Shown here: piece after piece, positions 1-46,153 of the stretch
Layout: each line of letters starts with the position of its first letter
Position numbering within the stretch: the stretch's first letter is position 1
IMG/VR virus record: IMGVR_UViG_3300033388_003361
Coordinates: 1 to 46,153 of that record
Strand: one strand, 5' to 3'
Origin: a virus
Length of the DNA: 46,153 bases
Position numbers and translations under genes: made by a program
Notes under the pieces: generated by a model
Told to the model about the DNA's origin: nothing
Database searches by the model: none
The model's input: only the letters and a program-made list of their open reading frames with translations

Positions 1-114
1 AAGCTTCTCATAATACTGCCCTTTTAGGAATGAGACAACCTCTTCCTTCCGGAGAGCAGCGGCGGCTTTGTATTCTTCGAATGACTCATCAAGAACAATC
101 TCTTGAACATTGCT
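1..114. repeat. Terminal direct repeat, left copy
   Basis: These 114 bases recur exactly at 46040-46153. Joining the copies keeps one gene in frame across the junction, so this is best read as the overlap of a circular assembly (unit length about 46,039 bp), although a genuine short terminal repeat of the virion DNA cannot be excluded. Confidence 0.95.
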
Positions 115-555
115 GATCCACTCTTTCAGCTCAGCAGAATCTTGCCCGGCTACCATAGAAACCATTTCGGAAACAACTCCAATCGCGTCAATCTTAGATT
201 CAATCCCAGCGATACGGTCTTTCTCAACGTTCTCAAATGCTTCAATCTTATCCATATGTGGAGTGATCATCGCATCAATTCTGCCTATGATATCTTTTTC
301 CCCGGCAACAAAAGCCTTAACAAGCTTCTGAGCATCTTCTTTTGCAAGCTTTGCAGCATCCTTAACGGGCGACTTTGATTTTCGCATTTGATAAACGTAT
401 TTACGGTATGCGGTTGCATCTTTTTGATTCTCAAGCGGAAAAACTGCGTCCTTGTCGGCAATTTCCATCTCTTCAAGTTGCTCGTAATACGTTCCGAATG
501 CGTTGTGGAGTGCGAGTTCGTTACCTTCTAGTTTTACTGGTGCTTTATCGGTCAT
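1..555 (-). CDS. Coiled-coil phage protein, N-terminal part (wraps junction)
   Basis: This is the first 185 codons of a 366-aa protein whose remainder is at 45494-46039. It starts with ATG at 555 behind an AAGGAAT ribosome binding site and reads off the window start in frame. The protein is helical and highly charged. After a folded N-terminal part (about residues 1-190) there is a long Glu/Ala/Arg-rich coiled coil. The C-terminal end, QIPHLKIGY, resembles the KIPHVKI-Y tail of a recurring phage family that often lies beside recombination genes. It heads the gene block 711 to 2124 in the opposite direction of reading: it is the last gene after the split RecD2. Function is unknown; a role with the neighbouring recombination proteins is inference. 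Confidence 0.85.
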   Translation of the reverse strand, partial: MTDKAPVKLEGNELALHNAFGTYYEQLEEMEIADKDAVFPLENQKDATAYRKYVYQMRKSKSPVKDAAKLAKEDAQKLVKAFVAGEKDIIGRIDAMITPHMDKIEAFENVEKDRIAGIESKIDAIGVVSEMVSMVAGQDSAELKEWISNVQEIVLDESFEEYKAAAALRKEEVVSFLKGQYYEKL

Positions 556-558
556 TTT

Positions 559-711
559 TTATTCCTTAATTGTATTTGGTTTCTGAAGTTTATTACATAA
601 CTCACATCTTACTTCGCCGTCTACATTAGATTTTAGAGGGAAAAGTAATCTTAGGCAGTTATTACAAATAATAGCTCCAGGCCTAATGGGTGGATTTATT
701 ATTTGATCCAT
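559..711 (-). CDS. Zinc-ribbon mini-protein, 50 aa
   Basis: This 50-aa ORF starts with ATG at 711 behind a GGGGTGAAA ribosome binding site and overlaps the end of the helicase gene by 29 bases. It carries two CxxC pairs (Cys16/Cys19 and Cys36/Cys39, CNNC and CELC), the layout of a small zinc ribbon. It ends three bases before the start of the coiled-coil gene at 555, whose ribosome binding site AAGGAAT overlaps its final codons. Function unknown; it is one of about a dozen tiny Cys-rich proteins in this genome. Confidence 0.75.
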   Translation of the reverse strand: MDQIINPPIRPGAIICNNCLRLLFPLKSNVDGEVRCELCNKLQKPNTIKE

Positions 712-1918
712 TTTCACCCCTTGCCAGCTCTTGAAGAACTGTATTTTTTTGTTTTACTGTTTGAATTCCCGAATGCAGAGCACCGATATTTCCGATCGCT
801 ATGCACTGCTGCTTTGTTCGAGTTACTGCGGTGTAGATCAACGACCGATCCAGTTGAAACTTATCGCGGTTAAGACAGCAGAAAATAACCTTCCGGTACT
901 GGCTGCCCTGCGATTTGTGAACCGTTAACGCATAAGCAAGCTGAAGATTCTTCATCATCTCCTTATCGAAGAGAACTTTATCAATCTGTCTTCTGCCCTG
1001 TGTGATCGGATCATCGAGCTGAACCCAAATCTTATAATCGCTATCAATACTGTGGATTGTTCCGGTAGTCCCGTTCCAAACGTTCTTTTCCGCACAGTTC
1101 TTAGTATTGATTACCCGGTCCCCGATCTTCCATTTCTCACCGTACTCCCTGGGATTAACGAAATTAACTATTGCTTCGTTGAGCCCTTTTACCGTACAAG
1201 CATCATCAACGGTGGTTCCGTTCCTGGGGCAAAGGATTATATCCTGCTCAAAATCAATGAAGTTATCAAGCTTAATCCAATCCATAATGGTCTTTTGGGC
1301 TAACTCAGGATTGCCGACCTTGATAAAATCCCACTTCTCAGACTCCGACTCATCCGAATCTAAAGGATTTTCACCGTTTCGGATTGCCGTTGCCGCCTTA
1401 AAGACTGCTTCGCTGTTACGATAGCATTTTGTTAACTTTGCAACCGCTTCCGGTCTGCAGGCTGCTATATCATGGAAAGGCTGACCAACACCAACGGGAG
1501 AAAGCTGAGCTTGATCACCTACAAAGATAAGCCTGTCAGGGGTTCGCTTTACTATCTCAGCCATCATCGAGCTATCAACCATACTGGATTCATCAACTAT
1601 CACCGTGTATCCAGTAAGGTCTTCAACCGTGAACTCTATTCCGTTCGAGCCGAGCATACGGTGAATTGTCGAAGCTGCCCTTCCTGTTGCTTCTTTCATT
1701 CTCGCGGCTGCTTTTCCGGAAGGGGCGCAAAGGTTGATTTTTACCTCGCTTTTCTTATAACTGGTTACATGATGTTTTTCGCTTTCTTTGTTTTTAAGCC
1801 TTCTTATTATCTCCTTAACAATCGTAGTTTTTCCGGTTCCTGCCCCTCCGGTTATGACTGAGAACGGCTTTGAGATTGCGTGTTCAACTGCTTTTATCTG
1901 CGTTGGGTCAAGTTCCAT
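683..1918 (-). CDS. RecD2/Dda-type SF1 helicase, ATPase part
   Basis: A superfamily 1 helicase core of 411 aa. Walker A GGAGTGKT lies at residues 24-31, the DE box (TVIVDESS) at 109-110, and the C-terminal UvrD-like motif TVHKSQGSQYRKVIF near 335. The order matches RecD2 or Dda helicases, which move 5' to 3' on single-stranded DNA. I start it at the ATG at 1918, not the ATG at 1936, because the upstream bases GGGGAGG form its ribosome binding site. It lacks the OB-fold and helix-hairpin-helix domains that precede the ATPase in RecD2; those appear in the separate gene at 2620-3474. The two presumably work together (inference). Confidence 0.9.
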   Translation of the reverse strand: MELDPTQIKAVEHAISKPFSVITGGAGTGKTTIVKEIIRRLKNKESEKHHVTSYKKSEVKINLCAPSGKAAARMKEATGRAASTIHRMLGSNGIEFTVEDLTGYTVIVDESSMVDSSMMAEIVKRTPDRLIFVGDQAQLSPVGVGQPFHDIAACRPEAVAKLTKCYRNSEAVFKAATAIRNGENPLDSDESESEKWDFIKVGNPELAQKTIMDWIKLDNFIDFEQDIILCPRNGTTVDDACTVKGLNEAIVNFVNPREYGEKWKIGDRVINTKNCAEKNVWNGTTGTIHSIDSDYKIWVQLDDPITQGRRQIDKVLFDKEMMKNLQLAYALTVHKSQGSQYRKVIFCCLNRDKFQLDRSLIYTAVTRTKQQCIAIGNIGALHSGIQTVKQKNTVLQELARGENGSNNKSTH

Positions 1919-2124
1919 TATCGACCTCCCCACCATACAAGAGCTTCATCAAATGAAGCCAGTTCTTTTTTACCATGAGCAGGGCAATCATTACAGTTAT
2001 GATATTTTGTGAATCGGCATTGAATACACCATTTGCATACAGTAAACCTTAATTTCTCATGCTCCTCTTCATCTCGAAGTCTAACAAATTCTTCAACAGG
2101 CTCGTAAGCTTTATACACCTTCAT
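1918..2124 (-). CDS. Cys-rich putative zinc-binding protein, 68 aa
   Basis: The stop codon overlaps the helicase start as TAATG, and the gene overlaps the end of the coiled-coil membrane gene by 14 bases, so it is translationally coupled on both sides. The start at 2124 has a GGTGG ribosome binding site. Cysteines fall in CKWCIQC and then CNDCPAH, a likely single zinc site around residues 30-50. Together with the membrane gene it separates the two halves of the RecD2-like helicase. No function can be named. Confidence 0.75.
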   Translation of the reverse strand: MKVYKAYEPVEEFVRLRDEEEHEKLRFTVCKWCIQCRFTKYHNCNDCPAHGKKELASFDEALVWWGGR

Positions 2125-2629
2125 AAATAACCACCGCAGTTTGGAAGTAATCATCGTAACTATCAAGAAGCATTCCGCTTTCTGCATAATCTCTATACAT
2201 CTGCTTTGAGGCCGATTCGTAAGATTTGTTATGAAATATTAAATCTTGATTATCTTTATGAAGCCAAAAGAGTTCAAGTATCCTTTTTTCAATCTGAAGT
2301 TGCAACTTCTGAATATCAGATCTATACTTTTTAACGACACTAATATGAGAAGTTGCCATTTCTTTAAAGCAGTTAAGCTCACATTTTAGATTGTTTATTA
2401 TTTCAACATGTTGCCATTGATTCTCAAGTAGTTCTTCACTTTTTGTCACCTCAAAGTCCAACGATCTTCTGAGGTCTGTTATTACAGCTCTTTTGTTTAA
2501 AATATCATCATTCTTACCAACAATTATCTCTCTAAGATCACCTATAGACTTTCTTTGATATCTGACTATTACAAAGCAAACAAGCAAAACTGCAGTTAAA
2601 ACAATACCGTATCCAATTCCTACCCACAT
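2111..2629 (-). CDS. Single-pass membrane protein with long coiled coil
   Basis: A 172-aa protein starting MWVGIGYG. One hydrophobic segment at about residues 3-23 is followed by a basic stop-transfer stretch (RYQRKS) and roughly 110 residues of charged helix. I choose the ATG at 2629 because GGGAG sits eight bases upstream; the TTG at 2644 has no such site. The layout, an N-terminal anchor with a coiled-coil domain, resembles inner-membrane spanins (Rz), but it lies inside the recombination module rather than a lysis cassette, and no outer spanin lipoprotein is visible. Membrane tethering of replication or recombination proteins is an alternative. Confidence 0.75.
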   Translation of the reverse strand: MWVGIGYGIVLTAVLLVCFVIVRYQRKSIGDLREIIVGKNDDILNKRAVITDLRRSLDFEVTKSEELLENQWQHVEIINNLKCELNCFKEMATSHISVVKKYRSDIQKLQLQIEKRILELFWLHKDNQDLIFHNKSYESASKQMYRDYAESGMLLDSYDDYFQTAVVIYEGV

Positions 2630-3474
2630 GTTAAAAACTCCCAAATTAGTGTTTCGTTATCGTGATCGACCTTTCGAGCAATCATTGAAGTATCGGTAAA
2701 TGCTACGAGCTTTTTATCTCCGAACATCTCACCAACGCAATCAATTATTAATTCATCAGGCATACCTCCGGCAACATCCGAAGAGGTCCGAAGCAATTCA
2801 AGCCAGCCAACAACTGTCGAACCGTTACTGGTGATCTTTTTCATGGCGTACTCAATTGCAGCCTTTACCCTTCGAGGATCAGTATCACCAATCCCGAACT
2901 CATGCCGGATCTTCTTATCAACATCGCCGAAACCATATTTTGGAAGCTCCGAAAGCATGTAACAATCATTATTTATAATTCCCTGCGCTTTGTTCTCCCA
3001 AACGCTCCAGGCTGTATTTGCCATATTCATTGTCGCGCCTTTTCCCATAAGGAACGAAATCAGATTTACTTTTTGAACATCATTACTTAAGGATTCTATC
3101 GAGAGCTTAAACGCTTCGTAGACCTTCTGTTTCATCTTCGGTATTGAATCCGGCTTTATATCAGGCCAGTTCGCACCCATTTCTTCCCAAATTTGATCAC
3201 GCATCTTTTCCCCGATCCCGATTGTGCGCTCACAGCAATAAAACAAGCGGTGTTTCGGATCAACGGGAACATCGGGGTAAGCTTGAGTAAAAGTGAACTG
3301 AGGTCTTCCTTGATATGAACCGTGATTACCATCAAGGACCAGTTTATCACCCACTTTTACTTCCCAGCCTACAACTCCGGTACAGCTCCCTTTATCAGTA
3401 GAGAGAACATACCAAGAGCCGATCTCTTTTTTGGTTGAATGGATTACCCTTTTGATAATCACTTTAAGTTGCAT
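2620..3474 (-). CDS. RecD2 N-terminal-like protein (OB fold + helix-hairpin-helix)
   Basis: This 284-aa protein resembles the non-ATPase N-terminal half of RecD2 helicases. An OB-like beta region with GVVGWEVKVGD comes first, then IGIGEKMRDQIWEEMG (helix-hairpin-helix), a helical block with NLISFLMGKGA, then YGFGDVDKKIRHEFGI and the characteristic DPRRVKAAIEYAM followed by a conserved Gly. No Walker motif is present. The ATPase portion is encoded 0.7 kb downstream at 683-1918. The start at 3474 has AAGGA eight bases upstream; the longer reading from 3540 overlaps a membrane-peptide gene in another frame and is not supported. Confidence 0.8.
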   Translation of the reverse strand: MQLKVIIKRVIHSTKKEIGSWYVLSTDKGSCTGVVGWEVKVGDKLVLDGNHGSYQGRPQFTFTQAYPDVPVDPKHRLFYCCERTIGIGEKMRDQIWEEMGANWPDIKPDSIPKMKQKVYEAFKLSIESLSNDVQKVNLISFLMGKGATMNMANTAWSVWENKAQGIINNDCYMLSELPKYGFGDVDKKIRHEFGIGDTDPRRVKAAIEYAMKKITSNGSTVVGWLELLRTSSDVAGGMPDELIIDCVGEMFGDKKLVAFTDTSMIARKVDHDNETLIWEFLTCG

Positions 3475-3475
3475 T

Positions 3476-3610
3476 TTATTTATCCTTGACCATAATTGAT
3501 TGTTGTTTTTCGTTATCACAATTTTTTGAGTTTTGTTCAATTACGCTATCAATTAAGCAGTATCCAACTATTATCAAAATAATAATTACTATCGAAGTGT
3601 TATCACTCAT
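3476..3610 (-). CDS. Membrane micropeptide, 44 aa
   Basis: The ATG at 3610 overlaps the ERCC4 gene stop as ATGA and has a GAGGA ribosome binding site. The peptide begins MSDNTSIV, contains one strongly hydrophobic Ile/Leu/Val segment (about residues 6-19), and has a polar Lys/Gln/Asn-rich tail. It ends two bases before the next gene start. Its own stop region provides the AAGGA site of the RecD2-N gene. No family recognised. Confidence 0.65.
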   Translation of the reverse strand: MSDNTSIVIIILIIVGYCLIDSVIEQNSKNCDNEKQQSIMVKDK

Positions 3611-4068
3611 CTTATTTCCTCGTATCGTTCTTTAAAAATTACGAAAGCCAAACCTGCTGCCAAGCTCGGACTTCCTGCGAATATGACGCTCACATTCATA
3701 AGCGTTAATACTGCTATCTGCTTTTGGATGAACTGCGGAGTGATTCTATAGTGGTTGTGTTGTGGGGGAATTACTTCTTCCTGTCGAGTGTTGTAGCAGC
3801 AACCCTCATAATTCCCTTCCACTATAATTACCTTAGCTACCCAATCCTCATCGTTCATTCGTTGGAGTTCGCGCTTAAACCTTTCCCAGCCTGAGCTAAT
3901 TGTACCGATGAAATCATCCATGGATTTACGCTCGATTCCGAAATAATCATCACCTTCAATCTTATAGTCGGCTGTTTTGATGGTGTCAATTTTTACATCA
4001 ACATTGTATTGTGAAAAACTCCACAACAACTGCTCCCTGGTATCGATCACTATTGTGAAATCTGACAT
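3607..4068 (-). CDS. ERCC4/XPF-family nuclease
   Basis: A 153-aa single-domain ERCC4-type nuclease. The motif VIDTREQ (Asp9, Glu12) is followed by ADYKIEGDDYFGIERKSMDD, matching the GDxxx...ERKxxxD active site of XPF/Mus81-like structure-specific endonucleases, with ERK at residues 46-48 and DFIGTI just after. No helix-hairpin-helix domain is attached, so DNA binding probably needs a partner. Phage ERCC4 proteins are thought to process branched or flapped DNA. It sits between the ssDNA-binding candidate and the RecD2-N gene, within the recombination block. Confidence 0.88.
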   Translation of the reverse strand: MSDFTIVIDTREQLLWSFSQYNVDVKIDTIKTADYKIEGDDYFGIERKSMDDFIGTISSGWERFKRELQRMNDEDWVAKVIIVEGNYEGCCYNTRQEEVIPPQHNHYRITPQFIQKQIAVLTLMNVSVIFAGSPSLAAGLAFVIFKERYEEIR

Positions 4069-4117
4069 ACTATCTCCTTTTGAATCGGCCTGTTAACTAA
4101 ACCAGGCCGAACAATTA

Positions 4118-4762
4118 CTATTGCGGAGCTTGTGGCATTTTAGGCATAGCAGGCATTTGTGGTGCAACTTGTGGTGCCGGAGCCATTTGAGGCATTGGTG
4201 GAGCTTGTTGAACTTGCGGCGCTGGTGCTACTTGCTGAACCTGTGGCTGCGGTGCCATCTGCGGAGCAGCTTGAGGAATTGGCGCAGCAATCGGAGCTTG
4301 TGGAGCTGGAGCTGCAAAATGAACCGGTGCGCTGGCTTTTTGCATTCGAGCCATTCGAGCTGCAATATCATCAACAACAATCGCAACCGGAGCATCAGTC
4401 GAATTCCCAAGATATTTCACATCGTAGTACATTGAACCGTTGTACTCTCGCTCTGTAACTCCTACCACCGTTTTACCACCGATCATTTCGGGAAGCTTTG
4501 CGAAGTCAAATCCATGCTTCCAACCAGCTTTTTGAAGTGAGTCAAGAGTAGCCTCGTATTGAGGTTTCCCAGAAAACTTACCGGCAGTGATCATTTTTGA
4601 TGAAATCTCACCGCGCCAAGCATCTTCGCAACCAGTTATTTCGTCACGAACCATAAGGGCGATATCAAACTTATCAGGATCATTCTCTGTGTTGTATTTT
4701 GGCGAAGTGATAATTGCGTTCGTAATTGTTACCGAAAAGTTACCTTTTGCATTAAATCCCAT
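4118..4762 (-). CDS. Putative ssDNA-binding protein with P/A/Q-rich tail
   Basis: A 214-aa protein with a beta-rich N-terminal domain (about residues 1-140) and a low-complexity Pro/Ala/Gln/Met tail (about 150-214). The layout, a compact domain, then a disordered tail, in a recombination operon, is that of phage single-stranded DNA-binding proteins, but the tail does not end in the acidic DDxxF tip of bacterial SSB. The start at 4762 has AAGGAT nine bases upstream. Assignment rests on context and architecture, not on a firm motif match; a different recombination accessory protein is possible. Confidence 0.55.
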   Translation of the reverse strand: MGFNAKGNFSVTITNAIITSPKYNTENDPDKFDIALMVRDEITGCEDAWRGEISSKMITAGKFSGKPQYEATLDSLQKAGWKHGFDFAKLPEMIGGKTVVGVTEREYNGSMYYDVKYLGNSTDAPVAIVVDDIAARMARMQKASAPVHFAAPAPQAPIAAPIPQAAPQMAPQPQVQQVAPAPQVQQAPPMPQMAPAPQVAPQMPAMPKMPQAPQ

Positions 4763-4836
4763 TTTTGAATCCTTGTTTTGTATATTTTTTTTAGTGAAAC
4801 GAGCAACAAACGATTTTGAAGCTCGGTATTAGTTAT

Positions 4837-5355
4837 CTAGCTATTGTTGTATGATTGAACGATATTAAGAGGTAGAACACCATCCTCAAGAAGTAGCAGT
4901 GTAAGCTCTGCAGCCCTATTGTATCCTATCTTCAGCTTTCTCTGAAGGAATGAAGTGGTTAGCTTCTCTTCTTTAAGGACAATCTCTTTTGCCTGCTCAA
5001 AAAGATCACCTTTAACAATCCCTCCATCAGCAAGGATATTCTCTTCCTCATCATCGAACAAGTCAGGATCTTGATATTTAATCTCAATCCGATCAAGCTT
5101 ATCCTTATGAGAACCCTTAATGTCGTACTGGCAAGACATATCAAGCGTTATCTCGTTGTCCTGGTAAAGAGTCATGTTGGCCATAAAATTGACCTTCATC
5201 GTACCATCATGCAGAGTTTTGAGCTTATTTCTCATATCTCTCAAGATTGATCTACGATTAGAGGAAACAATATTTTTTGCAGCCTCCAGCAGTTTGTCAT
5301 AAAACATCTCTTCAAGCTCAACATCGCTCAGCTTCATTTTTGGTTCGTCAGTCAT
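4837..5355 (-). CDS. FtsK-gamma-like winged-helix protein
   Basis: A 172-aa protein whose C-terminal part (residues about 118-161) closely follows the FtsK gamma domain: LFEQAKEIVLKEEKLT, then SFLQRKLKIGYNRAAEL, then a short acidic helix ending EDGVL. In FtsK/SpoIIIE this winged helix reads the polar KOPS/SRS sequences and activates XerD. Here there is no ATPase; the N-terminal 110 residues are unfamiliar, partly beta, with an acidic DLFDDEEEN linker. The gene overlaps the zinc-finger gene upstream by 8 bases. Binding to host or phage polar sequences is inference. Confidence 0.8.
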   Translation of the reverse strand: MTDEPKMKLSDVELEEMFYDKLLEAAKNIVSSNRRSILRDMRNKLKTLHDGTMKVNFMANMTLYQDNEITLDMSCQYDIKGSHKDKLDRIEIKYQDPDLFDDEEENILADGGIVKGDLFEQAKEIVLKEEKLTTSFLQRKLKIGYNRAAELTLLLLEDGVLPLNIVQSYNNS

Positions 5356-5527
5356 TACGCTTATTCCTTTTATGGTAGTCTATTGAGTGACATTCAGCAG
5401 AGCAATAAAGCCCACGTTCTCCACGTTTATTGTCACATCCTTTGCGAAAACATTTCTTTTTTGGCTCTTCTTTAGTGAAAGGAGACATTCTCTCACGTTC
5501 TGGTGGAAATGAAAGCCCACAAGCCAT
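5348..5527 (-). CDS. Zinc-finger mini-protein, 59 aa
   Basis: Start at ATG 5527, seven bases after AGAGG; longer readings overlap the exonuclease gene and lack a good ribosome binding site. The Cys pattern CFRKGCDNK...LYCSAECH is typical of a treble-clef or MYND-like zinc knuckle. The tail is basic (KRNKR). It overlaps the FtsK-gamma-like gene start by 8 bases, so the two are probably coupled. Function unknown; nucleic-acid or protein binding is likely. Confidence 0.75.
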   Translation of the reverse strand: MACGLSFPPERERMSPFTKEEPKKKCFRKGCDNKRGERGLYCSAECHSIDYHKRNKRND

Positions 5528-5558
5528 AAGTAAACCTCTAAGTAGGTTTCGCCTCATC

Positions 5559-6215
5559 TTAATTAAAAAGGTACTTGCTTGCCAACTCACCGATCTCAGC
5601 GGTAAGGTCGGCATCTTTATGGCAGTACTCAAGAATCTCAGCACGACCTTCTGCCGTTAGCATCATGTTACGGAAGAACTTAAAGTCGATATCAATCTTG
5701 CTTTCACCAAGGAGAGCCATTGAAACAGCATTTAGCTTCATGAATTTGTTTCGCTCACTCGTAGGAAAGTGGAGCATCAAATCTTCGTGAAGATCGTTGT
5801 TGTATTTCTTAGTATACTCAGCCAGTGAAGGAAGGTTATACTTTGTCATATCAACCTTGAGCATCATCGCCCTTTTGAAAACAAACGGAATATCGAAATG
5901 ATTACCATTGTAGGTCTGAAGCCGAACATCACCTCCAGAAAACTGCTCAAAAATCCAATCTATCAATTCAGCCTCTTTTTCATCGGTAAGCTCCTCAATT
6001 ATCATTCCGCAGCCGTTACCGAATGAAGCGCAGAAAACACGAGAGTACAAAGCGTTTAACCCCATATTCTCAAGTTGCTTTTTACGCGCTTCCTCTTCTT
6101 TTGCAAATATCTTTTTGGGGTCAACCAAATTCCCGAGCTTAACTTCAGGATCCGGCAAATACGGAATCATATCCATATTCGGGATTGTTTCAATGTCGAA
6201 CGGTTTAATTGTCAT
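5559..6215 (-). CDS. DnaQ-like 3'-5' exonuclease (PolB-exo2 type)
   Basis: A 218-aa stand-alone RNase H-fold exonuclease. The ExoI motif is FDIETIP (Asp7, Glu9), ExoII is TYNGNHFDIPF (Asn105, Asp108), and ExoIII is EYCHKDADLT (Tyr197, Asp201). The spacing agrees with the predicted PolB-like 3'-5' exonuclease family. No polymerase domain is attached and none occurs elsewhere in the window. It lies just downstream of the RecT-like gene, so it may resect or trim ends for annealing (inference). The start at 6215 follows AAGGAATAAG. Confidence 0.88.
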   Translation of the reverse strand: MTIKPFDIETIPNMDMIPYLPDPEVKLGNLVDPKKIFAKEEEARKKQLENMGLNALYSRVFCASFGNGCGMIIEELTDEKEAELIDWIFEQFSGGDVRLQTYNGNHFDIPFVFKRAMMLKVDMTKYNLPSLAEYTKKYNNDLHEDLMLHFPTSERNKFMKLNAVSMALLGESKIDIDFKFFRNMMLTAEGRAEILEYCHKDADLTAEIGELASKYLFN

Positions 6216-6235
6216 TATCTTATTCCTTTTAGGGG

Positions 6236-7006
6236 TTAGTTGTTTCTTAATTTCATGATGTAAGCTTGGTGACCGTGGTTTATAGCAGGGTCGCTAGTAG
6301 TTCCACTCAAAACAGTATCGAGATATTCAACAGGGAATTGATCCCAAGTAAACGTATCAGCAGGATAAAAACCACCTTCACCGTTCGGAGTTTCAATCGG
6401 GCATCGGCTGTAATCAATCTCAACAGCGTCAACAACAATCGCTTCAACCTTTTTGGCAGCCTCAACGGGATCCATAGCGACTGGAACAGCCTGGCTAATC
6501 GGAGCATCGTTGAAATCAGATACCTCTTCCGGTGTGTAGAGTCCGTATTTTATTTCGGGAGCCAGCACATTCAAAGCATTCGACATCATTCGAGCCCAAA
6601 GCATGTTTTCCGGATAGTTATTCCAGTTTACATTACTACCACCTGCAAGACAGGCTTTTTTTGCCATCTCCATGGTGAATTCCCATTCGGTATCAACACC
6701 CTCAAAATGGAAGATAGCAGCAGCCCTTGTAGCAGTTCGTTCAACAATTGAATACTTACCTCCAATAGCTCTAAAGTCCTTTGCCATCGCTGCGGTCTTC
6801 TTTGCTGGCTTACCTTTTACAATGTCGTATGTTCTACCAAACTCAATTGGCGAAATACGTTCAAGGTGACAGGTCATAGCAACAACCATTCCGGCACTGG
6901 GATTCTCTATCCCAAGCATTCCCGATTTTGCCAACTCAATTCCCATGTTTTGCAAATCAAGCATACTCGCTATTGGCAAAGCAACACTTTTTACAATTTC
7001 ATTCAT
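6236..7006 (-). CDS. RecT-like single-strand annealing protein
   Basis: A 256-aa protein with features of the RecT family: MVVAMTCHLERISPIEF near the N terminus, KGKPAKKTAAMAKDFRA, then WARMMSNALNVLAPE followed by GLYTPEEV. RecT proteins anneal complementary single strands and normally work with a 5'-3' exonuclease. The C-terminal 80 residues are unlike RecT and acidic. The start at 7006 has TTAGGAG in front. Neighbours (exonuclease, ssDNA-binding candidate, ERCC4 nuclease) support a recombination role. I am less sure of the subfamily than of the general class. Confidence 0.75.
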   Translation of the reverse strand: MNEIVKSVALPIASMLDLQNMGIELAKSGMLGIENPSAGMVVAMTCHLERISPIEFGRTYDIVKGKPAKKTAAMAKDFRAIGGKYSIVERTATRAAAIFHFEGVDTEWEFTMEMAKKACLAGGSNVNWNNYPENMLWARMMSNALNVLAPEIKYGLYTPEEVSDFNDAPISQAVPVAMDPVEAAKKVEAIVVDAVEIDYSRCPIETPNGEGGFYPADTFTWDQFPVEYLDTVLSGTTSDPAINHGHQAYIMKLRNN

Positions 7007-7014
7007 AAAATCTC

Positions 7015-7251
7015 CTAATTAAAATAAGTTAAACCAGCTATAATAGCCAGCAGTATTATTGTAACAATCATTCCTTGTCGGTCTGCTTTTTTGCGATTAT
7101 CTATAAAGCACTGATAACTATCGCTCCGACCTACTTTTCTTTTCATATCCTTTTCTTTCCTTATAGAGCCGCACATTTTGCAGAGCTCCCATCTATCAAA
7201 GATATATCCGCAGTGGCACTCGTATAAATTTAAGTTTAAAACTTTATCCAT
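7015..7251 (-). CDS. Small zinc-knuckle membrane protein, 78 aa
   Basis: The N-terminal half has CHCGY and LCKMCG, a four-Cys zinc knuckle at about residues 13-28. A basic linker (KEKDMKRKVGR) follows, and the C-terminal 18 residues (MIVTIILLAIIAGLTYF) form one membrane segment. It therefore looks tail-anchored with the zinc domain in the cytoplasm. The gene lies between the HTH regulator and the RecT-like gene. No named family was recognised. Confidence 0.7.
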   Translation of the reverse strand: MDKVLNLNLYECHCGYIFDRWELCKMCGSIRKEKDMKRKVGRSDSYQCFIDNRKKADRQGMIVTIILLAIIAGLTYFN

Positions 7252-7370
7252 TAATGGATTTCCTGCTTTTTTATTTTTTGTATTCGAATTGGATTAACTC
7301 AATCACCCCGTAGGGAAACGTATCATTGTCAATCAGCACAGGGTTTTAACGATCCCCTAAACGCGTGGTG

Positions 7371-7538
7371 TTACAGTGACTCTATAGCTTTAATAAAACC
7401 CTTTGAAACTGGCTCTCCAGCTTCCCAACGACTGACTGATCTTGCCGTTGCTCCAATCCTTTCAGCAAACTCTTCCTGAGTGTCGCCTAAGTTATCTCTT
7501 GTCAGTTTAACTTCTTCTGGACTCATTTCAGAACTCAT
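7371..7538 (-). CDS. XRE-family HTH regulator, 55 aa
   Basis: A minimal Cro/CI-type helix-turn-helix protein. The motif DTQEEFAERIGATARSVSRW followed by EAG is a textbook XRE recognition segment. I start at ATG 7538, five bases after AAGGAG, rather than at the upstream ATG at 7568. It is only 55 aa, with no dimerisation or cleavage domain, so Cro-like rather than CI-like. The compound palindrome at 7588-7619 lies about 50 bases upstream and is its likely operator, suggesting autoregulation. It is the first gene of the recombination block. Confidence 0.85.
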   Translation of the reverse strand: MSSEMSPEEVKLTRDNLGDTQEEFAERIGATARSVSRWEAGEPVSKGFIKAIESL

Positions 7539-7587
7539 TTCAACTCCTTTTAGTTTGATGGTTGACAATCTTTTGTTTCGATATCCT

Positions 7588-7619
7588 AACTAGACAACTG
7601 TCTAGACATATGTCTAGTT
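7588..7619. promoter_or_regulatory. Compound operator: overlapping palindromes
   Basis: Two 16-bp palindromes overlap: CTAGACAACTGTCTAG (7590-7605) and CTAGACATATGTCTAG (7602-7617). They share TGTCTAGACA (7599-7608), itself a palindrome, giving four alternating half-sites of TGTCTAG with dyad centres 6 bases apart. Outer arms AACTAGACA and TGTCTAGTT extend the symmetry. It lies just upstream of the small XRE gene, so it is a strong candidate operator. Confidence 0.8.
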
Positions 7620-7659
7620 GTTAATTGAAGTTTTTATCAAAAAAGTTTGTTTTGAGCAG

Positions 7660-7691
7660 AAAAAAGCCCCACCAAATTAATGATGAGGCTT
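7660..7691 (-). terminator. Intrinsic terminator after late operon
   Basis: In the minus-strand RNA, AAGCCTCATC (7682-7691) pairs with GGTGGGGCTT (7664-7673): ten pairs with two G-U, an 8-base loop and a run of six U. It follows the gene at 7713-8423 and closes the structural operon before the HTH/recombination block. Confidence 0.88.
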
Positions 7692-7712
7692 GGAATTAAC
7701 TGAGAATTATAC

Positions 7713-8423
7713 TTATTTTTTATACTCAGCTGAATCTAAACGTTTCTGAAATTGAGTATCAATCAGAGGAACACAATTGAAGTCGGCAGCAAACTTTTTA
7801 ACCGTATCCCATACCGCAGGCCCCCATGCTCCTGTAGGGTTACCTATATTAGGCTCACAGCATCGAATAAGAACCTTTGTTTTATCAAGAGAAATAACAC
7901 TCATATTCCCATCAGGGAACTTTTTAGAGTATTTAACACCTTCAGAAAACTCTTTTTCAAAATCAGCAATTGGAACTTCAACGCCACCCTCTATTGTTAA
8001 TTCAACATCTTTTTCTAAACATTCCTCAAGGGAATAAACACGCTCCAATGGGGTTATGTCTGTTTTCATCTGTCTGATCGTTGAATATTCCTGTGTATTC
8101 TTTTTTAACACCGCTTTATCGTGCTCTGCGATTAATTGATAATAATCATATGGAGCATCACCGAAATCGGAAAAATCAAGGTTGCCGTATTCTTCATTGT
8201 TTTTACGCTTATGATAGCAGTCTACAATTGTTTCAGTTACGCAACCCCATATAGAGTCTATGTATGCTTTTAGTGCCAATGCTACCGGAATGTCAGCGAA
8301 ACTAAAAACCATTCCCTCAGCTTGTGCAATTGTTGTATACAGCGATTTTTGTGTATTGTCGTCAACTTGTGAAAGAATATAATTTACACAAGCGTCTTTT
8401 AATGGCTGGTGTGGGTCTGTCAT
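7713..8423 (-). CDS. Unknown protein at the end of the structural operon, 236 aa
   Basis: No family was recognised. The protein is acidic, without signal peptide or membrane segment, and has a helical N-terminal half (KRKNNEEYGNLDF, then a charged stretch) and a mixed C-terminal half with GGVEVPIADFEKEF and GNPTGAWGPAVWDTV. It is the last gene before the terminator at 7660-7691 and directly follows the beta-rich receptor-binding candidate, so a virion or fibre-associated role is possible. Start at 8423 with a TAGGAG site. Confidence 0.75.
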   Translation of the reverse strand: MTDPHQPLKDACVNYILSQVDDNTQKSLYTTIAQAEGMVFSFADIPVALALKAYIDSIWGCVTETIVDCYHKRKNNEEYGNLDFSDFGDAPYDYYQLIAEHDKAVLKKNTQEYSTIRQMKTDITPLERVYSLEECLEKDVELTIEGGVEVPIADFEKEFSEGVKYSKKFPDGNMSVISLDKTKVLIRCCEPNIGNPTGAWGPAVWDTVKKFAADFNCVPLIDTQFQKRLDSAEYKK

Positions 8424-8431
8424 ATTTGCTC

Positions 8432-9694
8432 CTATTGAATACTACAAGTTAAAGGGTTGAGTGTTATGTTGGATGTTGACTGAAGGTTAGTTACTTGGAT
8501 TTTAACCAAATCACCATTAAGCAAAGTAAGTGGGACTAGCAGAGCCGTTGATGAAAAAGTACCGGATATTTGATTTTGCGCGGTTATATCATCTTCATTA
8601 GCGTCTTTAACTGAAACACCATTGACCGTCACCCTAAACGAATAAAGGCTTGCTGATCCTGACCCCTTTGCCGATATAGGGCAAAATAGTGAACCACTGA
8701 ACTTTCTACTACCGTCGTATCTTATTTCCCCTGTTGTGGAGTTCATAAGAGTAAATCTTTGTGTATTATCAAGCTCTACAGCGCTATCGTCGAAATTACA
8801 ATCAACATAAACTCCAGAATCTCCTATTATCGTTTCTGAGTCTACTGGAATTATATTTGTTTGAACTGTGAAAGATCCTATTGCTTTACTTGAATCAACA
8901 TCAGCGACACTAGACACAACTACGCCTACAGAGGTTTCGTCTTTTCCTCCTGCTTTAAAGAAAGAGCCGCCATCGTCTGTAAAAGCACCGCCAACCATAG
9001 TCACAACACCACTGTAACCAGAATCGATATCAAACATTGACTCTGTTGTTTTCGCTCTGTAATCTAAATTATTTACAATGACTCTTGCTCCTGTTCCTGA
9101 TATATCAAAAGCAGTCCCACTTGAATCTGCTCCGTCACTCCATTGAGTATCAGTTAACCTAATTGTATCAATATTAACCGCTGTTACACCATCACCACAA
9201 CCAACCATCGCAAATGAATTACATGTTAAAAACTCACAATCAGTAACCGTTGCTACTTTTTGACAACCAAAGCCAAGAGATACGTTATTTAAAATCAGAG
9301 AGTTTCCGTTGCTAAATGTAATAGCTTCAGTATTTGGAGCGTTTAAAACAAGATTGGTAACGTTTAACACAATACTTGTATTAGTGGTTTGAATCATGCT
9401 TTCAACACCAGCATAAGTAAGAAGACAGTTAATATTAACTCCTTCAAAAGTATAGTTTCCGTTTAACTTTGTGAGTTTGATCGGGAAGTCAAGCGTAAGA
9501 CCGCATCCGAACCTATATTTGCCATCTTCTGATAACTCATAAAAACCACCTACTGGAGTTCCTAAATCAGAAGGTAGTTTTATTGTGTTTTCAACCTCAA
9601 GTTGCCCAATTCTTGCTTCTGCATCAGTTGCATTTGCGTTAATAACATTCCTTACTGCTCCATGTGTTGTTTCCGGTGCTTGCTGCTGTGTCAT
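8432..9694 (-). CDS. Beta-solenoid-like receptor-binding/tail protein
   Basis: A 420-aa protein starting MTQQQAPETTHG. The body is beta-strand rich with many Asn/Thr/Ser/Gly turns and repeating short strands (for example LNVTNLVLNAPNTEAITF, then LILNNVSLGFG), the look of a right-handed beta-helix spike. A beta-sandwich-like C-terminal part (from about residue 320) follows. I prefer ATG 9694 because AAGGAGAT is too close to the ATG at 9700. Position after the lectin-like protein suggests adsorption to the host surface. No enzyme motif is visible. Confidence 0.72.
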   Translation of the reverse strand: MTQQQAPETTHGAVRNVINANATDAEARIGQLEVENTIKLPSDLGTPVGGFYELSEDGKYRFGCGLTLDFPIKLTKLNGNYTFEGVNINCLLTYAGVESMIQTTNTSIVLNVTNLVLNAPNTEAITFSNGNSLILNNVSLGFGCQKVATVTDCEFLTCNSFAMVGCGDGVTAVNIDTIRLTDTQWSDGADSSGTAFDISGTGARVIVNNLDYRAKTTESMFDIDSGYSGVVTMVGGAFTDDGGSFFKAGGKDETSVGVVVSSVADVDSSKAIGSFTVQTNIIPVDSETIIGDSGVYVDCNFDDSAVELDNTQRFTLMNSTTGEIRYDGSRKFSGSLFCPISAKGSGSASLYSFRVTVNGVSVKDANEDDITAQNQISGTFSSTALLVPLTLLNGDLVKIQVTNLQSTSNITLNPLTCSIQ

Positions 9695-9706
9695 ATTCAT
9701 ATCTCC

Positions 9707-11389
9707 TTAATCATTATAAATTTCAGTGTCAACCCAAGCTTCCGTATCTATCCAAGGAACTTGAAATGGTGTCTTTCTAAGCACCCAGTTTAAATACCAC
9801 GGCGTTTTGCTTGTTACATCCGTTGTCAAAATACCTTTATTTTCATAGTCTTCAACTATAGCTGAATAAGGTATAAGTATAGGATTTCCAGATGCATCGT
9901 AAAAAATTCTTGTATCAAAGTAATCTTCTTCTGCTTTTCTGATTTCTGGTGCTGGAGGCTGTGTAAATGTGTTCTCTGCTCCAATCGGATAAAGTTCAGA
10001 CCCTACGTGTCGAGAAACCCAAGTATATCCTAAAAGCGTGTCGCCATCGGTTAGAATGCTTGTTCCATTTTGTTTGAAAATTACTTGTTTAAATGTTCCA
10101 GGCGATGCGTCAAGCTCCCACTTATCAAAACCGTTGAGTTGATTGAACTTCTCGACAGTATTGCTCTTGTCAAAAAGGCTAGCAGTCGGGCCACTTATTA
10201 AATACTGAGTTCCTAATTTAGTGTCAAAAACGTCTACACCAGAGCCACAACTGAAGGGAATGAAAATACCATTCGACAACTCAATATAGAACATTGTTCC
10301 GGCTGTCCAGCTAATAGTATCCGTGACTAACGAAGGTGTTGCTGTACCTCCGAAACTAGCAATAGACAAGCCGCTGAAATCAACAGATTGAATAAAATGC
10401 GTTCCATCTGAAACAGTTATATTCGCGTCTGTAATCTGCAAAGGAAGTTTAGCGCGTCCGGGATTTCCTAAAGGATCACCGTTAACGTCAATCTGTTGAG
10501 GCAATGGAAGTGCTAGGTTTTCCGGTGTGTTAAGTGCTTGAATAAACTCAGCGCCTGATTCTGTGTATCCGATTAGATTCTGATCGCTTGGAACATCTAT
10601 TGACCGTTGGCGTGTGTTGCCGTCAATCGTTCCGTTAAGTGTTCCGTGGTTTGCATTAGGAACTAAGCCTATACCAGAAGAATCGTAGACTGTGGCAAAA
10701 GTGCTACCTGCGGGAGCGTCCTCAGAGTTGTGATGCAGAGCAGTAATTCCGTTCTTTTTTACAGTTATGCTACCAAGCAGCCCCCCTATGTAATTACTTC
10801 TGAGATTAAATAATAGAAATGCAGCCGTTGTAGCTCCAAACCCGCCTGTTGCGAATGAGCCTTTCAGGACATTATCTTGATACACTGAGACAGTTGAACC
10901 AGTTTGAATATATGAATAATCGTGAAATTCTGTCACATCGTCGCACGCAACCACAAGGTCCAGTCCAGAGTTACTGTCTCTAGAAGCTATGATTTGATTT
11001 AGATCATTAACACCAAAGGTGACTTGATAATCGCCTGTTCCAAAAGAGCTAGAGGTTATTAATGGTAAATTTTGGGTTCTGTTTATGTATTTAAAGTCCT
11101 TTATATATATCTCCACAACATCAGATGAAGAGCATGTTACGCTGTCGTAGTCTACGAAATTATCAGTACCGTTAGCACGAATAAACGCACCCTCGTGAAT
11201 ATCCCTTAACTCATCGCCTTTTTTATCAGGGAAGAAACTGTTTCCGTCGAGGTCGCGATAGATTGGTTCGTCGTGGAAAAGGTACTGGATGACGCTATAC
11301 CATTCGAGAGGTCTAGGATATTCATCGCTTCCACTGAGAGGAGCCAAAGCCATCCCTCTCAGCATCGGGCGTAACATTCCCCTAAACAT
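9707..11389 (-). CDS. Tail/receptor-binding protein with lectin-like region
   Basis: A 560-aa virion protein. Residues about 70-220 resemble a LamG/concanavalin-like beta-sandwich (YQVTFGVNDLNQIIASRD, then TGSTVSVYQDNVLKGSF). The C-terminal third ends in a Trp-rich tail (PWYLNWVLRKTPFQVPW). The N terminus is short and Met-rich, possibly an attachment peptide. It starts just after the stop of the small gene at 11391. Together with the neighbour at 8432-9694 it probably forms the distal adsorption apparatus. Family assignment is by fold impression only. Confidence 0.7.
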   Translation of the reverse strand: MFRGMLRPMLRGMALAPLSGSDEYPRPLEWYSVIQYLFHDEPIYRDLDGNSFFPDKKGDELRDIHEGAFIRANGTDNFVDYDSVTCSSSDVVEIYIKDFKYINRTQNLPLITSSSFGTGDYQVTFGVNDLNQIIASRDSNSGLDLVVACDDVTEFHDYSYIQTGSTVSVYQDNVLKGSFATGGFGATTAAFLLFNLRSNYIGGLLGSITVKKNGITALHHNSEDAPAGSTFATVYDSSGIGLVPNANHGTLNGTIDGNTRQRSIDVPSDQNLIGYTESGAEFIQALNTPENLALPLPQQIDVNGDPLGNPGRAKLPLQITDANITVSDGTHFIQSVDFSGLSIASFGGTATPSLVTDTISWTAGTMFYIELSNGIFIPFSCGSGVDVFDTKLGTQYLISGPTASLFDKSNTVEKFNQLNGFDKWELDASPGTFKQVIFKQNGTSILTDGDTLLGYTWVSRHVGSELYPIGAENTFTQPPAPEIRKAEEDYFDTRIFYDASGNPILIPYSAIVEDYENKGILTTDVTSKTPWYLNWVLRKTPFQVPWIDTEAWVDTEIYND

Positions 11390-11390
11390 A

Positions 11391-11708
11391 TTACACTCTC
11401 ACTACTAGAAGGTCAGAACTCGCCCCGACACCAGTTGGGTCAACTCTCACCCTTACTCTAGATTTGCTTACATATTCCATTGCAAACGCGCTAGAAAACT
11501 CATAAGGAGCGCCAGTTGTCGGATTGATCATTGGGGCCCACAATTCATCGTGATATAGGTCAATCTGCAAGCGAACAACATCAGTCGCAAAAGCACCAGT
11601 TCCTCTAATGATAAATTCTGAATCATTGAATTTATCCGATCTTGCCCCACCTAACGCTTTGTCGATACCATTCGCAGCATCATAAATAACATCATACTTC
11701 TTTTCCAT
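11391..11708 (-). CDS. Small beta-rich virion-associated protein, 105 aa
   Basis: A 105-aa protein, mostly predicted beta (DVVRLQIDLYHDELW, SKSRVRVRVDPTGVG), ending in a hydrophobic Leu/Val strand. It lacks membrane segments. GAGGTAACAAG precedes the ATG. It is placed between the DUF1353-like gene and the lectin-like tail protein, so a minor tail component is the simplest reading. No family recognised. Confidence 0.7.
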   Translation of the reverse strand: MEKKYDVIYDAANGIDKALGGARSDKFNDSEFIIRGTGAFATDVVRLQIDLYHDELWAPMINPTTGAPYEFSSAFAMEYVSKSRVRVRVDPTGVGASSDLLVVRV

Positions 11709-11718
11709 CTTGTTACCT

Positions 11719-12219
11719 CTATTTAGTTAATTTATATCCGTTACTTTCTGCTATATGAGTTAAAACTGATTCAGAAACCGTTTCTATTACCGGAGTTGAA
11801 TCTTTGAAACACATCCATCCACCGAAGTCAAGACCAATATTAATCGCTCTTGAATCAAGCAAACTCTCGCCATCCTGTCGGCTTCCATCCAGTAGAATAT
11901 CATCCCATTCTGTTTGAGTGATATCATCGAACTGGTCATAAGCTCCATTCATGAATCCTTTAAGGATCGAGTATCCAAGATCATGAAGAACAAACCACCT
12001 TAAGGATAATCCCATTCTGTCAAGGAACGATTTAACCGCCGCAGGAATTGAACCGAAGTTAGTTACAAACCCGGCAGGAATAGTTATAATCCGACCATCA
12101 GGAAGCATTACCTCAAGGTTGGTAAGATTAATCCAAAACTCACCATCCCACTTGCCGCCCTTAAGGTATGGAGCAATTACCGTATTCTTAAGTGGTGTTA
12201 GGAATTTAAGATTTCCCAT
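11719..12219 (-). CDS. DUF1353-family phage protein
   Basis: A 166-aa protein matching the DUF1353 pattern: IPAGFVTNFGSIP near residue 50, then LRWFVLHDLGYSI with the conserved HD pair, and a C-terminal region with a conserved acidic helix. DUF1353 proteins are common in phage structural or lysis regions and their biochemical role is not settled. The start at 12219 has GAGG nine bases upstream within the preceding gene, with which it overlaps by 14 bases. As no endolysin is recognised in this phage and the upstream partner is a membrane protein, a lysis or tail role is worth testing (inference). Confidence 0.78.
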   Translation of the reverse strand: MGNLKFLTPLKNTVIAPYLKGGKWDGEFWINLTNLEVMLPDGRIITIPAGFVTNFGSIPAAVKSFLDRMGLSLRWFVLHDLGYSILKGFMNGAYDQFDDITQTEWDDILLDGSRQDGESLLDSRAINIGLDFGGWMCFKDSTPVIETVSESVLTHIAESNGYKLTK

Positions 12220-12496
12220 GCTCTTTTGCCTCATGCTTTAGGATTGCATTTTCTATGTCTTTATTTATGCTAGTCTTAACTTCATTGGTTCTGATAGCAC
12301 ATACATCATGCTTAACAAATTTTGTCCCTTGGTGTATTTTTATCTCTTCAATCTGATCGTATACAGCATTAAATGATTCTGATACTGTATCAAACCTCTT
12401 CCATAGAAAAATAATTACGGCAGCAGTACAGCACACTAAGGTAAAAATCAAACTACCAATCGCTACAGCTATGTTTACCCACATTCCTGCTTCCAT
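12206..12496 (-). CDS. Single-pass membrane protein, holin/spanin-like, 96 aa
   Basis: One long hydrophobic segment (residues about 7-31, IAVAIGSLIFTLVCCTAAVI) is followed by a polar helical domain with KRFDTVSESFNAVYDQIEEI and a charged tail. Size and layout fit a class III-like holin or a small inner-membrane spanin, but no family signature decides. The start overlaps the stop of the giant ejection protein as TAATG, and the end overlaps the DUF1353-like gene. Confidence 0.7.
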   Translation of the reverse strand: MEAGMWVNIAVAIGSLIFTLVCCTAAVIIFLWKRFDTVSESFNAVYDQIEEIKIHQGTKFVKHDVCAIRTNEVKTSINKDIENAILKHEAKEHGKS

Positions 12497-15400
12497 TATA
12501 GACCTTCGCTTTTCCGGGCTCTGCGCCTGGATTCTGTAAATATCGATCTCATTTTTAAAATATCCTTTTTCGTAGGATTCTTAATACTTAACTGCCTTTT
12601 TCTGATCATGTTGTCAATTTTCGCTTTTGCTAATTGACCCGCCCTTTTAGCAAAACTATAATATTCGTCTCCACTCAAATAAATGGGTTCACCGGACTTA
12701 CTAAATGAATAACCAGGTACGGACGGCCAATATTCATCGTTTGGATTCTTAAGGTTCCAGTTCATGATGAGCTGATCAGCCTTTCCCATTTCTGAAGGCA
12801 TTGATTTAATCGGAGAGGTTGCGCGCCATAATGCAGTAAGGAAAGGGGCTCCAGTTTGAAGACCGTTTCTATTCTCCATATCCCGTCCCCACATGTCAAC
12901 TTTAGGAACTCCTTTTATAAATCCGGCCTTCTGTGCCAGTAATGTACCAAACTGCTCTGTAAGCCATTCGGTACCATGGGCAAAATTGCGTCTCTCCCTG
13001 ACAACATCGTCAACCTTTGTCACCGAACCTCGATAAACGTTCGGAACCCATGACGCAATAAAGTTTGTCGCGTATTTCTCCATACCTTGATCTTTTTCAA
13101 ATGCTCTCACAACATCGTTTAATCCTGATAAAAAAGTTTGATCTACAATATTTTCACGCAATGATGATTTTATCATTTTTGACGCTTTTGCAAGATCTTT
13201 TTCGTTTTGAGCCACATTCCATGCGTTAACACCATCAACAGAAAGACCAAGCATTATTCCGAAAGGCTGGATTCTGCTATAGTCGTACCACGTACCGTTG
13301 ATCTTTATCGACGAAGGGGGCAGGTTTTGGCGCTCCCAACGAGCTTTGCTTGATCCAAACTGACCCTGAGTACCAGTGATAAAGATTTCATCTTCGCCAT
13401 CACTACCACCCATAAGACTTGATAAAGTAAATACAGCACCCCAAGCCATGACTTGTTCTGCAACCTGTCTCGTTCCTTTATCACCCTTAAGTTTCCCTAA
13501 TCTGAAATCATTCGCTATCTTAAGGATTCCAAGAGGAGATTTCCTCAAAGCTGTTTTTGTGATATTTGCCGGAGTCTTTCTAAAAGGGAAAAGAAACTTT
13601 CCAACCCATCCAGCAAAACCAGGCTGCTTAGCTAAATGTCCAAGCATCGCGACAAATGCGCCCGTTTCCTGTTGGTGAAGCATCTCAAGCGATCTATTAT
13701 GCGCTATTTCGTGAACATCCGATTTTGGATCAGCAAGTATTTCAGCAACACGTTTATTTACATTATCAAAACCTTTTACACCTTCTTCCTGTGCTTGACG
13801 ATATGCAAATGCTTCTGATTCTCCGGCTTGGATAATTGTCTTTGCAAGTTCATCGGCTGCAAGCAGAACTCGCGTACCAAATCCACGAACGATTCGGCCA
13901 AGAGTTCCACCAATTGCAACACCGGGCTTCTCAAGCTTAGAAACTCCATCCGTAGGCATCTCCATATCCCAAGCCAACATAGCATTTTCCCACGCTGGCT
14001 TAATTGATTTGAACATCGATTTCCATTCGCGTGACATCTCACCAAATGTAGCCGATTTAGGATCTCTTCTGAAAAGGTTAAGCGAAGCTTCTAAGGCACG
14101 TTGAGGCCCAAGCTCGACAGCTGGTAGAATAATATTACCAACGGTATTAGTAGCATGAGTAGTAAACCCAGACAAAATACTGTTAATCCAAAATTCATAA
14201 AGTTTATCTCCTAATGGGGCTTTGGTTGCCATAATTTCGCGCATCACTTTTGCAATCAACTTAGAATCTTTGGTTTGCTCTTCAGTAAGATTGAGCGCGT
14301 CGACTCCGGTAAGGTTCTTGACGTTCTTTAAGGATTTAGCAATAAGCTCTTTTTCATGCTTCATCGCTTCTTTTTTCTTATCCTTCGGGGCATCGCGATA
14401 TAATCGACTTGGAGCAAGAATCATCTTCTTAATATTATTCTGAATATCCTTAACAGGGTCGCCTGTAAGACTGCTTTTAAGCCTCAATACGCGCCCTGCT
14501 TCAGAACGCTGTTCAATCCATTTAGCCATCGCATCAAGAGCTGTCTGATCGTTCTCAATATACATATTCACAATAGAAGGATCATCAAGGGCTTTTTCCA
14601 TGATAACCTTATTGAGATTTGTAGTCATAGCCAGACCACCTTCTGCAATATCCTTAATCACATTTGCAACACTGCGATCTGCAATAAACTTTTCTGCCTC
14701 GCGTTCAATATCAACATCACGCTGAATATCTGTTTCTGTAGAATCCTGTATCGTCTCATTCGCAATCCTCGCCTCTGGAGTAACAAACGGATTGGCCTGT
14801 CTGCGCTCTGTGCTCTTGCTGTTCTGAGGATTAACAACTTGAAATTGCTCCTGAGTTTGAACTTGAGGAACGTTCTGCTCTTGGAATACCTCGCCGGAAG
14901 CTACTTTATCAAATACAACATTTTTACTGTTATATCCAAAAGCCTTAGCCATACGAACCATAGCAGCCTTTATTTTATCGAAAACCTGCGAGATTGGACC
15001 TCTCGGCTTCCTTTTTGCATCTTGATATTTTCTATAAGCTTCTGCTTCTGCCTCTTCATCGCCATTAAATGCTTTATCAAGTGTCTTCTGGTCTGATTCT
15101 GTTAGACCGGAAATTGCTTTTGCTGCATGGAAAACCTCATGATCAACAGTTCCTTGATCCGAATTGCTTGAAAGTTGAATTATGTTATCTCCAGAGATAA
15201 ACGAACCGCGAGCTTGCTGCCCTTCCGGTGTTTGAATATTATCAACAAGTTGAACTGTAATAACCTCACCGTTTGGAAGCGTTGCTGTTGCCGTTGTATC
15301 TGAAGTTTGAACTACATCCGCATAAGGAAGAGCAATCTTAGCGTTTTCAACCCTGTTATTAGGATCAGCCTTAGCATCTGCAACCCCTGTTACTTGATAT

Positions 15401-17409
15401 CTAACACCACTTAAAAGTTGCTCAGAAGCAGTTCTCTTTTTGGGTGTTATTTTAAATCCTTCTTTGGTTTGCTCAACAGTCATTGTATCAGGAACTTTAT
15501 CAATCACTTCTTCGAGTGTGCTCTCTCCAGGCTTCTTGATGGCTGTTTTTGATTCAAGGTTTCGCTGCATTACGCGACCTACTTTATTCCATACTTTCTC
15601 AAGAGCATCAGGTTCTTTTATGAATTTCTGAAGGTCTGCAAAAACAGAATCAAGAACTTCATTAGGAATATCTGCAACATCAGTAATATTCTCAGCTTCG
15701 GAATACTTATTAAGGAAATCAACAGCCTGATTCGCTAGGTTGCCTTCAGATTTAATAGCCACATTTTCCAAGTTTGGATCTATTGGCGCAACTGGAGCTG
15801 CAGGTTCTACAAATTCTGGAGTTATCAAAGGTTCTGTTCTAGGAGTTTTTCCTGCTAATCTTTGTGCTGTCTTAGATGGTTCAATCGGCACGACTTCCCA
15901 TCCATCAGGAGTCCGTTTTGCCTGCATACCTTCAGGAAGGTCTTTAAGTATAGCCCCCATTGATTGCTTGGCTTCTTCTGTAACAACATCTAACTCTGAG
16001 TCTTCTTCTAACTCTAATTCAACTTTTGGAGCTTCTACAGTAGGTTCAACGGCTTCAGTTACTTCTTCGGCAACATCACCATCTTTGTATTTCAGCTTCT
16101 TTCCTATTTTATTCCAAATTCTATCTTCAGTTTTTGCATCTCCAACAACATCGGTAAGTTCAGCGGCAACTTGATTCAGTAAAGCATCATTAAACCCTTC
16201 CTCTGATGTTATGTTTTCAGCATCAATTACACCTTGAAGAAAATCAACAGCCTGAGCCGTAACGTTTTTACCCTGTATAATTGCAACTCTATCTGTAAAT
16301 CTTGCTTGATCTTCCCCGGTAGTTAAGATTTGAGGCTTTGCAATTTTAAGAGGCTTACCTTCAGCATCAACTTTCGGAATATCTTCAAGTGAAGTTTTAT
16401 CAGCAGCAAGCATCGCTTCTTTACTTTCAAATTCTTGAACCGGAGCATTTGGATCAATACCCTCACCGATAACAGGTAGATCTTGTGCTACATCAGTTTG
16501 AAGTGTTTGGCGCAAAGCTTCATCTGCTGTCGCTGCAGTCGGAATTGTTGTATCTGTTTCACCTGTAGGAGTGGTTTGGCCTCTAGTCTCAACAGCTTTC
16601 ATACCACCACCAAGAATCAAGCCCGGAAGCGCACCAGCAGTGAACGTATTAGCCAATTCCTTTATGGATGGCAAGATGTCACCTTCACGACCTCCAGCAG
16701 CGGCAACAGCGTTACTTAGGATATCCTGCAATACTTCTTCAGAACCTTCCTCAAGACCACTCTTAAGCATAGATAAACCAACCTGCTTGATTCTGCTTGC
16801 TCCAAACTTCTCAGCCGATTTTGCAACAGCACCTTTCATTAATGATTTACCGATACCACCAACAAGGCGTTCGGGACCAAGAACTGATTCTAATAGTGAT
16901 TGACCAATCGTTGAAACTAAAGCTAATGTTTGCGCTTCACCTTCTGGCATATCGCGCCTAAAGTCTTTTACCTCTTCACCGTAAGTCTGCCCGAATGTAG
17001 ATGCAAATGTAACCGCACCACCGGCAACGGGATTTCCTGTAACAAGTGACGTTGCAATACCTGCACCGATACCAGTAGTTGCTTGAGTTATTCCTGTAGT
17101 GATCGTTCGGGCAAGGTTAGCAGGGTCTAACGAGAATGCTTCATAATCTGCTGAAGGTCTGAACTGTTGATTCCTGCGTTCGTAATCTGTGATTGATTCA
17201 AGAGGTGAGCTTATTCCGAGCTCATCGAGTGTTGAGGAAAATCCTTTTCCAACTTGTAGGGCTCCGCTGGCTATACCCTGCAATCCTTCCTCTATTACAC
17301 CGCCTTTTTTAGGTGGCACAATTCCGACTGACTCAAAAGCTGAGAACGCTTCAGCCCGTTGTTTATCTCCAAGTCCTCTTATTAATTCTGGATCGTCTAT
17401 AAAAGGCAT
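12496..17409 (-). CDS. Giant ejection protein (T7 gp16-like position) with HExxH motif
   Basis: A 1637-aa protein, the largest in the genome, fourth in a row resembling the T7 gp13-gp14-gp15-gp16 order, so it is probably an internal virion protein injected with the DNA. The N-terminal third has Ala/Gly-rich helices (about 95-290). A tandem duplication covers about residues 375-520 and 546-666 (AQAVDFLQ... and NQAVDFLN...). Near residue 756 the sequence TVDHEVFHAAKAISG gives an HExxH zinc-peptidase signature, with a candidate third ligand in EAEAYRKY. The C-terminal half is helical with hydrophobic stretches. No lytic transglycosylase domain is seen, unlike T7 gp16. Confidence 0.88.
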   Translation of the reverse strand: MPFIDDPELIRGLGDKQRAEAFSAFESVGIVPPKKGGVIEEGLQGIASGALQVGKGFSSTLDELGISSPLESITDYERRNQQFRPSADYEAFSLDPANLARTITTGITQATTGIGAGIATSLVTGNPVAGGAVTFASTFGQTYGEEVKDFRRDMPEGEAQTLALVSTIGQSLLESVLGPERLVGGIGKSLMKGAVAKSAEKFGASRIKQVGLSMLKSGLEEGSEEVLQDILSNAVAAAGGREGDILPSIKELANTFTAGALPGLILGGGMKAVETRGQTTPTGETDTTIPTAATADEALRQTLQTDVAQDLPVIGEGIDPNAPVQEFESKEAMLAADKTSLEDIPKVDAEGKPLKIAKPQILTTGEDQARFTDRVAIIQGKNVTAQAVDFLQGVIDAENITSEEGFNDALLNQVAAELTDVVGDAKTEDRIWNKIGKKLKYKDGDVAEEVTEAVEPTVEAPKVELELEEDSELDVVTEEAKQSMGAILKDLPEGMQAKRTPDGWEVVPIEPSKTAQRLAGKTPRTEPLITPEFVEPAAPVAPIDPNLENVAIKSEGNLANQAVDFLNKYSEAENITDVADIPNEVLDSVFADLQKFIKEPDALEKVWNKVGRVMQRNLESKTAIKKPGESTLEEVIDKVPDTMTVEQTKEGFKITPKKRTASEQLLSGVRYQVTGVADAKADPNNRVENAKIALPYADVVQTSDTTATATLPNGEVITVQLVDNIQTPEGQQARGSFISGDNIIQLSSNSDQGTVDHEVFHAAKAISGLTESDQKTLDKAFNGDEEAEAEAYRKYQDAKRKPRGPISQVFDKIKAAMVRMAKAFGYNSKNVVFDKVASGEVFQEQNVPQVQTQEQFQVVNPQNSKSTERRQANPFVTPEARIANETIQDSTETDIQRDVDIEREAEKFIADRSVANVIKDIAEGGLAMTTNLNKVIMEKALDDPSIVNMYIENDQTALDAMAKWIEQRSEAGRVLRLKSSLTGDPVKDIQNNIKKMILAPSRLYRDAPKDKKKEAMKHEKELIAKSLKNVKNLTGVDALNLTEEQTKDSKLIAKVMREIMATKAPLGDKLYEFWINSILSGFTTHATNTVGNIILPAVELGPQRALEASLNLFRRDPKSATFGEMSREWKSMFKSIKPAWENAMLAWDMEMPTDGVSKLEKPGVAIGGTLGRIVRGFGTRVLLAADELAKTIIQAGESEAFAYRQAQEEGVKGFDNVNKRVAEILADPKSDVHEIAHNRSLEMLHQQETGAFVAMLGHLAKQPGFAGWVGKFLFPFRKTPANITKTALRKSPLGILKIANDFRLGKLKGDKGTRQVAEQVMAWGAVFTLSSLMGGSDGEDEIFITGTQGQFGSSKARWERQNLPPSSIKINGTWYDYSRIQPFGIMLGLSVDGVNAWNVAQNEKDLAKASKMIKSSLRENIVDQTFLSGLNDVVRAFEKDQGMEKYATNFIASWVPNVYRGSVTKVDDVVRERRNFAHGTEWLTEQFGTLLAQKAGFIKGVPKVDMWGRDMENRNGLQTGAPFLTALWRATSPIKSMPSEMGKADQLIMNWNLKNPNDEYWPSVPGYSFSKSGEPIYLSGDEYYSFAKRAGQLAKAKIDNMIRKRQLSIKNPTKKDILKMRSIFTESRRRARKSEGL

Positions 17410-17444
17410 AAAAAAGCTCCCTAATTGTTTTATAATCAGGGAGC
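17410..17444 (-). terminator. Terminator-like hairpin covering the ribosome binding site
   Basis: In minus-strand RNA GCTCCCTGATT pairs with AATTAGGGAGC (11 pairs, one G-U; 7-base loop), followed by six U that abut the ATG of the giant protein at 17409. The only ribosome binding site, AGGGAG, is the 3' arm of the stem. The element can therefore terminate transcription and mask initiation. Confidence 0.85.
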
Positions 17445-17462
17445 AAGTGGACTAAGTTTAGT

Positions 17463-18944
17463 TTAAAAGAATCCAGAAGGAACGCTTTTACGCGCATCAG
17501 TTATTCCAGATTTTCTTTGAGAGGTCAAACGATCTCTTGTTCGCTTCGCTTTCTTAGCAGCTCTATCAGTTTCAATCTGCTCGATATATTGTTGAATAGG
17601 AACCTGTAAAGCTTTTGGAGCATACTGGATAATTGTTTCCAATGGCAAATCCTTTTCATCAGCAAGATTCACCGCTACATCATGTATCTTTTGAATATCG
17701 TCTGTTGCAGATCCAGCCAATAATAGTTGACTAAAGCTATCCGCAATGCTCTCTCTCTCTTTACTTGAGAAACCAACTTCAGCAAATAATGGAGCTAAGA
17801 CTTCAGAAGCTTCTGCTTTATGCCTTTCCGGTATAGCTTCAACCAGTACCGCTGCTTCCCCTGCTGTCTCAGAATCAATTCCACCGCCACCAATCATCTC
17901 ATTGAATCTATCAGAGATCTCATCAACGCCGGGGTTCTGCATACTGTCGTAAAATGCTTTCAACGGAATCCAGCTTTTACTATTCTTCTCAAGAACCTCG
18001 ATTCCACCCTCTGCAGTCTGCCTGCTCTCAATACCAATAGCCTGTCCTAACATCTCAAGCTGAATATTAACATCTTGACGCTCTTCTGCTGAGATATTTC
18101 CATCTTCAAAGATTCTCGTTAACCCGGTATTCACATAATGAATTCGTTCCTGTTGCGGGGAGAATCGATTAATCTCATAAAATGATTCAAGATCCTTCTG
18201 AGCAGAAGATAAACTTTTACCTTGCCCTGTAGTGGAGTCAGCTTGAGATTTAGCAACGATAGCTCTTGTGAATGAATTATCACCCTGCCCTTTTAGATTT
18301 GTCTCTTGAGCTGCGAATTGAGCATAAGCCTTAACCTCTTCTGCTGCCTGCTCTTGCAATCCATTAAGAATCTTCACTGCGTTGTTATCAGTAAGCTCAA
18401 TCATTCCCCCTTCTGGATGAACAAGAAAACTCTTATCGTCTTTCTGAACAAAGTCCATTCCTTGTTCCTGTAGAGCTCTCTTAAATGTATCCATCTTTCT
18501 CGGATCAGATTGAGCCTCAAGACCAACGCGAGAAAGTGTTTTAAAATTAATTAAATCCTGCATCGGCTCAGAAGCAAAAACCTTATTCTTATCGATATCA
18601 GTTAAATTCTGATATTCCGGAATTGCACCAACTATAGCTTGCGTATTCTTTGTAGCAACGTCTTTATTTGCAGCAATATTAACCTGCTGACGCTTAACCT
18701 CTTTGGCTTCATCTTCTACAACTTGCTGCTCTGTTATTCTCTGCTGCTGTTGGCTTTGAAAGTCTCTCGATTCCTGTGCAAACATCTCTTTCTTAGCAAG
18801 CCTTTTTTCTTTGGATGTTTCAATAAATGGATCAAGAAGAGGTCCCGCTTGAGTCTTCTCAACAAGAATATTCCCCACGCCTTGCGCTAACTTACCGCCG
18901 ATATCTTTTGCGCCGGCTGCTATGTCTTCAAAAAAATTAGCCAT
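17463..18944 (-). CDS. Internal virion protein (gp15-like position), 493 aa
   Basis: A helical, Gln/Glu/Lys-rich protein without membrane segments, starting MANFFEDIAAG. I choose ATG 18944, behind AAGGAG, over the longer reading at 18974. Residues about 50-110 are strongly coiled coil (KEMFAQESRDFQSQQQQRI). It sits between the low-complexity protein and the giant HExxH protein, the slot of T7 gp15, so an ejectosome component is inferred. The C-terminal end is basic (AAKKAKRTRDRL). Sequence similarity to gp15 itself is not evident by eye. Confidence 0.75.
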   Translation of the reverse strand: MANFFEDIAAGAKDIGGKLAQGVGNILVEKTQAGPLLDPFIETSKEKRLAKKEMFAQESRDFQSQQQQRITEQQVVEDEAKEVKRQQVNIAANKDVATKNTQAIVGAIPEYQNLTDIDKNKVFASEPMQDLINFKTLSRVGLEAQSDPRKMDTFKRALQEQGMDFVQKDDKSFLVHPEGGMIELTDNNAVKILNGLQEQAAEEVKAYAQFAAQETNLKGQGDNSFTRAIVAKSQADSTTGQGKSLSSAQKDLESFYEINRFSPQQERIHYVNTGLTRIFEDGNISAEERQDVNIQLEMLGQAIGIESRQTAEGGIEVLEKNSKSWIPLKAFYDSMQNPGVDEISDRFNEMIGGGGIDSETAGEAAVLVEAIPERHKAEASEVLAPLFAEVGFSSKERESIADSFSQLLLAGSATDDIQKIHDVAVNLADEKDLPLETIIQYAPKALQVPIQQYIEQIETDRAAKKAKRTRDRLTSQRKSGITDARKSVPSGFF

Positions 18945-19410
18945 TGTTTTGCTCCTTTGGAAAGTATTGATCAAATGGTATTATTTCAAGCATCTCTTGC
19001 CCTTGTTGAGCTTGAGGATCTTGGTTTGCCTCAACTATAAAATCACCAACCTTTGAACCGATTTGACTAGCAGTTGAAGCCTCTCCGGCAGTACTTGCTT
19101 CTGCTGCAAATGACTCAGTTAATGGATTGCTTTTAGCAACTGAGCCGCCTAAACCCGAAAAGAAATCTCCAGCAAGAGTACCTACCCCTGCTGTTTCGGC
19201 TGCACCGGCTGTTGTGGCTACTGTTGTCGCGGCTGGTGCAATTGAAGCCCCTGTTGCTGCTGTTGTCCCTGCGGCCGCCGCGCCTGTTGAAGCTGCTGTA
19301 GTTGCTGCCCCTGTTGCGGCGGTCCCGGCTGCTGCTGTTCCCGCGCCTGCTGCTGCACTTCCACCACCCAAACTACCTAGTGCTGCCAACATTGCTGTAA
19401 AGATAGCCAT
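18937..19410 (-). CDS. Ala/Thr/Gly-rich virion protein (gp14-like position)
   Basis: A 157-aa protein whose first 80 residues are almost only Ala, Gly, Thr and Ser, followed by a more ordinary acidic C-terminal half ending FDQYFPKEQNNG. Such low-complexity small-residue segments occur in phage internal proteins that line or cross membranes (T7 gp14-like). The gene overlaps both neighbours (TGATG at its start; 8 bases at its end). The function is inferred from position only. Confidence 0.72.
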   Translation of the reverse strand: MAIFTAMLAALGSLGGGSAAAGAGTAAAGTAATGAATTAASTGAAAAGTTAATGASIAPAATTVATTAGAAETAGVGTLAGDFFSGLGGSVAKSNPLTESFAAEASTAGEASTASQIGSKVGDFIVEANQDPQAQQGQEMLEIIPFDQYFPKEQNNG

Positions 19411-19880
19411 CAGTTATACTCCTTTCTTAAAATTACACAATCTTCGTAAGTGTCAGGACCGCTTTTAAATGCTTCACCTGCGGTTCCAATTTTCTTCGCT
19501 CCCAATCTTCGAAACAGCAATTGAGGTGCTTTATTCTTTTCCGGTATGTGAGCTATTATCGCTTTTAGATTAAAGTCAGCAACAAGTTTCTCTTCTATCA
19601 GTTTAACCGCTTCGAGCGTATCAACATTCCTCTCGAAAGCTATATGAGTTTTAAATATATCATCAGGCAGTAACTCACCGAATACAACACCAATCATTTT
19701 ACCTTCATCGAATGCAGCATAGCAAATAGTTATACCTTGTTCTATTTCCTTCATTATGTAATGAAGTCCAACAATGCTGCGTGAATCAAAATCAATTCTA
19801 TCAACAACATGTTCGCTTAACGCAATCATCGCAAACGCATTAAGATGATTTATATCTGCAGGCATTCTTTTAGCTATCAT
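19410..19880 (-). CDS. GNAT-like protein (T7 gp13-like)
   Basis: A 156-aa protein with the outline of a GNAT acetyltransferase: ICYAAFDEGKMIGVVFGEL for the central strands, a helix with LEAVKLIEEKLVADF, and a C-terminal LLFRRLGAKKIG strand-turn typical of the GNAT end. T7-like phages carry such a protein (gp13) just before the internal virion proteins, where it is thought to act in morphogenesis rather than acetylation. The acetyl-CoA binding loop (R/QxxGxG/A) is not obvious, so catalysis is doubtful. The start overlaps the previous stop as ATGA. Confidence 0.72.
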   Translation of the reverse strand: MIAKRMPADINHLNAFAMIALSEHVVDRIDFDSRSIVGLHYIMKEIEQGITICYAAFDEGKMIGVVFGELLPDDIFKTHIAFERNVDTLEAVKLIEEKLVADFNLKAIIAHIPEKNKAPQLLFRRLGAKKIGTAGEAFKSGPDTYEDCVILRKEYN

Positions 19881-20392
19881 AGATCAAATCCAGATATACC
19901 AAGAGTCCCAAGCCCACTTTGTTTTTGAGCACTTTCTTGTACCCCTCTAGATGATGATGCTAATGGTGCAGCAGTTGTTGTTGCAGGAGCAAGACCAGCT
20001 CCAAGATTAAGAAGCCCGAACTTACTTTGTTTAGCTACTTGTTGAGCTGCAAAGAAATCTTGAGATAGAGCACTTTGTCTCGCTGAACCAATAGCAGCCA
20101 AACCTTGAACTTCTGCTCCAGAACCTTCCAAGCCGCGTTGCGCAATAGCGCTTGTGAATTGGCTCTCTGCCTGCTCCCCAGCTCTGTTCGTTGCTTGAAC
20201 CCCTTGCCTTAAAGCTGCTTTATCAACTGTTTCAGTTTTCTCAAGTTCTGAAACAATTTCGGGAAATATATATTGATTAAATTGAGCTTGCCTTTGTTTT
20301 AGAAGTCCAGCCTGCGCTTTGCTTAAAGCTGTTTCGCTTTGTGTTGATTGTTGACTTCCTTCAGTTGCCCCTGTTGATGATCCAAAATTCAC
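19877..20392 (-). CDS. Gln/Ala-rich helical virion protein, 171 aa
   Basis: Starts with GTG at 20392, overlapping the previous micro-gene stop as GTGA. The protein is rich in Gln, Ala and Ser with amphipathic helices (AGEQAESQFTSAIAQRG, ARQSALSQDFFAAQQVA) and a Gly/Ser/Ala-rich end. It has no membrane segment. Its place at the head of the gp13/14/15/16-like series suggests an internal virion or assembly protein; no family recognised. Confidence 0.72.
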   Translation of the reverse strand: MNFGSSTGATEGSQQSTQSETALSKAQAGLLKQRQAQFNQYIFPEIVSELEKTETVDKAALRQGVQATNRAGEQAESQFTSAIAQRGLEGSGAEVQGLAAIGSARQSALSQDFFAAQQVAKQSKFGLLNLGAGLAPATTTAAPLASSSRGVQESAQKQSGLGTLGISGFDL

Positions 20393-20493
20393 TTTGATAC
20401 CTCCTTAATCTTAGTATCTATATATGCTTTTAATTTTTTCTCTAAAACTTTCAATTGAGCCTCAACCCATCTTTTAATTACTGCTGGTATCAT
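20389..20493 (-). CDS. Helical micro-protein, 34 aa
   Basis: The ATG at 20493 overlaps the stop of the tail stabilisation gene as ATGA and has AGAGG seven bases upstream; its own stop overlaps the GTG of the next gene. The sequence MIPAVIKRWVEAQLKVLEKK continues as a charged amphipathic helix. The tight coupling on both sides makes translation likely. Function unknown. Confidence 0.65.
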   Translation of the reverse strand: MIPAVIKRWVEAQLKVLEKKLKAYIDTKIKEVSK

Positions 20494-21992
20494 AGTAGAG
20501 CCTCTTCGAATTCCATTATTAAATCGAATATTACACCCGTTGTCTTCATCTCAATATCAGCATAACGCCCACTCATTCCTGCAGGAAGATAAAAGAATTT
20601 TTCCCCTGCAGTGATTGTTGTATTGAATAGCGCGTCACCTTCTAAGTTGAAAGTAAAATCAACATCGCTATCATTTCTGAGCCATACACGGCGATACATT
20701 TTTTCAGTAGTCCCACCGTTAATGTATGGGGAAACATATGTTAATTCTTGAGGATCACCTACACCAAACTGGAAAACCTTATCTACTCCATCCCAAAGGT
20801 AAAGCGCGTCTGCATCACCATCAACCCAGGCGAATATATTAAACGCTGAGCCAACAAATGAACCAAGGTTCGTGAATAGGCCGCCGGAACGCTTATCAAA
20901 CTTCATAGCTCCATCTGCATGAAATAAGTAATAAGCATCATCGTAAGTGATACCCTGTACCGGAGTGAAATCTATTTCGTATTTTAAATGAGTTACAAGC
21001 TGAATATCTGAGCCATTCCAAATACAAACACCATCGTTTGAAACCCAGATAGGAACATCGTCAAGCCTTGCTATCGTGCGCCAATCATTGCACCCTTGGT
21101 TAGATGGGATAAGCTCTTTTGAGATTGTTAAAACATCGTAGCCTGTAACCCTTGAAGCTGTGTTGCTGGTGAATACAATAATTCCAGTAAACTCAACTTC
21201 CATACCAGTGATAACATCACCCATGTCAACCCAGTCAAGAGGATTCCACGCATTCGGATTACCCTGCTTCGAATAATATAGTCGCGTTCCTACTGCAAGG
21301 AAAAATGTATTGTTCGCTTCAGTAAGATATTTCCCACCATCAGGAGGCGGCAAGTCATTTACTGTTGTTAACGGAAGACTGATTAAAAGAAGATCATCAG
21401 GGAGGTTGTCTGTATAAGTGCCGCCACTTGTTGTAAACTCTGCGACAAGATAAAAGTCAGCTCCACTGGCTTCCGTTCTGTAAATCCTGCACTTATCAAC
21501 TCCAGTAGGGAATGTATCAACTGTAATATCAACTTTGTTTGAAGCTGCTGTTATTGTTGAGAAATAAACACCGGTATCACCAGGAGCCGACTCATAACCA
21601 TCTGTTGAGACAAAAGTAACCGCATAGTTATAATCACCTGTTAGATTACCAACCCCGTTAAGAGCAAGGATTGGTAACGCGGTAGGGAATGGAACTCCGA
21701 GCCGATCTACTGGGTCACCGCCATAAAAGGGGGCAACTGTAGCATCATTTATAGACCAGTAATCATTAGCAAGAAAACTAACCAGTGATCTATTAGGGAG
21801 TTTATTTGTTCCGGCATCTGATGGATTAGCCCAAAGAATAGGAGAGGGCTCGATTAATCCGTTTATAGAAACCAAATTACCGTTTGAAACTTCAGCATTC
21901 TCTACTAACTGAGATTCATTTTTAGCAATAACACTTGGTTCCCTGACGTTATTCATACCGCCATCAAAAGTTTTTATATCAAATAGAGCCAT
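20490..21992 (-). CDS. Tail tube/stabilisation protein (beta-propeller type), 500 aa
   Basis: The N-terminal DIKTFDGGMNNVREPSVIAKNESQLVENAEV is split by eye into the well-known phage motif F-x-GGMN and the 'N-x-x-L' region that opens podophage tail-tubular/stabilisation proteins. The rest is beta-rich with repeated blades (YNYAVTFVSTDGYESAPG, then CRIYRTEASGADFYLVAEF), a fibronectin-like insert at about 115-205, and a C-terminal jelly-roll-like end. It probably closes the portal channel (P22 gp10- or T7 gp12-like role). It precedes the ejection-protein genes. Confidence 0.78.
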   Translation of the reverse strand: MALFDIKTFDGGMNNVREPSVIAKNESQLVENAEVSNGNLVSINGLIEPSPILWANPSDAGTNKLPNRSLVSFLANDYWSINDATVAPFYGGDPVDRLGVPFPTALPILALNGVGNLTGDYNYAVTFVSTDGYESAPGDTGVYFSTITAASNKVDITVDTFPTGVDKCRIYRTEASGADFYLVAEFTTSGGTYTDNLPDDLLLISLPLTTVNDLPPPDGGKYLTEANNTFFLAVGTRLYYSKQGNPNAWNPLDWVDMGDVITGMEVEFTGIIVFTSNTASRVTGYDVLTISKELIPSNQGCNDWRTIARLDDVPIWVSNDGVCIWNGSDIQLVTHLKYEIDFTPVQGITYDDAYYLFHADGAMKFDKRSGGLFTNLGSFVGSAFNIFAWVDGDADALYLWDGVDKVFQFGVGDPQELTYVSPYINGGTTEKMYRRVWLRNDSDVDFTFNLEGDALFNTTITAGEKFFYLPAGMSGRYADIEMKTTGVIFDLIMEFEEALL

Positions 21993-22677
21993 CTTTCTTG
22001 AGTTTCTCCATGGTTTTCAAAAGTATACATGGAATAGAATCAAGTGGACTAAATTCTATTGGCAGTAATTCTTGAACTACATGACAGCAGTTTCTTTTGT
22101 AGCTCCAATCTTTACCATTCATGGAATTAAGCCAGTTGTAAGCTTTATCTTCCGGGATGTTTATTTTCATTATCCCATGTCTTGATTCTTGGACGTATTT
22201 TCTATAAAAGAAAAACTTTTCTTCCTTTTTAAACATATACCAATCATCATTCACAACAACGCTAACCGATGATATTGGTCGGCTGAAGAAAGATAAAACA
22301 AAGCCTCTAAAATGCTTTGGCCTTTTGAAGATTACATAAACACCTTTCCCTGTATACTTATCGTTTGGTATCCTGTAGGATCTGAATAGCGAATACATCA
22401 CGGATATTGCCGCTACATAAAATATGATCAGATAAACTCCATAGCAGGATATGCTAAACCATTCAAGCATTGGCTCTATCATGTCATTAGAGAACGATGC
22501 GATCATCCACGCAAACGCAGCGAACTTATACATCTGTTTTTTGTAAGGAATTTCAAGGAATAACGCAAGCGTAAAAAAAGATTGGGACCATTGCCAACAG
22601 AGCCCAACCAGAAGTTCATCTTCTCCAAAGCAAAAAGATAACCCCCATAAAGATAGAGAGATTATAAATGCAATCAC
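21979..22677 (-). CDS. Multi-pass membrane protein with Cys-rich C-terminal domain
   Basis: A 232-aa protein. The first 115 residues contain three to four hydrophobic segments. The C-terminal 115 residues are soluble and include GKDWSYKRNCCHVVQELLP; the pattern Tyr-x-x-x-Asn-Cys-x-x-(V/L) resembles the catalytic-Cys region of permuted NlpC/P60-like (papain-fold) phage proteins, but the His partner is not certain. Genes of this kind sit near tail genes in some podophages. The start overlaps the preceding micro-gene stop as ATGA. Function unknown; papain-fold is a weak suggestion. Confidence 0.65.
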   Translation of the reverse strand: MIAFIISLSLWGLSFCFGEDELLVGLCWQWSQSFFTLALFLEIPYKKQMYKFAAFAWMIASFSNDMIEPMLEWFSISCYGVYLIIFYVAAISVMYSLFRSYRIPNDKYTGKGVYVIFKRPKHFRGFVLSFFSRPISSVSVVVNDDWYMFKKEEKFFFYRKYVQESRHGIMKINIPEDKAYNWLNSMNGKDWSYKRNCCHVVQELLPIEFSPLDSIPCILLKTMEKLKKDGSI

Positions 22678-22832
22678 TTTTTGCTTCCGTTTTTTCTTTG
22701 CTTTACTATAATTTTACCCATCTGCCTTGAGCCTGAGCCGGGATTACCGTTCACTTTAGTGTAGTCCGGCATATGGCTAAGAGTACTATCTTTAAATCCG
22801 CTTTTCTTTCCGTATCCGATTCCTTTTGGCAT
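22674..22832 (-). CDS. Small basic phage protein, 52 aa
   Basis: ATG at 22832 has an AGGAGGC site just upstream. The protein begins MPKGIGYGKKSGFKDSTLSH and is rich in Lys, Gly and Ser, with no hydrophobic core. Short MPKGxGYG-like proteins recur near phage tail and capsid genes. Its stop overlaps the next start (ATGA). Function unknown. Confidence 0.7.
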   Translation of the reverse strand: MPKGIGYGKKSGFKDSTLSHMPDYTKVNGNPGSGSRQMGKIIVKQRKNGSKK

Positions 22833-22840
22833 AATGCCTC

Positions 22841-23341
22841 CTATAGGTTTTCAACTGCGTCTTTCCAAGTATTCCAAATTTCTTTTCCTTCAAGCCTCAC
22901 AGCGTCCCTAATTGCTGTTAACTCCTCAATGGTCACGGTTATAAAATCATTGCTTTTTGTGATCCACCAATCTTGTCCAATTTCAATAGCTTCATTTAGA
23001 TTAGCTAACTCTTTGTATCTTGCATCAAAAACCATCTCATAAACTTCAACCGTTGCTGTTGCAAGTGCTAAATCTCTTGTAGACTTCAGAGCAAGCCTTG
23101 ATTCCTCTTTCTTTTCTGCTGTATAGGCTTCAGTGTCCTCAATCCAAGTTTCTGTTTCTGCATCCCAGTCGCAGAAATCTTTATCAGATATAACAATTTC
23201 ACCTGAGTTATTAATCGCTTTAGGCCATGCACAGCAATGCGCTCTAATTGCTTTTTCTGTTTTAGAATCTACTAAAACAGAATCTAAACATTTTTCATTG
23301 TAGAATCCAAATGTTGTTAATGAATAATATTTTTTTAACAT
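22841..23341 (-). CDS. Tail-fibre assembly chaperone-like (DUF4376)
   Basis: A 166-aa protein directly downstream of the tail-fibre gene. The C-terminal half matches the DUF4376 style: KSTRDLALATATVEVYEMVFDAR in two overlapping helices, then WWITKSNDFITVTIEELTAI with a terminal helix. Such proteins usually follow fibre genes and are thought to help fibre folding or trimerisation. The N-terminal half (FGFYNEKCLDSVLV) is unfamiliar. AGGAGTTTAAT precedes the ATG. Confidence 0.75.
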   Translation of the reverse strand: MLKKYYSLTTFGFYNEKCLDSVLVDSKTEKAIRAHCCAWPKAINNSGEIVISDKDFCDWDAETETWIEDTEAYTAEKKEESRLALKSTRDLALATATVEVYEMVFDARYKELANLNEAIEIGQDWWITKSNDFITVTIEELTAIRDAVRLEGKEIWNTWKDAVENL

Positions 23342-23342
23342 A

Positions 23343-24164
23343 TTAAACTCCTATTGTTATGTAAAAAAGGTCTCTAGTTGCGTTTCCAGATGCTAATCTT
23401 ATTTGAGTCAATGGATTTGTCCCAAAAGCTGAAAAACTAGATGCAGGTGCAAGAATATCCTTGAATGAACACACAGACACAAAGGGAGCTGATAGAAAAG
23501 ATGTAGATAAAGAAAAATCTGTTAAAGATGCCGTTGCTGGCTCATTACCCCATTGAATTATAACCCCGCCAAGCCATGATGGGAACGCTATATGCCCTGT
23601 TGTTGATAGACTAGCAGAAAAGCCCCACCTAAGCTTCTTAGGTGTTATTGAAACTGTATCAATAGATCCAGCATCAACTTCTGCTTGAGTACCTACTCTA
23701 TGAACTCCTACTTTGGTTTCAGAAGAAGAAGAGGAAGGTGATATATAGACTACTGTTGACGATGCTGCTTCTTGCTCTGCGGACGTAGCTAATCGCGACA
23801 ACCCTCTCTGTGTTTCGCTTGGAATAAGGGCGCCTAATCCTGCTGGTGTTGCTGCTCTCTCCGAGTCAGTTAAGGCCAGCATCTCAGCGTTATTAGCAAT
23901 CTCAATTAGCCCTTGTTTGGATTGAGTCGCAGATCCGATATCGTTAATCAAATCGGCAAGATAATCTAACGCTCCATTAACCTCTGTTGCGCTGCCAACC
24001 TTTAAACGTAACGCCTTAAGAATCGGAATGTGAGAAGCGTTAAGCTTTGTAAGGTTTATCGGATTGCCCGATCCGTCAGTTACTTGATACCCTTCGTTTG
24101 TTCCATTTAGGTCAAAATTTATATCCTCCTTTGCCATAAGTCTTTTTTCTGCAGCTTGAGACAT
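23343..24164 (-). CDS. Tail fibre protein with gp53-like receptor tip
   Basis: A 273-aa short fibre. The middle carries two tail-fibre repeats of the type QGLIEIANNAEM...LTDSERAATPAGL and RGLSRLATSAEQEAA. The C-terminal domain, FPSWLGGVIIQWGNEP, followed by strands, matches the gp53-like fibre tip in which IIQWG is the hallmark. This domain usually contacts the host receptor. AAGGAGGATAT precedes the ATG. The next gene is the likely chaperone. Confidence 0.85.
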   Translation of the reverse strand: MSQAAEKRLMAKEDINFDLNGTNEGYQVTDGSGNPINLTKLNASHIPILKALRLKVGSATEVNGALDYLADLINDIGSATQSKQGLIEIANNAEMLALTDSERAATPAGLGALIPSETQRGLSRLATSAEQEAASSTVVYISPSSSSSETKVGVHRVGTQAEVDAGSIDTVSITPKKLRWGFSASLSTTGHIAFPSWLGGVIIQWGNEPATASLTDFSLSTSFLSAPFVSVCSFKDILAPASSFSAFGTNPLTQIRLASGNATRDLFYITIGV

Positions 24165-24173
24165 ATATCCTCC

Positions 24174-24983
24174 TTAAAAATAATTTATATTGCTTTGTTT
24201 AACTTCTGATGCTGGCTCATCTTTATGGATAAGTCTATCAAATTCAGACATCATCGCATCGGCATACTTTAAATCTTTCCACGCTGTTTCCTGTGTGTAC
24301 GCCATTGAGACGGCGTAATACTTGATTGCCTCTGCATCCGATATTTCAATCATCCCTTCGAGTGGTTTGCGAATATACTGAATCCTTCCTATTGGACCGC
24401 CCGGCAAATCAATAACACTTGTTACCTCACCCGGAGAAGCTTTGAATACATCAGGATAAACCTCAATTCCTGTTGCATCATCATAATACTTATAAATTAC
24501 CCCATACGGGCTCCCTACTACCGGAGCCACGACACCATCATCATCAAAGTTTTGGATAATCCCGTAAGGAGTGTTTTCTTCATATTCAAACCCTGCGCCC
24601 TCTTCGCCTATTTCCGGTGTTGGGTAAAGCTTGAATGCTTTCTCACTTGAATCATCATCGTAAATAGCTATAGGAGTACCAATCACATCTTGGAAAGTCC
24701 CGCCATACTTAAATAAAAGTTCATCATAAGTTGATGGATTAATAGGCTGGCTGTCGTAGTTATACGCATAAACCAACTCAAGGAAGTTATCCGGATAGAA
24801 ATACTTCTCTGTCGCAATGTCGGGAACAATTTCCATAAGAGCTTTAAGAACCCCGGTAGTCTCAACATACTTCAACTGAGCTTCATTCATCCAGTACTCA
24901 ATATCAGCATCAGACCATTTGCGATTCAAAGGATCCATAAGGAGATTGTTTCGGATATCTAGTTTTACCTCATCCCATGTCAT
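24174..24983 (-). CDS. Head-tail adaptor-like protein, second copy
   Basis: A 269-aa protein related in layout to its upstream neighbour: DPLNRKWSDADIEYWMNEAQ at residues about 17-36 parallels the neighbour's SRWTDDELDVYINIAQ. This W-S/T-D-x-E/D pattern is typical of podophage head-tail connectors. The middle is beta-rich with an acidic insert (YDDDSSEK), and the C-terminal end is helical (AYTQETAWKDLKYADAMM). It probably sits under the portal or builds the tail base. Exact position in the particle is inference. Confidence 0.75.
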   Translation of the reverse strand: MTWDEVKLDIRNNLLMDPLNRKWSDADIEYWMNEAQLKYVETTGVLKALMEIVPDIATEKYFYPDNFLELVYAYNYDSQPINPSTYDELLFKYGGTFQDVIGTPIAIYDDDSSEKAFKLYPTPEIGEEGAGFEYEENTPYGIIQNFDDDGVVAPVVGSPYGVIYKYYDDATGIEVYPDVFKASPGEVTSVIDLPGGPIGRIQYIRKPLEGMIEISDAEAIKYYAVSMAYTQETAWKDLKYADAMMSEFDRLIHKDEPASEVKQSNINYF

Positions 24984-25624
24984 TAAAAAGTCCTCACTTT
25001 ACGGTAAGCTGCCTTACTCTTAAGAGTTCCTGTTGATCGAGATTTATACTTTTGAAACTCACTCTCAAATAGCCTTTTGTATTTTTGAGCCTTGAATAAA
25101 TACCTTCCACCGCGCTCTTTTAGGTATGCTCTGAATAAAGCATAATACATGATTGTCTGAAGATTGTTTATCTCAAGCGTATCAGCCGCCGGCAATCGCG
25201 AGTACTTAAGCGTTCCCAGTAGTGTATCAGCCACCTTATTTGTATTCGGGTAAAGTCTGAATCGATTCCAAACCTCATAATCAAACACAATATACTTAGG
25301 CTGATCGCTTTGATCCGTTAGCCATTTAGGAGAATGTCTCTCTGCAATGAATTTCCATGAAGTTATCGGGATATTTGTTTTGACACTATCATCCAATACG
25401 AATGAAGTTGCCTCAAGGTAATCTGCAGGCGTTTGGTAAATGAAATCAATACCATTGTGGAAAATGTTAATCTCGCCCTTAAGGACCTTGGTACGCCTCG
25501 CGTAGACTTCTTGAGCTATATTGATATAAACATCAAGTTCATCGTCAGTCCAACGGGAACCTATTGAATCAAGCAACTCACGCCTGATCATATCTCTAAC
25601 TACTTGAAATGCTGCTACAGCCAT
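24983..25624 (-). CDS. Head-tail adaptor-like protein, first copy
   Basis: A 213-aa protein with the adaptor start pattern RRELLDSIGSRWTDDELDVY, followed by a beta region and a helical C terminus (YYALFRAYLKERGGRYLFKA) and a very basic tail (KSRSTGTLKSKAAYRKVRTF) that could reach into the portal-DNA channel. It resembles P22 gp4-like/podophage adaptors bound to the portal. Stop and start of the next gene overlap at 24983. It is the first gene after the terminator at 25660-25697. Confidence 0.78.
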   Translation of the reverse strand: MAVAAFQVVRDMIRRELLDSIGSRWTDDELDVYINIAQEVYARRTKVLKGEINIFHNGIDFIYQTPADYLEATSFVLDDSVKTNIPITSWKFIAERHSPKWLTDQSDQPKYIVFDYEVWNRFRLYPNTNKVADTLLGTLKYSRLPAADTLEINNLQTIMYYALFRAYLKERGGRYLFKAQKYKRLFESEFQKYKSRSTGTLKSKAAYRKVRTF

Positions 25625-25659
25625 AGCTATCCCTTTTATTTTTTAATGATAACTGGACG

Positions 25660-25697
25660 AAAAAAAGGAGCCCCACTAATTAAAGTGAAGCTCCTTT
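25660..25697 (-). terminator. Intrinsic terminator after capsid genes
   Basis: In minus-strand RNA AAAGGAGCTTCACT pairs with AGTGGGGCTCCTTT (14 pairs, two G-U) around a 6-base loop, followed by seven U. It separates the capsid genes from the adaptor and tail genes, and could reduce transcription of the latter. Confidence 0.88.
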
Positions 25698-25746
25698 CCC
25701 ATTAACCTCTATGGGGGAATAAGATACTAAAGCACCCTACTGGACC

Positions 25747-26229
25747 CTAATTTTGAAGCCCTGGGATATCTGCTGCATCAACAATCGCTGTGATATCAAC
25801 GTATGTAGGAATAATAACAAATTCAAACGCTGTAAGAGCTTCAACTGCAACAACCATCTCAACATCAACCGCAGTTGCATCAAAAGCGTATGCCGGAATT
25901 GTACCATCGGCAAGAACCGGCAGCTCAACAACGCGACCTTCAGCAAGATTAGCTTCAGTAACAGCAGTGGCAAGAGCAACACCGCCAACATGGAAAGCAA
26001 CTGTCGCTGCATCGCCTGCTGAATCGGCAGAAGTAACAACCGCAATTGTAAGACTGCGGAGTGCTTTACCTTCAGGTACTGCGAATAGTTCATGAGAACC
26101 TACTGTCTCGATTCCAACAAAATCAGTATCAAGAACGTTAATGTCATAAGCAACCTGCTTATCCAATCCTTCTAGCTCGTAGTTCGATGGAGTTACAAGC
26201 AAAACCCCTTTTATATCTGTATCAGCCAT
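25747..26229 (-). CDS. Putative capsid decoration/stabilising protein, 160 aa
   Basis: Placed directly after the major capsid gene. The protein is almost all short beta strands rich in Val, Ala, Thr and Glu (SLTIAVVTSADSAGDAA, then ALATAVTEANLAEGR), acidic, without Cys in the core and with no hydrophobic anchor. A small beta-rich protein in this slot is commonly a head decoration or cement protein. The sequence itself gives no family name, so the call rests on position and composition. Confidence 0.65.
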   Translation of the reverse strand: MADTDIKGVLLVTPSNYELEGLDKQVAYDINVLDTDFVGIETVGSHELFAVPEGKALRSLTIAVVTSADSAGDAATVAFHVGGVALATAVTEANLAEGRVVELPVLADGTIPAYAFDATAVDVEMVVAVEALTAFEFVIIPTYVDITAIVDAADIPGLQN

Positions 26230-26293
26230 GATATAACCTCTTTTTTTATAAAATTATGAAACGAGAGAGGCTTTTACACCTCTCAAATTAACT

Positions 26294-27406
26294 CTAGTTT
26301 GACGCTGTAACGATTTGAGCAACACCCATATCAACACCATCGAACGTAAGCTTAGTCTGCCCACGGATCTCATCAGAGTTCACACCAAAGATTCGGTCGT
26401 AGTCACGTTCGTCTTCAACGTAGTTAAGATGCTGACCATAACCAACACCCATCGCCTGACGACCAAGTAGAAGGTTTCGAGTGAAGTGCTCACCGGCGTT
26501 GTTTGGATCTTCGTAGCGGTAAAGACCATCGACCGGCTTAATGATGATGTTATCCCACATCCCCATCGCACCGTCCGCAATCGGATCATCTCCATGTCCA
26601 GACTCAAGAATCGAAGTCATGTGACCTTTGAAGTCACTGTCTTGGCGAAGATCGCGGCGAACAATGTTATCAATAAGGAGAATATAAGTTTCTTTCCCGT
26701 TAGCCATCTTGACCGGAGCAATGTTGTATTTACCAACACCATCACTAAGCATTACTTTAATCTCATCCAGTACAGCCGTATTCATCTTAGCTGTGTTATC
26801 CATTCCAAGACCTGTAGGTCCGGCAGTGGAAAGAAGAGTGTTTGTTGTTTTTGAGTAATCATCGAAATCGACAATCTCAGAAGAACCATCACGTGCAAGC
26901 ATCATACGACCAGCACCATTCTGGAACACAGTTGTATTCAGCAGGTTGTCGGCAACGTAATCAAATCCGTTTGTAAGCTTACCTACAAGCGTATCAATCA
27001 TCCATTGATCGTCATACAAAGCCCACCAGTTTGAGATCTGAGTGTAGAACTCATCACGAACATCAAAGATAGTTCGGTAAGGAGTCAGCTTTCCAGTAGT
27101 TGAAAATGCTTTCGACATCTGATCAATGATAAGCTCAGTTTTGAACTCATCAATGCTATCTTCATTCCCGGTAACAGTAATATCCTGGCCTTTAAGACCT
27201 GGAGTTTTATTCTGCGGAACAAAGTGGAAGTCTCTAGTGTCACCATTTTTCTCTTCAAAATCATCCCTCAGAATGATAGGCATGCTTGAACCAGGCCCAC
27301 CCTTAAGAAAATTCATTTTACCTTTGCGTAGATACTCTTTAGTAAGCTTACGCTCATGCTCTTTAACAGTTCTTGCGTCTCCTGTACCTCTGATAAACGT
27401 ACCCAT
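26294..27406 (-). CDS. Major capsid protein, N4 gp56-like
   Basis: A 370-aa protein of the N4 gp56-like capsid family (DUF4043). The pattern is visible as SSMPIILRDDFEEKNGDT near residues 40-57, a G-x-x-V/I-x-GNEDSIDEF block, and then KLTPYRTIFDVRDEFYTQIS. The family has an HK97-type fold. The scaffold gene and portal gene lie upstream, the decoration candidate downstream, the normal head-gene order. CTGGAG precedes the ATG. Confidence 0.9.
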   Translation of the reverse strand: MGTFIRGTGDARTVKEHERKLTKEYLRKGKMNFLKGGPGSSMPIILRDDFEEKNGDTRDFHFVPQNKTPGLKGQDITVTGNEDSIDEFKTELIIDQMSKAFSTTGKLTPYRTIFDVRDEFYTQISNWWALYDDQWMIDTLVGKLTNGFDYVADNLLNTTVFQNGAGRMMLARDGSSEIVDFDDYSKTTNTLLSTAGPTGLGMDNTAKMNTAVLDEIKVMLSDGVGKYNIAPVKMANGKETYILLIDNIVRRDLRQDSDFKGHMTSILESGHGDDPIADGAMGMWDNIIIKPVDGLYRYEDPNNAGEHFTRNLLLGRQAMGVGYGQHLNYVEDERDYDRIFGVNSDEIRGQTKLTFDGVDMGVAQIVTASN

Positions 27407-27420
27407 TTTTCAATCTCCAG

Positions 27421-28320
27421 TTATCTTAGGAAGCCAAGTTCTTCAAGGCGTGTTTTACCACGGCGTCTCGGAGCTTCTTTTCTGCTAGGAGTCTTTGAAC
27501 TTCCAGCATCAAGGCTCTCAACGGCTGCCTTCTTCTTTTTTGACTTCTCTTTATTTTTGTTTTTCTGCAACTTTTTAAGATATTTATTGTAGCCGACAGG
27601 ATCCTCAACCATCAGTCTCGACCGGAATAGATTCAATCCCAGTTTGTAGGCGACCTCTGGTGTTCTACCACCTTCAACAAATTTATTTCGCAACTTCTCA
27701 TTCGATTCGTATTCTTCTTTGACAAGATCAATCATTTTGTCAAAATCATCATACTTCTCTTTGAGTGGTTTTGAGGCTTCCTCGAACGCTGCTTCAGCTT
27801 GTGCGTTTTCACGCTCCTTATCACGGGCTTCAAGCTTATTGATTTGTTCCTGCTGCTGAAGAAACTTCTGCTTAGTAACATCATCAATATCATCGCTATT
27901 CAACCATGCATCGTCAAGCTCTTTAGCGTGGGCTGCCTTTTCCTCTTCAAGCTCAGCTATCAGCTTATTAGCTGCTGCCAACTCTTGACTTTTACGAGTG
28001 AATTCAGCCTGCGTGTCGGAGTTCCTCTTTTCGAGTGATGTTTTCTCTTCCTCCCACTTGTCTGAATCAGATTTCTCTTCTTCCTCTTCGTGATCGTCGG
28101 GGTTCTCTTCATCCTCTTCTTCGATATCTTCATCCTCTTCTTCAAGGTCAGAATCTTGATCTTCATCAAGGAGTTCCTCGCCATCATCCAAGTCTGATTC
28201 TTCGAGAGAATCCTCAAGGTCAGTTTCAACAACTTCCTCTTCAGCACCCTCTGCTTTCTCTTTTGTTCTTCCACCGTCGCGTCCAAACATTCCGAGTCTG
28301 CTTTCTTCTCTTTTTCCCAT
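27421..28320 (-). CDS. Scaffolding protein
   Basis: A 299-aa, extremely charged protein between portal and major capsid genes. The N-terminal third is acidic low complexity (Glu/Asp runs at about 20-90), the middle is coiled coil (residues about 95-190), and the C-terminal 60 residues are strongly basic (KNKNKEKSKKKKA; RRRGKTRLEELGFLR). A basic C-terminal end that binds the capsid shell is the usual plan of podophage scaffolds. No protease domain is fused. GGGCAATAAG precedes the ATG. Confidence 0.85.
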   Translation of the reverse strand: MGKREESRLGMFGRDGGRTKEKAEGAEEEVVETDLEDSLEESDLDDGEELLDEDQDSDLEEEDEDIEEEDEENPDDHEEEEEKSDSDKWEEEKTSLEKRNSDTQAEFTRKSQELAAANKLIAELEEEKAAHAKELDDAWLNSDDIDDVTKQKFLQQQEQINKLEARDKERENAQAEAAFEEASKPLKEKYDDFDKMIDLVKEEYESNEKLRNKFVEGGRTPEVAYKLGLNLFRSRLMVEDPVGYNKYLKKLQKNKNKEKSKKKKAAVESLDAGSSKTPSRKEAPRRRGKTRLEELGFLR

Positions 28321-28370
28321 CTTATTGCCCTTTTGTTTGAGAGTCCCTCAGTGAGGGGAATTCTCGTTTT

Positions 28371-30029
28371 CTATTGCACGTTCTGAGCTTCTTGCTCTGC
28401 TAAAGCAGCTTGTTGCTCGGCACGTTGTTTCTGCAATTCTTGAGCCCTGAACAGCAGCTCTTCCTTATGCGGTATATCGGACAGTGTAATCAGTAGTTCT
28501 TGAGCAATTTCCGGATCAATTATCCCGGCTTTACCCATCTCTGATACATATTGAAGTGTTATTTCCTGTGTGCTGCTAAACGGCGCGGTTTCCTTGAGGA
28601 TTACATCGTACCTAAGCACATCATTGATATTCGCGAAGATCTCAAGCTCACCAGTATTAGGATCGATGTAAGGTTCATTTACCTTAAGGTGAGTTGTTGC
28701 CCCGTTTGGTTCTACAATTCGTATTACTCTCTCTTCATCATAGAACTCTGCGATCTGGCGAAGCGTAACTTTAGCAATTCGCTTGTTGGTGAAATAGAAA
28801 TTTTCCATTATTGCCGTAGAAATTTTTGCACCTTGCACCATTCTCTGCCGACCTTGCTGGGCTGAACGCTCGTTGGTGCCACCGATACCAATCATTGAAT
28901 CGTTTATCCCGGAAGTACGCTGAATCATTTCAAGCATAAAGTTAAGTTGATTGCTTAGCCCTGATAGATCGCGATTATTATCCTCAATTCTAATTTTATT
29001 TAATCCACCTTCGCTAACCTTTCCTACACCGTTTGGTTTTTGCATTTCAGCGGCATAGGCATCAACATCATCAACAGCATCTTCCTCGACTGTAATTCTG
29101 TTAGCTGATACGCTCCAAAGATATTTAGAATTGAGCTTGTTTATCTGATCTTGAGCGTCACGAATTAGCTTAATAAGACCTTGAGGCTCACCACCTTTCT
29201 TCCGGAATGCTGTAAACGGCACCAAAGGGTACATATTTACCCCGATAGGATCCTCGTTTTCTCCATCTTCTGAGCCAATAAGAAAAATATCCTCAGCAAA
29301 AAGAACATATTTGAGTTTCTTTTTCGCGTCCCTGTACCAGCAATGGCAAAGTCTCACGCGCTCTGTTTTCTGATCGTAGTACTCAATGCCACCGTCTGTC
29401 TGCTGTTGAGCTCGGGATTCTACATTTTTAAATCGCTCATCAAATGCTGAATCAATATCATCGGCTTTTTCACCAAATCTTTCTTTAACAACATCTCGAT
29501 CTTCCCACTGGCATCGAATAATGAATCGAGCATCACTACCATCAGGCTTCCGGTGGAATGGATCAATATAAACCTCTTCCCAGGGTAGCTGGTCAACCTC
29601 AATCTGCATTTCACCAGATTCATCTTCTACCGGGTGAATGTAAGACCAACCACGACCACCAATAATCCCCTCACGGAAACATTGCGCCATGTAAAAATCT
29701 TTGTCGTTTTCTTCGTTGACTTGGGAAAGGAGTTCGGTAAGAAGTCGGGCAGTTAGGGAGTCGGATTCTTCACGCCCTGTAACGCGAGTGTTCAATCTTC
29801 GCTCTGCTTCAAGGGCAAGAACCATATCTACAGTTGGGCGCATTACATTGAGTACGGTGGCTTGCTGACCTCGATCCTCTACTATCTTAGCGTCGGCATC
29901 GGTCCATTGTTCACCATCGTAATAATCGAAATTTATATTGTTATCGCTACGCCAATCCCTCTCGAAAGTGGCCGCATTATTTAACCATCTATCGAATTTG
30001 TGGTTATTAGTGGAGGAATATTGTGCCAT
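28371..30029 (-). CDS. Portal protein, P22-like
   Basis: A 552-aa portal of the P22-like type. Near the N terminus are FDYYDGEQW and VLNVMRPTVDMVLALEAERR (part shown), followed by WSYIHPVEDESGEMQIEVDQ and EEVYIDPFHRKPDGSDARF. RDAQDQINKLNSKY marks the clip/stem region; INDSMIGIGGTNERSAQQGR marks the Ser/Gln-rich segment typical of the family; the C-terminal end is a Gln/Ala/Glu coiled coil like P22's barrel. Its ribosome binding site lies in the hairpin at 30030-30070. Confidence 0.93.
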   Translation of the reverse strand: MAQYSSTNNHKFDRWLNNAATFERDWRSDNNINFDYYDGEQWTDADAKIVEDRGQQATVLNVMRPTVDMVLALEAERRLNTRVTGREESDSLTARLLTELLSQVNEENDKDFYMAQCFREGIIGGRGWSYIHPVEDESGEMQIEVDQLPWEEVYIDPFHRKPDGSDARFIIRCQWEDRDVVKERFGEKADDIDSAFDERFKNVESRAQQQTDGGIEYYDQKTERVRLCHCWYRDAKKKLKYVLFAEDIFLIGSEDGENEDPIGVNMYPLVPFTAFRKKGGEPQGLIKLIRDAQDQINKLNSKYLWSVSANRITVEEDAVDDVDAYAAEMQKPNGVGKVSEGGLNKIRIEDNNRDLSGLSNQLNFMLEMIQRTSGINDSMIGIGGTNERSAQQGRQRMVQGAKISTAIMENFYFTNKRIAKVTLRQIAEFYDEERVIRIVEPNGATTHLKVNEPYIDPNTGELEIFANINDVLRYDVILKETAPFSSTQEITLQYVSEMGKAGIIDPEIAQELLITLSDIPHKEELLFRAQELQKQRAEQQAALAEQEAQNVQ

Positions 30030-30070
30030 AAAAAAAGCCCCTGATTCATTATTATATGAATCAAGGGCTT
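30030..30070 (-). terminator. Terminator-like hairpin masking the portal start
   Basis: In minus-strand RNA AAGCCCTTGATTCAT pairs with ATGAATCAGGGGCTT (15 pairs, one G-U) around a 6-base loop, then seven U run straight into the portal ATG. The only candidate ribosome binding site, CAGGGGC, is inside the 3' arm. Both termination and translational masking are possible. Confidence 0.88.
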
Positions 30071-30090
30071 ACTGGACTAAATTGAGGGGC

Positions 30091-30612
30091 TTACTTAGGA
30101 ACCACCAAATAAAAGTCTGTCGGAGCTCGGTGCTCATCGCGAAGTTCTGTCGGCTTCGGAGTACAACCAGGCTTATTCCATATGTAAACTTCATTCTTGG
30201 CATCATAAGTCATATACGCGCCTTTCCAATCTTTACGACTGAAAGCTTTTCCTTCTCTCGCTGCTGCTTCTGCTTCTCGGCAATCCATCCCTTTATCAAG
30301 ATCAGGATTATATTCTTTCGGCTTCAAACTATTAATCGGAGTCTGAAGCTCTTCGATCTTATCTTCCAGTACAGAGTTAAGATGCTCAAGAGTCTCAACA
30401 TCTTCCTTAAGTGAAGCAACTTGTTCCAAAGCTCTCTCTTCACCCTTCTTGATGGATTTAACTTCATCGGCTGTAAGAACCGACTCGTTTGCTTCAAGGG
30501 ATGCTTTCAACTTCTCTTCAAGTTCATCAATCTTTAACTGAAACTCTTCAACAGTTGGAGTTTCGATAAGCAGATCGTCACCTTCAGGCTTCTTCTTGTT
30601 TTTTTCTTTCAT
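30091..30612 (-). CDS. Coiled-coil protein with Tad2-like (DUF2829) domain
   Basis: A 173-aa protein. Residues about 20-95 form a coiled coil. The C-terminal domain (about 111-171) reads EAEAAAREGKAFSRKDWKGA, then YMTYDAKNEVYIWN, and closes with TDFYLVV. The G-K-x-x-x-R-x-x-W-x-G core and the closing D-(F/W)-x-(L/I)-V match the DUF2829 family, now known as Thoeris anti-defence 2 (Tad2), a sponge for the TIR-made signal 1''-3' gcADPR. Fusion to a coiled coil and placement between terminase and portal are unusual for Tad2, so a virion-linked role of the fold is possible. ATG at 30612 follows a good purine-rich site. Confidence 0.6.
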   Translation of the reverse strand: MKEKNKKKPEGDDLLIETPTVEEFQLKIDELEEKLKASLEANESVLTADEVKSIKKGEERALEQVASLKEDVETLEHLNSVLEDKIEELQTPINSLKPKEYNPDLDKGMDCREAEAAAREGKAFSRKDWKGAYMTYDAKNEVYIWNKPGCTPKPTELRDEHRAPTDFYLVVPK

Positions 30613-30659
30613 CTCTCATTCCCTTGTTGGTTAGGTTATATTTGTGAAGATTATAAGAC

Positions 30660-30751
30660 AAAAAAATGGCGCAGAGTCGGTTGAGTTAATCCCCGTATTG
30701 TGTTCACAGCGTAATTTTTTAACGAGGTGTGTCTATCCTCTGGTGTCGCCA
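30660..30751 (-). terminator. Possible structured RNA ending in a terminator
   Basis: The minus strand ends in seven U (30660-30666) just after CGCCA, which can pair with TGGCG 80 bases upstream (30747-30751); inner AGAG/CTCT can extend the stem. The 90-base spacing is longer than usual for a terminator and the stem is broken, so this is only a weak candidate. It was examined as a tRNA and rejected. Confidence 0.3.
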
Positions 30752-30817
30752 CATGTCACAAAACATGCTCGCAGTTACCGCTGTTACCTGGTGCCATATT
30801 TCTAGTAGTCCTTGCAC
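30719..30817 (-). CDS. Micro-ORF between terminase and portal, 32 aa
   Basis: GTG at 30817 follows GGAGGTAGG directly. The peptide starts MQGLLEIWHQVTAVTASMF and ends RHQRIDTPR. It is third in a row of tiny coupled ORFs after terL. Low complexity is absent and the SD is strong, but spacing is short. Function unknown. Confidence 0.4.
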   Translation of the reverse strand: MQGLLEIWHQVTAVTASMFCDMWRHQRIDTPR

Positions 30818-30818
30818 C

Positions 30819-30911
30819 CTACCTCCGCATAAAAAAAATCTCAATCATCTGTTCAGCTCGGGGATCTACGGTTTTAGCCCTTCTAAACAGAATAATTGAG
30901 AGTGCCCTCAT
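30819..30911 (-). CDS. Micro-ORF, 30 aa
   Basis: The ATG overlaps the previous ORF stop as ATGA. The peptide begins MRALSIILFRRAKTVDPRAE and is basic and amphipathic. No ribosome binding site of its own is needed if reinitiation occurs. Supported only by the overlap and by lack of other content here. Confidence 0.4.
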   Translation of the reverse strand: MRALSIILFRRAKTVDPRAEQMIEIFFMRR

Positions 30912-31054
30912 TGCGTGTTGAAAATACAAAACAATATTTTGAACCAGCTAGAATGATTTGCAATGAGGAACAGAGCACAGGCAATATCCTTATTCTCGGA
31001 AGCGGCCTTATCGCGAGTCTGAATCTCACTGAATGCCCGATTACTCGGTTTCAT
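30908..31054 (-). CDS. Micro-ORF, 48 aa
   Basis: Reads MKPSNRAFSEIQTRDKAASE and then a hydrophobic C-terminal stretch (ALFLIANHSSWFKILFCIF), which could sit in a membrane. It begins 30 bases beyond the terL stop with no strong ribosome binding site, so confidence is low. It is coupled to the next ORF. Confidence 0.4.
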   Translation of the reverse strand: MKPSNRAFSEIQTRDKAASENKDIACALFLIANHSSWFKILFCIFNTQ

Positions 31055-31083
31055 AGATGCGTTCAATTTAGGATATTATCCTA

Positions 31084-32604
31084 TCATGCCGTTTTGAAAC
31101 TTGCAACCGGCTTTTTGAATTTTAATTTAGATTTAGTCTTCTGTTGACCTGTTCCTTTACCTGTTTTCCAATCGACCATGAATGTCATATTAAGAGCATC
31201 AGCAATATTCGGCGACTTCACACCGCGCTCTTTTAATTTATCCTTCGATTCAACAACAACCAAACGACCCTCATAGGCATAAGTAGGAGCTGCAACCTCT
31301 TCAACAAGAAGCCCCCAAATCCCCTCACCCTCATTCGGATCACCATGAAAACGAACAGGCCGCTGCTTGAAGTACAATCTTGCCTGCCACCACAACCAAT
31401 CCCGTAGCAGTTTACATTTTGTCTTCTTATGATCCTGCTGCTTCTCTTTCGGAACCCTTTCACGAACATCGCAATGCTTAACCGGATAGCCAGCATGTTT
31501 TAAATTGTCATAAACCCCGGCACCAACTCCAATCGAGTCAACAAGGATAACATCACACTCATGAGTCTCAAAAGCTTCAATAACTTTCTGAGTCGTAACA
31601 ACCGTATCGTTTCCGCGCCATTGATCAATGTGGATTACATCATCGCCCTGTCGAATCGCAATTGCTGACGGGTCGTTACCTGTATAACCAACATCAACAC
31701 CCATTACCCTTTTACGCTTCTTGTCTCGAATCTTAGTCGGGGCAAAAACATCTTTCATCCAATGCTTCTCAACAACCATATCTGCCGACCCGGAAGCGAA
31801 CTCACCAAGCACACGATACTTGTAGGTGTTGGAAGTTTCACCAAATTCGCGCTTCATATCATCAACCCAAGCCTGAGTTTGACGACCTCGAACCGTTATT
31901 TCCCGAATATCACCCATCGCATCAACAAAATCATACGAGTATTCCTGCTCATACATGGAATCTGTCGAAGAATACGACAAACAATGCCAAGTTTTCGACC
32001 CTTGAAACGCCTGATAGAAGTATCCGCTGGTCTTTGTTGGGTTACCAAGCATCAATCCATAGTTGTGTGGGTCACCCATCGCACCCCTTGCAACCTCAAA
32101 TACACCCTCAACCACCGCCGAAGCCTCATCAATCATGAATAAACAATCGTGAAACCCGGCTAGAGCCTGCGTATTATCCTTGGAAGCAGTACGAATTACC
32201 GTAAACCAACCGTTCTCAACCTCCTTGGAGTAACGTTTCTTCGCTGTAATCTCAAACTTATCTGCCAAAAACTGCCACTTCTTATCCGAAACGATCGCTG
32301 ATTCAGCCCAAATTGTATCTTTCAACGCATCACCACCGGCACCGGTAATAACACAACGCTTCATTCTCGTATCTAACCACCACGAATCAAGCCAACCCTC
32401 AAGCCTGGTCTTACCAATTCCATGCCCCGACTTCACCGCAACAAACCTATACTTCGGTAAAGCCTTCAAAATCTCGGCCTGCTGATGCGTTGGAGTATCA
32501 CCAACACACTCAATAACATAAGCAAGAGGATTGTGCTCCCAGCGCTTAAGCCAGAAGATCAACCCCCTCTTTATATTCTCATAGTCTTTCGGTGTCAGCA
32601 GCAT
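31084..32604 (-). CDS. terL: Terminase large subunit
   Basis: A 506-aa DNA-packaging motor. Walker A is SGHGIGKT (about residues 59-66) and Walker B is CLFMIDEAS (Asp159, Glu160); the coupling motif follows in LMLGNPTKTSG. The C-terminal RNase H-like nuclease shows VMGVDVGYTGNDPSA, a second acidic strand VILVDSIGVGAG, and SPNIADALNM. It cuts concatemers and pumps DNA through the P22-like portal. Its ATG abuts the stop of the small-subunit candidate (TAG-ATG). Confidence 0.95.
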   Translation of the reverse strand: MLLTPKDYENIKRGLIFWLKRWEHNPLAYVIECVGDTPTHQQAEILKALPKYRFVAVKSGHGIGKTRLEGWLDSWWLDTRMKRCVITGAGGDALKDTIWAESAIVSDKKWQFLADKFEITAKKRYSKEVENGWFTVIRTASKDNTQALAGFHDCLFMIDEASAVVEGVFEVARGAMGDPHNYGLMLGNPTKTSGYFYQAFQGSKTWHCLSYSSTDSMYEQEYSYDFVDAMGDIREITVRGRQTQAWVDDMKREFGETSNTYKYRVLGEFASGSADMVVEKHWMKDVFAPTKIRDKKRKRVMGVDVGYTGNDPSAIAIRQGDDVIHIDQWRGNDTVVTTQKVIEAFETHECDVILVDSIGVGAGVYDNLKHAGYPVKHCDVRERVPKEKQQDHKKTKCKLLRDWLWWQARLYFKQRPVRFHGDPNEGEGIWGLLVEEVAAPTYAYEGRLVVVESKDKLKERGVKSPNIADALNMTFMVDWKTGKGTGQQKTKSKLKFKKPVASFKTA

Positions 32605-33243
32605 CTATTCTTTCACCACCCCTTTAGCAATCGCTATCAACTTAATCTTCTCGTAAGGAATATCTCGCGCTCTACAATCCCGGCCCCAGTCGTTGAGCAT
32701 CTTTCCCGCTTCATCCAAAAACTCTTTCATCGCCTCCCACTCCCCAGCCTTAATCAACTTCGATCTCAAAGGCTTAACAACACACTTCTCCATCTCCAGT
32801 TCGTGCTGAGCTTTCTTCATACGATTCTTAGCGTGAGACAACTCTTTCGTTATATCCGGGATACTAGGCAGCAAATTAATACAATCCTTAAGCGCAATCG
32901 CCTGATTCTCCAGTTCCGGATCAACCGACGACTTACCCATCCTTCGAGCCATCAACGCCAACTTATCCTTCTGGTCCATACCCTTCAACAGCCCAGCAGG
33001 ATCCTTCGCCATCTGAACCTTCATGTCCTCAAGTATAGCCTTATCCCAAAGAACCTCCATCGAAGCATCTGTCTCCAACTTCTCAACCTCATCCTTGACA
33101 CTCAACTCATTCTCTAACTTCCCATAGATATCCTTCTTGATCAAAGCCTCAACGTAAGTCTGAAAAGGAACACTCCCCCTCTTCGCCGTAAGGTTCGCTA
33201 TGTCTGTAGGATCAAGCTTAAGGTTAACCTGCTTCTTAGCCAT
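32605..33243 (-). CDS. Terminase small subunit candidate
   Basis: A 212-aa protein immediately upstream of terL, the usual place of terS. The N-terminal VNLKLDPTDIANLTAKRG and following helices resemble a ribbon-helix-helix DNA-binding fold; residues about 90-212 are long helices suited to oligomerisation. TerS would recognise the packaging site and stimulate TerL. The RHH type is unusual among TerS proteins, which more often have HTH, so the assignment rests partly on context. Confidence 0.65.
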   Translation of the reverse strand: MAKKQVNLKLDPTDIANLTAKRGSVPFQTYVEALIKKDIYGKLENELSVKDEVEKLETDASMEVLWDKAILEDMKVQMAKDPAGLLKGMDQKDKLALMARRMGKSSVDPELENQAIALKDCINLLPSIPDITKELSHAKNRMKKAQHELEMEKCVVKPLRSKLIKAGEWEAMKEFLDEAGKMLNDWGRDCRARDIPYEKIKLIAIAKGVVKE

Positions 33244-33775
33244 CGAAATCTCCCAACTTTACAAACACAGCAGCATTCGCCTTTGATTGAATCGAACCAT
33301 CCTCTGCAAAGAAGTAAGGGCAATGCCTAACCAAATCTTTATCACCCTTGTTATGAGCGCGAAACAAATACCCAGTTAGGACGTAGCCTCTTATCGTAGA
33401 AAACAAAGGCTCTTGTGTTATATGAAATGTAGCATGATTGCTACCTGCAGGATGTTTACAGTAAGGATAAACTAAGCCATCCCAATTAATATCCTTAAAG
33501 ATCTGAACCTCTTCCTCGCGTTCCTTTAACCCCGCAGCAACGTTACCAACTACCTTGTCCGAAATGGAGTCCTCCGCAGGAGGTGCCGGCTGCAAAGCCC
33601 TAAAAGCCGACTCAGGCAATCTCATACGCTTATCCAAACACTTAACATTGATTATAGCCGATGGCTCCTCACCTTCCAAATATGACCAGTGACCAACGAA
33701 GATTCCATCGCAGTCACCCGTAGAAGAATTCATCTTAACTTTAACCTTGTCACCCTCTTTTAAATCCTTAACCAT
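33236..33775 (-). CDS. Unknown protein before the terminase genes, 179 aa
   Basis: Starts MVKDLKEGDKVKVKM at 33775, behind AGAGGAATAAG; the ATG at 33790 is part of that site. The first 60 residues look like a small SH3/KOW-like barrel (GDKVKVKMN, IFVGHW). The C-terminal half has several conserved-looking aromatics and His/Cys (YCKHPAGSNHATFH). It overlaps the terS candidate by 8 bases. No family recognised. Confidence 0.72.
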   Translation of the reverse strand: MVKDLKEGDKVKVKMNSSTGDCDGIFVGHWSYLEGEEPSAIINVKCLDKRMRLPESAFRALQPAPPAEDSISDKVVGNVAAGLKEREEEVQIFKDINWDGLVYPYCKHPAGSNHATFHITQEPLFSTIRGYVLTGYLFRAHNKGDKDLVRHCPYFFAEDGSIQSKANAAVFVKLGDFDG

Positions 33776-34232
33776 CTTATTCCTCTCCATGTTAAGTAAA
33801 CTCCAAATCCAGCAAAATCCTACAAAGTAGGCACCGGCTGTGAAGCCATTGAATTAATCGGCATCTTGAACCGACTATCAAACATAATGGAGATAGTAAT
33901 AGATGTCAAATCAAAGTGTACACTCTGAAAAAAATAGCGGGTGGTATCCGAAGGGTATACGATACCATAGGGCCGAGGCCAAAGGGTCGCTACCCCCTCC
34001 CCCCACCCCTATAAATGCACCATGCCACCTGCTGACTATGATGATAATTTATACATGATGATGTGATGATGGTGGGTGATTAGCTAACTACCTGGCTATC
34101 AATACTATGTGAGGGGGTTCATGTGGTTACAACGTCGCATAACATACAGTATGTTTAGTCACTATCGTTGATTACCAACGACTTACAACTATTGAAGTGT
34201 TTAGTGCTGAGCTGCTATACTATGAATAGTGA
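33776..34232. other. Long non-coding region upstream of the terminase genes
   Basis: About 457 bases without a credible gene. It holds a pyrimidine-rich stretch at about 33990-34012 (runs of 4-6 C; G-rich on the minus strand), palindromes AGTGTACACT (33915-33924), GGTATC/GATACC (33943-33966) and AACATACAGTATGTT (34141-34155), and ATGATG repeats near 34040-34075. It is a plausible site for late promoters and for the packaging (pac/cos) signal, but neither is proven. Confidence 0.5.
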
Positions 34233-34610
34233 TTATCGAGGGGGAATAGCTATGTGATCGCCTATCTCAGGCACCAATGAATCAGCATCCCATGATTTGT
34301 TGCAGCAGGGGCAAATCTGATCGTTTGTGAGGGCTGCAAGCTCACGTCTTAATGAATCTACCCTCTCTTGCCTAATCTCTTTATAGCGTACGCTTTGAGT
34401 AGTGGTCTGCATTGGTAATCTGCATAACTCGTTTGTTAAGTATCGATAATATCGATATGGATCATCGGGATTAAGCTTATTGCAAGCTATCAATAACATC
34501 CCATATACTTTCTTCATTTTGCTAAAACATCGCCATACTACAAAGCCTCTTGACTTCAACATTTCAGCCATTGCAAGCTTTGCTAGACCTTTAGACGTAG
34601 TCACAGCCAT
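34233..34610 (-). CDS. Unknown protein with C-terminal CPCC knuckle, 125 aa
   Basis: The ATG at 34610 overlaps the previous stop as TAATG and has AAGGA nine bases upstream. The first 60 residues read like a nuclease- or HTH-type alpha/beta unit (TSKGLAKLAMAEMLKSRGFV); the middle is basic helical; the C-terminal ICPCCNKSWD suggests a half zinc knuckle. It ends beside the non-coding region preceding the terminase genes. No named family. Confidence 0.7.
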   Translation of the reverse strand: MAVTTSKGLAKLAMAEMLKSRGFVVWRCFSKMKKVYGMLLIACNKLNPDDPYRYYRYLTNELCRLPMQTTTQSVRYKEIRQERVDSLRRELAALTNDQICPCCNKSWDADSLVPEIGDHIAIPPR

Positions 34611-35023
34611 TATTCTATTTCCTTCCACCATTTATATATATAATCAACGATACCTTGTAGCTCTCCACAATAGTCTTCTTCACCTTCGTTATAACTCTTA
34701 AACTTTATAGTGGTGCTATTGTCATGAACGTCTTGCCCTTCTTTATACATATGAAACAGCAAGTGCGTTGTTTCGTGTGCTATTTGTCCTGGTGTTATAT
34801 CTTCTTTGTTAAATACTAAATAACAATCGTGTTTATATTCATCTCTATCTGATAATTGTGTCAGGCAACAAGCTTTAGTATTTCTCATAAACTGCTCTTC
34901 TTTTGTTTCAAATAGAGTATCAGTGAACTTTTGAGCAGAATACTTGTTTGAATATAGTCTTACATTTATAGCTACGCTTACGCTGTATTTATCATCAACT
35001 AACGATAGTGATAGTTCTTTCAT
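34610..35023 (-). CDS. Zincin-like protein with HExxH
   Basis: A 137-aa protein with the metallopeptidase signature in ITPGQIAHETTHLLFHMYKE (His-Glu-x-x-His at about residues 83-87) and a downstream acidic helix containing CGELQGIVDYIYKWW that can supply the third zinc ligand. Similar short zincins are common in phages; their targets are unknown, and some resemble ImmA-type repressor peptidases. It lies left of the divergent promoter region shared with the only rightward gene. AAAGG precedes the ATG. Confidence 0.8.
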   Translation of the reverse strand: MKELSLSLVDDKYSVSVAINVRLYSNKYSAQKFTDTLFETKEEQFMRNTKACCLTQLSDRDEYKHDCYLVFNKEDITPGQIAHETTHLLFHMYKEGQDVHDNSTTIKFKSYNEGEEDYCGELQGIVDYIYKWWKEIE

Positions 35024-35088
35024 ATCTTATAACCTTTATCTTATTATCCCTTGTATGACGCTTATAATAGACATTTAGCCGTTATCTA

Positions 35089-35118
35089 TTGACAATTGAT
35101 ATATTTATAGATTATAAA
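35089..35118 (+). promoter_or_regulatory. Sigma-70-like promoter for the rightward gene
   Basis: A perfect -35 TTGACA (35089-35094) is followed by TATAAA (35113-35118) with an 18-base spacer (or TTATAA with 17). The next gene is rightward and starts at 35171. This is the clearest host-type promoter in the window. Confidence 0.75.
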
Positions 35119-35170
35119 GAATACAGTGTTGTTAGAAACATAATTATAATTAGCTAGTGGAGATGAGATC

Positions 35171-35437
35171 ATGAAAGTTCAACAGGTTAGAGAGTTGGCA
35201 GGTCAGATGATTAGAGAGCAAGCGCCGGAGCTTAAGATTGAATTGAAGAAGAAGGATGTATGTGAGTTTTGTGTGGATTATATAAGTAATTATGATCATG
35301 AAGATCATATCAAGAAAGATGGTCATTTGAGTCAGATTGATGCTTGGATAGATAATGGTTCTAAAGGTGAGTTTATGTTGATGTATAACAAAGCTCCATT
35401 CTCGATTGGTGGAGTTGCTCTGATGATTAAAGATTGA
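35171..35437 (+). CDS. Rightward moron-like protein, 88 aa
   Basis: The only convincing plus-strand gene. It has its own promoter (35089-35118), a GGAG site, and a bidirectional terminator right after (35456-35491), so it is an autonomous unit. The protein is helical N-terminally (VRELAGQMIREQAPELKIEL), has CEFC and a run of Asp/His (NYDHEDHIKKDGH) that might hold metal, and a short beta end. Such isolated cassettes often encode anti-defence or lysogenic-conversion functions; the actual role is unknown. Confidence 0.85.
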   Translation: MKVQQVRELAGQMIREQAPELKIELKKKDVCEFCVDYISNYDHEDHIKKDGHLSQIDAWIDNGSKGEFMLMYNKAPFSIGGVALMIKD

Positions 35438-35455
35438 TGATGTAGGTTTAAATAG

Positions 35456-35491
35456 AAAAAGCCCTTAGCTTAATTGCTGAGGGCTTTTTTT
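35456..35491. terminator. Bidirectional intrinsic terminator
   Basis: AAGCCCTTAGC (35459-35469) pairs with GCTGAGGGCTT (35476-35486) around TTAATT, with a run of A on the left and seven T on the right. It can stop rightward transcripts of the 88-aa gene and leftward transcripts arriving from the 54-aa gene. Confidence 0.92.
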
Positions 35492-35502
35492 GTGGCTGGG
35501 GG

Positions 35503-35667
35503 TTAGGATGGCTTTAAATATGTTGCTCTGTATCCGAATGGTAATTTAATAAATTTCTGGTGTTTACGTTCAGAAAATAACAGTGGAGTCTTTTTTAGAG
35601 TTAACCCATAACCAAATAATCTAAACCATGATGCATTTACTGAGATTAAGCATTGAAATATTTTCAT
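35503..35667 (-). CDS. Small conserved-type phage protein, 54 aa
   Basis: ATG at 35667 follows CAGGAACAGT. The protein reads MKIFQCLISVNASWFRLFGY and later PLLFSERKHQKF and FGYRATYLKP. A small protein with W-x-x-LFG-x-G, then P-LLFSER and a closing LKP, recurs in many phage genomes; function unknown. It ends just before the bidirectional terminator. Confidence 0.72.
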   Translation of the reverse strand: MKIFQCLISVNASWFRLFGYGLTLKKTPLLFSERKHQKFIKLPFGYRATYLKPS

Positions 35668-35679
35668 ACTGTTCCTGTG

Positions 35680-35763
35680 TTACAAGTTTGCTATAATTAA
35701 GCCTATGACGATAAACGCGAAGGCTAGTTTAAAGATCTCGTTCCATTCTTGCGGTGTTGTCAT
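35680..35763 (-). CDS. Membrane micropeptide, 27 aa
   Basis: ATG at 35763 has a strong AAGGAG eight bases upstream. The peptide MTTPQEWNEIFKLAFAFIVI, continuing GLIIANL, is a single short membrane helix with a polar head. It lies between the regulator gene and the 54-aa gene, with 12 bases to the next start. Function unknown. Confidence 0.65.
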   Translation of the reverse strand: MTTPQEWNEIFKLAFAFIVIGLIIANL

Positions 35764-35779
35764 TGTTAGGGCTCCTTTG

Positions 35780-36304
35780 TTATTTCAACAACATTTCCAT
35801 TTGCATCCAAGATTTTCTTATAATTTCACTCTTAGATGATCCCATGTCTATTTTTCTATTGCCAACTCTCTTGTTGTGATACACAAACACTTTTCCTAAA
35901 GTTTTATGATCAGATATTCGTTGTATATGTCTCATGCATGTTCTAGGAGAATATCCCGTTGATTTAGCTATGTTCTTAACTAGAGAATCCCGACCTTTAC
36001 CTGTAGTGCCTCCAAACTCAGTCAACCAGCATGTTAGTATTTTGAATCTTGTTTTAGACTCTTGCATGACAGATAATAAGCTAAATAAGATTTGTCTGAT
36101 GTCTGATGGCGATAGATAATATTCATCTCTTTCTGGGGCTGCTTCTTTGGCCTCTTTATCTGTGATGGAGTTTGATCTAGCATCATCGTACTCACATGAG
36201 TTTAATGGTGATGGATTTTTAGCTTCCTTGCAGTAATTCTGTAATTCACATTTAGGACATTCCGGCTTTGATCCATAGCGTCCGTAATTCTTACAATCAT
36301 CCAT
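35780..36304 (-). CDS. Putative regulator: zinc knuckle plus HTH-like C terminus
   Basis: A 174-aa protein. The N terminus has CPKCELQNYC (Cys16-Cys25 region) with a further Cys5 and Cys37 nearby, a likely zinc or Fe-S site. The C-terminal part has SLVKNIAKSTGYSPRTCMRH, which reads as a helix-turn-helix, followed by a basic end. The gap upstream holds iteron-like repeats (36378-36451), a possible autoregulatory site. The ATG follows AAGGGGAT. Called a regulator on fold impression. Confidence 0.65.
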   Translation of the reverse strand: MDDCKNYGRYGSKPECPKCELQNYCKEAKNPSPLNSCEYDDARSNSITDKEAKEAAPERDEYYLSPSDIRQILFSLLSVMQESKTRFKILTCWLTEFGGTTGKGRDSLVKNIAKSTGYSPRTCMRHIQRISDHKTLGKVFVYHNKRVGNRKIDMGSSKSEIIRKSWMQMEMLLK

Positions 36305-36377
36305 GATATCTTATCCCCTTGGAAGTTTTGTTGTTGTAAGAATTAGTTTAATTGTGAATTTAAAGATTACAAACGGA

Positions 36378-36451
36378 GCGTTTTAAGCGATTTTAAGGCG
36401 TTTTAATGGTGTTGGATGATAAATGATGCATAAAATGTCTTAAAATCGCTT
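36378..36451. repeat. GCGATTTTAA-type iterons and inverted copy
   Basis: Three tandem direct copies of GCG(A)TTTTAA lie at 36378-36386, 36387-36396 and 36398-36406. A 13-base segment, AAGCGATTTTAAG (36385-36397), recurs inverted at 36439-36451 with a 41-base spacer. This is a likely protein-binding region: operator of the downstream regulator or a replication iteron set. Confidence 0.7.
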
Positions 36452-36469
36452 AGGATTGAGCTATGAAGC

Positions 36470-37246
36470 TTAGAATGGAACGATATCATCCCATCCTTCT
36501 GTCCGATGGTAAAGAATCATGTCGGACACCTCTTGTTTCCTGCAAGGTAGTTCAACCCATGAGAATTCTGTTTCTGAGATATGAATTAAAGCTCTGCGAT
36601 ACTTTGTCTCCGGTGGGAAGTAATTTCCGTGAACCATTAAAAACTCATAGACAGATAACTGAAGCGAATAGTGATTGTAGTTGCAATTCTCCAAGTGGCT
36701 TATTGGGTTAAATCCCTTTTCCCCGTTGAATCCGCTGTATTTTATCTCCTTGTTGGTTTTGAAATCTCCTATTATGAGCTCATTTGTTTTAGCATCCCAA
36801 AGAAGAATATCAGTTGTACCAGCTATCTTGAAGCGTTCAGAAAATAAAATAGCCTCACATTGGATAACTTGGTAATTATTCAAGATCCATTGTGCAGCAT
36901 TAAAGCAAACTTGGAATGATGCTTGTTCTTTTGGATTCTCCGGTGTGTTTATTAGTTCTGGCTTATTTGAGAGATAACCTTCCATGTTGAGATGACATCT
37001 TGTTCCGTAGTGGCAGGCTCTTTCTGCATTAAGTCTCCATTCTTCTTGTAGTTGTTCAGGTGTCTTTCCTTTTCGTGGTGCGATTCTAGTTGAAACTTCT
37101 ACAGCATCGAACTGGGGAAAGAAATTGTGAATAATCCCAGAAGATGAAGTAAAATCTGTTGTGTTATCGGTTTCGTATGTGTGAGCCGCTTCATCAAATC
37201 TTATTTCAACCCCTTGAGGATTGTAGGCTGTTGCGTCATTCGGCAT
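36470..37246 (-). CDS. PD-(D/E)XK nuclease, RecB/Cas4-like
   Basis: A 258-aa RecB-type nuclease. The motif His is in CHYGTRCH (His85), followed by Glu131, the core IAGTTDILLWD (Asp146) and LIIGDFKTNK (Asp161, Lys163), then HYSLQLSVYEF (Gln195, Tyr200), the usual QxxxY motif. Such nucleases in phages provide the 5'-3' exonuclease that feeds a RecT-like annealing protein; here the RecT-like gene is distant (6236-7006), so pairing is inference. The start at 37246 overlaps the zinc-protein stop as TAATG. Confidence 0.88.
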   Translation of the reverse strand: MPNDATAYNPQGVEIRFDEAAHTYETDNTTDFTSSSGIIHNFFPQFDAVEVSTRIAPRKGKTPEQLQEEWRLNAERACHYGTRCHLNMEGYLSNKPELINTPENPKEQASFQVCFNAAQWILNNYQVIQCEAILFSERFKIAGTTDILLWDAKTNELIIGDFKTNKEIKYSGFNGEKGFNPISHLENCNYNHYSLQLSVYEFLMVHGNYFPPETKYRRALIHISETEFSWVELPCRKQEVSDMILYHRTEGWDDIVPF

Positions 37247-37449
37247 TAGTTAGACTCCTGCTTCACAGAGCATACAGTACAATTAATGCTCCTGTTAAAT
37301 CTCCATGTACATCCTTTTCTTTCTTCATCACAGTTAAGACACCTAAATTGAAGACTCTTGAATGACTTTATCACTTCTCTAGTAACTCCATCATCTCCAA
37401 GGTACTTATCTCCAACCTTATAGTTTTTTAGTTTATCGTAATTTTTCAT
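37246..37449 (-). CDS. Zinc-binding protein, 67 aa
   Basis: Contains CLNC and later CTWRF...NCTVC; four to five Cys in two clusters (about residues 37-60), a zinc finger. The N-terminal part has YKVGDKYLGDDGVTREV, a small beta unit. The stop overlaps the nuclease start (TAATG); AAGGGAATAAG precedes the ATG. It may be an accessory of the nuclease, but this is only suggested by coupling. Confidence 0.72.
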   Translation of the reverse strand: MKNYDKLKNYKVGDKYLGDDGVTREVIKSFKSLQFRCLNCDEERKGCTWRFNRSINCTVCSVKQESN

Positions 37450-37464
37450 CTTATTCCCTTTGGT

Positions 37465-37737
37465 TTATTTATTAAATCTTTTAGAACATCGTTCCATATA
37501 GTCAGCCGGATCTTCATTTACTAATCTCAGTAATCTTGGATGCGTTGAGTATAAATTAAATCGGCTCATAACCATAGCCCTTTTCCAGAGCCGTTGTAAT
37601 AGCTCTATTATCTTATCCGGTCTGTGTTCCATAGCTTTTATAGTATCCTCTGATTCTATATCATAGTTATGACAGTTAGGGCTTAGTATATTATCTCTAT
37701 ACTGAGTTATACTTATCTTTGCCTGTAGTATATCCAT
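37465..37737 (-). CDS. Unknown protein, 90 aa
   Basis: I start at ATG 37737 (MDILQAKISITQYRD), with GAGG nine bases upstream; the in-frame ATG at 37743 lies too close to that site. The protein is helical and basic, with one Cys-His pair (NCHNYD) in the middle and a C-terminal RFNK end. It is the first gene after the origin candidate. No family recognised. Confidence 0.65.
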   Translation of the reverse strand: MDILQAKISITQYRDNILSPNCHNYDIESEDTIKAMEHRPDKIIELLQRLWKRAMVMSRFNLYSTHPRLLRLVNEDPADYMERCSKRFNK

Positions 37738-38091
37738 TACCATATTCCTCTCTTTTCTTATGCACAACTGCACATGTAAATCCCTATATAAGCTCTCTAG
37801 CAGTGCTTTATTACTATATATTACTATTATCTCTCTCTTTTATACGTAAGTATAGAGATTTACCCGTTCAGTCGTGCGGAAATATTATTAATATATAATA
37901 GAGAAGGACTTATGAAAATTTTGAAACATGTGCATTAGCCGTGCTTTGGGTGTCATAAGGCCGTCCGCTTGTGAAATCTACTGCACGACTGCACAAGTGA
38001 ACGGGCGTTCACAGAACACTTTGTTTCTGATTTTGACTTTTCTAAAACTGCACAGTTTATGCCTGTGCAGTTTGAACGCGCTAAAAACGGC
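37738..38091. other. Non-coding, repeat-rich region: origin candidate
   Basis: About 350 bases with no credible gene, next to the primase-helicase. It contains CTGCAC motifs at 37768-37773, 37981-37986, 37988-37994 and 38048-38053, an inverted pair TGCACATGT (37769-37777) / ACATGTGCA (37926-37934), and CCCGTTCAGTCGTGC (37863-37877) mirrored in two blocks at 37983-38005. The middle (37800-37920) is very AT-rich. Iterons plus an AT-rich unwinding segment fit an origin; a regulatory region is the alternative. Confidence 0.55.
38045..38073. other. Perfect 11-bp stem hairpin
   Basis: AAACTGCACAG (38045-38055) and CTGTGCAGTTT (38063-38073) pair perfectly around a 7-base loop. It contains the CTGCAC motif repeated in the region. 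On the minus strand it follows the primase stop by about 20 bases and is trailed by TTTT, so it may also act as a weak terminator. Confidence 0.75.
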
Positions 38092-40527
38092 CTAAATTGA
38101 GTCTTTTAACGCCACTTTTCCGGCTTTTCCAACACCTACCACAATAAGAGAATCACCCTTCTTATATCTTCCCCAGGTAACACCGCGCCGCCTTTCTTTA
38201 ACGCCATGCTGATTGTGATTTGGGTCAACTTCATGAAGCGATCCGTTCTTCGCCATGTTACGAATATCTTGAACCATCCTAGAAGGATATCGATTCTCTG
38301 GGAATGCTTTTCGGCACCATTCAGTGATCGCCCCATGCTGTATAAACACCTTTTTATCATGCGGTATTCCTAACTCTTGAAGACCGTATTTGATCATATC
38401 GGCAATGGATCTCGACTCTTCTTCGTCAATGTTTGATTCAGCTTTAACATCAGCTAGCACCTTGATCGCATCGCTGTAAGCTTCAGATGATCCACACATC
38501 GGAGCAAGAACACGTTCCTCAAACTCAGGAAAACGAGTGCACGACTGGGATTGCATTTTAAAAGCTTCCCCAGAAGTACCATGATTCAGTATATCGGTGA
38601 TATCAGCAATAATATTCATTCGGTTATTCCTGATGTAGTCCATCACTCGGCTCTTCCAAAGTGTAGATTTTACCGACTTCTTAAGGATAACGTAGTAAGA
38701 ACGTATAGCTATATCGTTGTCAACAGTCGCGGAATTGGCTGTTATTACATAGTTTAGGTTATTCGGCCTACACTCTTCACCACGACCATAAGGAGCTTTA
38801 CCCGATATATGGGAAGATGTGATCATGTCGGCAAGCTGAGGACATTTGAACTCACCCACGACATTATCAATCAGCACCATACGGGATAAACGCCCCTCAC
38901 TGGAAACAAGCCGGCGAACAAGCTCATCGGGATTCTGTCTCAACTGATTCGGGTTAGTTCTTACCAATCCACCGCGCTGCGAATCGGGAGCCTGGTACAA
39001 TGTTGAGATAACTTCTACAAGGGTTGTTTTTCCCACTCCAGCCCCATGTTCACTATCAATGATCCACGATGGCTTAGGTATTCCAGGGATGTAATAAAGC
39101 GGAGCAGCAATGAACGCCTTAAGGAATGACTTTTGCGCCTCATCGGCCGGATTAAAGAATTCAACGAACTCCTTGAAGTAATGATGATCACTACTGGGTT
39201 CGGGCAGTTTTTCGTGAGCATAATAAACATCTCTACGGGGCGGCCAGTCTGGAACGTATGAAATTGACTCATATCGCTCAGCACTGGAAAGGATTCCCTC
39301 GAAGAACTCTTGCTTAGGAACAAAACCTTCACCAGCAGCCCACCATATGCGGCGTTTTGACTTCATTCCCATCCATGAGAATAGAGAAGAACTGTTAAAA
39401 ATAGGATTAATCAATCCCGTTTCCCGGTCGTGGTCGAACAATTGCTCACCAACTTTCTTAGGGAAGTCAAGAAATCTACGCTTAGAGTCTTTAATAACTT
39501 CCTCTATCTGGCGCGGTTCTTTCTCAACTGTAACTTTCTTTTTTTCGTTTGTTGTCTTTTTGGGGATATAATTTAAAAAATCAACTTCATTCGCAAGTTT
39601 TGCATCGTTTATAATAGGATTAAAATCATCATCCTGAAGCAAGGTCTGATCTAGTTGTTCTAATGATTCGAGAAGTTGATGTAGGTCGCTGGCTGTGTGC
39701 CTTTCGACTTTTATGTATTCTGTGACATCTCCTTTCGGAGCTTGGCTCGTGGATGTCATAAAGATTGCTGTGGCAGCATCTTTTATTTTTAAAGCTACTA
39801 AGCGGGCATGGACCAGGCCAATCGGCTCAGTTTGTCCTTTTAGGATTTTGATATCGTTGTCGTACAAGATGAAAACCTTTTTACCTTCGAAGTATTGAGC
39901 GAAGGTGTCAGGCCATTTTTTAGAGCCTCCGGAATTGGTTGTTGCCGGATACCCTATCTCTTTGAGAGTCTCAACGTCCTTCTCGCCCTCCACGATACAA
40001 ACCCACTCACTATCGGCGAATCCTTTGAGATTATATGGTATTCGCTCAACACCTTTCATGCTCCATTTGTTTTCGCTTTCCCTCTGAAGGAACTCTTTAT
40101 CCTTTTCGGGATGTTCAAGCCTTAACACCTCATACCTGGTTACACCTTCTAAATCAACGTAAGGGTAAATTGCTGTACACTTGAACCCTTCACTGATTAG
40201 CTTTTCATATCTCGTACCGGGGTGAAAGTCGGTCCTTTTCTTCATTTTAGGATCGAGCTTGTAATATTCTCCAAGCTCTTTTTGTGCAGAAAGCAGATCA
40301 ACTTGCCGGAACCGAACAACCAAATCAAGGATAGAGCCTTTATCATTTGTGACAAAATCAACCCATCCGGTTTCGTTTATACTTAACGCTCCCGAATCGG
40401 AAGCCGGACGCCATGGGATATTAAATTGATCTCTTTCCCCCTTTACTGGAGTCATATTCAGAACTGTAATTGCGTAATCTAAGCAGCTACCAGCTTCTTT
40501 TATTTCATCATAGTCGTAGAATTCCAT
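38092..40527 (-). CDS. Primase-helicase with degenerate zinc domain
   Basis: An 811-aa replication protein. The first about 90 residues have the layout of a CHC2 primase zinc domain (DYAITVLNMTPVKGERDQFN, then IPWRP, later GSILDLV) but the zinc Cys/His are missing. TOPRIM motifs follow: VCIVEGEKDVETL (Glu180, Asp184) and ILYDNDI (223-225). The helicase Walker A is EHGAGVGKTT near residue 510, with LIDNV and an Asn-rich sensor TANSAT after it, an SF3/AAA-like end. Start at ATG 40527 behind AAGGA. Confidence 0.9.
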   Translation of the reverse strand: MEFYDYDEIKEAGSCLDYAITVLNMTPVKGERDQFNIPWRPASDSGALSINETGWVDFVTNDKGSILDLVVRFRQVDLLSAQKELGEYYKLDPKMKKRTDFHPGTRYEKLISEGFKCTAIYPYVDLEGVTRYEVLRLEHPEKDKEFLQRESENKWSMKGVERIPYNLKGFADSEWVCIVEGEKDVETLKEIGYPATTNSGGSKKWPDTFAQYFEGKKVFILYDNDIKILKGQTEPIGLVHARLVALKIKDAATAIFMTSTSQAPKGDVTEYIKVERHTASDLHQLLESLEQLDQTLLQDDDFNPIINDAKLANEVDFLNYIPKKTTNEKKKVTVEKEPRQIEEVIKDSKRRFLDFPKKVGEQLFDHDRETGLINPIFNSSSLFSWMGMKSKRRIWWAAGEGFVPKQEFFEGILSSAERYESISYVPDWPPRRDVYYAHEKLPEPSSDHHYFKEFVEFFNPADEAQKSFLKAFIAAPLYYIPGIPKPSWIIDSEHGAGVGKTTLVEVISTLYQAPDSQRGGLVRTNPNQLRQNPDELVRRLVSSEGRLSRMVLIDNVVGEFKCPQLADMITSSHISGKAPYGRGEECRPNNLNYVITANSATVDNDIAIRSYYVILKKSVKSTLWKSRVMDYIRNNRMNIIADITDILNHGTSGEAFKMQSQSCTRFPEFEERVLAPMCGSSEAYSDAIKVLADVKAESNIDEEESRSIADMIKYGLQELGIPHDKKVFIQHGAITEWCRKAFPENRYPSRMVQDIRNMAKNGSLHEVDPNHNQHGVKERRRGVTWGRYKKGDSLIVVGVGKAGKVALKDSI

Positions 40528-40634
40528 GCGTTCGTCCTTTTTGTTTGAGTTGATTGTTGGCATTTAGGGCAATATCTATTTTTTGCAGGCACTCCGCAGC
40601 ATAGACAATTTTTTCCTATTTGGTGATGGGTCAT
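40500..40634 (-). CDS. Zinc-ribbon mini-protein overlapping primase, 44 aa
   Basis: ATG at 40634; the peptide begins MTHHQIGKNCLCCGVPAKNR and contains CLCC (10-13) and CPKC (22-25), a complete zinc ribbon. It overlaps the primase start by 28 bases in another frame. As the primase lacks its own zinc ligands, this protein could supply a zinc domain in trans (inference). No strong ribosome binding site is visible upstream. Confidence 0.6.
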   Translation of the reverse strand: MTHHQIGKNCLCCGVPAKNRYCPKCQQSTQTKRTNAWNSTTMMK

Positions 40635-40726
40635 ATTTATCTCTATTTTTAGGGTTAAAAAAAGACCGCATAACATAACATTAGCAGTCTTGAGGGCTTT
40701 GATTTTTATTTGGTTGGTATTACTGA

Positions 40727-40921
40727 TTAGTTTATTTCTTGTTTAGCTCTCCATACTGTTTCAACCACTCGGTCTAGTGCAGTTTCGGGGCTTCCTTTTA
40801 ATGTGTCTCTGTGGATTTGAAGAATTACAGCCTCAAGTTCTTCAATTCTATCAACAGCTTTATTATATTGGGATGCTACTGTACAACTTCCTGGACTTTC
40901 ATCATGTTTTTTAAATTTCAT
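40727..40921 (-). CDS. Small helical protein, 64 aa
   Basis: ATG at 40921 follows the GAGGTG of a junction repeat. The protein is one or two amphipathic helices (YNKAVDRIEELEAVILQIHR, then ALDRVVETVWRAKQEIN), acidic overall. It follows the radical SAM gene across one of the stop/SD-type repeats (40929-40952). No family recognised. Confidence 0.7.
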   Translation of the reverse strand: MKFKKHDESPGSCTVASQYNKAVDRIEELEAVILQIHRDTLKGSPETALDRVVETVWRAKQEIN

Positions 40922-40928
40922 TACTTAC

Positions 40929-40952
40929 ACCTCAATCGTTGGTTATTCGGGC
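40929..40952 (-). repeat. Junction repeat type 2, copy e
   Basis: Carries the radical SAM stop codon in CCGAATAA, then CCAACGATTGAGGTG, which supplies the ribosome binding site of the next gene. See copies a-d. Confidence 0.7.
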
Positions 40953-41821
40953 TGGTTATTAAAAACCCAGTCGTTAGTTACTGAGCCGTCGGAGTAGATT
41001 ACCTTAAAGGTGTCTTCGGTTTCTATGTCAATCTTTTTCTGTCCTTCCGTATCCACAAAGCAGCAACTAAATGATTCTGCGTTAGCTCCTTTAGCGTATG
41101 GACAAAGGCGTTTAACTGAGACGTTAATTCCTGCTTGCCTGTAGCGAAAAGTACACCCTTTTATAATTAGGTCTTTTACTTCTCTGTTATTTACATGGTG
41201 AAATTCTCCAAAGAAGTATTTGGCTTCGACAAATTGATCTGAGTTAACCTTTTTAAGTTCTGTCAATCTTAGATTCTGAGCTCCTAAATTTTTTGTGAGA
41301 AGCACCATACGAGGAACTGCTTCTGCTTTTTCCCAGTCATCGTATTCGTTATTGAATGTTGAATTTATAGATACATCAAATTCTTTGTATGTAAGGGCAT
41401 CTTTGATAATAGCAAAGGCTACTATGCCGCCTAATACTTCCGCGTTCTTAGCTTCGTCGTAGTGGTGTACTGAAATTTGGAGTTCGTCAATCAGTCCATT
41501 AAGCTCCTTAACCCGCTCTCGTGTCAGTAGAGATCCGTTAGTATTTAATACTATTCTTATCTTACTCTTTCTTAGAAGTACGCAGAGTTTAATTACATTA
41601 TTGAACTCTAAGAATGGCTCACCACCAGTGATAATTACCGTCTTGTACTCTTTTAGTTTATTGGCCTCTTCTGCTATTTTGAAGACATCTGCAACGTTGC
41701 AATCCTTTCCATCTCTATCAACACAGAAATCGCAACTCATATTGCAGGCACTTGTGATCTTAATTGAGATCATTTTCTCAGCATGTTTGCTACATAGGTT
41801 GTTTCTATGGGGCGTTATCAT
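40943..41821 (-). CDS. Radical SAM enzyme
   Basis: A 292-aa radical S-adenosylmethionine protein. The [4Fe-4S] motif CNMSCDFC (Cys26, Cys30, Cys33) and GGEP (66-69) are intact; LNTNGS and ISVHHYDE follow as in MoaA-like enzymes. Further cysteines, GCTFRYRQ, LCPYAKG and FSCCFVD, near residues 215-255 could bind a second cluster, again MoaA-like. No QueE partners (QueC, QueD, FolE) and no viperin signature beyond the shared core are seen, so the product is unknown. GGAG eight bases before the ATG. It lies downstream of the cytosine methyltransferase; a link to DNA or nucleotide modification is only a possibility. Confidence 0.9.
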   Translation of the reverse strand: MITPHRNNLCSKHAEKMISIKITSACNMSCDFCVDRDGKDCNVADVFKIAEEANKLKEYKTVIITGGEPFLEFNNVIKLCVLLRKSKIRIVLNTNGSLLTRERVKELNGLIDELQISVHHYDEAKNAEVLGGIVAFAIIKDALTYKEFDVSINSTFNNEYDDWEKAEAVPRMVLLTKNLGAQNLRLTELKKVNSDQFVEAKYFFGEFHHVNNREVKDLIIKGCTFRYRQAGINVSVKRLCPYAKGANAESFSCCFVDTEGQKKIDIETEDTFKVIYSDGSVTNDWVFNNQPE

Positions 41822-41828
41822 TTATTTA

Positions 41829-41850
41829 TCTCCATCGTTCCTATTTCGGA
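41829..41850 (-). repeat. Junction repeat type 2, copy d
   Basis: CCGAAATAG (stop of the 38-aa gene), then GAACGATGGAGA, giving the GGAG site of the radical SAM gene. A more diverged member of the family. Confidence 0.6.
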
Positions 41851-41957
41851 GTTTGCTTGTAGTTATTCCAGTACCACAAATCAAATTCCTTTATTGTTTT
41901 AAATCCGTGATTTTTCATTATTGCTTTTCGGCATTCTGCAAGAGTTTTCCATTTCAT
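41841..41957 (-). CDS. Micro-protein, 38 aa
   Basis: ATG at 41957 follows GAGGTGATT of a junction repeat. The protein starts MKWKTLAECRKAIMKNHGFK and ends in an aromatic stretch (LWYWNNYKQTPK). It is basic and probably helical. It ends in the repeat that leads to the radical SAM gene. No family recognised. Confidence 0.65.
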   Translation of the reverse strand: MKWKTLAECRKAIMKNHGFKTIKEFDLWYWNNYKQTPK

Positions 41958-41960
41958 AAT

Positions 41961-41988
41961 CACCTCAATTTATCATTCGTTATTCGGA
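41961..41988 (-). repeat. Junction repeat type 2, copy c
   Basis: TCCGAATAACGAATGATA, then AATTGAGGTG: it contains the stop of the 62-aa gene and the ribosome binding site of the 38-aa gene. A short insertion distinguishes it from copy a. Confidence 0.7.
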
Positions 41989-42168
41989 TTTTTCTATTTC
42001 TTCGAGAAGTCTTTCAACTTCACTTTTGCTTAGAGTGATTGAAACATCAGCGGACTGATAACAGTTTGAAGCGATGTATTCAAGATGAATAGATAATTCT
42101 CCATTGCTGTACGAATCAAACTCTGCTTCAGTCCTGCCACCTCTTTCGTGTCTGTGTGTTATCTCCAT
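41980..42168 (-). CDS. Small acidic protein, 62 aa
   Basis: ATG at 42168 follows GAGGTGAATAT. The N-terminal part has HRHERGG, then beta strands (LSIHLEYIASN, ADVSITLSK) and a C-terminal helix SEVERLLEEIEKSE. It sits between two type 2 junction repeats, so it may be an exchangeable cassette. Function unknown. Confidence 0.7.
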   Translation of the reverse strand: MEITHRHERGGRTEAEFDSYSNGELSIHLEYIASNCYQSADVSITLSKSEVERLLEEIEKSE

Positions 42169-42173
42169 ATATT

Positions 42174-42196
42174 CACCTCATCGTTCGTTATTCGGA
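42174..42196 (-). repeat. Junction repeat type 2, copy a
   Basis: The most complete copy: TCCGAATAACGAACGA followed by TGAGGTGA. It carries the stop TAA of the upstream gene and the ribosome binding site of the next. Confidence 0.75.
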
Positions 42197-42457
42197 CTTA
42201 TCAATGAAGTCATATTGAACTATATCATCCTTGTTATTATCCCAGATATCTAAATCAGCCCTACAGCATGAAGAGACTGGGACTATTTCAACTTCTCGAC
42301 TAATAAGGTCTCCAAATTTAGTATCTGTTCTACTGCATTCGAATTCATCTTCAACAACACTACAAGAACCACAACCGTTGCTACACATATATTCTTGGCC
42401 TTTCAAAAGCCCTGGCATTGCATACTTGCCTACGATCTTTGTTCTATCACAAATCAT
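42188..42457 (-). CDS. Cys-rich protein, 89 aa
   Basis: The ATG at 42457 follows the previous stop directly (TAAATG). Cysteines occur in MCSNGCGSCSV, FECSRTD and SSCCRADLD; the first cluster could bind zinc or iron-sulphur. The protein is acidic and has no membrane segment. It is coupled to the zinc-ribbon gene upstream. Cys content next to a radical SAM gene is notable, but no partner motif is known to me. Confidence 0.72.
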   Translation of the reverse strand: MICDRTKIVGKYAMPGLLKGQEYMCSNGCGSCSVVEDEFECSRTDTKFGDLISREVEIVPVSSCCRADLDIWDNNKDDIVQYDFIDKSE

Positions 42458-42583
42458 TTATACCTCAGTTGTTAGTTGTTTAGAGTCGTTAAAACTTTTA
42501 TTACAGCAATTACAATAGTGACCTTTATCTCCAATTGGCTGCGTTGCTACAGAATTGCAGTGCGGACATTCTACAATTTTCAT
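42458..42583 (-). CDS. Zinc-ribbon mini-protein, 41 aa
   Basis: ATG at 42583 after GAGGTCAAA from a junction repeat. The peptide begins MKIVECPHCNSVATQPIGDK and continues with HYCNCCNKSF: CPHC and CNCC at about 6-9 and 24-27, a complete zinc ribbon. Directly abuts the Cys-rich gene. Function unknown. Confidence 0.72.
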   Translation of the reverse strand: MKIVECPHCNSVATQPIGDKGHYCNCCNKSFNDSKQLTTEV

Positions 42584-42586
42584 TTT

Positions 42587-42610
42587 GACCTCATCGTTCG
42601 TTTACCGGAT
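42587..42610 (-). repeat. Junction repeat type 2, copy b
   Basis: ATCCGGTAAACGAACGA, then TGAGGTC: stop codon of the methyltransferase plus ribosome binding site of the zinc-ribbon gene. Differs from copy a at three positions. Confidence 0.7.
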
Positions 42611-43591
42611 TAATTGTTTCTTAATTCTTTCCCCGATCCATCTCATTACAGGAACAGCCATTGAATTTCCAAGAGCTTTGTAACGTGGACCATCAGAACA
42701 AAGCTGTTCTGAATGCTTTGGTTTTCCATAAGGAATATTTGTATGTCCATCGGGAAAACCTTGTAGCCGTTCATACTCCCTCACTGTTAAGCGGCGCACT
42801 TCCTTTTCGCTTACTAATACCTGCGGGTCTTTGTAGTCCCTTGCTCCTAAAGTTTCACTGGCTCCTCTGCGTTCTCTAGCTCTACATCCGGGCATAAACG
42901 TAACCGTGTCGCATTGCTCAGTCGGTCGCTCCGGCGGGCATGTCCTCTGCGGGCCTTCGAGCTCAAATAATACCTTTCGGGGATCAAACCCCTTTCGAGC
43001 ACTTGCGACAACGAACACGCGACGCCTTCGTTGGGGTACTCCAAAAAATTGAGCATCGAGGACTCGCCAGGCGACTTTCCTCTGTGGTCCAAACACACAA
43101 CCTGCGTTTGTCCATCTTCCCCCTGAAGGCTCCAATGGATTTTTTTCACCGGCAAGCGCTCCAAGAAAGCATCCAAAAGCGTTGTCTTTGGTGTTGAGAC
43201 AACCTGGGACGTTTTCCCACAAGCAGACTGCAGGTTCATCCCCGCGAACATGTCTAACTGAATCAATTGCATCTAATAACCTCACATAGCTAAGTGTTAA
43301 TTGTCCTCGTTTATCTTCAAGAGATTTGCGTAAACCTCCGACACTAAACGCTTGGCAGGGAGTGCCACCAATTAAAATGCTTGGTGCTTCAACTTCATTT
43401 GCTAAAACCTTCCCTCTTATCTCAGTCATATCACCAAGATTCTTTGTTTCCGGCCAATGGTGGGCCAATACTGCAGTAGGGAATTTCTCTATTTCGGCAA
43501 ACCATGCAGCTTTCCAACCATGTGGCTCTAATGCAATCGAGGCAGCCTCTACGCCAGAGCACACCGAACCGAAATCAACGATACTATCCAT
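42602..43591 (-). CDS. C5-cytosine DNA methyltransferase
   Basis: A 329-aa Dcm-type enzyme that transfers a methyl group from SAM to C5 of cytosine. Motif I is VDFGSVCSGVEAA, motif IV GGTPCQAFSVGG with catalytic Cys79, motif VI ENV (126-128), motif VIII VPQRRRRVFVV, motif IX/X RYKALGNSMAVPV near the end. The target-recognition region between VIII and IX is short. No cognate restriction enzyme lies nearby, so it probably protects phage DNA from host restriction or mimics host methylation. The ribosome binding site GGGA sits eight bases upstream. Confidence 0.95.
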   Translation of the reverse strand: MDSIVDFGSVCSGVEAASIALEPHGWKAAWFAEIEKFPTAVLAHHWPETKNLGDMTEIRGKVLANEVEAPSILIGGTPCQAFSVGGLRKSLEDKRGQLTLSYVRLLDAIDSVRHVRGDEPAVCLWENVPGCLNTKDNAFGCFLGALAGEKNPLEPSGGRWTNAGCVFGPQRKVAWRVLDAQFFGVPQRRRRVFVVASARKGFDPRKVLFELEGPQRTCPPERPTEQCDTVTFMPGCRARERRGASETLGARDYKDPQVLVSEKEVRRLTVREYERLQGFPDGHTNIPYGKPKHSEQLCSDGPRYKALGNSMAVPVMRWIGERIKKQLIR

Positions 43592-43753
43592 TTCTGTTTT
43601 CCCATTATTTTCCGACCGTCTCCAAATGTGTGGATTGCCGGACTGTTTAAAGTTAATTACTGCTTATCGAGTTGAGTTCTCGGAGTAAATCACGACTTGC
43701 TGAAAAACTCCGGTTACTCAATTTCTCCCGTTTTGCTCGGACTATTGCAAATA

Positions 43754-43770
43754 ATCCGTTATACGGACGG
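43754..43770 (-). repeat. Junction repeat type 1 hairpin, copy g
   Basis: ATCCGTTATACGGACGG on the plus strand: TCCG and CGGA stems with a 5-base loop, just after the Tad1-like gene stop. Its loop links the two repeat families. Confidence 0.75.
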
Positions 43771-43775
43771 TTGCC

Positions 43776-44228
43776 TTACTGCTGATTAGTTCCCTCAACG
43801 CCTCGACGAACCCTGTCATGTGTTCTTTTCTGCAACCACATCATAGCTTCTTCAATATGAGTAAGAGCAACAGCATTAGCTTTGCAGCTGAACGGCCCCG
43901 ACTGAAAACCTTCAAGGCGATCAATAACAAGAGCAAGCAAAGCCTCATTTGTTACGCCATTAACACCATTTTCTTTGATTGGCCCGTTCTGAAAATGGAC
44001 ATTCACATTGTCATCATCAGGACAAAGAATATTGTATTCGTGATTTGCGTTGCCTTGTCCCTTTTCATCAAGTACAAGAATTGTTAGTTCACCTTCAGTG
44101 ACTCCGGTCTTGTGCGTAAATAGCTCTCTTTTCATTTCATTCTCCTGTTTTTGTTTATTTTGAAAATCTAATACGCAATAACCTATTGCGTGGTCACAAT
44201 TCTTTTGATTACATTCTAGTTTCTTCAT
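43776..44228 (-). CDS. Tad1-like anti-Thoeris protein
   Basis: A 150-aa protein. Residues 63-150 match the Tad1 pattern I recall: HEYNI, VHFQNGPIKENGVNG, VTNEALLALVIDRLEGFQ, then CKANAVALTHIEEAMMWLQK and RTHDRVRRGVEGT. Tad1 sequesters the TIR-made signal 1''-3' gcADPR and blocks Thoeris; the remembered binding residues (an Asn, then Arg at +17 and +21) correspond to Asn118, Arg135 and Arg139. The first 31 residues form a separate Cys-rich piece (Cys6, Cys11, Cys18). An inner ATG at 44135 with GGAG would give a 119-aa classic-size Tad1. The outer start follows a junction hairpin, as for its neighbours. Confidence 0.7.
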   Translation of the reverse strand: MKKLECNQKNCDHAIGYCVLDFQNKQKQENEMKRELFTHKTGVTEGELTILVLDEKGQGNANHEYNILCPDDDNVNVHFQNGPIKENGVNGVTNEALLALVIDRLEGFQSGPFSCKANAVALTHIEEAMMWLQKRTHDRVRRGVEGTNQQ

Positions 44229-44238
44229 ATTTCACCTT

Positions 44239-44255
44239 GTCCGAAAAACGGACGG
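44239..44255 (-). repeat. Junction repeat type 1 hairpin, copy h
   Basis: GTCCGAAAAACGGACGG: GTCCG/CGGAC stem with a loop of five A (U in RNA), between the Cys-rich gene stop and the ribosome binding site of the Tad1-like gene. Confidence 0.8.
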
Positions 44256-44257
44256 AT

Positions 44258-44545
44258 TTAGTCTTCAATGCGCGGTATCATCTCTTCTTTATCACAATTG
44301 ATACATTCGAAAACCCAACATCCACTATTGTGATTATCACCATGATCACAATAGCCTTCATCTGAACATTGAGTTCTGCTTAAACAGTCATCCATTCTTT
44401 TATTCAATTCGACAATATCTGAACCTTTGTGTACATATTTCTCGTTGTCTTCATCCCACACACCATTGGCTCGGCAATCATCACAAGATGTTGATTCAAC
44501 TATCTTAAATATATCACCGCCACACTTACACTTTTTAATACACAT
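44258..44545 (-). CDS. Cys-rich putative zinc protein, 95 aa
   Basis: ATG at 44545 follows AAGGAG. Cysteine groups are CIKKCKCGG, TSCDDC, CLSRTQC, YCDHG and CINCDKE: about ten Cys plus His, enough for two zinc sites. N-terminal and C-terminal zinc ribbons seem separated by an acidic helix. No family recognised. It lies between two type 1 junction hairpins. Confidence 0.75.
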   Translation of the reverse strand: MCIKKCKCGGDIFKIVESTSCDDCRANGVWDEDNEKYVHKGSDIVELNKRMDDCLSRTQCSDEGYCDHGDNHNSGCWVFECINCDKEEMIPRIED

Positions 44546-44557
44546 ATTTTCTCCTTA

Positions 44558-44574
44558 GTCCGAGAGACGGACGG
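44558..44574 (-). repeat. Junction repeat type 1 hairpin, copy i
   Basis: GTCCGAGAGACGGACGG: five-base stem, loop AGAGA. Three bases after the YopX-like gene stop. Confidence 0.8.
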
Positions 44575-44576
44575 TT

Positions 44577-44981
44577 CTAGTCGTGTATATTACCGATGAT
44601 TTCAAAATCGCTATCGTTCCAGTTGTATATACTTTCCTCAAGATTGCCACATTCTGACCTTAGTAACCACCTATCTTCCTCCCATGAAACTATAAGTATA
44701 AATTCCTTTCTGCATGTGTGATAGTCATCATATTCAACAACATAAAGGAGTTTATCTCCATTGAAGATGAGATTTTTATCTTTATCATTGCGACCAGTAC
44801 CTTGTTCTATGATGCAGTCATTTGGTTGTATTTGAATTTTGACATCTTTATCCTCTATACAATTATACCCTTTGCAAGTTGCCCAAACTCCTTCGTTAGA
44901 ATCCAGATGAAGATGCTGGACCTCATAGTATTTTTTGCGTTTCTTGTGCCACGCTCTAAATTTCATTCTATCTTTATTCAT
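44577..44981 (-). CDS. YopX-family protein
   Basis: A 134-aa YopX-type phage protein. The family start R-x-K-FRAWH is present at about residues 5-11, then a linker, the G-x-x-DK-x-x-x-LIFNGDKLLY segment that corresponds to the usual TGLKDKNGKEIYEGDI block, and the closing FEIIGNIHD. YopX proteins are frequent in phages and plasmids; their role is not established. AAAGGTGATAT precedes the ATG. It sits between type 1 junction hairpins. Confidence 0.85.
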   Translation of the reverse strand: MNKDRMKFRAWHKKRKKYYEVQHLHLDSNEGVWATCKGYNCIEDKDVKIQIQPNDCIIEQGTGRNDKDKNLIFNGDKLLYVVEYDDYHTCRKEFILIVSWEEDRWLLRSECGNLEESIYNWNDSDFEIIGNIHD

Positions 44982-45000
44982 ATATCACCTTTATTTAGTA

Positions 45001-45017
45001 GTCCGAAAAACGGACGG
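45001..45017 (-). repeat. Junction repeat type 1 hairpin, copy j
   Basis: GTCCGAAAAACGGACGG, identical to copy h over its 17 bases, between the 96-aa gene stop and the YopX-like gene. Confidence 0.8.
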
Positions 45018-45018
45018 C

Positions 45019-45309
45019 TTAACGATTTTTTTTGTTTTTACGCTCTTTATATCGCCTCTTCTCTCCCTTATCTCCAAACAAGTAGAATGTCGAGCTGCTT
45101 GGCGTTGCGTCTGGTGATACATAGAAGTAAAGACGGCGCCACCCCCAACAAGGCAATGGTAAACGAAAGCAGATATAACCCCATCTTGATTTAATATTGA
45201 CGCCCCAATGCATTGCGTTGCGACCGTAAATAGTTATAGGCCCGATATTCAAATGGCCAGAAAACCACCTATCCCAAAAATTATTAGCGTGTTTATTTTT
45301 TTTAAACAT
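45019..45309 (-). CDS. Trp-rich small phage protein, 96 aa
   Basis: ATG at 45309 follows AAGGGTAAAAAC; the longer reading to 45390 runs through the upstream gene and the hairpin and is not supported. The protein is rich in Trp, Phe and Arg (FWDRWFSGHLNIGP, LPLPCWGWRRLYFYV), with PDATPSSSTFYLFG near the C terminus, a pattern seen in a conserved but uncharacterised phage family, and ends in a Lys/Arg tail. Membrane-surface or nucleic-acid binding is possible. Confidence 0.75.
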   Translation of the reverse strand: MFKKNKHANNFWDRWFSGHLNIGPITIYGRNAMHWGVNIKSRWGYICFRLPLPCWGWRRLYFYVSPDATPSSSTFYLFGDKGEKRRYKERKNKKNR

Positions 45310-45321
45310 GTTTTTACCCTT

Positions 45322-45338
45322 GTCCGAGATACGGACGG
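45322..45338 (-). repeat. Junction repeat type 1 hairpin, copy k
   Basis: GTCCGAGATACGGACGG: five-base stem, loop AGATA, between the stop of the 47-aa gene and the ribosome binding site of the 96-aa gene. Confidence 0.8.
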
Positions 45339-45340
45339 TT

Positions 45341-45484
45341 TTAGTAAGGTCCAAATCGCTTGCCACCTTTGCGGCTTTTTTTCGGTTCACCTTTCGGGGT
45401 GAAGTCTTTGGTCTTTTTTACTTTGCCGAGCTTATCACTTATTTTATTCGAATCTTCTTTTCTTCTATCTGAACCTTTACCCAC
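45341..45484 (-). CDS. Small basic protein, 47 aa, GTG start
   Basis: GTG at 45484 has a perfect AGGAGG five bases upstream. The protein starts MGKGSDRRKEDSNKISDKLG and is very rich in Lys, Arg and Gly, ending GGKRFGPY, with no hydrophobic core. It is probably disordered and may bind nucleic acid. First gene after the coiled-coil gene across a 9-base gap. Function unknown. Confidence 0.72.
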   Translation of the reverse strand: MGKGSDRRKEDSNKISDKLGKVKKTKDFTPKGEPKKSRKGGKRFGPY

Positions 45485-45493
45485 GATAGCCTC

Positions 45494-46153
45494 CTAGTAT
45501 CCGATTTTGAGGTGAGGGATTTGACCAGAATTAACAGTTTTGATAAACCATTCAGCCCAATCTTCAGAAATTCCAAGTGGTTTCATTTCTGAAATTATCT
45601 CTTTTTCGATATTGCACCGGTGGTTAAAGTCGGCAACTCTTTCTTCTTCAGCCAGCCTGATAGCGTTTTGTTCACGCTCAGCTCTGTCACGCTCGGCTTC
45701 TTGTTCTCTTTCAATTCGGTTTCGCTCAGCAACTACAGCGCGTTCTTGTGCAGCTGCAGCATCCTTTTTCTTCTGAGTTTCAATCTGTCCGGCCATAATA
45801 GCATTTTGGGCTTCCTGGTGCTTTCTTTCGTTCTCTTTGCGTATCGCTTCAGCTTCAGCCTTAACCAGTGCTTCCTGTGCTTCAACCTTATCGCGTTCGG
45901 CTTTATCCATATCAGCTTTGATTTTTTCTTCAGCTTCGATTCGTGCCTGCTCTCTTAGCTCTGCAGCATGTTTCTCAGCCAGCAGTTTTTCGTTCTCAAC
46001 TCGGAGTCTTTCAGCTTCGGCCTCTTTTTCTTCCTGAGCAAGCTTCTCATAATACTGCCCTTTTAGGAATGAGACAACCTCTTCCTTCCGGAGAGCAGCG
46101 GCGGCTTTGTATTCTTCGAATGACTCATCAAGAACAATCTCTTGAACATTGCT
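45494..46153 (-). CDS. Coiled-coil phage protein, C-terminal part (wraps junction)
   Basis: Continuation of the gene beginning at 555. After removing the repeated 114 bases, the join adds 181 codons to the 185 at 1-555 and stops at 45494, giving 366 aa. This part holds the coiled coil (KAEAEAIRKENERKHQEAQN, later EREQEAERDRAEREQ) and the C-terminal domain ending GISEDWAEWFIKTVNSGQI and then PHLKIGY. Bases 46040-46153 repeat the window start. Confidence 0.85.
   Translation of the reverse strand, partial: SNVQEIVLDESFEEYKAAAALRKEEVVSFLKGQYYEKLAQEEKEAEAERLRVENEKLLAEKHAAELREQARIEAEEKIKADMDKAERDKVEAQEALVKAEAEAIRKENERKHQEAQNAIMAGQIETQKKKDAAAAQERAVVAERNRIEREQEAERDRAEREQNAIRLAEEERVADFNHRCNIEKEIISEMKPLGISEDWAEWFIKTVNSGQIPHLKIGY
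46040..46153. repeat. Terminal direct repeat, right copy
   Basis: Exact copy of bases 1-114. It marks the closure of the circular assembly; see the left copy. Confidence 0.95.

Follow-up and report, generated by a model that had tools for sequence, protein, structure and literature searches.

Two separated genes encode the parts of a RecD2 helicase

The stretch of DNA analysed here (the window) is the entire 46,153-base virus record IMGVR_UViG_3300033388_003361. Because the terminal 114 bases at its start and finish are identical, i.e. the record carries a 114-bp terminal repeat, it is probably a complete genome; because of its matches to portal, major head, internal virion and terminase proteins, we assign it by sequence to the tailed phages, i.e. 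the viruses of bacteria. Four overlapping genes on the minus strand, running from 3474 to 683, encode in this order a protein with a RecD2 N-terminal domain (2620..3474, 284 aa; hereafter the N protein), a membrane coiled-coil protein (2111..2629, 172 aa), a Cys-rich protein (1918..2124, 68 aa) and a RecD2 SF1B motor protein (683..1918, 411 aa). The gene overlaps resemble translational coupling. A first-pass annotation of the sequence had proposed that the outermost of these genes are the two halves of a RecD2-type helicase that is reassembled as a complex, perhaps one linked to the membrane.

The N gene matches the Pfam family HHH_RecD2 (PF14490; 5.2e-14, 52.4 bits, above the cut-off of 27) and positions 28-241 of the NCBIfam family RecD2 (TIGR01448; 2.9e-13, 48.9 bits), and in searches against profile families it matched no helicase ATPase family. 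Moreover, a profile of N domains finds the RecD2 structure 3e1s at 2.1e-28. The protein is laid out as an OB fold (residues 1-69), a helix-hairpin-helix (HHH) segment (~71-132), the RecD2-HHH domain (~133-200) and a winged helix (~200-284). AF2 predicted one intact fold (pLDDT 95.8) with a five-stranded barrel at residues 2-67, the HHH helices and a complete winged helix followed by a helix that ends at residue 283. Residues 133-284 of this model superpose on residues 154-315 of D. radiodurans RecD2 (3gp8) with a Z of 16.1, and residues 1-69 superpose on the OB folds of PriB, RPA and SSB with a Z of 8-9, which is middling and weak when taken alone. The gene had earlier been described as having OB-like and HHH segments and no Walker motif; it holds the roughly 280-aa N-terminal domain that is specific to RecD2 (HHH_RecD2, OB fold), with the OB segment predicted to be a true barrel. 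As modelled, gene 2620-3474 encodes the whole of the RecD2 N-terminal domain and ends at the linker between the domains.

The motor gene, which had been read as the ATPase only, matches positions 315-707 of TIGR01448 (8.4e-93, 311.8 bits) far more strongly than it matches RecD1 (5.8e-53, 180.4 bits), and it also matches 3e1s (6.8e-34). The protein starts six residues ahead of the Q motif; the helicase motifs GGAGTGKT, VDESS, GDQAQL, VHKSQGSQ and YTAVTR are intact and the motif columns conserved, and the SH3 subdomain (PF18335) scores 38.3 bits, where the cut-off is 41. Gene 683-1918 encodes the whole RecD2 SF1B motor, with a predicted 5'-3' polarity.

The two TIGR01448 matches are complementary, and together they cover RecD2 save about 70 positions at the winged-helix end and the linker; the linker is the sole part of RecD2 that is missing. 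Beyond these two genes, no further RecD2 match was found in the 46-kb record. TIGR01448 has a curated cut-off of 500 bits for a single protein, which is not reached here because the 311.8 and 48.9 bits fall in two proteins, and the halves do not form one chain but are separated by two other genes. Compared with the RecD2 of D. radiodurans (3e1s/3gp8) and B. subtilis and with TIGR01448, the window has the same OB/HHH/winged-helix N domain and the same SF1B motor, and the folds and motifs correspond; by contrast, it has two polypeptides from separated genes and the linker is absent. In total, we conclude that the window carries RecD2 in a split form.

A conserved cut with varying genes in the gap

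The best start of the membrane coiled-coil gene is the ATG at 2629, which gives a 10-nt overlap with the N gene, and its product has one N-terminal membrane helix followed by a coiled coil. The Cys-rich gene has its best start at the ATG at 2124 and a stop that overlaps the motor start (TAATG); its product has the pattern CxxCxxC...CxxC and possibly binds metal. As the first-pass annotation had it, both lie between the halves as coupled genes, and their codon use is coding-like (0.187 for the membrane gene and 0.136 for the Cys-rich gene), resembling that of other phage genes and unlike that of shifted frames. Homologues of either protein were found neither in 252 related loci nor in IMG/VR nor in 50,697 phage records.

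The overlap of all four genes and the coding character of the two small ones would fit a membrane-linked four-protein helicase complex that includes the membrane coiled-coil and Cys-rich proteins. However, both small proteins are orphans, and the same split occurs elsewhere with the gap empty or filled by unrelated genes, making such a complex very unlikely; with no homologues anywhere searched, the two proteins were rejected as complex members. The halves are adjacent or overlapping in five split relatives, with the N stop and motor start overlapping or nearly so in L096, L099, L105 and L106 and a few bases apart in L102. Unrelated genes lie between the halves in L109 (an 81-aa gene), L095 (a 55-aa gene), L100 (323-aa and 266-aa genes) and L020 (a string of small genes), and no gene between the halves in split relatives has a blastp relation to the two middle genes of the window. 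We conclude that the halves are separated at a conserved place whatever fills the gap, and that the two middle genes are most likely lineage-specific cargo. From the initial proposal, a reassembled helicase has been retained as the best reading, together with a recurrent split at a domain border, whereas a membrane link, or any part played by the two orphan proteins, is not supported. The 55-aa gene of L095 (6369-6536) matches only the C-terminal glycyl-radical tail (CGYF) of the anaerobic ribonucleotide reductase NrdD (PF13597, 3.3e-11), here as a free-standing protein.

Split and fused forms share one gene module

Single window proteins used as IMG/VR queries did not find close relatives; with alignment queries, 20 clade relatives were gathered from IMG/VR and two metagenome-assembled genomes. 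As in the window, RecD2 is split in nine of these (L095, L096, L099, L100, L102, L105, L106, L109 and L020), and it is a single open frame in ten (L097, L098, L101, L103, L104, L107, L108, L111, L175 and L176), some of which are closely akin, e.g. L103 and L175. The RecD2 region of L110 is ended by the contig end and was counted as neither split nor fused; L020 has a frameshift in the motor gene near Walker A and was used mainly for its gene layout. The window and the nine split relatives are cut at the same linker, and in 10/10 split clade members the two genes share a strand, with the N gene upstream.

The clade shares a module of ERCC4 nuclease, RecD2 and primase genes. An ERCC4 nuclease gene lies upstream in 19/20 clade loci (the 20th meets a contig end), a primase gene lies downstream in 18/20, and a RecT, exonuclease or SSB-like gene is also present in most. 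In the window, all on the minus strand, the upstream neighbour is an ERCC4-type nuclease (3607..4068; PF02732, 5.1e-13), followed by a probable SSB-like protein (4118..4762) that has a weak match to phrog_378 and blastp matches in both split and fused relatives (L095, L096, L099, L100 and L101) and, in the same module, a RecT-like annealing protein (6236..7006; phrog_561, 1.7e-12) with matches in many relatives. A primase-like protein with matches to DNA primase PHROGs is encoded at 38092..40563 (-) and is 27-42% identical to its counterparts, encoded downstream of the RecD2 motor, in those 18 loci. The same phage also encodes a 172-aa protein (4837-5355, minus strand) in which an FtsK gamma DNA-binding domain (8.6e-15) stands free of the FtsK motor, as well as a radical SAM protein whose matches are QueE-like, and a DNA methyltransferase (40943-41821 and 42602-43591, both on the minus strand).

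The fused sister phages (L097, L098, L101, L103 and L175; L104, L176, L107, L108 and L111) belong to the same clade, have the same gene module and have motors 44-52% identical to that of the window; they differ from it in encoding RecD2 as one open frame of 714-791 aa rather than as two genes. For the natural fusion L097, a confident structure was predicted (pTM 0.88). Because this model fits 3gp8 with a Z of 41.9 over 524 residues drawn from both parts, the shared arrangement of the domains persists in the phage clade.

A complete RecD2 in close relatives had been named beforehand as a sign of a sequencing or assembly artefact. Such genes exist (L097, L101, L103, L104 and others), yet they do not mean that the split is an artefact because nine other relatives are split too. 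Bacillus phage PJN02 (L014:1740-5179) provides a precedent for an interruption: its RecD2 N domain is likewise apart from the motor and annotated as two genes, but the break is near Walker A and is made by mobile intron protein and endonuclease genes, rather than lying at the linker as in the window. An intron in the window was rejected since an Rfam search found none; moreover, two coding genes lie between the halves and the same split recurs in nine other contigs. An artefact, or an interruption by an intron or intein, is for these reasons the least probable explanation. A decaying RecD2 that was interrupted by an insertion and kept by chance would account for the foreign two-gene block between the halves, but both halves come with a start, a stop and a ribosome-site-like sequence of their own, the domains and motifs are intact, and divergent relatives have the same split; we regard decay as hardly more credible than an artefact.

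Splits at the same linker with the N gene upstream were also found in other phages (L031/L033/L038/L086/L093/L112; L064/L121; L080). Because the L031 group, L064/L121 and L080 are placed elsewhere in the RecD2 tree than the window clade, at least three further phage groups are split at the same place with separate origins. By contrast, of 80 cellular loci checked, practically all encode RecD2 as one chain and none is convincingly split; a single frame over both parts was missing in only 3/80, by contig end or frameshift. The apparent cellular splits in L189, L197 and L247 were rejected as contig ends or frameshifts, and L235 and L253 are broken within the motor.

Phylogeny of the split and fused forms

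The clade has 100/100 support in a tree of the motors, where the deepest branches within it are split. The motor-only tree is undecided between one and several split or fusion events (AU p 0.26 and 0.31). Placing all split forms in one group was rejected with motor and N domain (AU p 0.005) and also when three neighbour genes were added (p 0.0105), and was borderline on the neighbour genes alone (p 0.057); similarly, a single fused group was borderline and not rejected (p 0.072). The split form L095 is sister to the fused forms L097/L101/L103 with full support, and fused forms are nested inside split ones. The two fused groups have dissimilar linkers, which fits separate joinings. The favoured history, which takes the fewest steps, is one fission followed by two re-fusions; repeated fission is a less favoured alternative.

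The N protein probably acts in trans on the motor

At the core of the N domain, 19-24/39 general RecD2 positions are kept in split clade members and 21-25/39 in fused ones, so that separation has not relaxed the conservation of this domain. R202, F182 and D186 are present in all ten split clade members. By its spacing from the Walker lysine, which is 160 residues in Bacillales relatives, F182 is at the expected place of B. anthracis RecD2 F208; cells with the F208A variant are about as sensitive to mitomycin C as those with a catalytic mutant (PMC12143592). The role of the conserved R202 and E274 may be confined to the inner fold of the N domain. In one-chain RecD2, the N-terminal domain is the part proposed to hold ssDNA or the unwound arm of a fork. 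This domain of roughly 280 aa 'remains uncharacterized', and it has been proposed to hold the second arm of a fork and to drive the strand switching that limits RecD2 (PMC12143592).

The halves match complementary parts of RecD2 and the N gene is always upstream of the motor gene, supporting that RecD2 functions here as two subunits; by contrast, soil-phage relatives (L126-L174) have kept a RecD-type motor of ~420 aa with no detectable N domain upstream, which counts against this reading. On balance we consider it likely that the window encodes a two-subunit RecD2 in which the N protein binds DNA, associates with the motor and acts on it in trans. With the covalent linker lost, the N protein would most likely dock on the motor at the site used in one-chain RecD2, as we infer from the unrelaxed conservation of the N domain, the place of F182 at F208 and the L097 fusion model. 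The 284-aa protein would then supply fork binding and strand-switch control to the 411-aa protein, the putative 5'-3' SF1B motor, in the setting of phage replication and recombination.

Alternatively, the N protein could be an independent fork- or ssDNA-binding protein that works with SSB, RecT or the ERCC4 nuclease and does not dock, leaving the motor to act alone. Its OB, HHH and winged-helix folds, its SSB-like, RecT and nuclease neighbours and the phage motors that lack an N domain are all compatible with this. However, every split relative has the N gene ahead of the motor gene, ten further relatives have the two fused, and the N domain is equally conserved in split and fused forms, so that we judge independent action to be rather improbable.

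The recurrent cut at one linker and the likely re-fusions suggest that contact between the domains suffices without a covalent link. Moreover, the separate phage N domain is a natural reagent: activity of the motor can be measured by itself and then with the domain restored, and neither protein has to be truncated artificially. A bolder reading, to which we give some weight but which we do not favour, is that the RecD2 of phages is a helicase that has been split and re-joined repeatedly and whose N subunit is a separate regulator that joins and leaves the motor; strand switching would then be set by the supply of the subunit instead of being built into one chain.

Searches of open-licence papers turned up no description of a split RecD2, which is not proof that there is none. 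The 402-aa protein H2E9J7 of Megavirus courdo7 (BFVD), a RecD2-type HHH protein of a giant virus, has a fold resembling that of the N protein and may be another stand-alone N domain. Finally, two phage contigs each carry two complete RecD2 genes side by side (L082:2814-7218 and L084:1850-6502).
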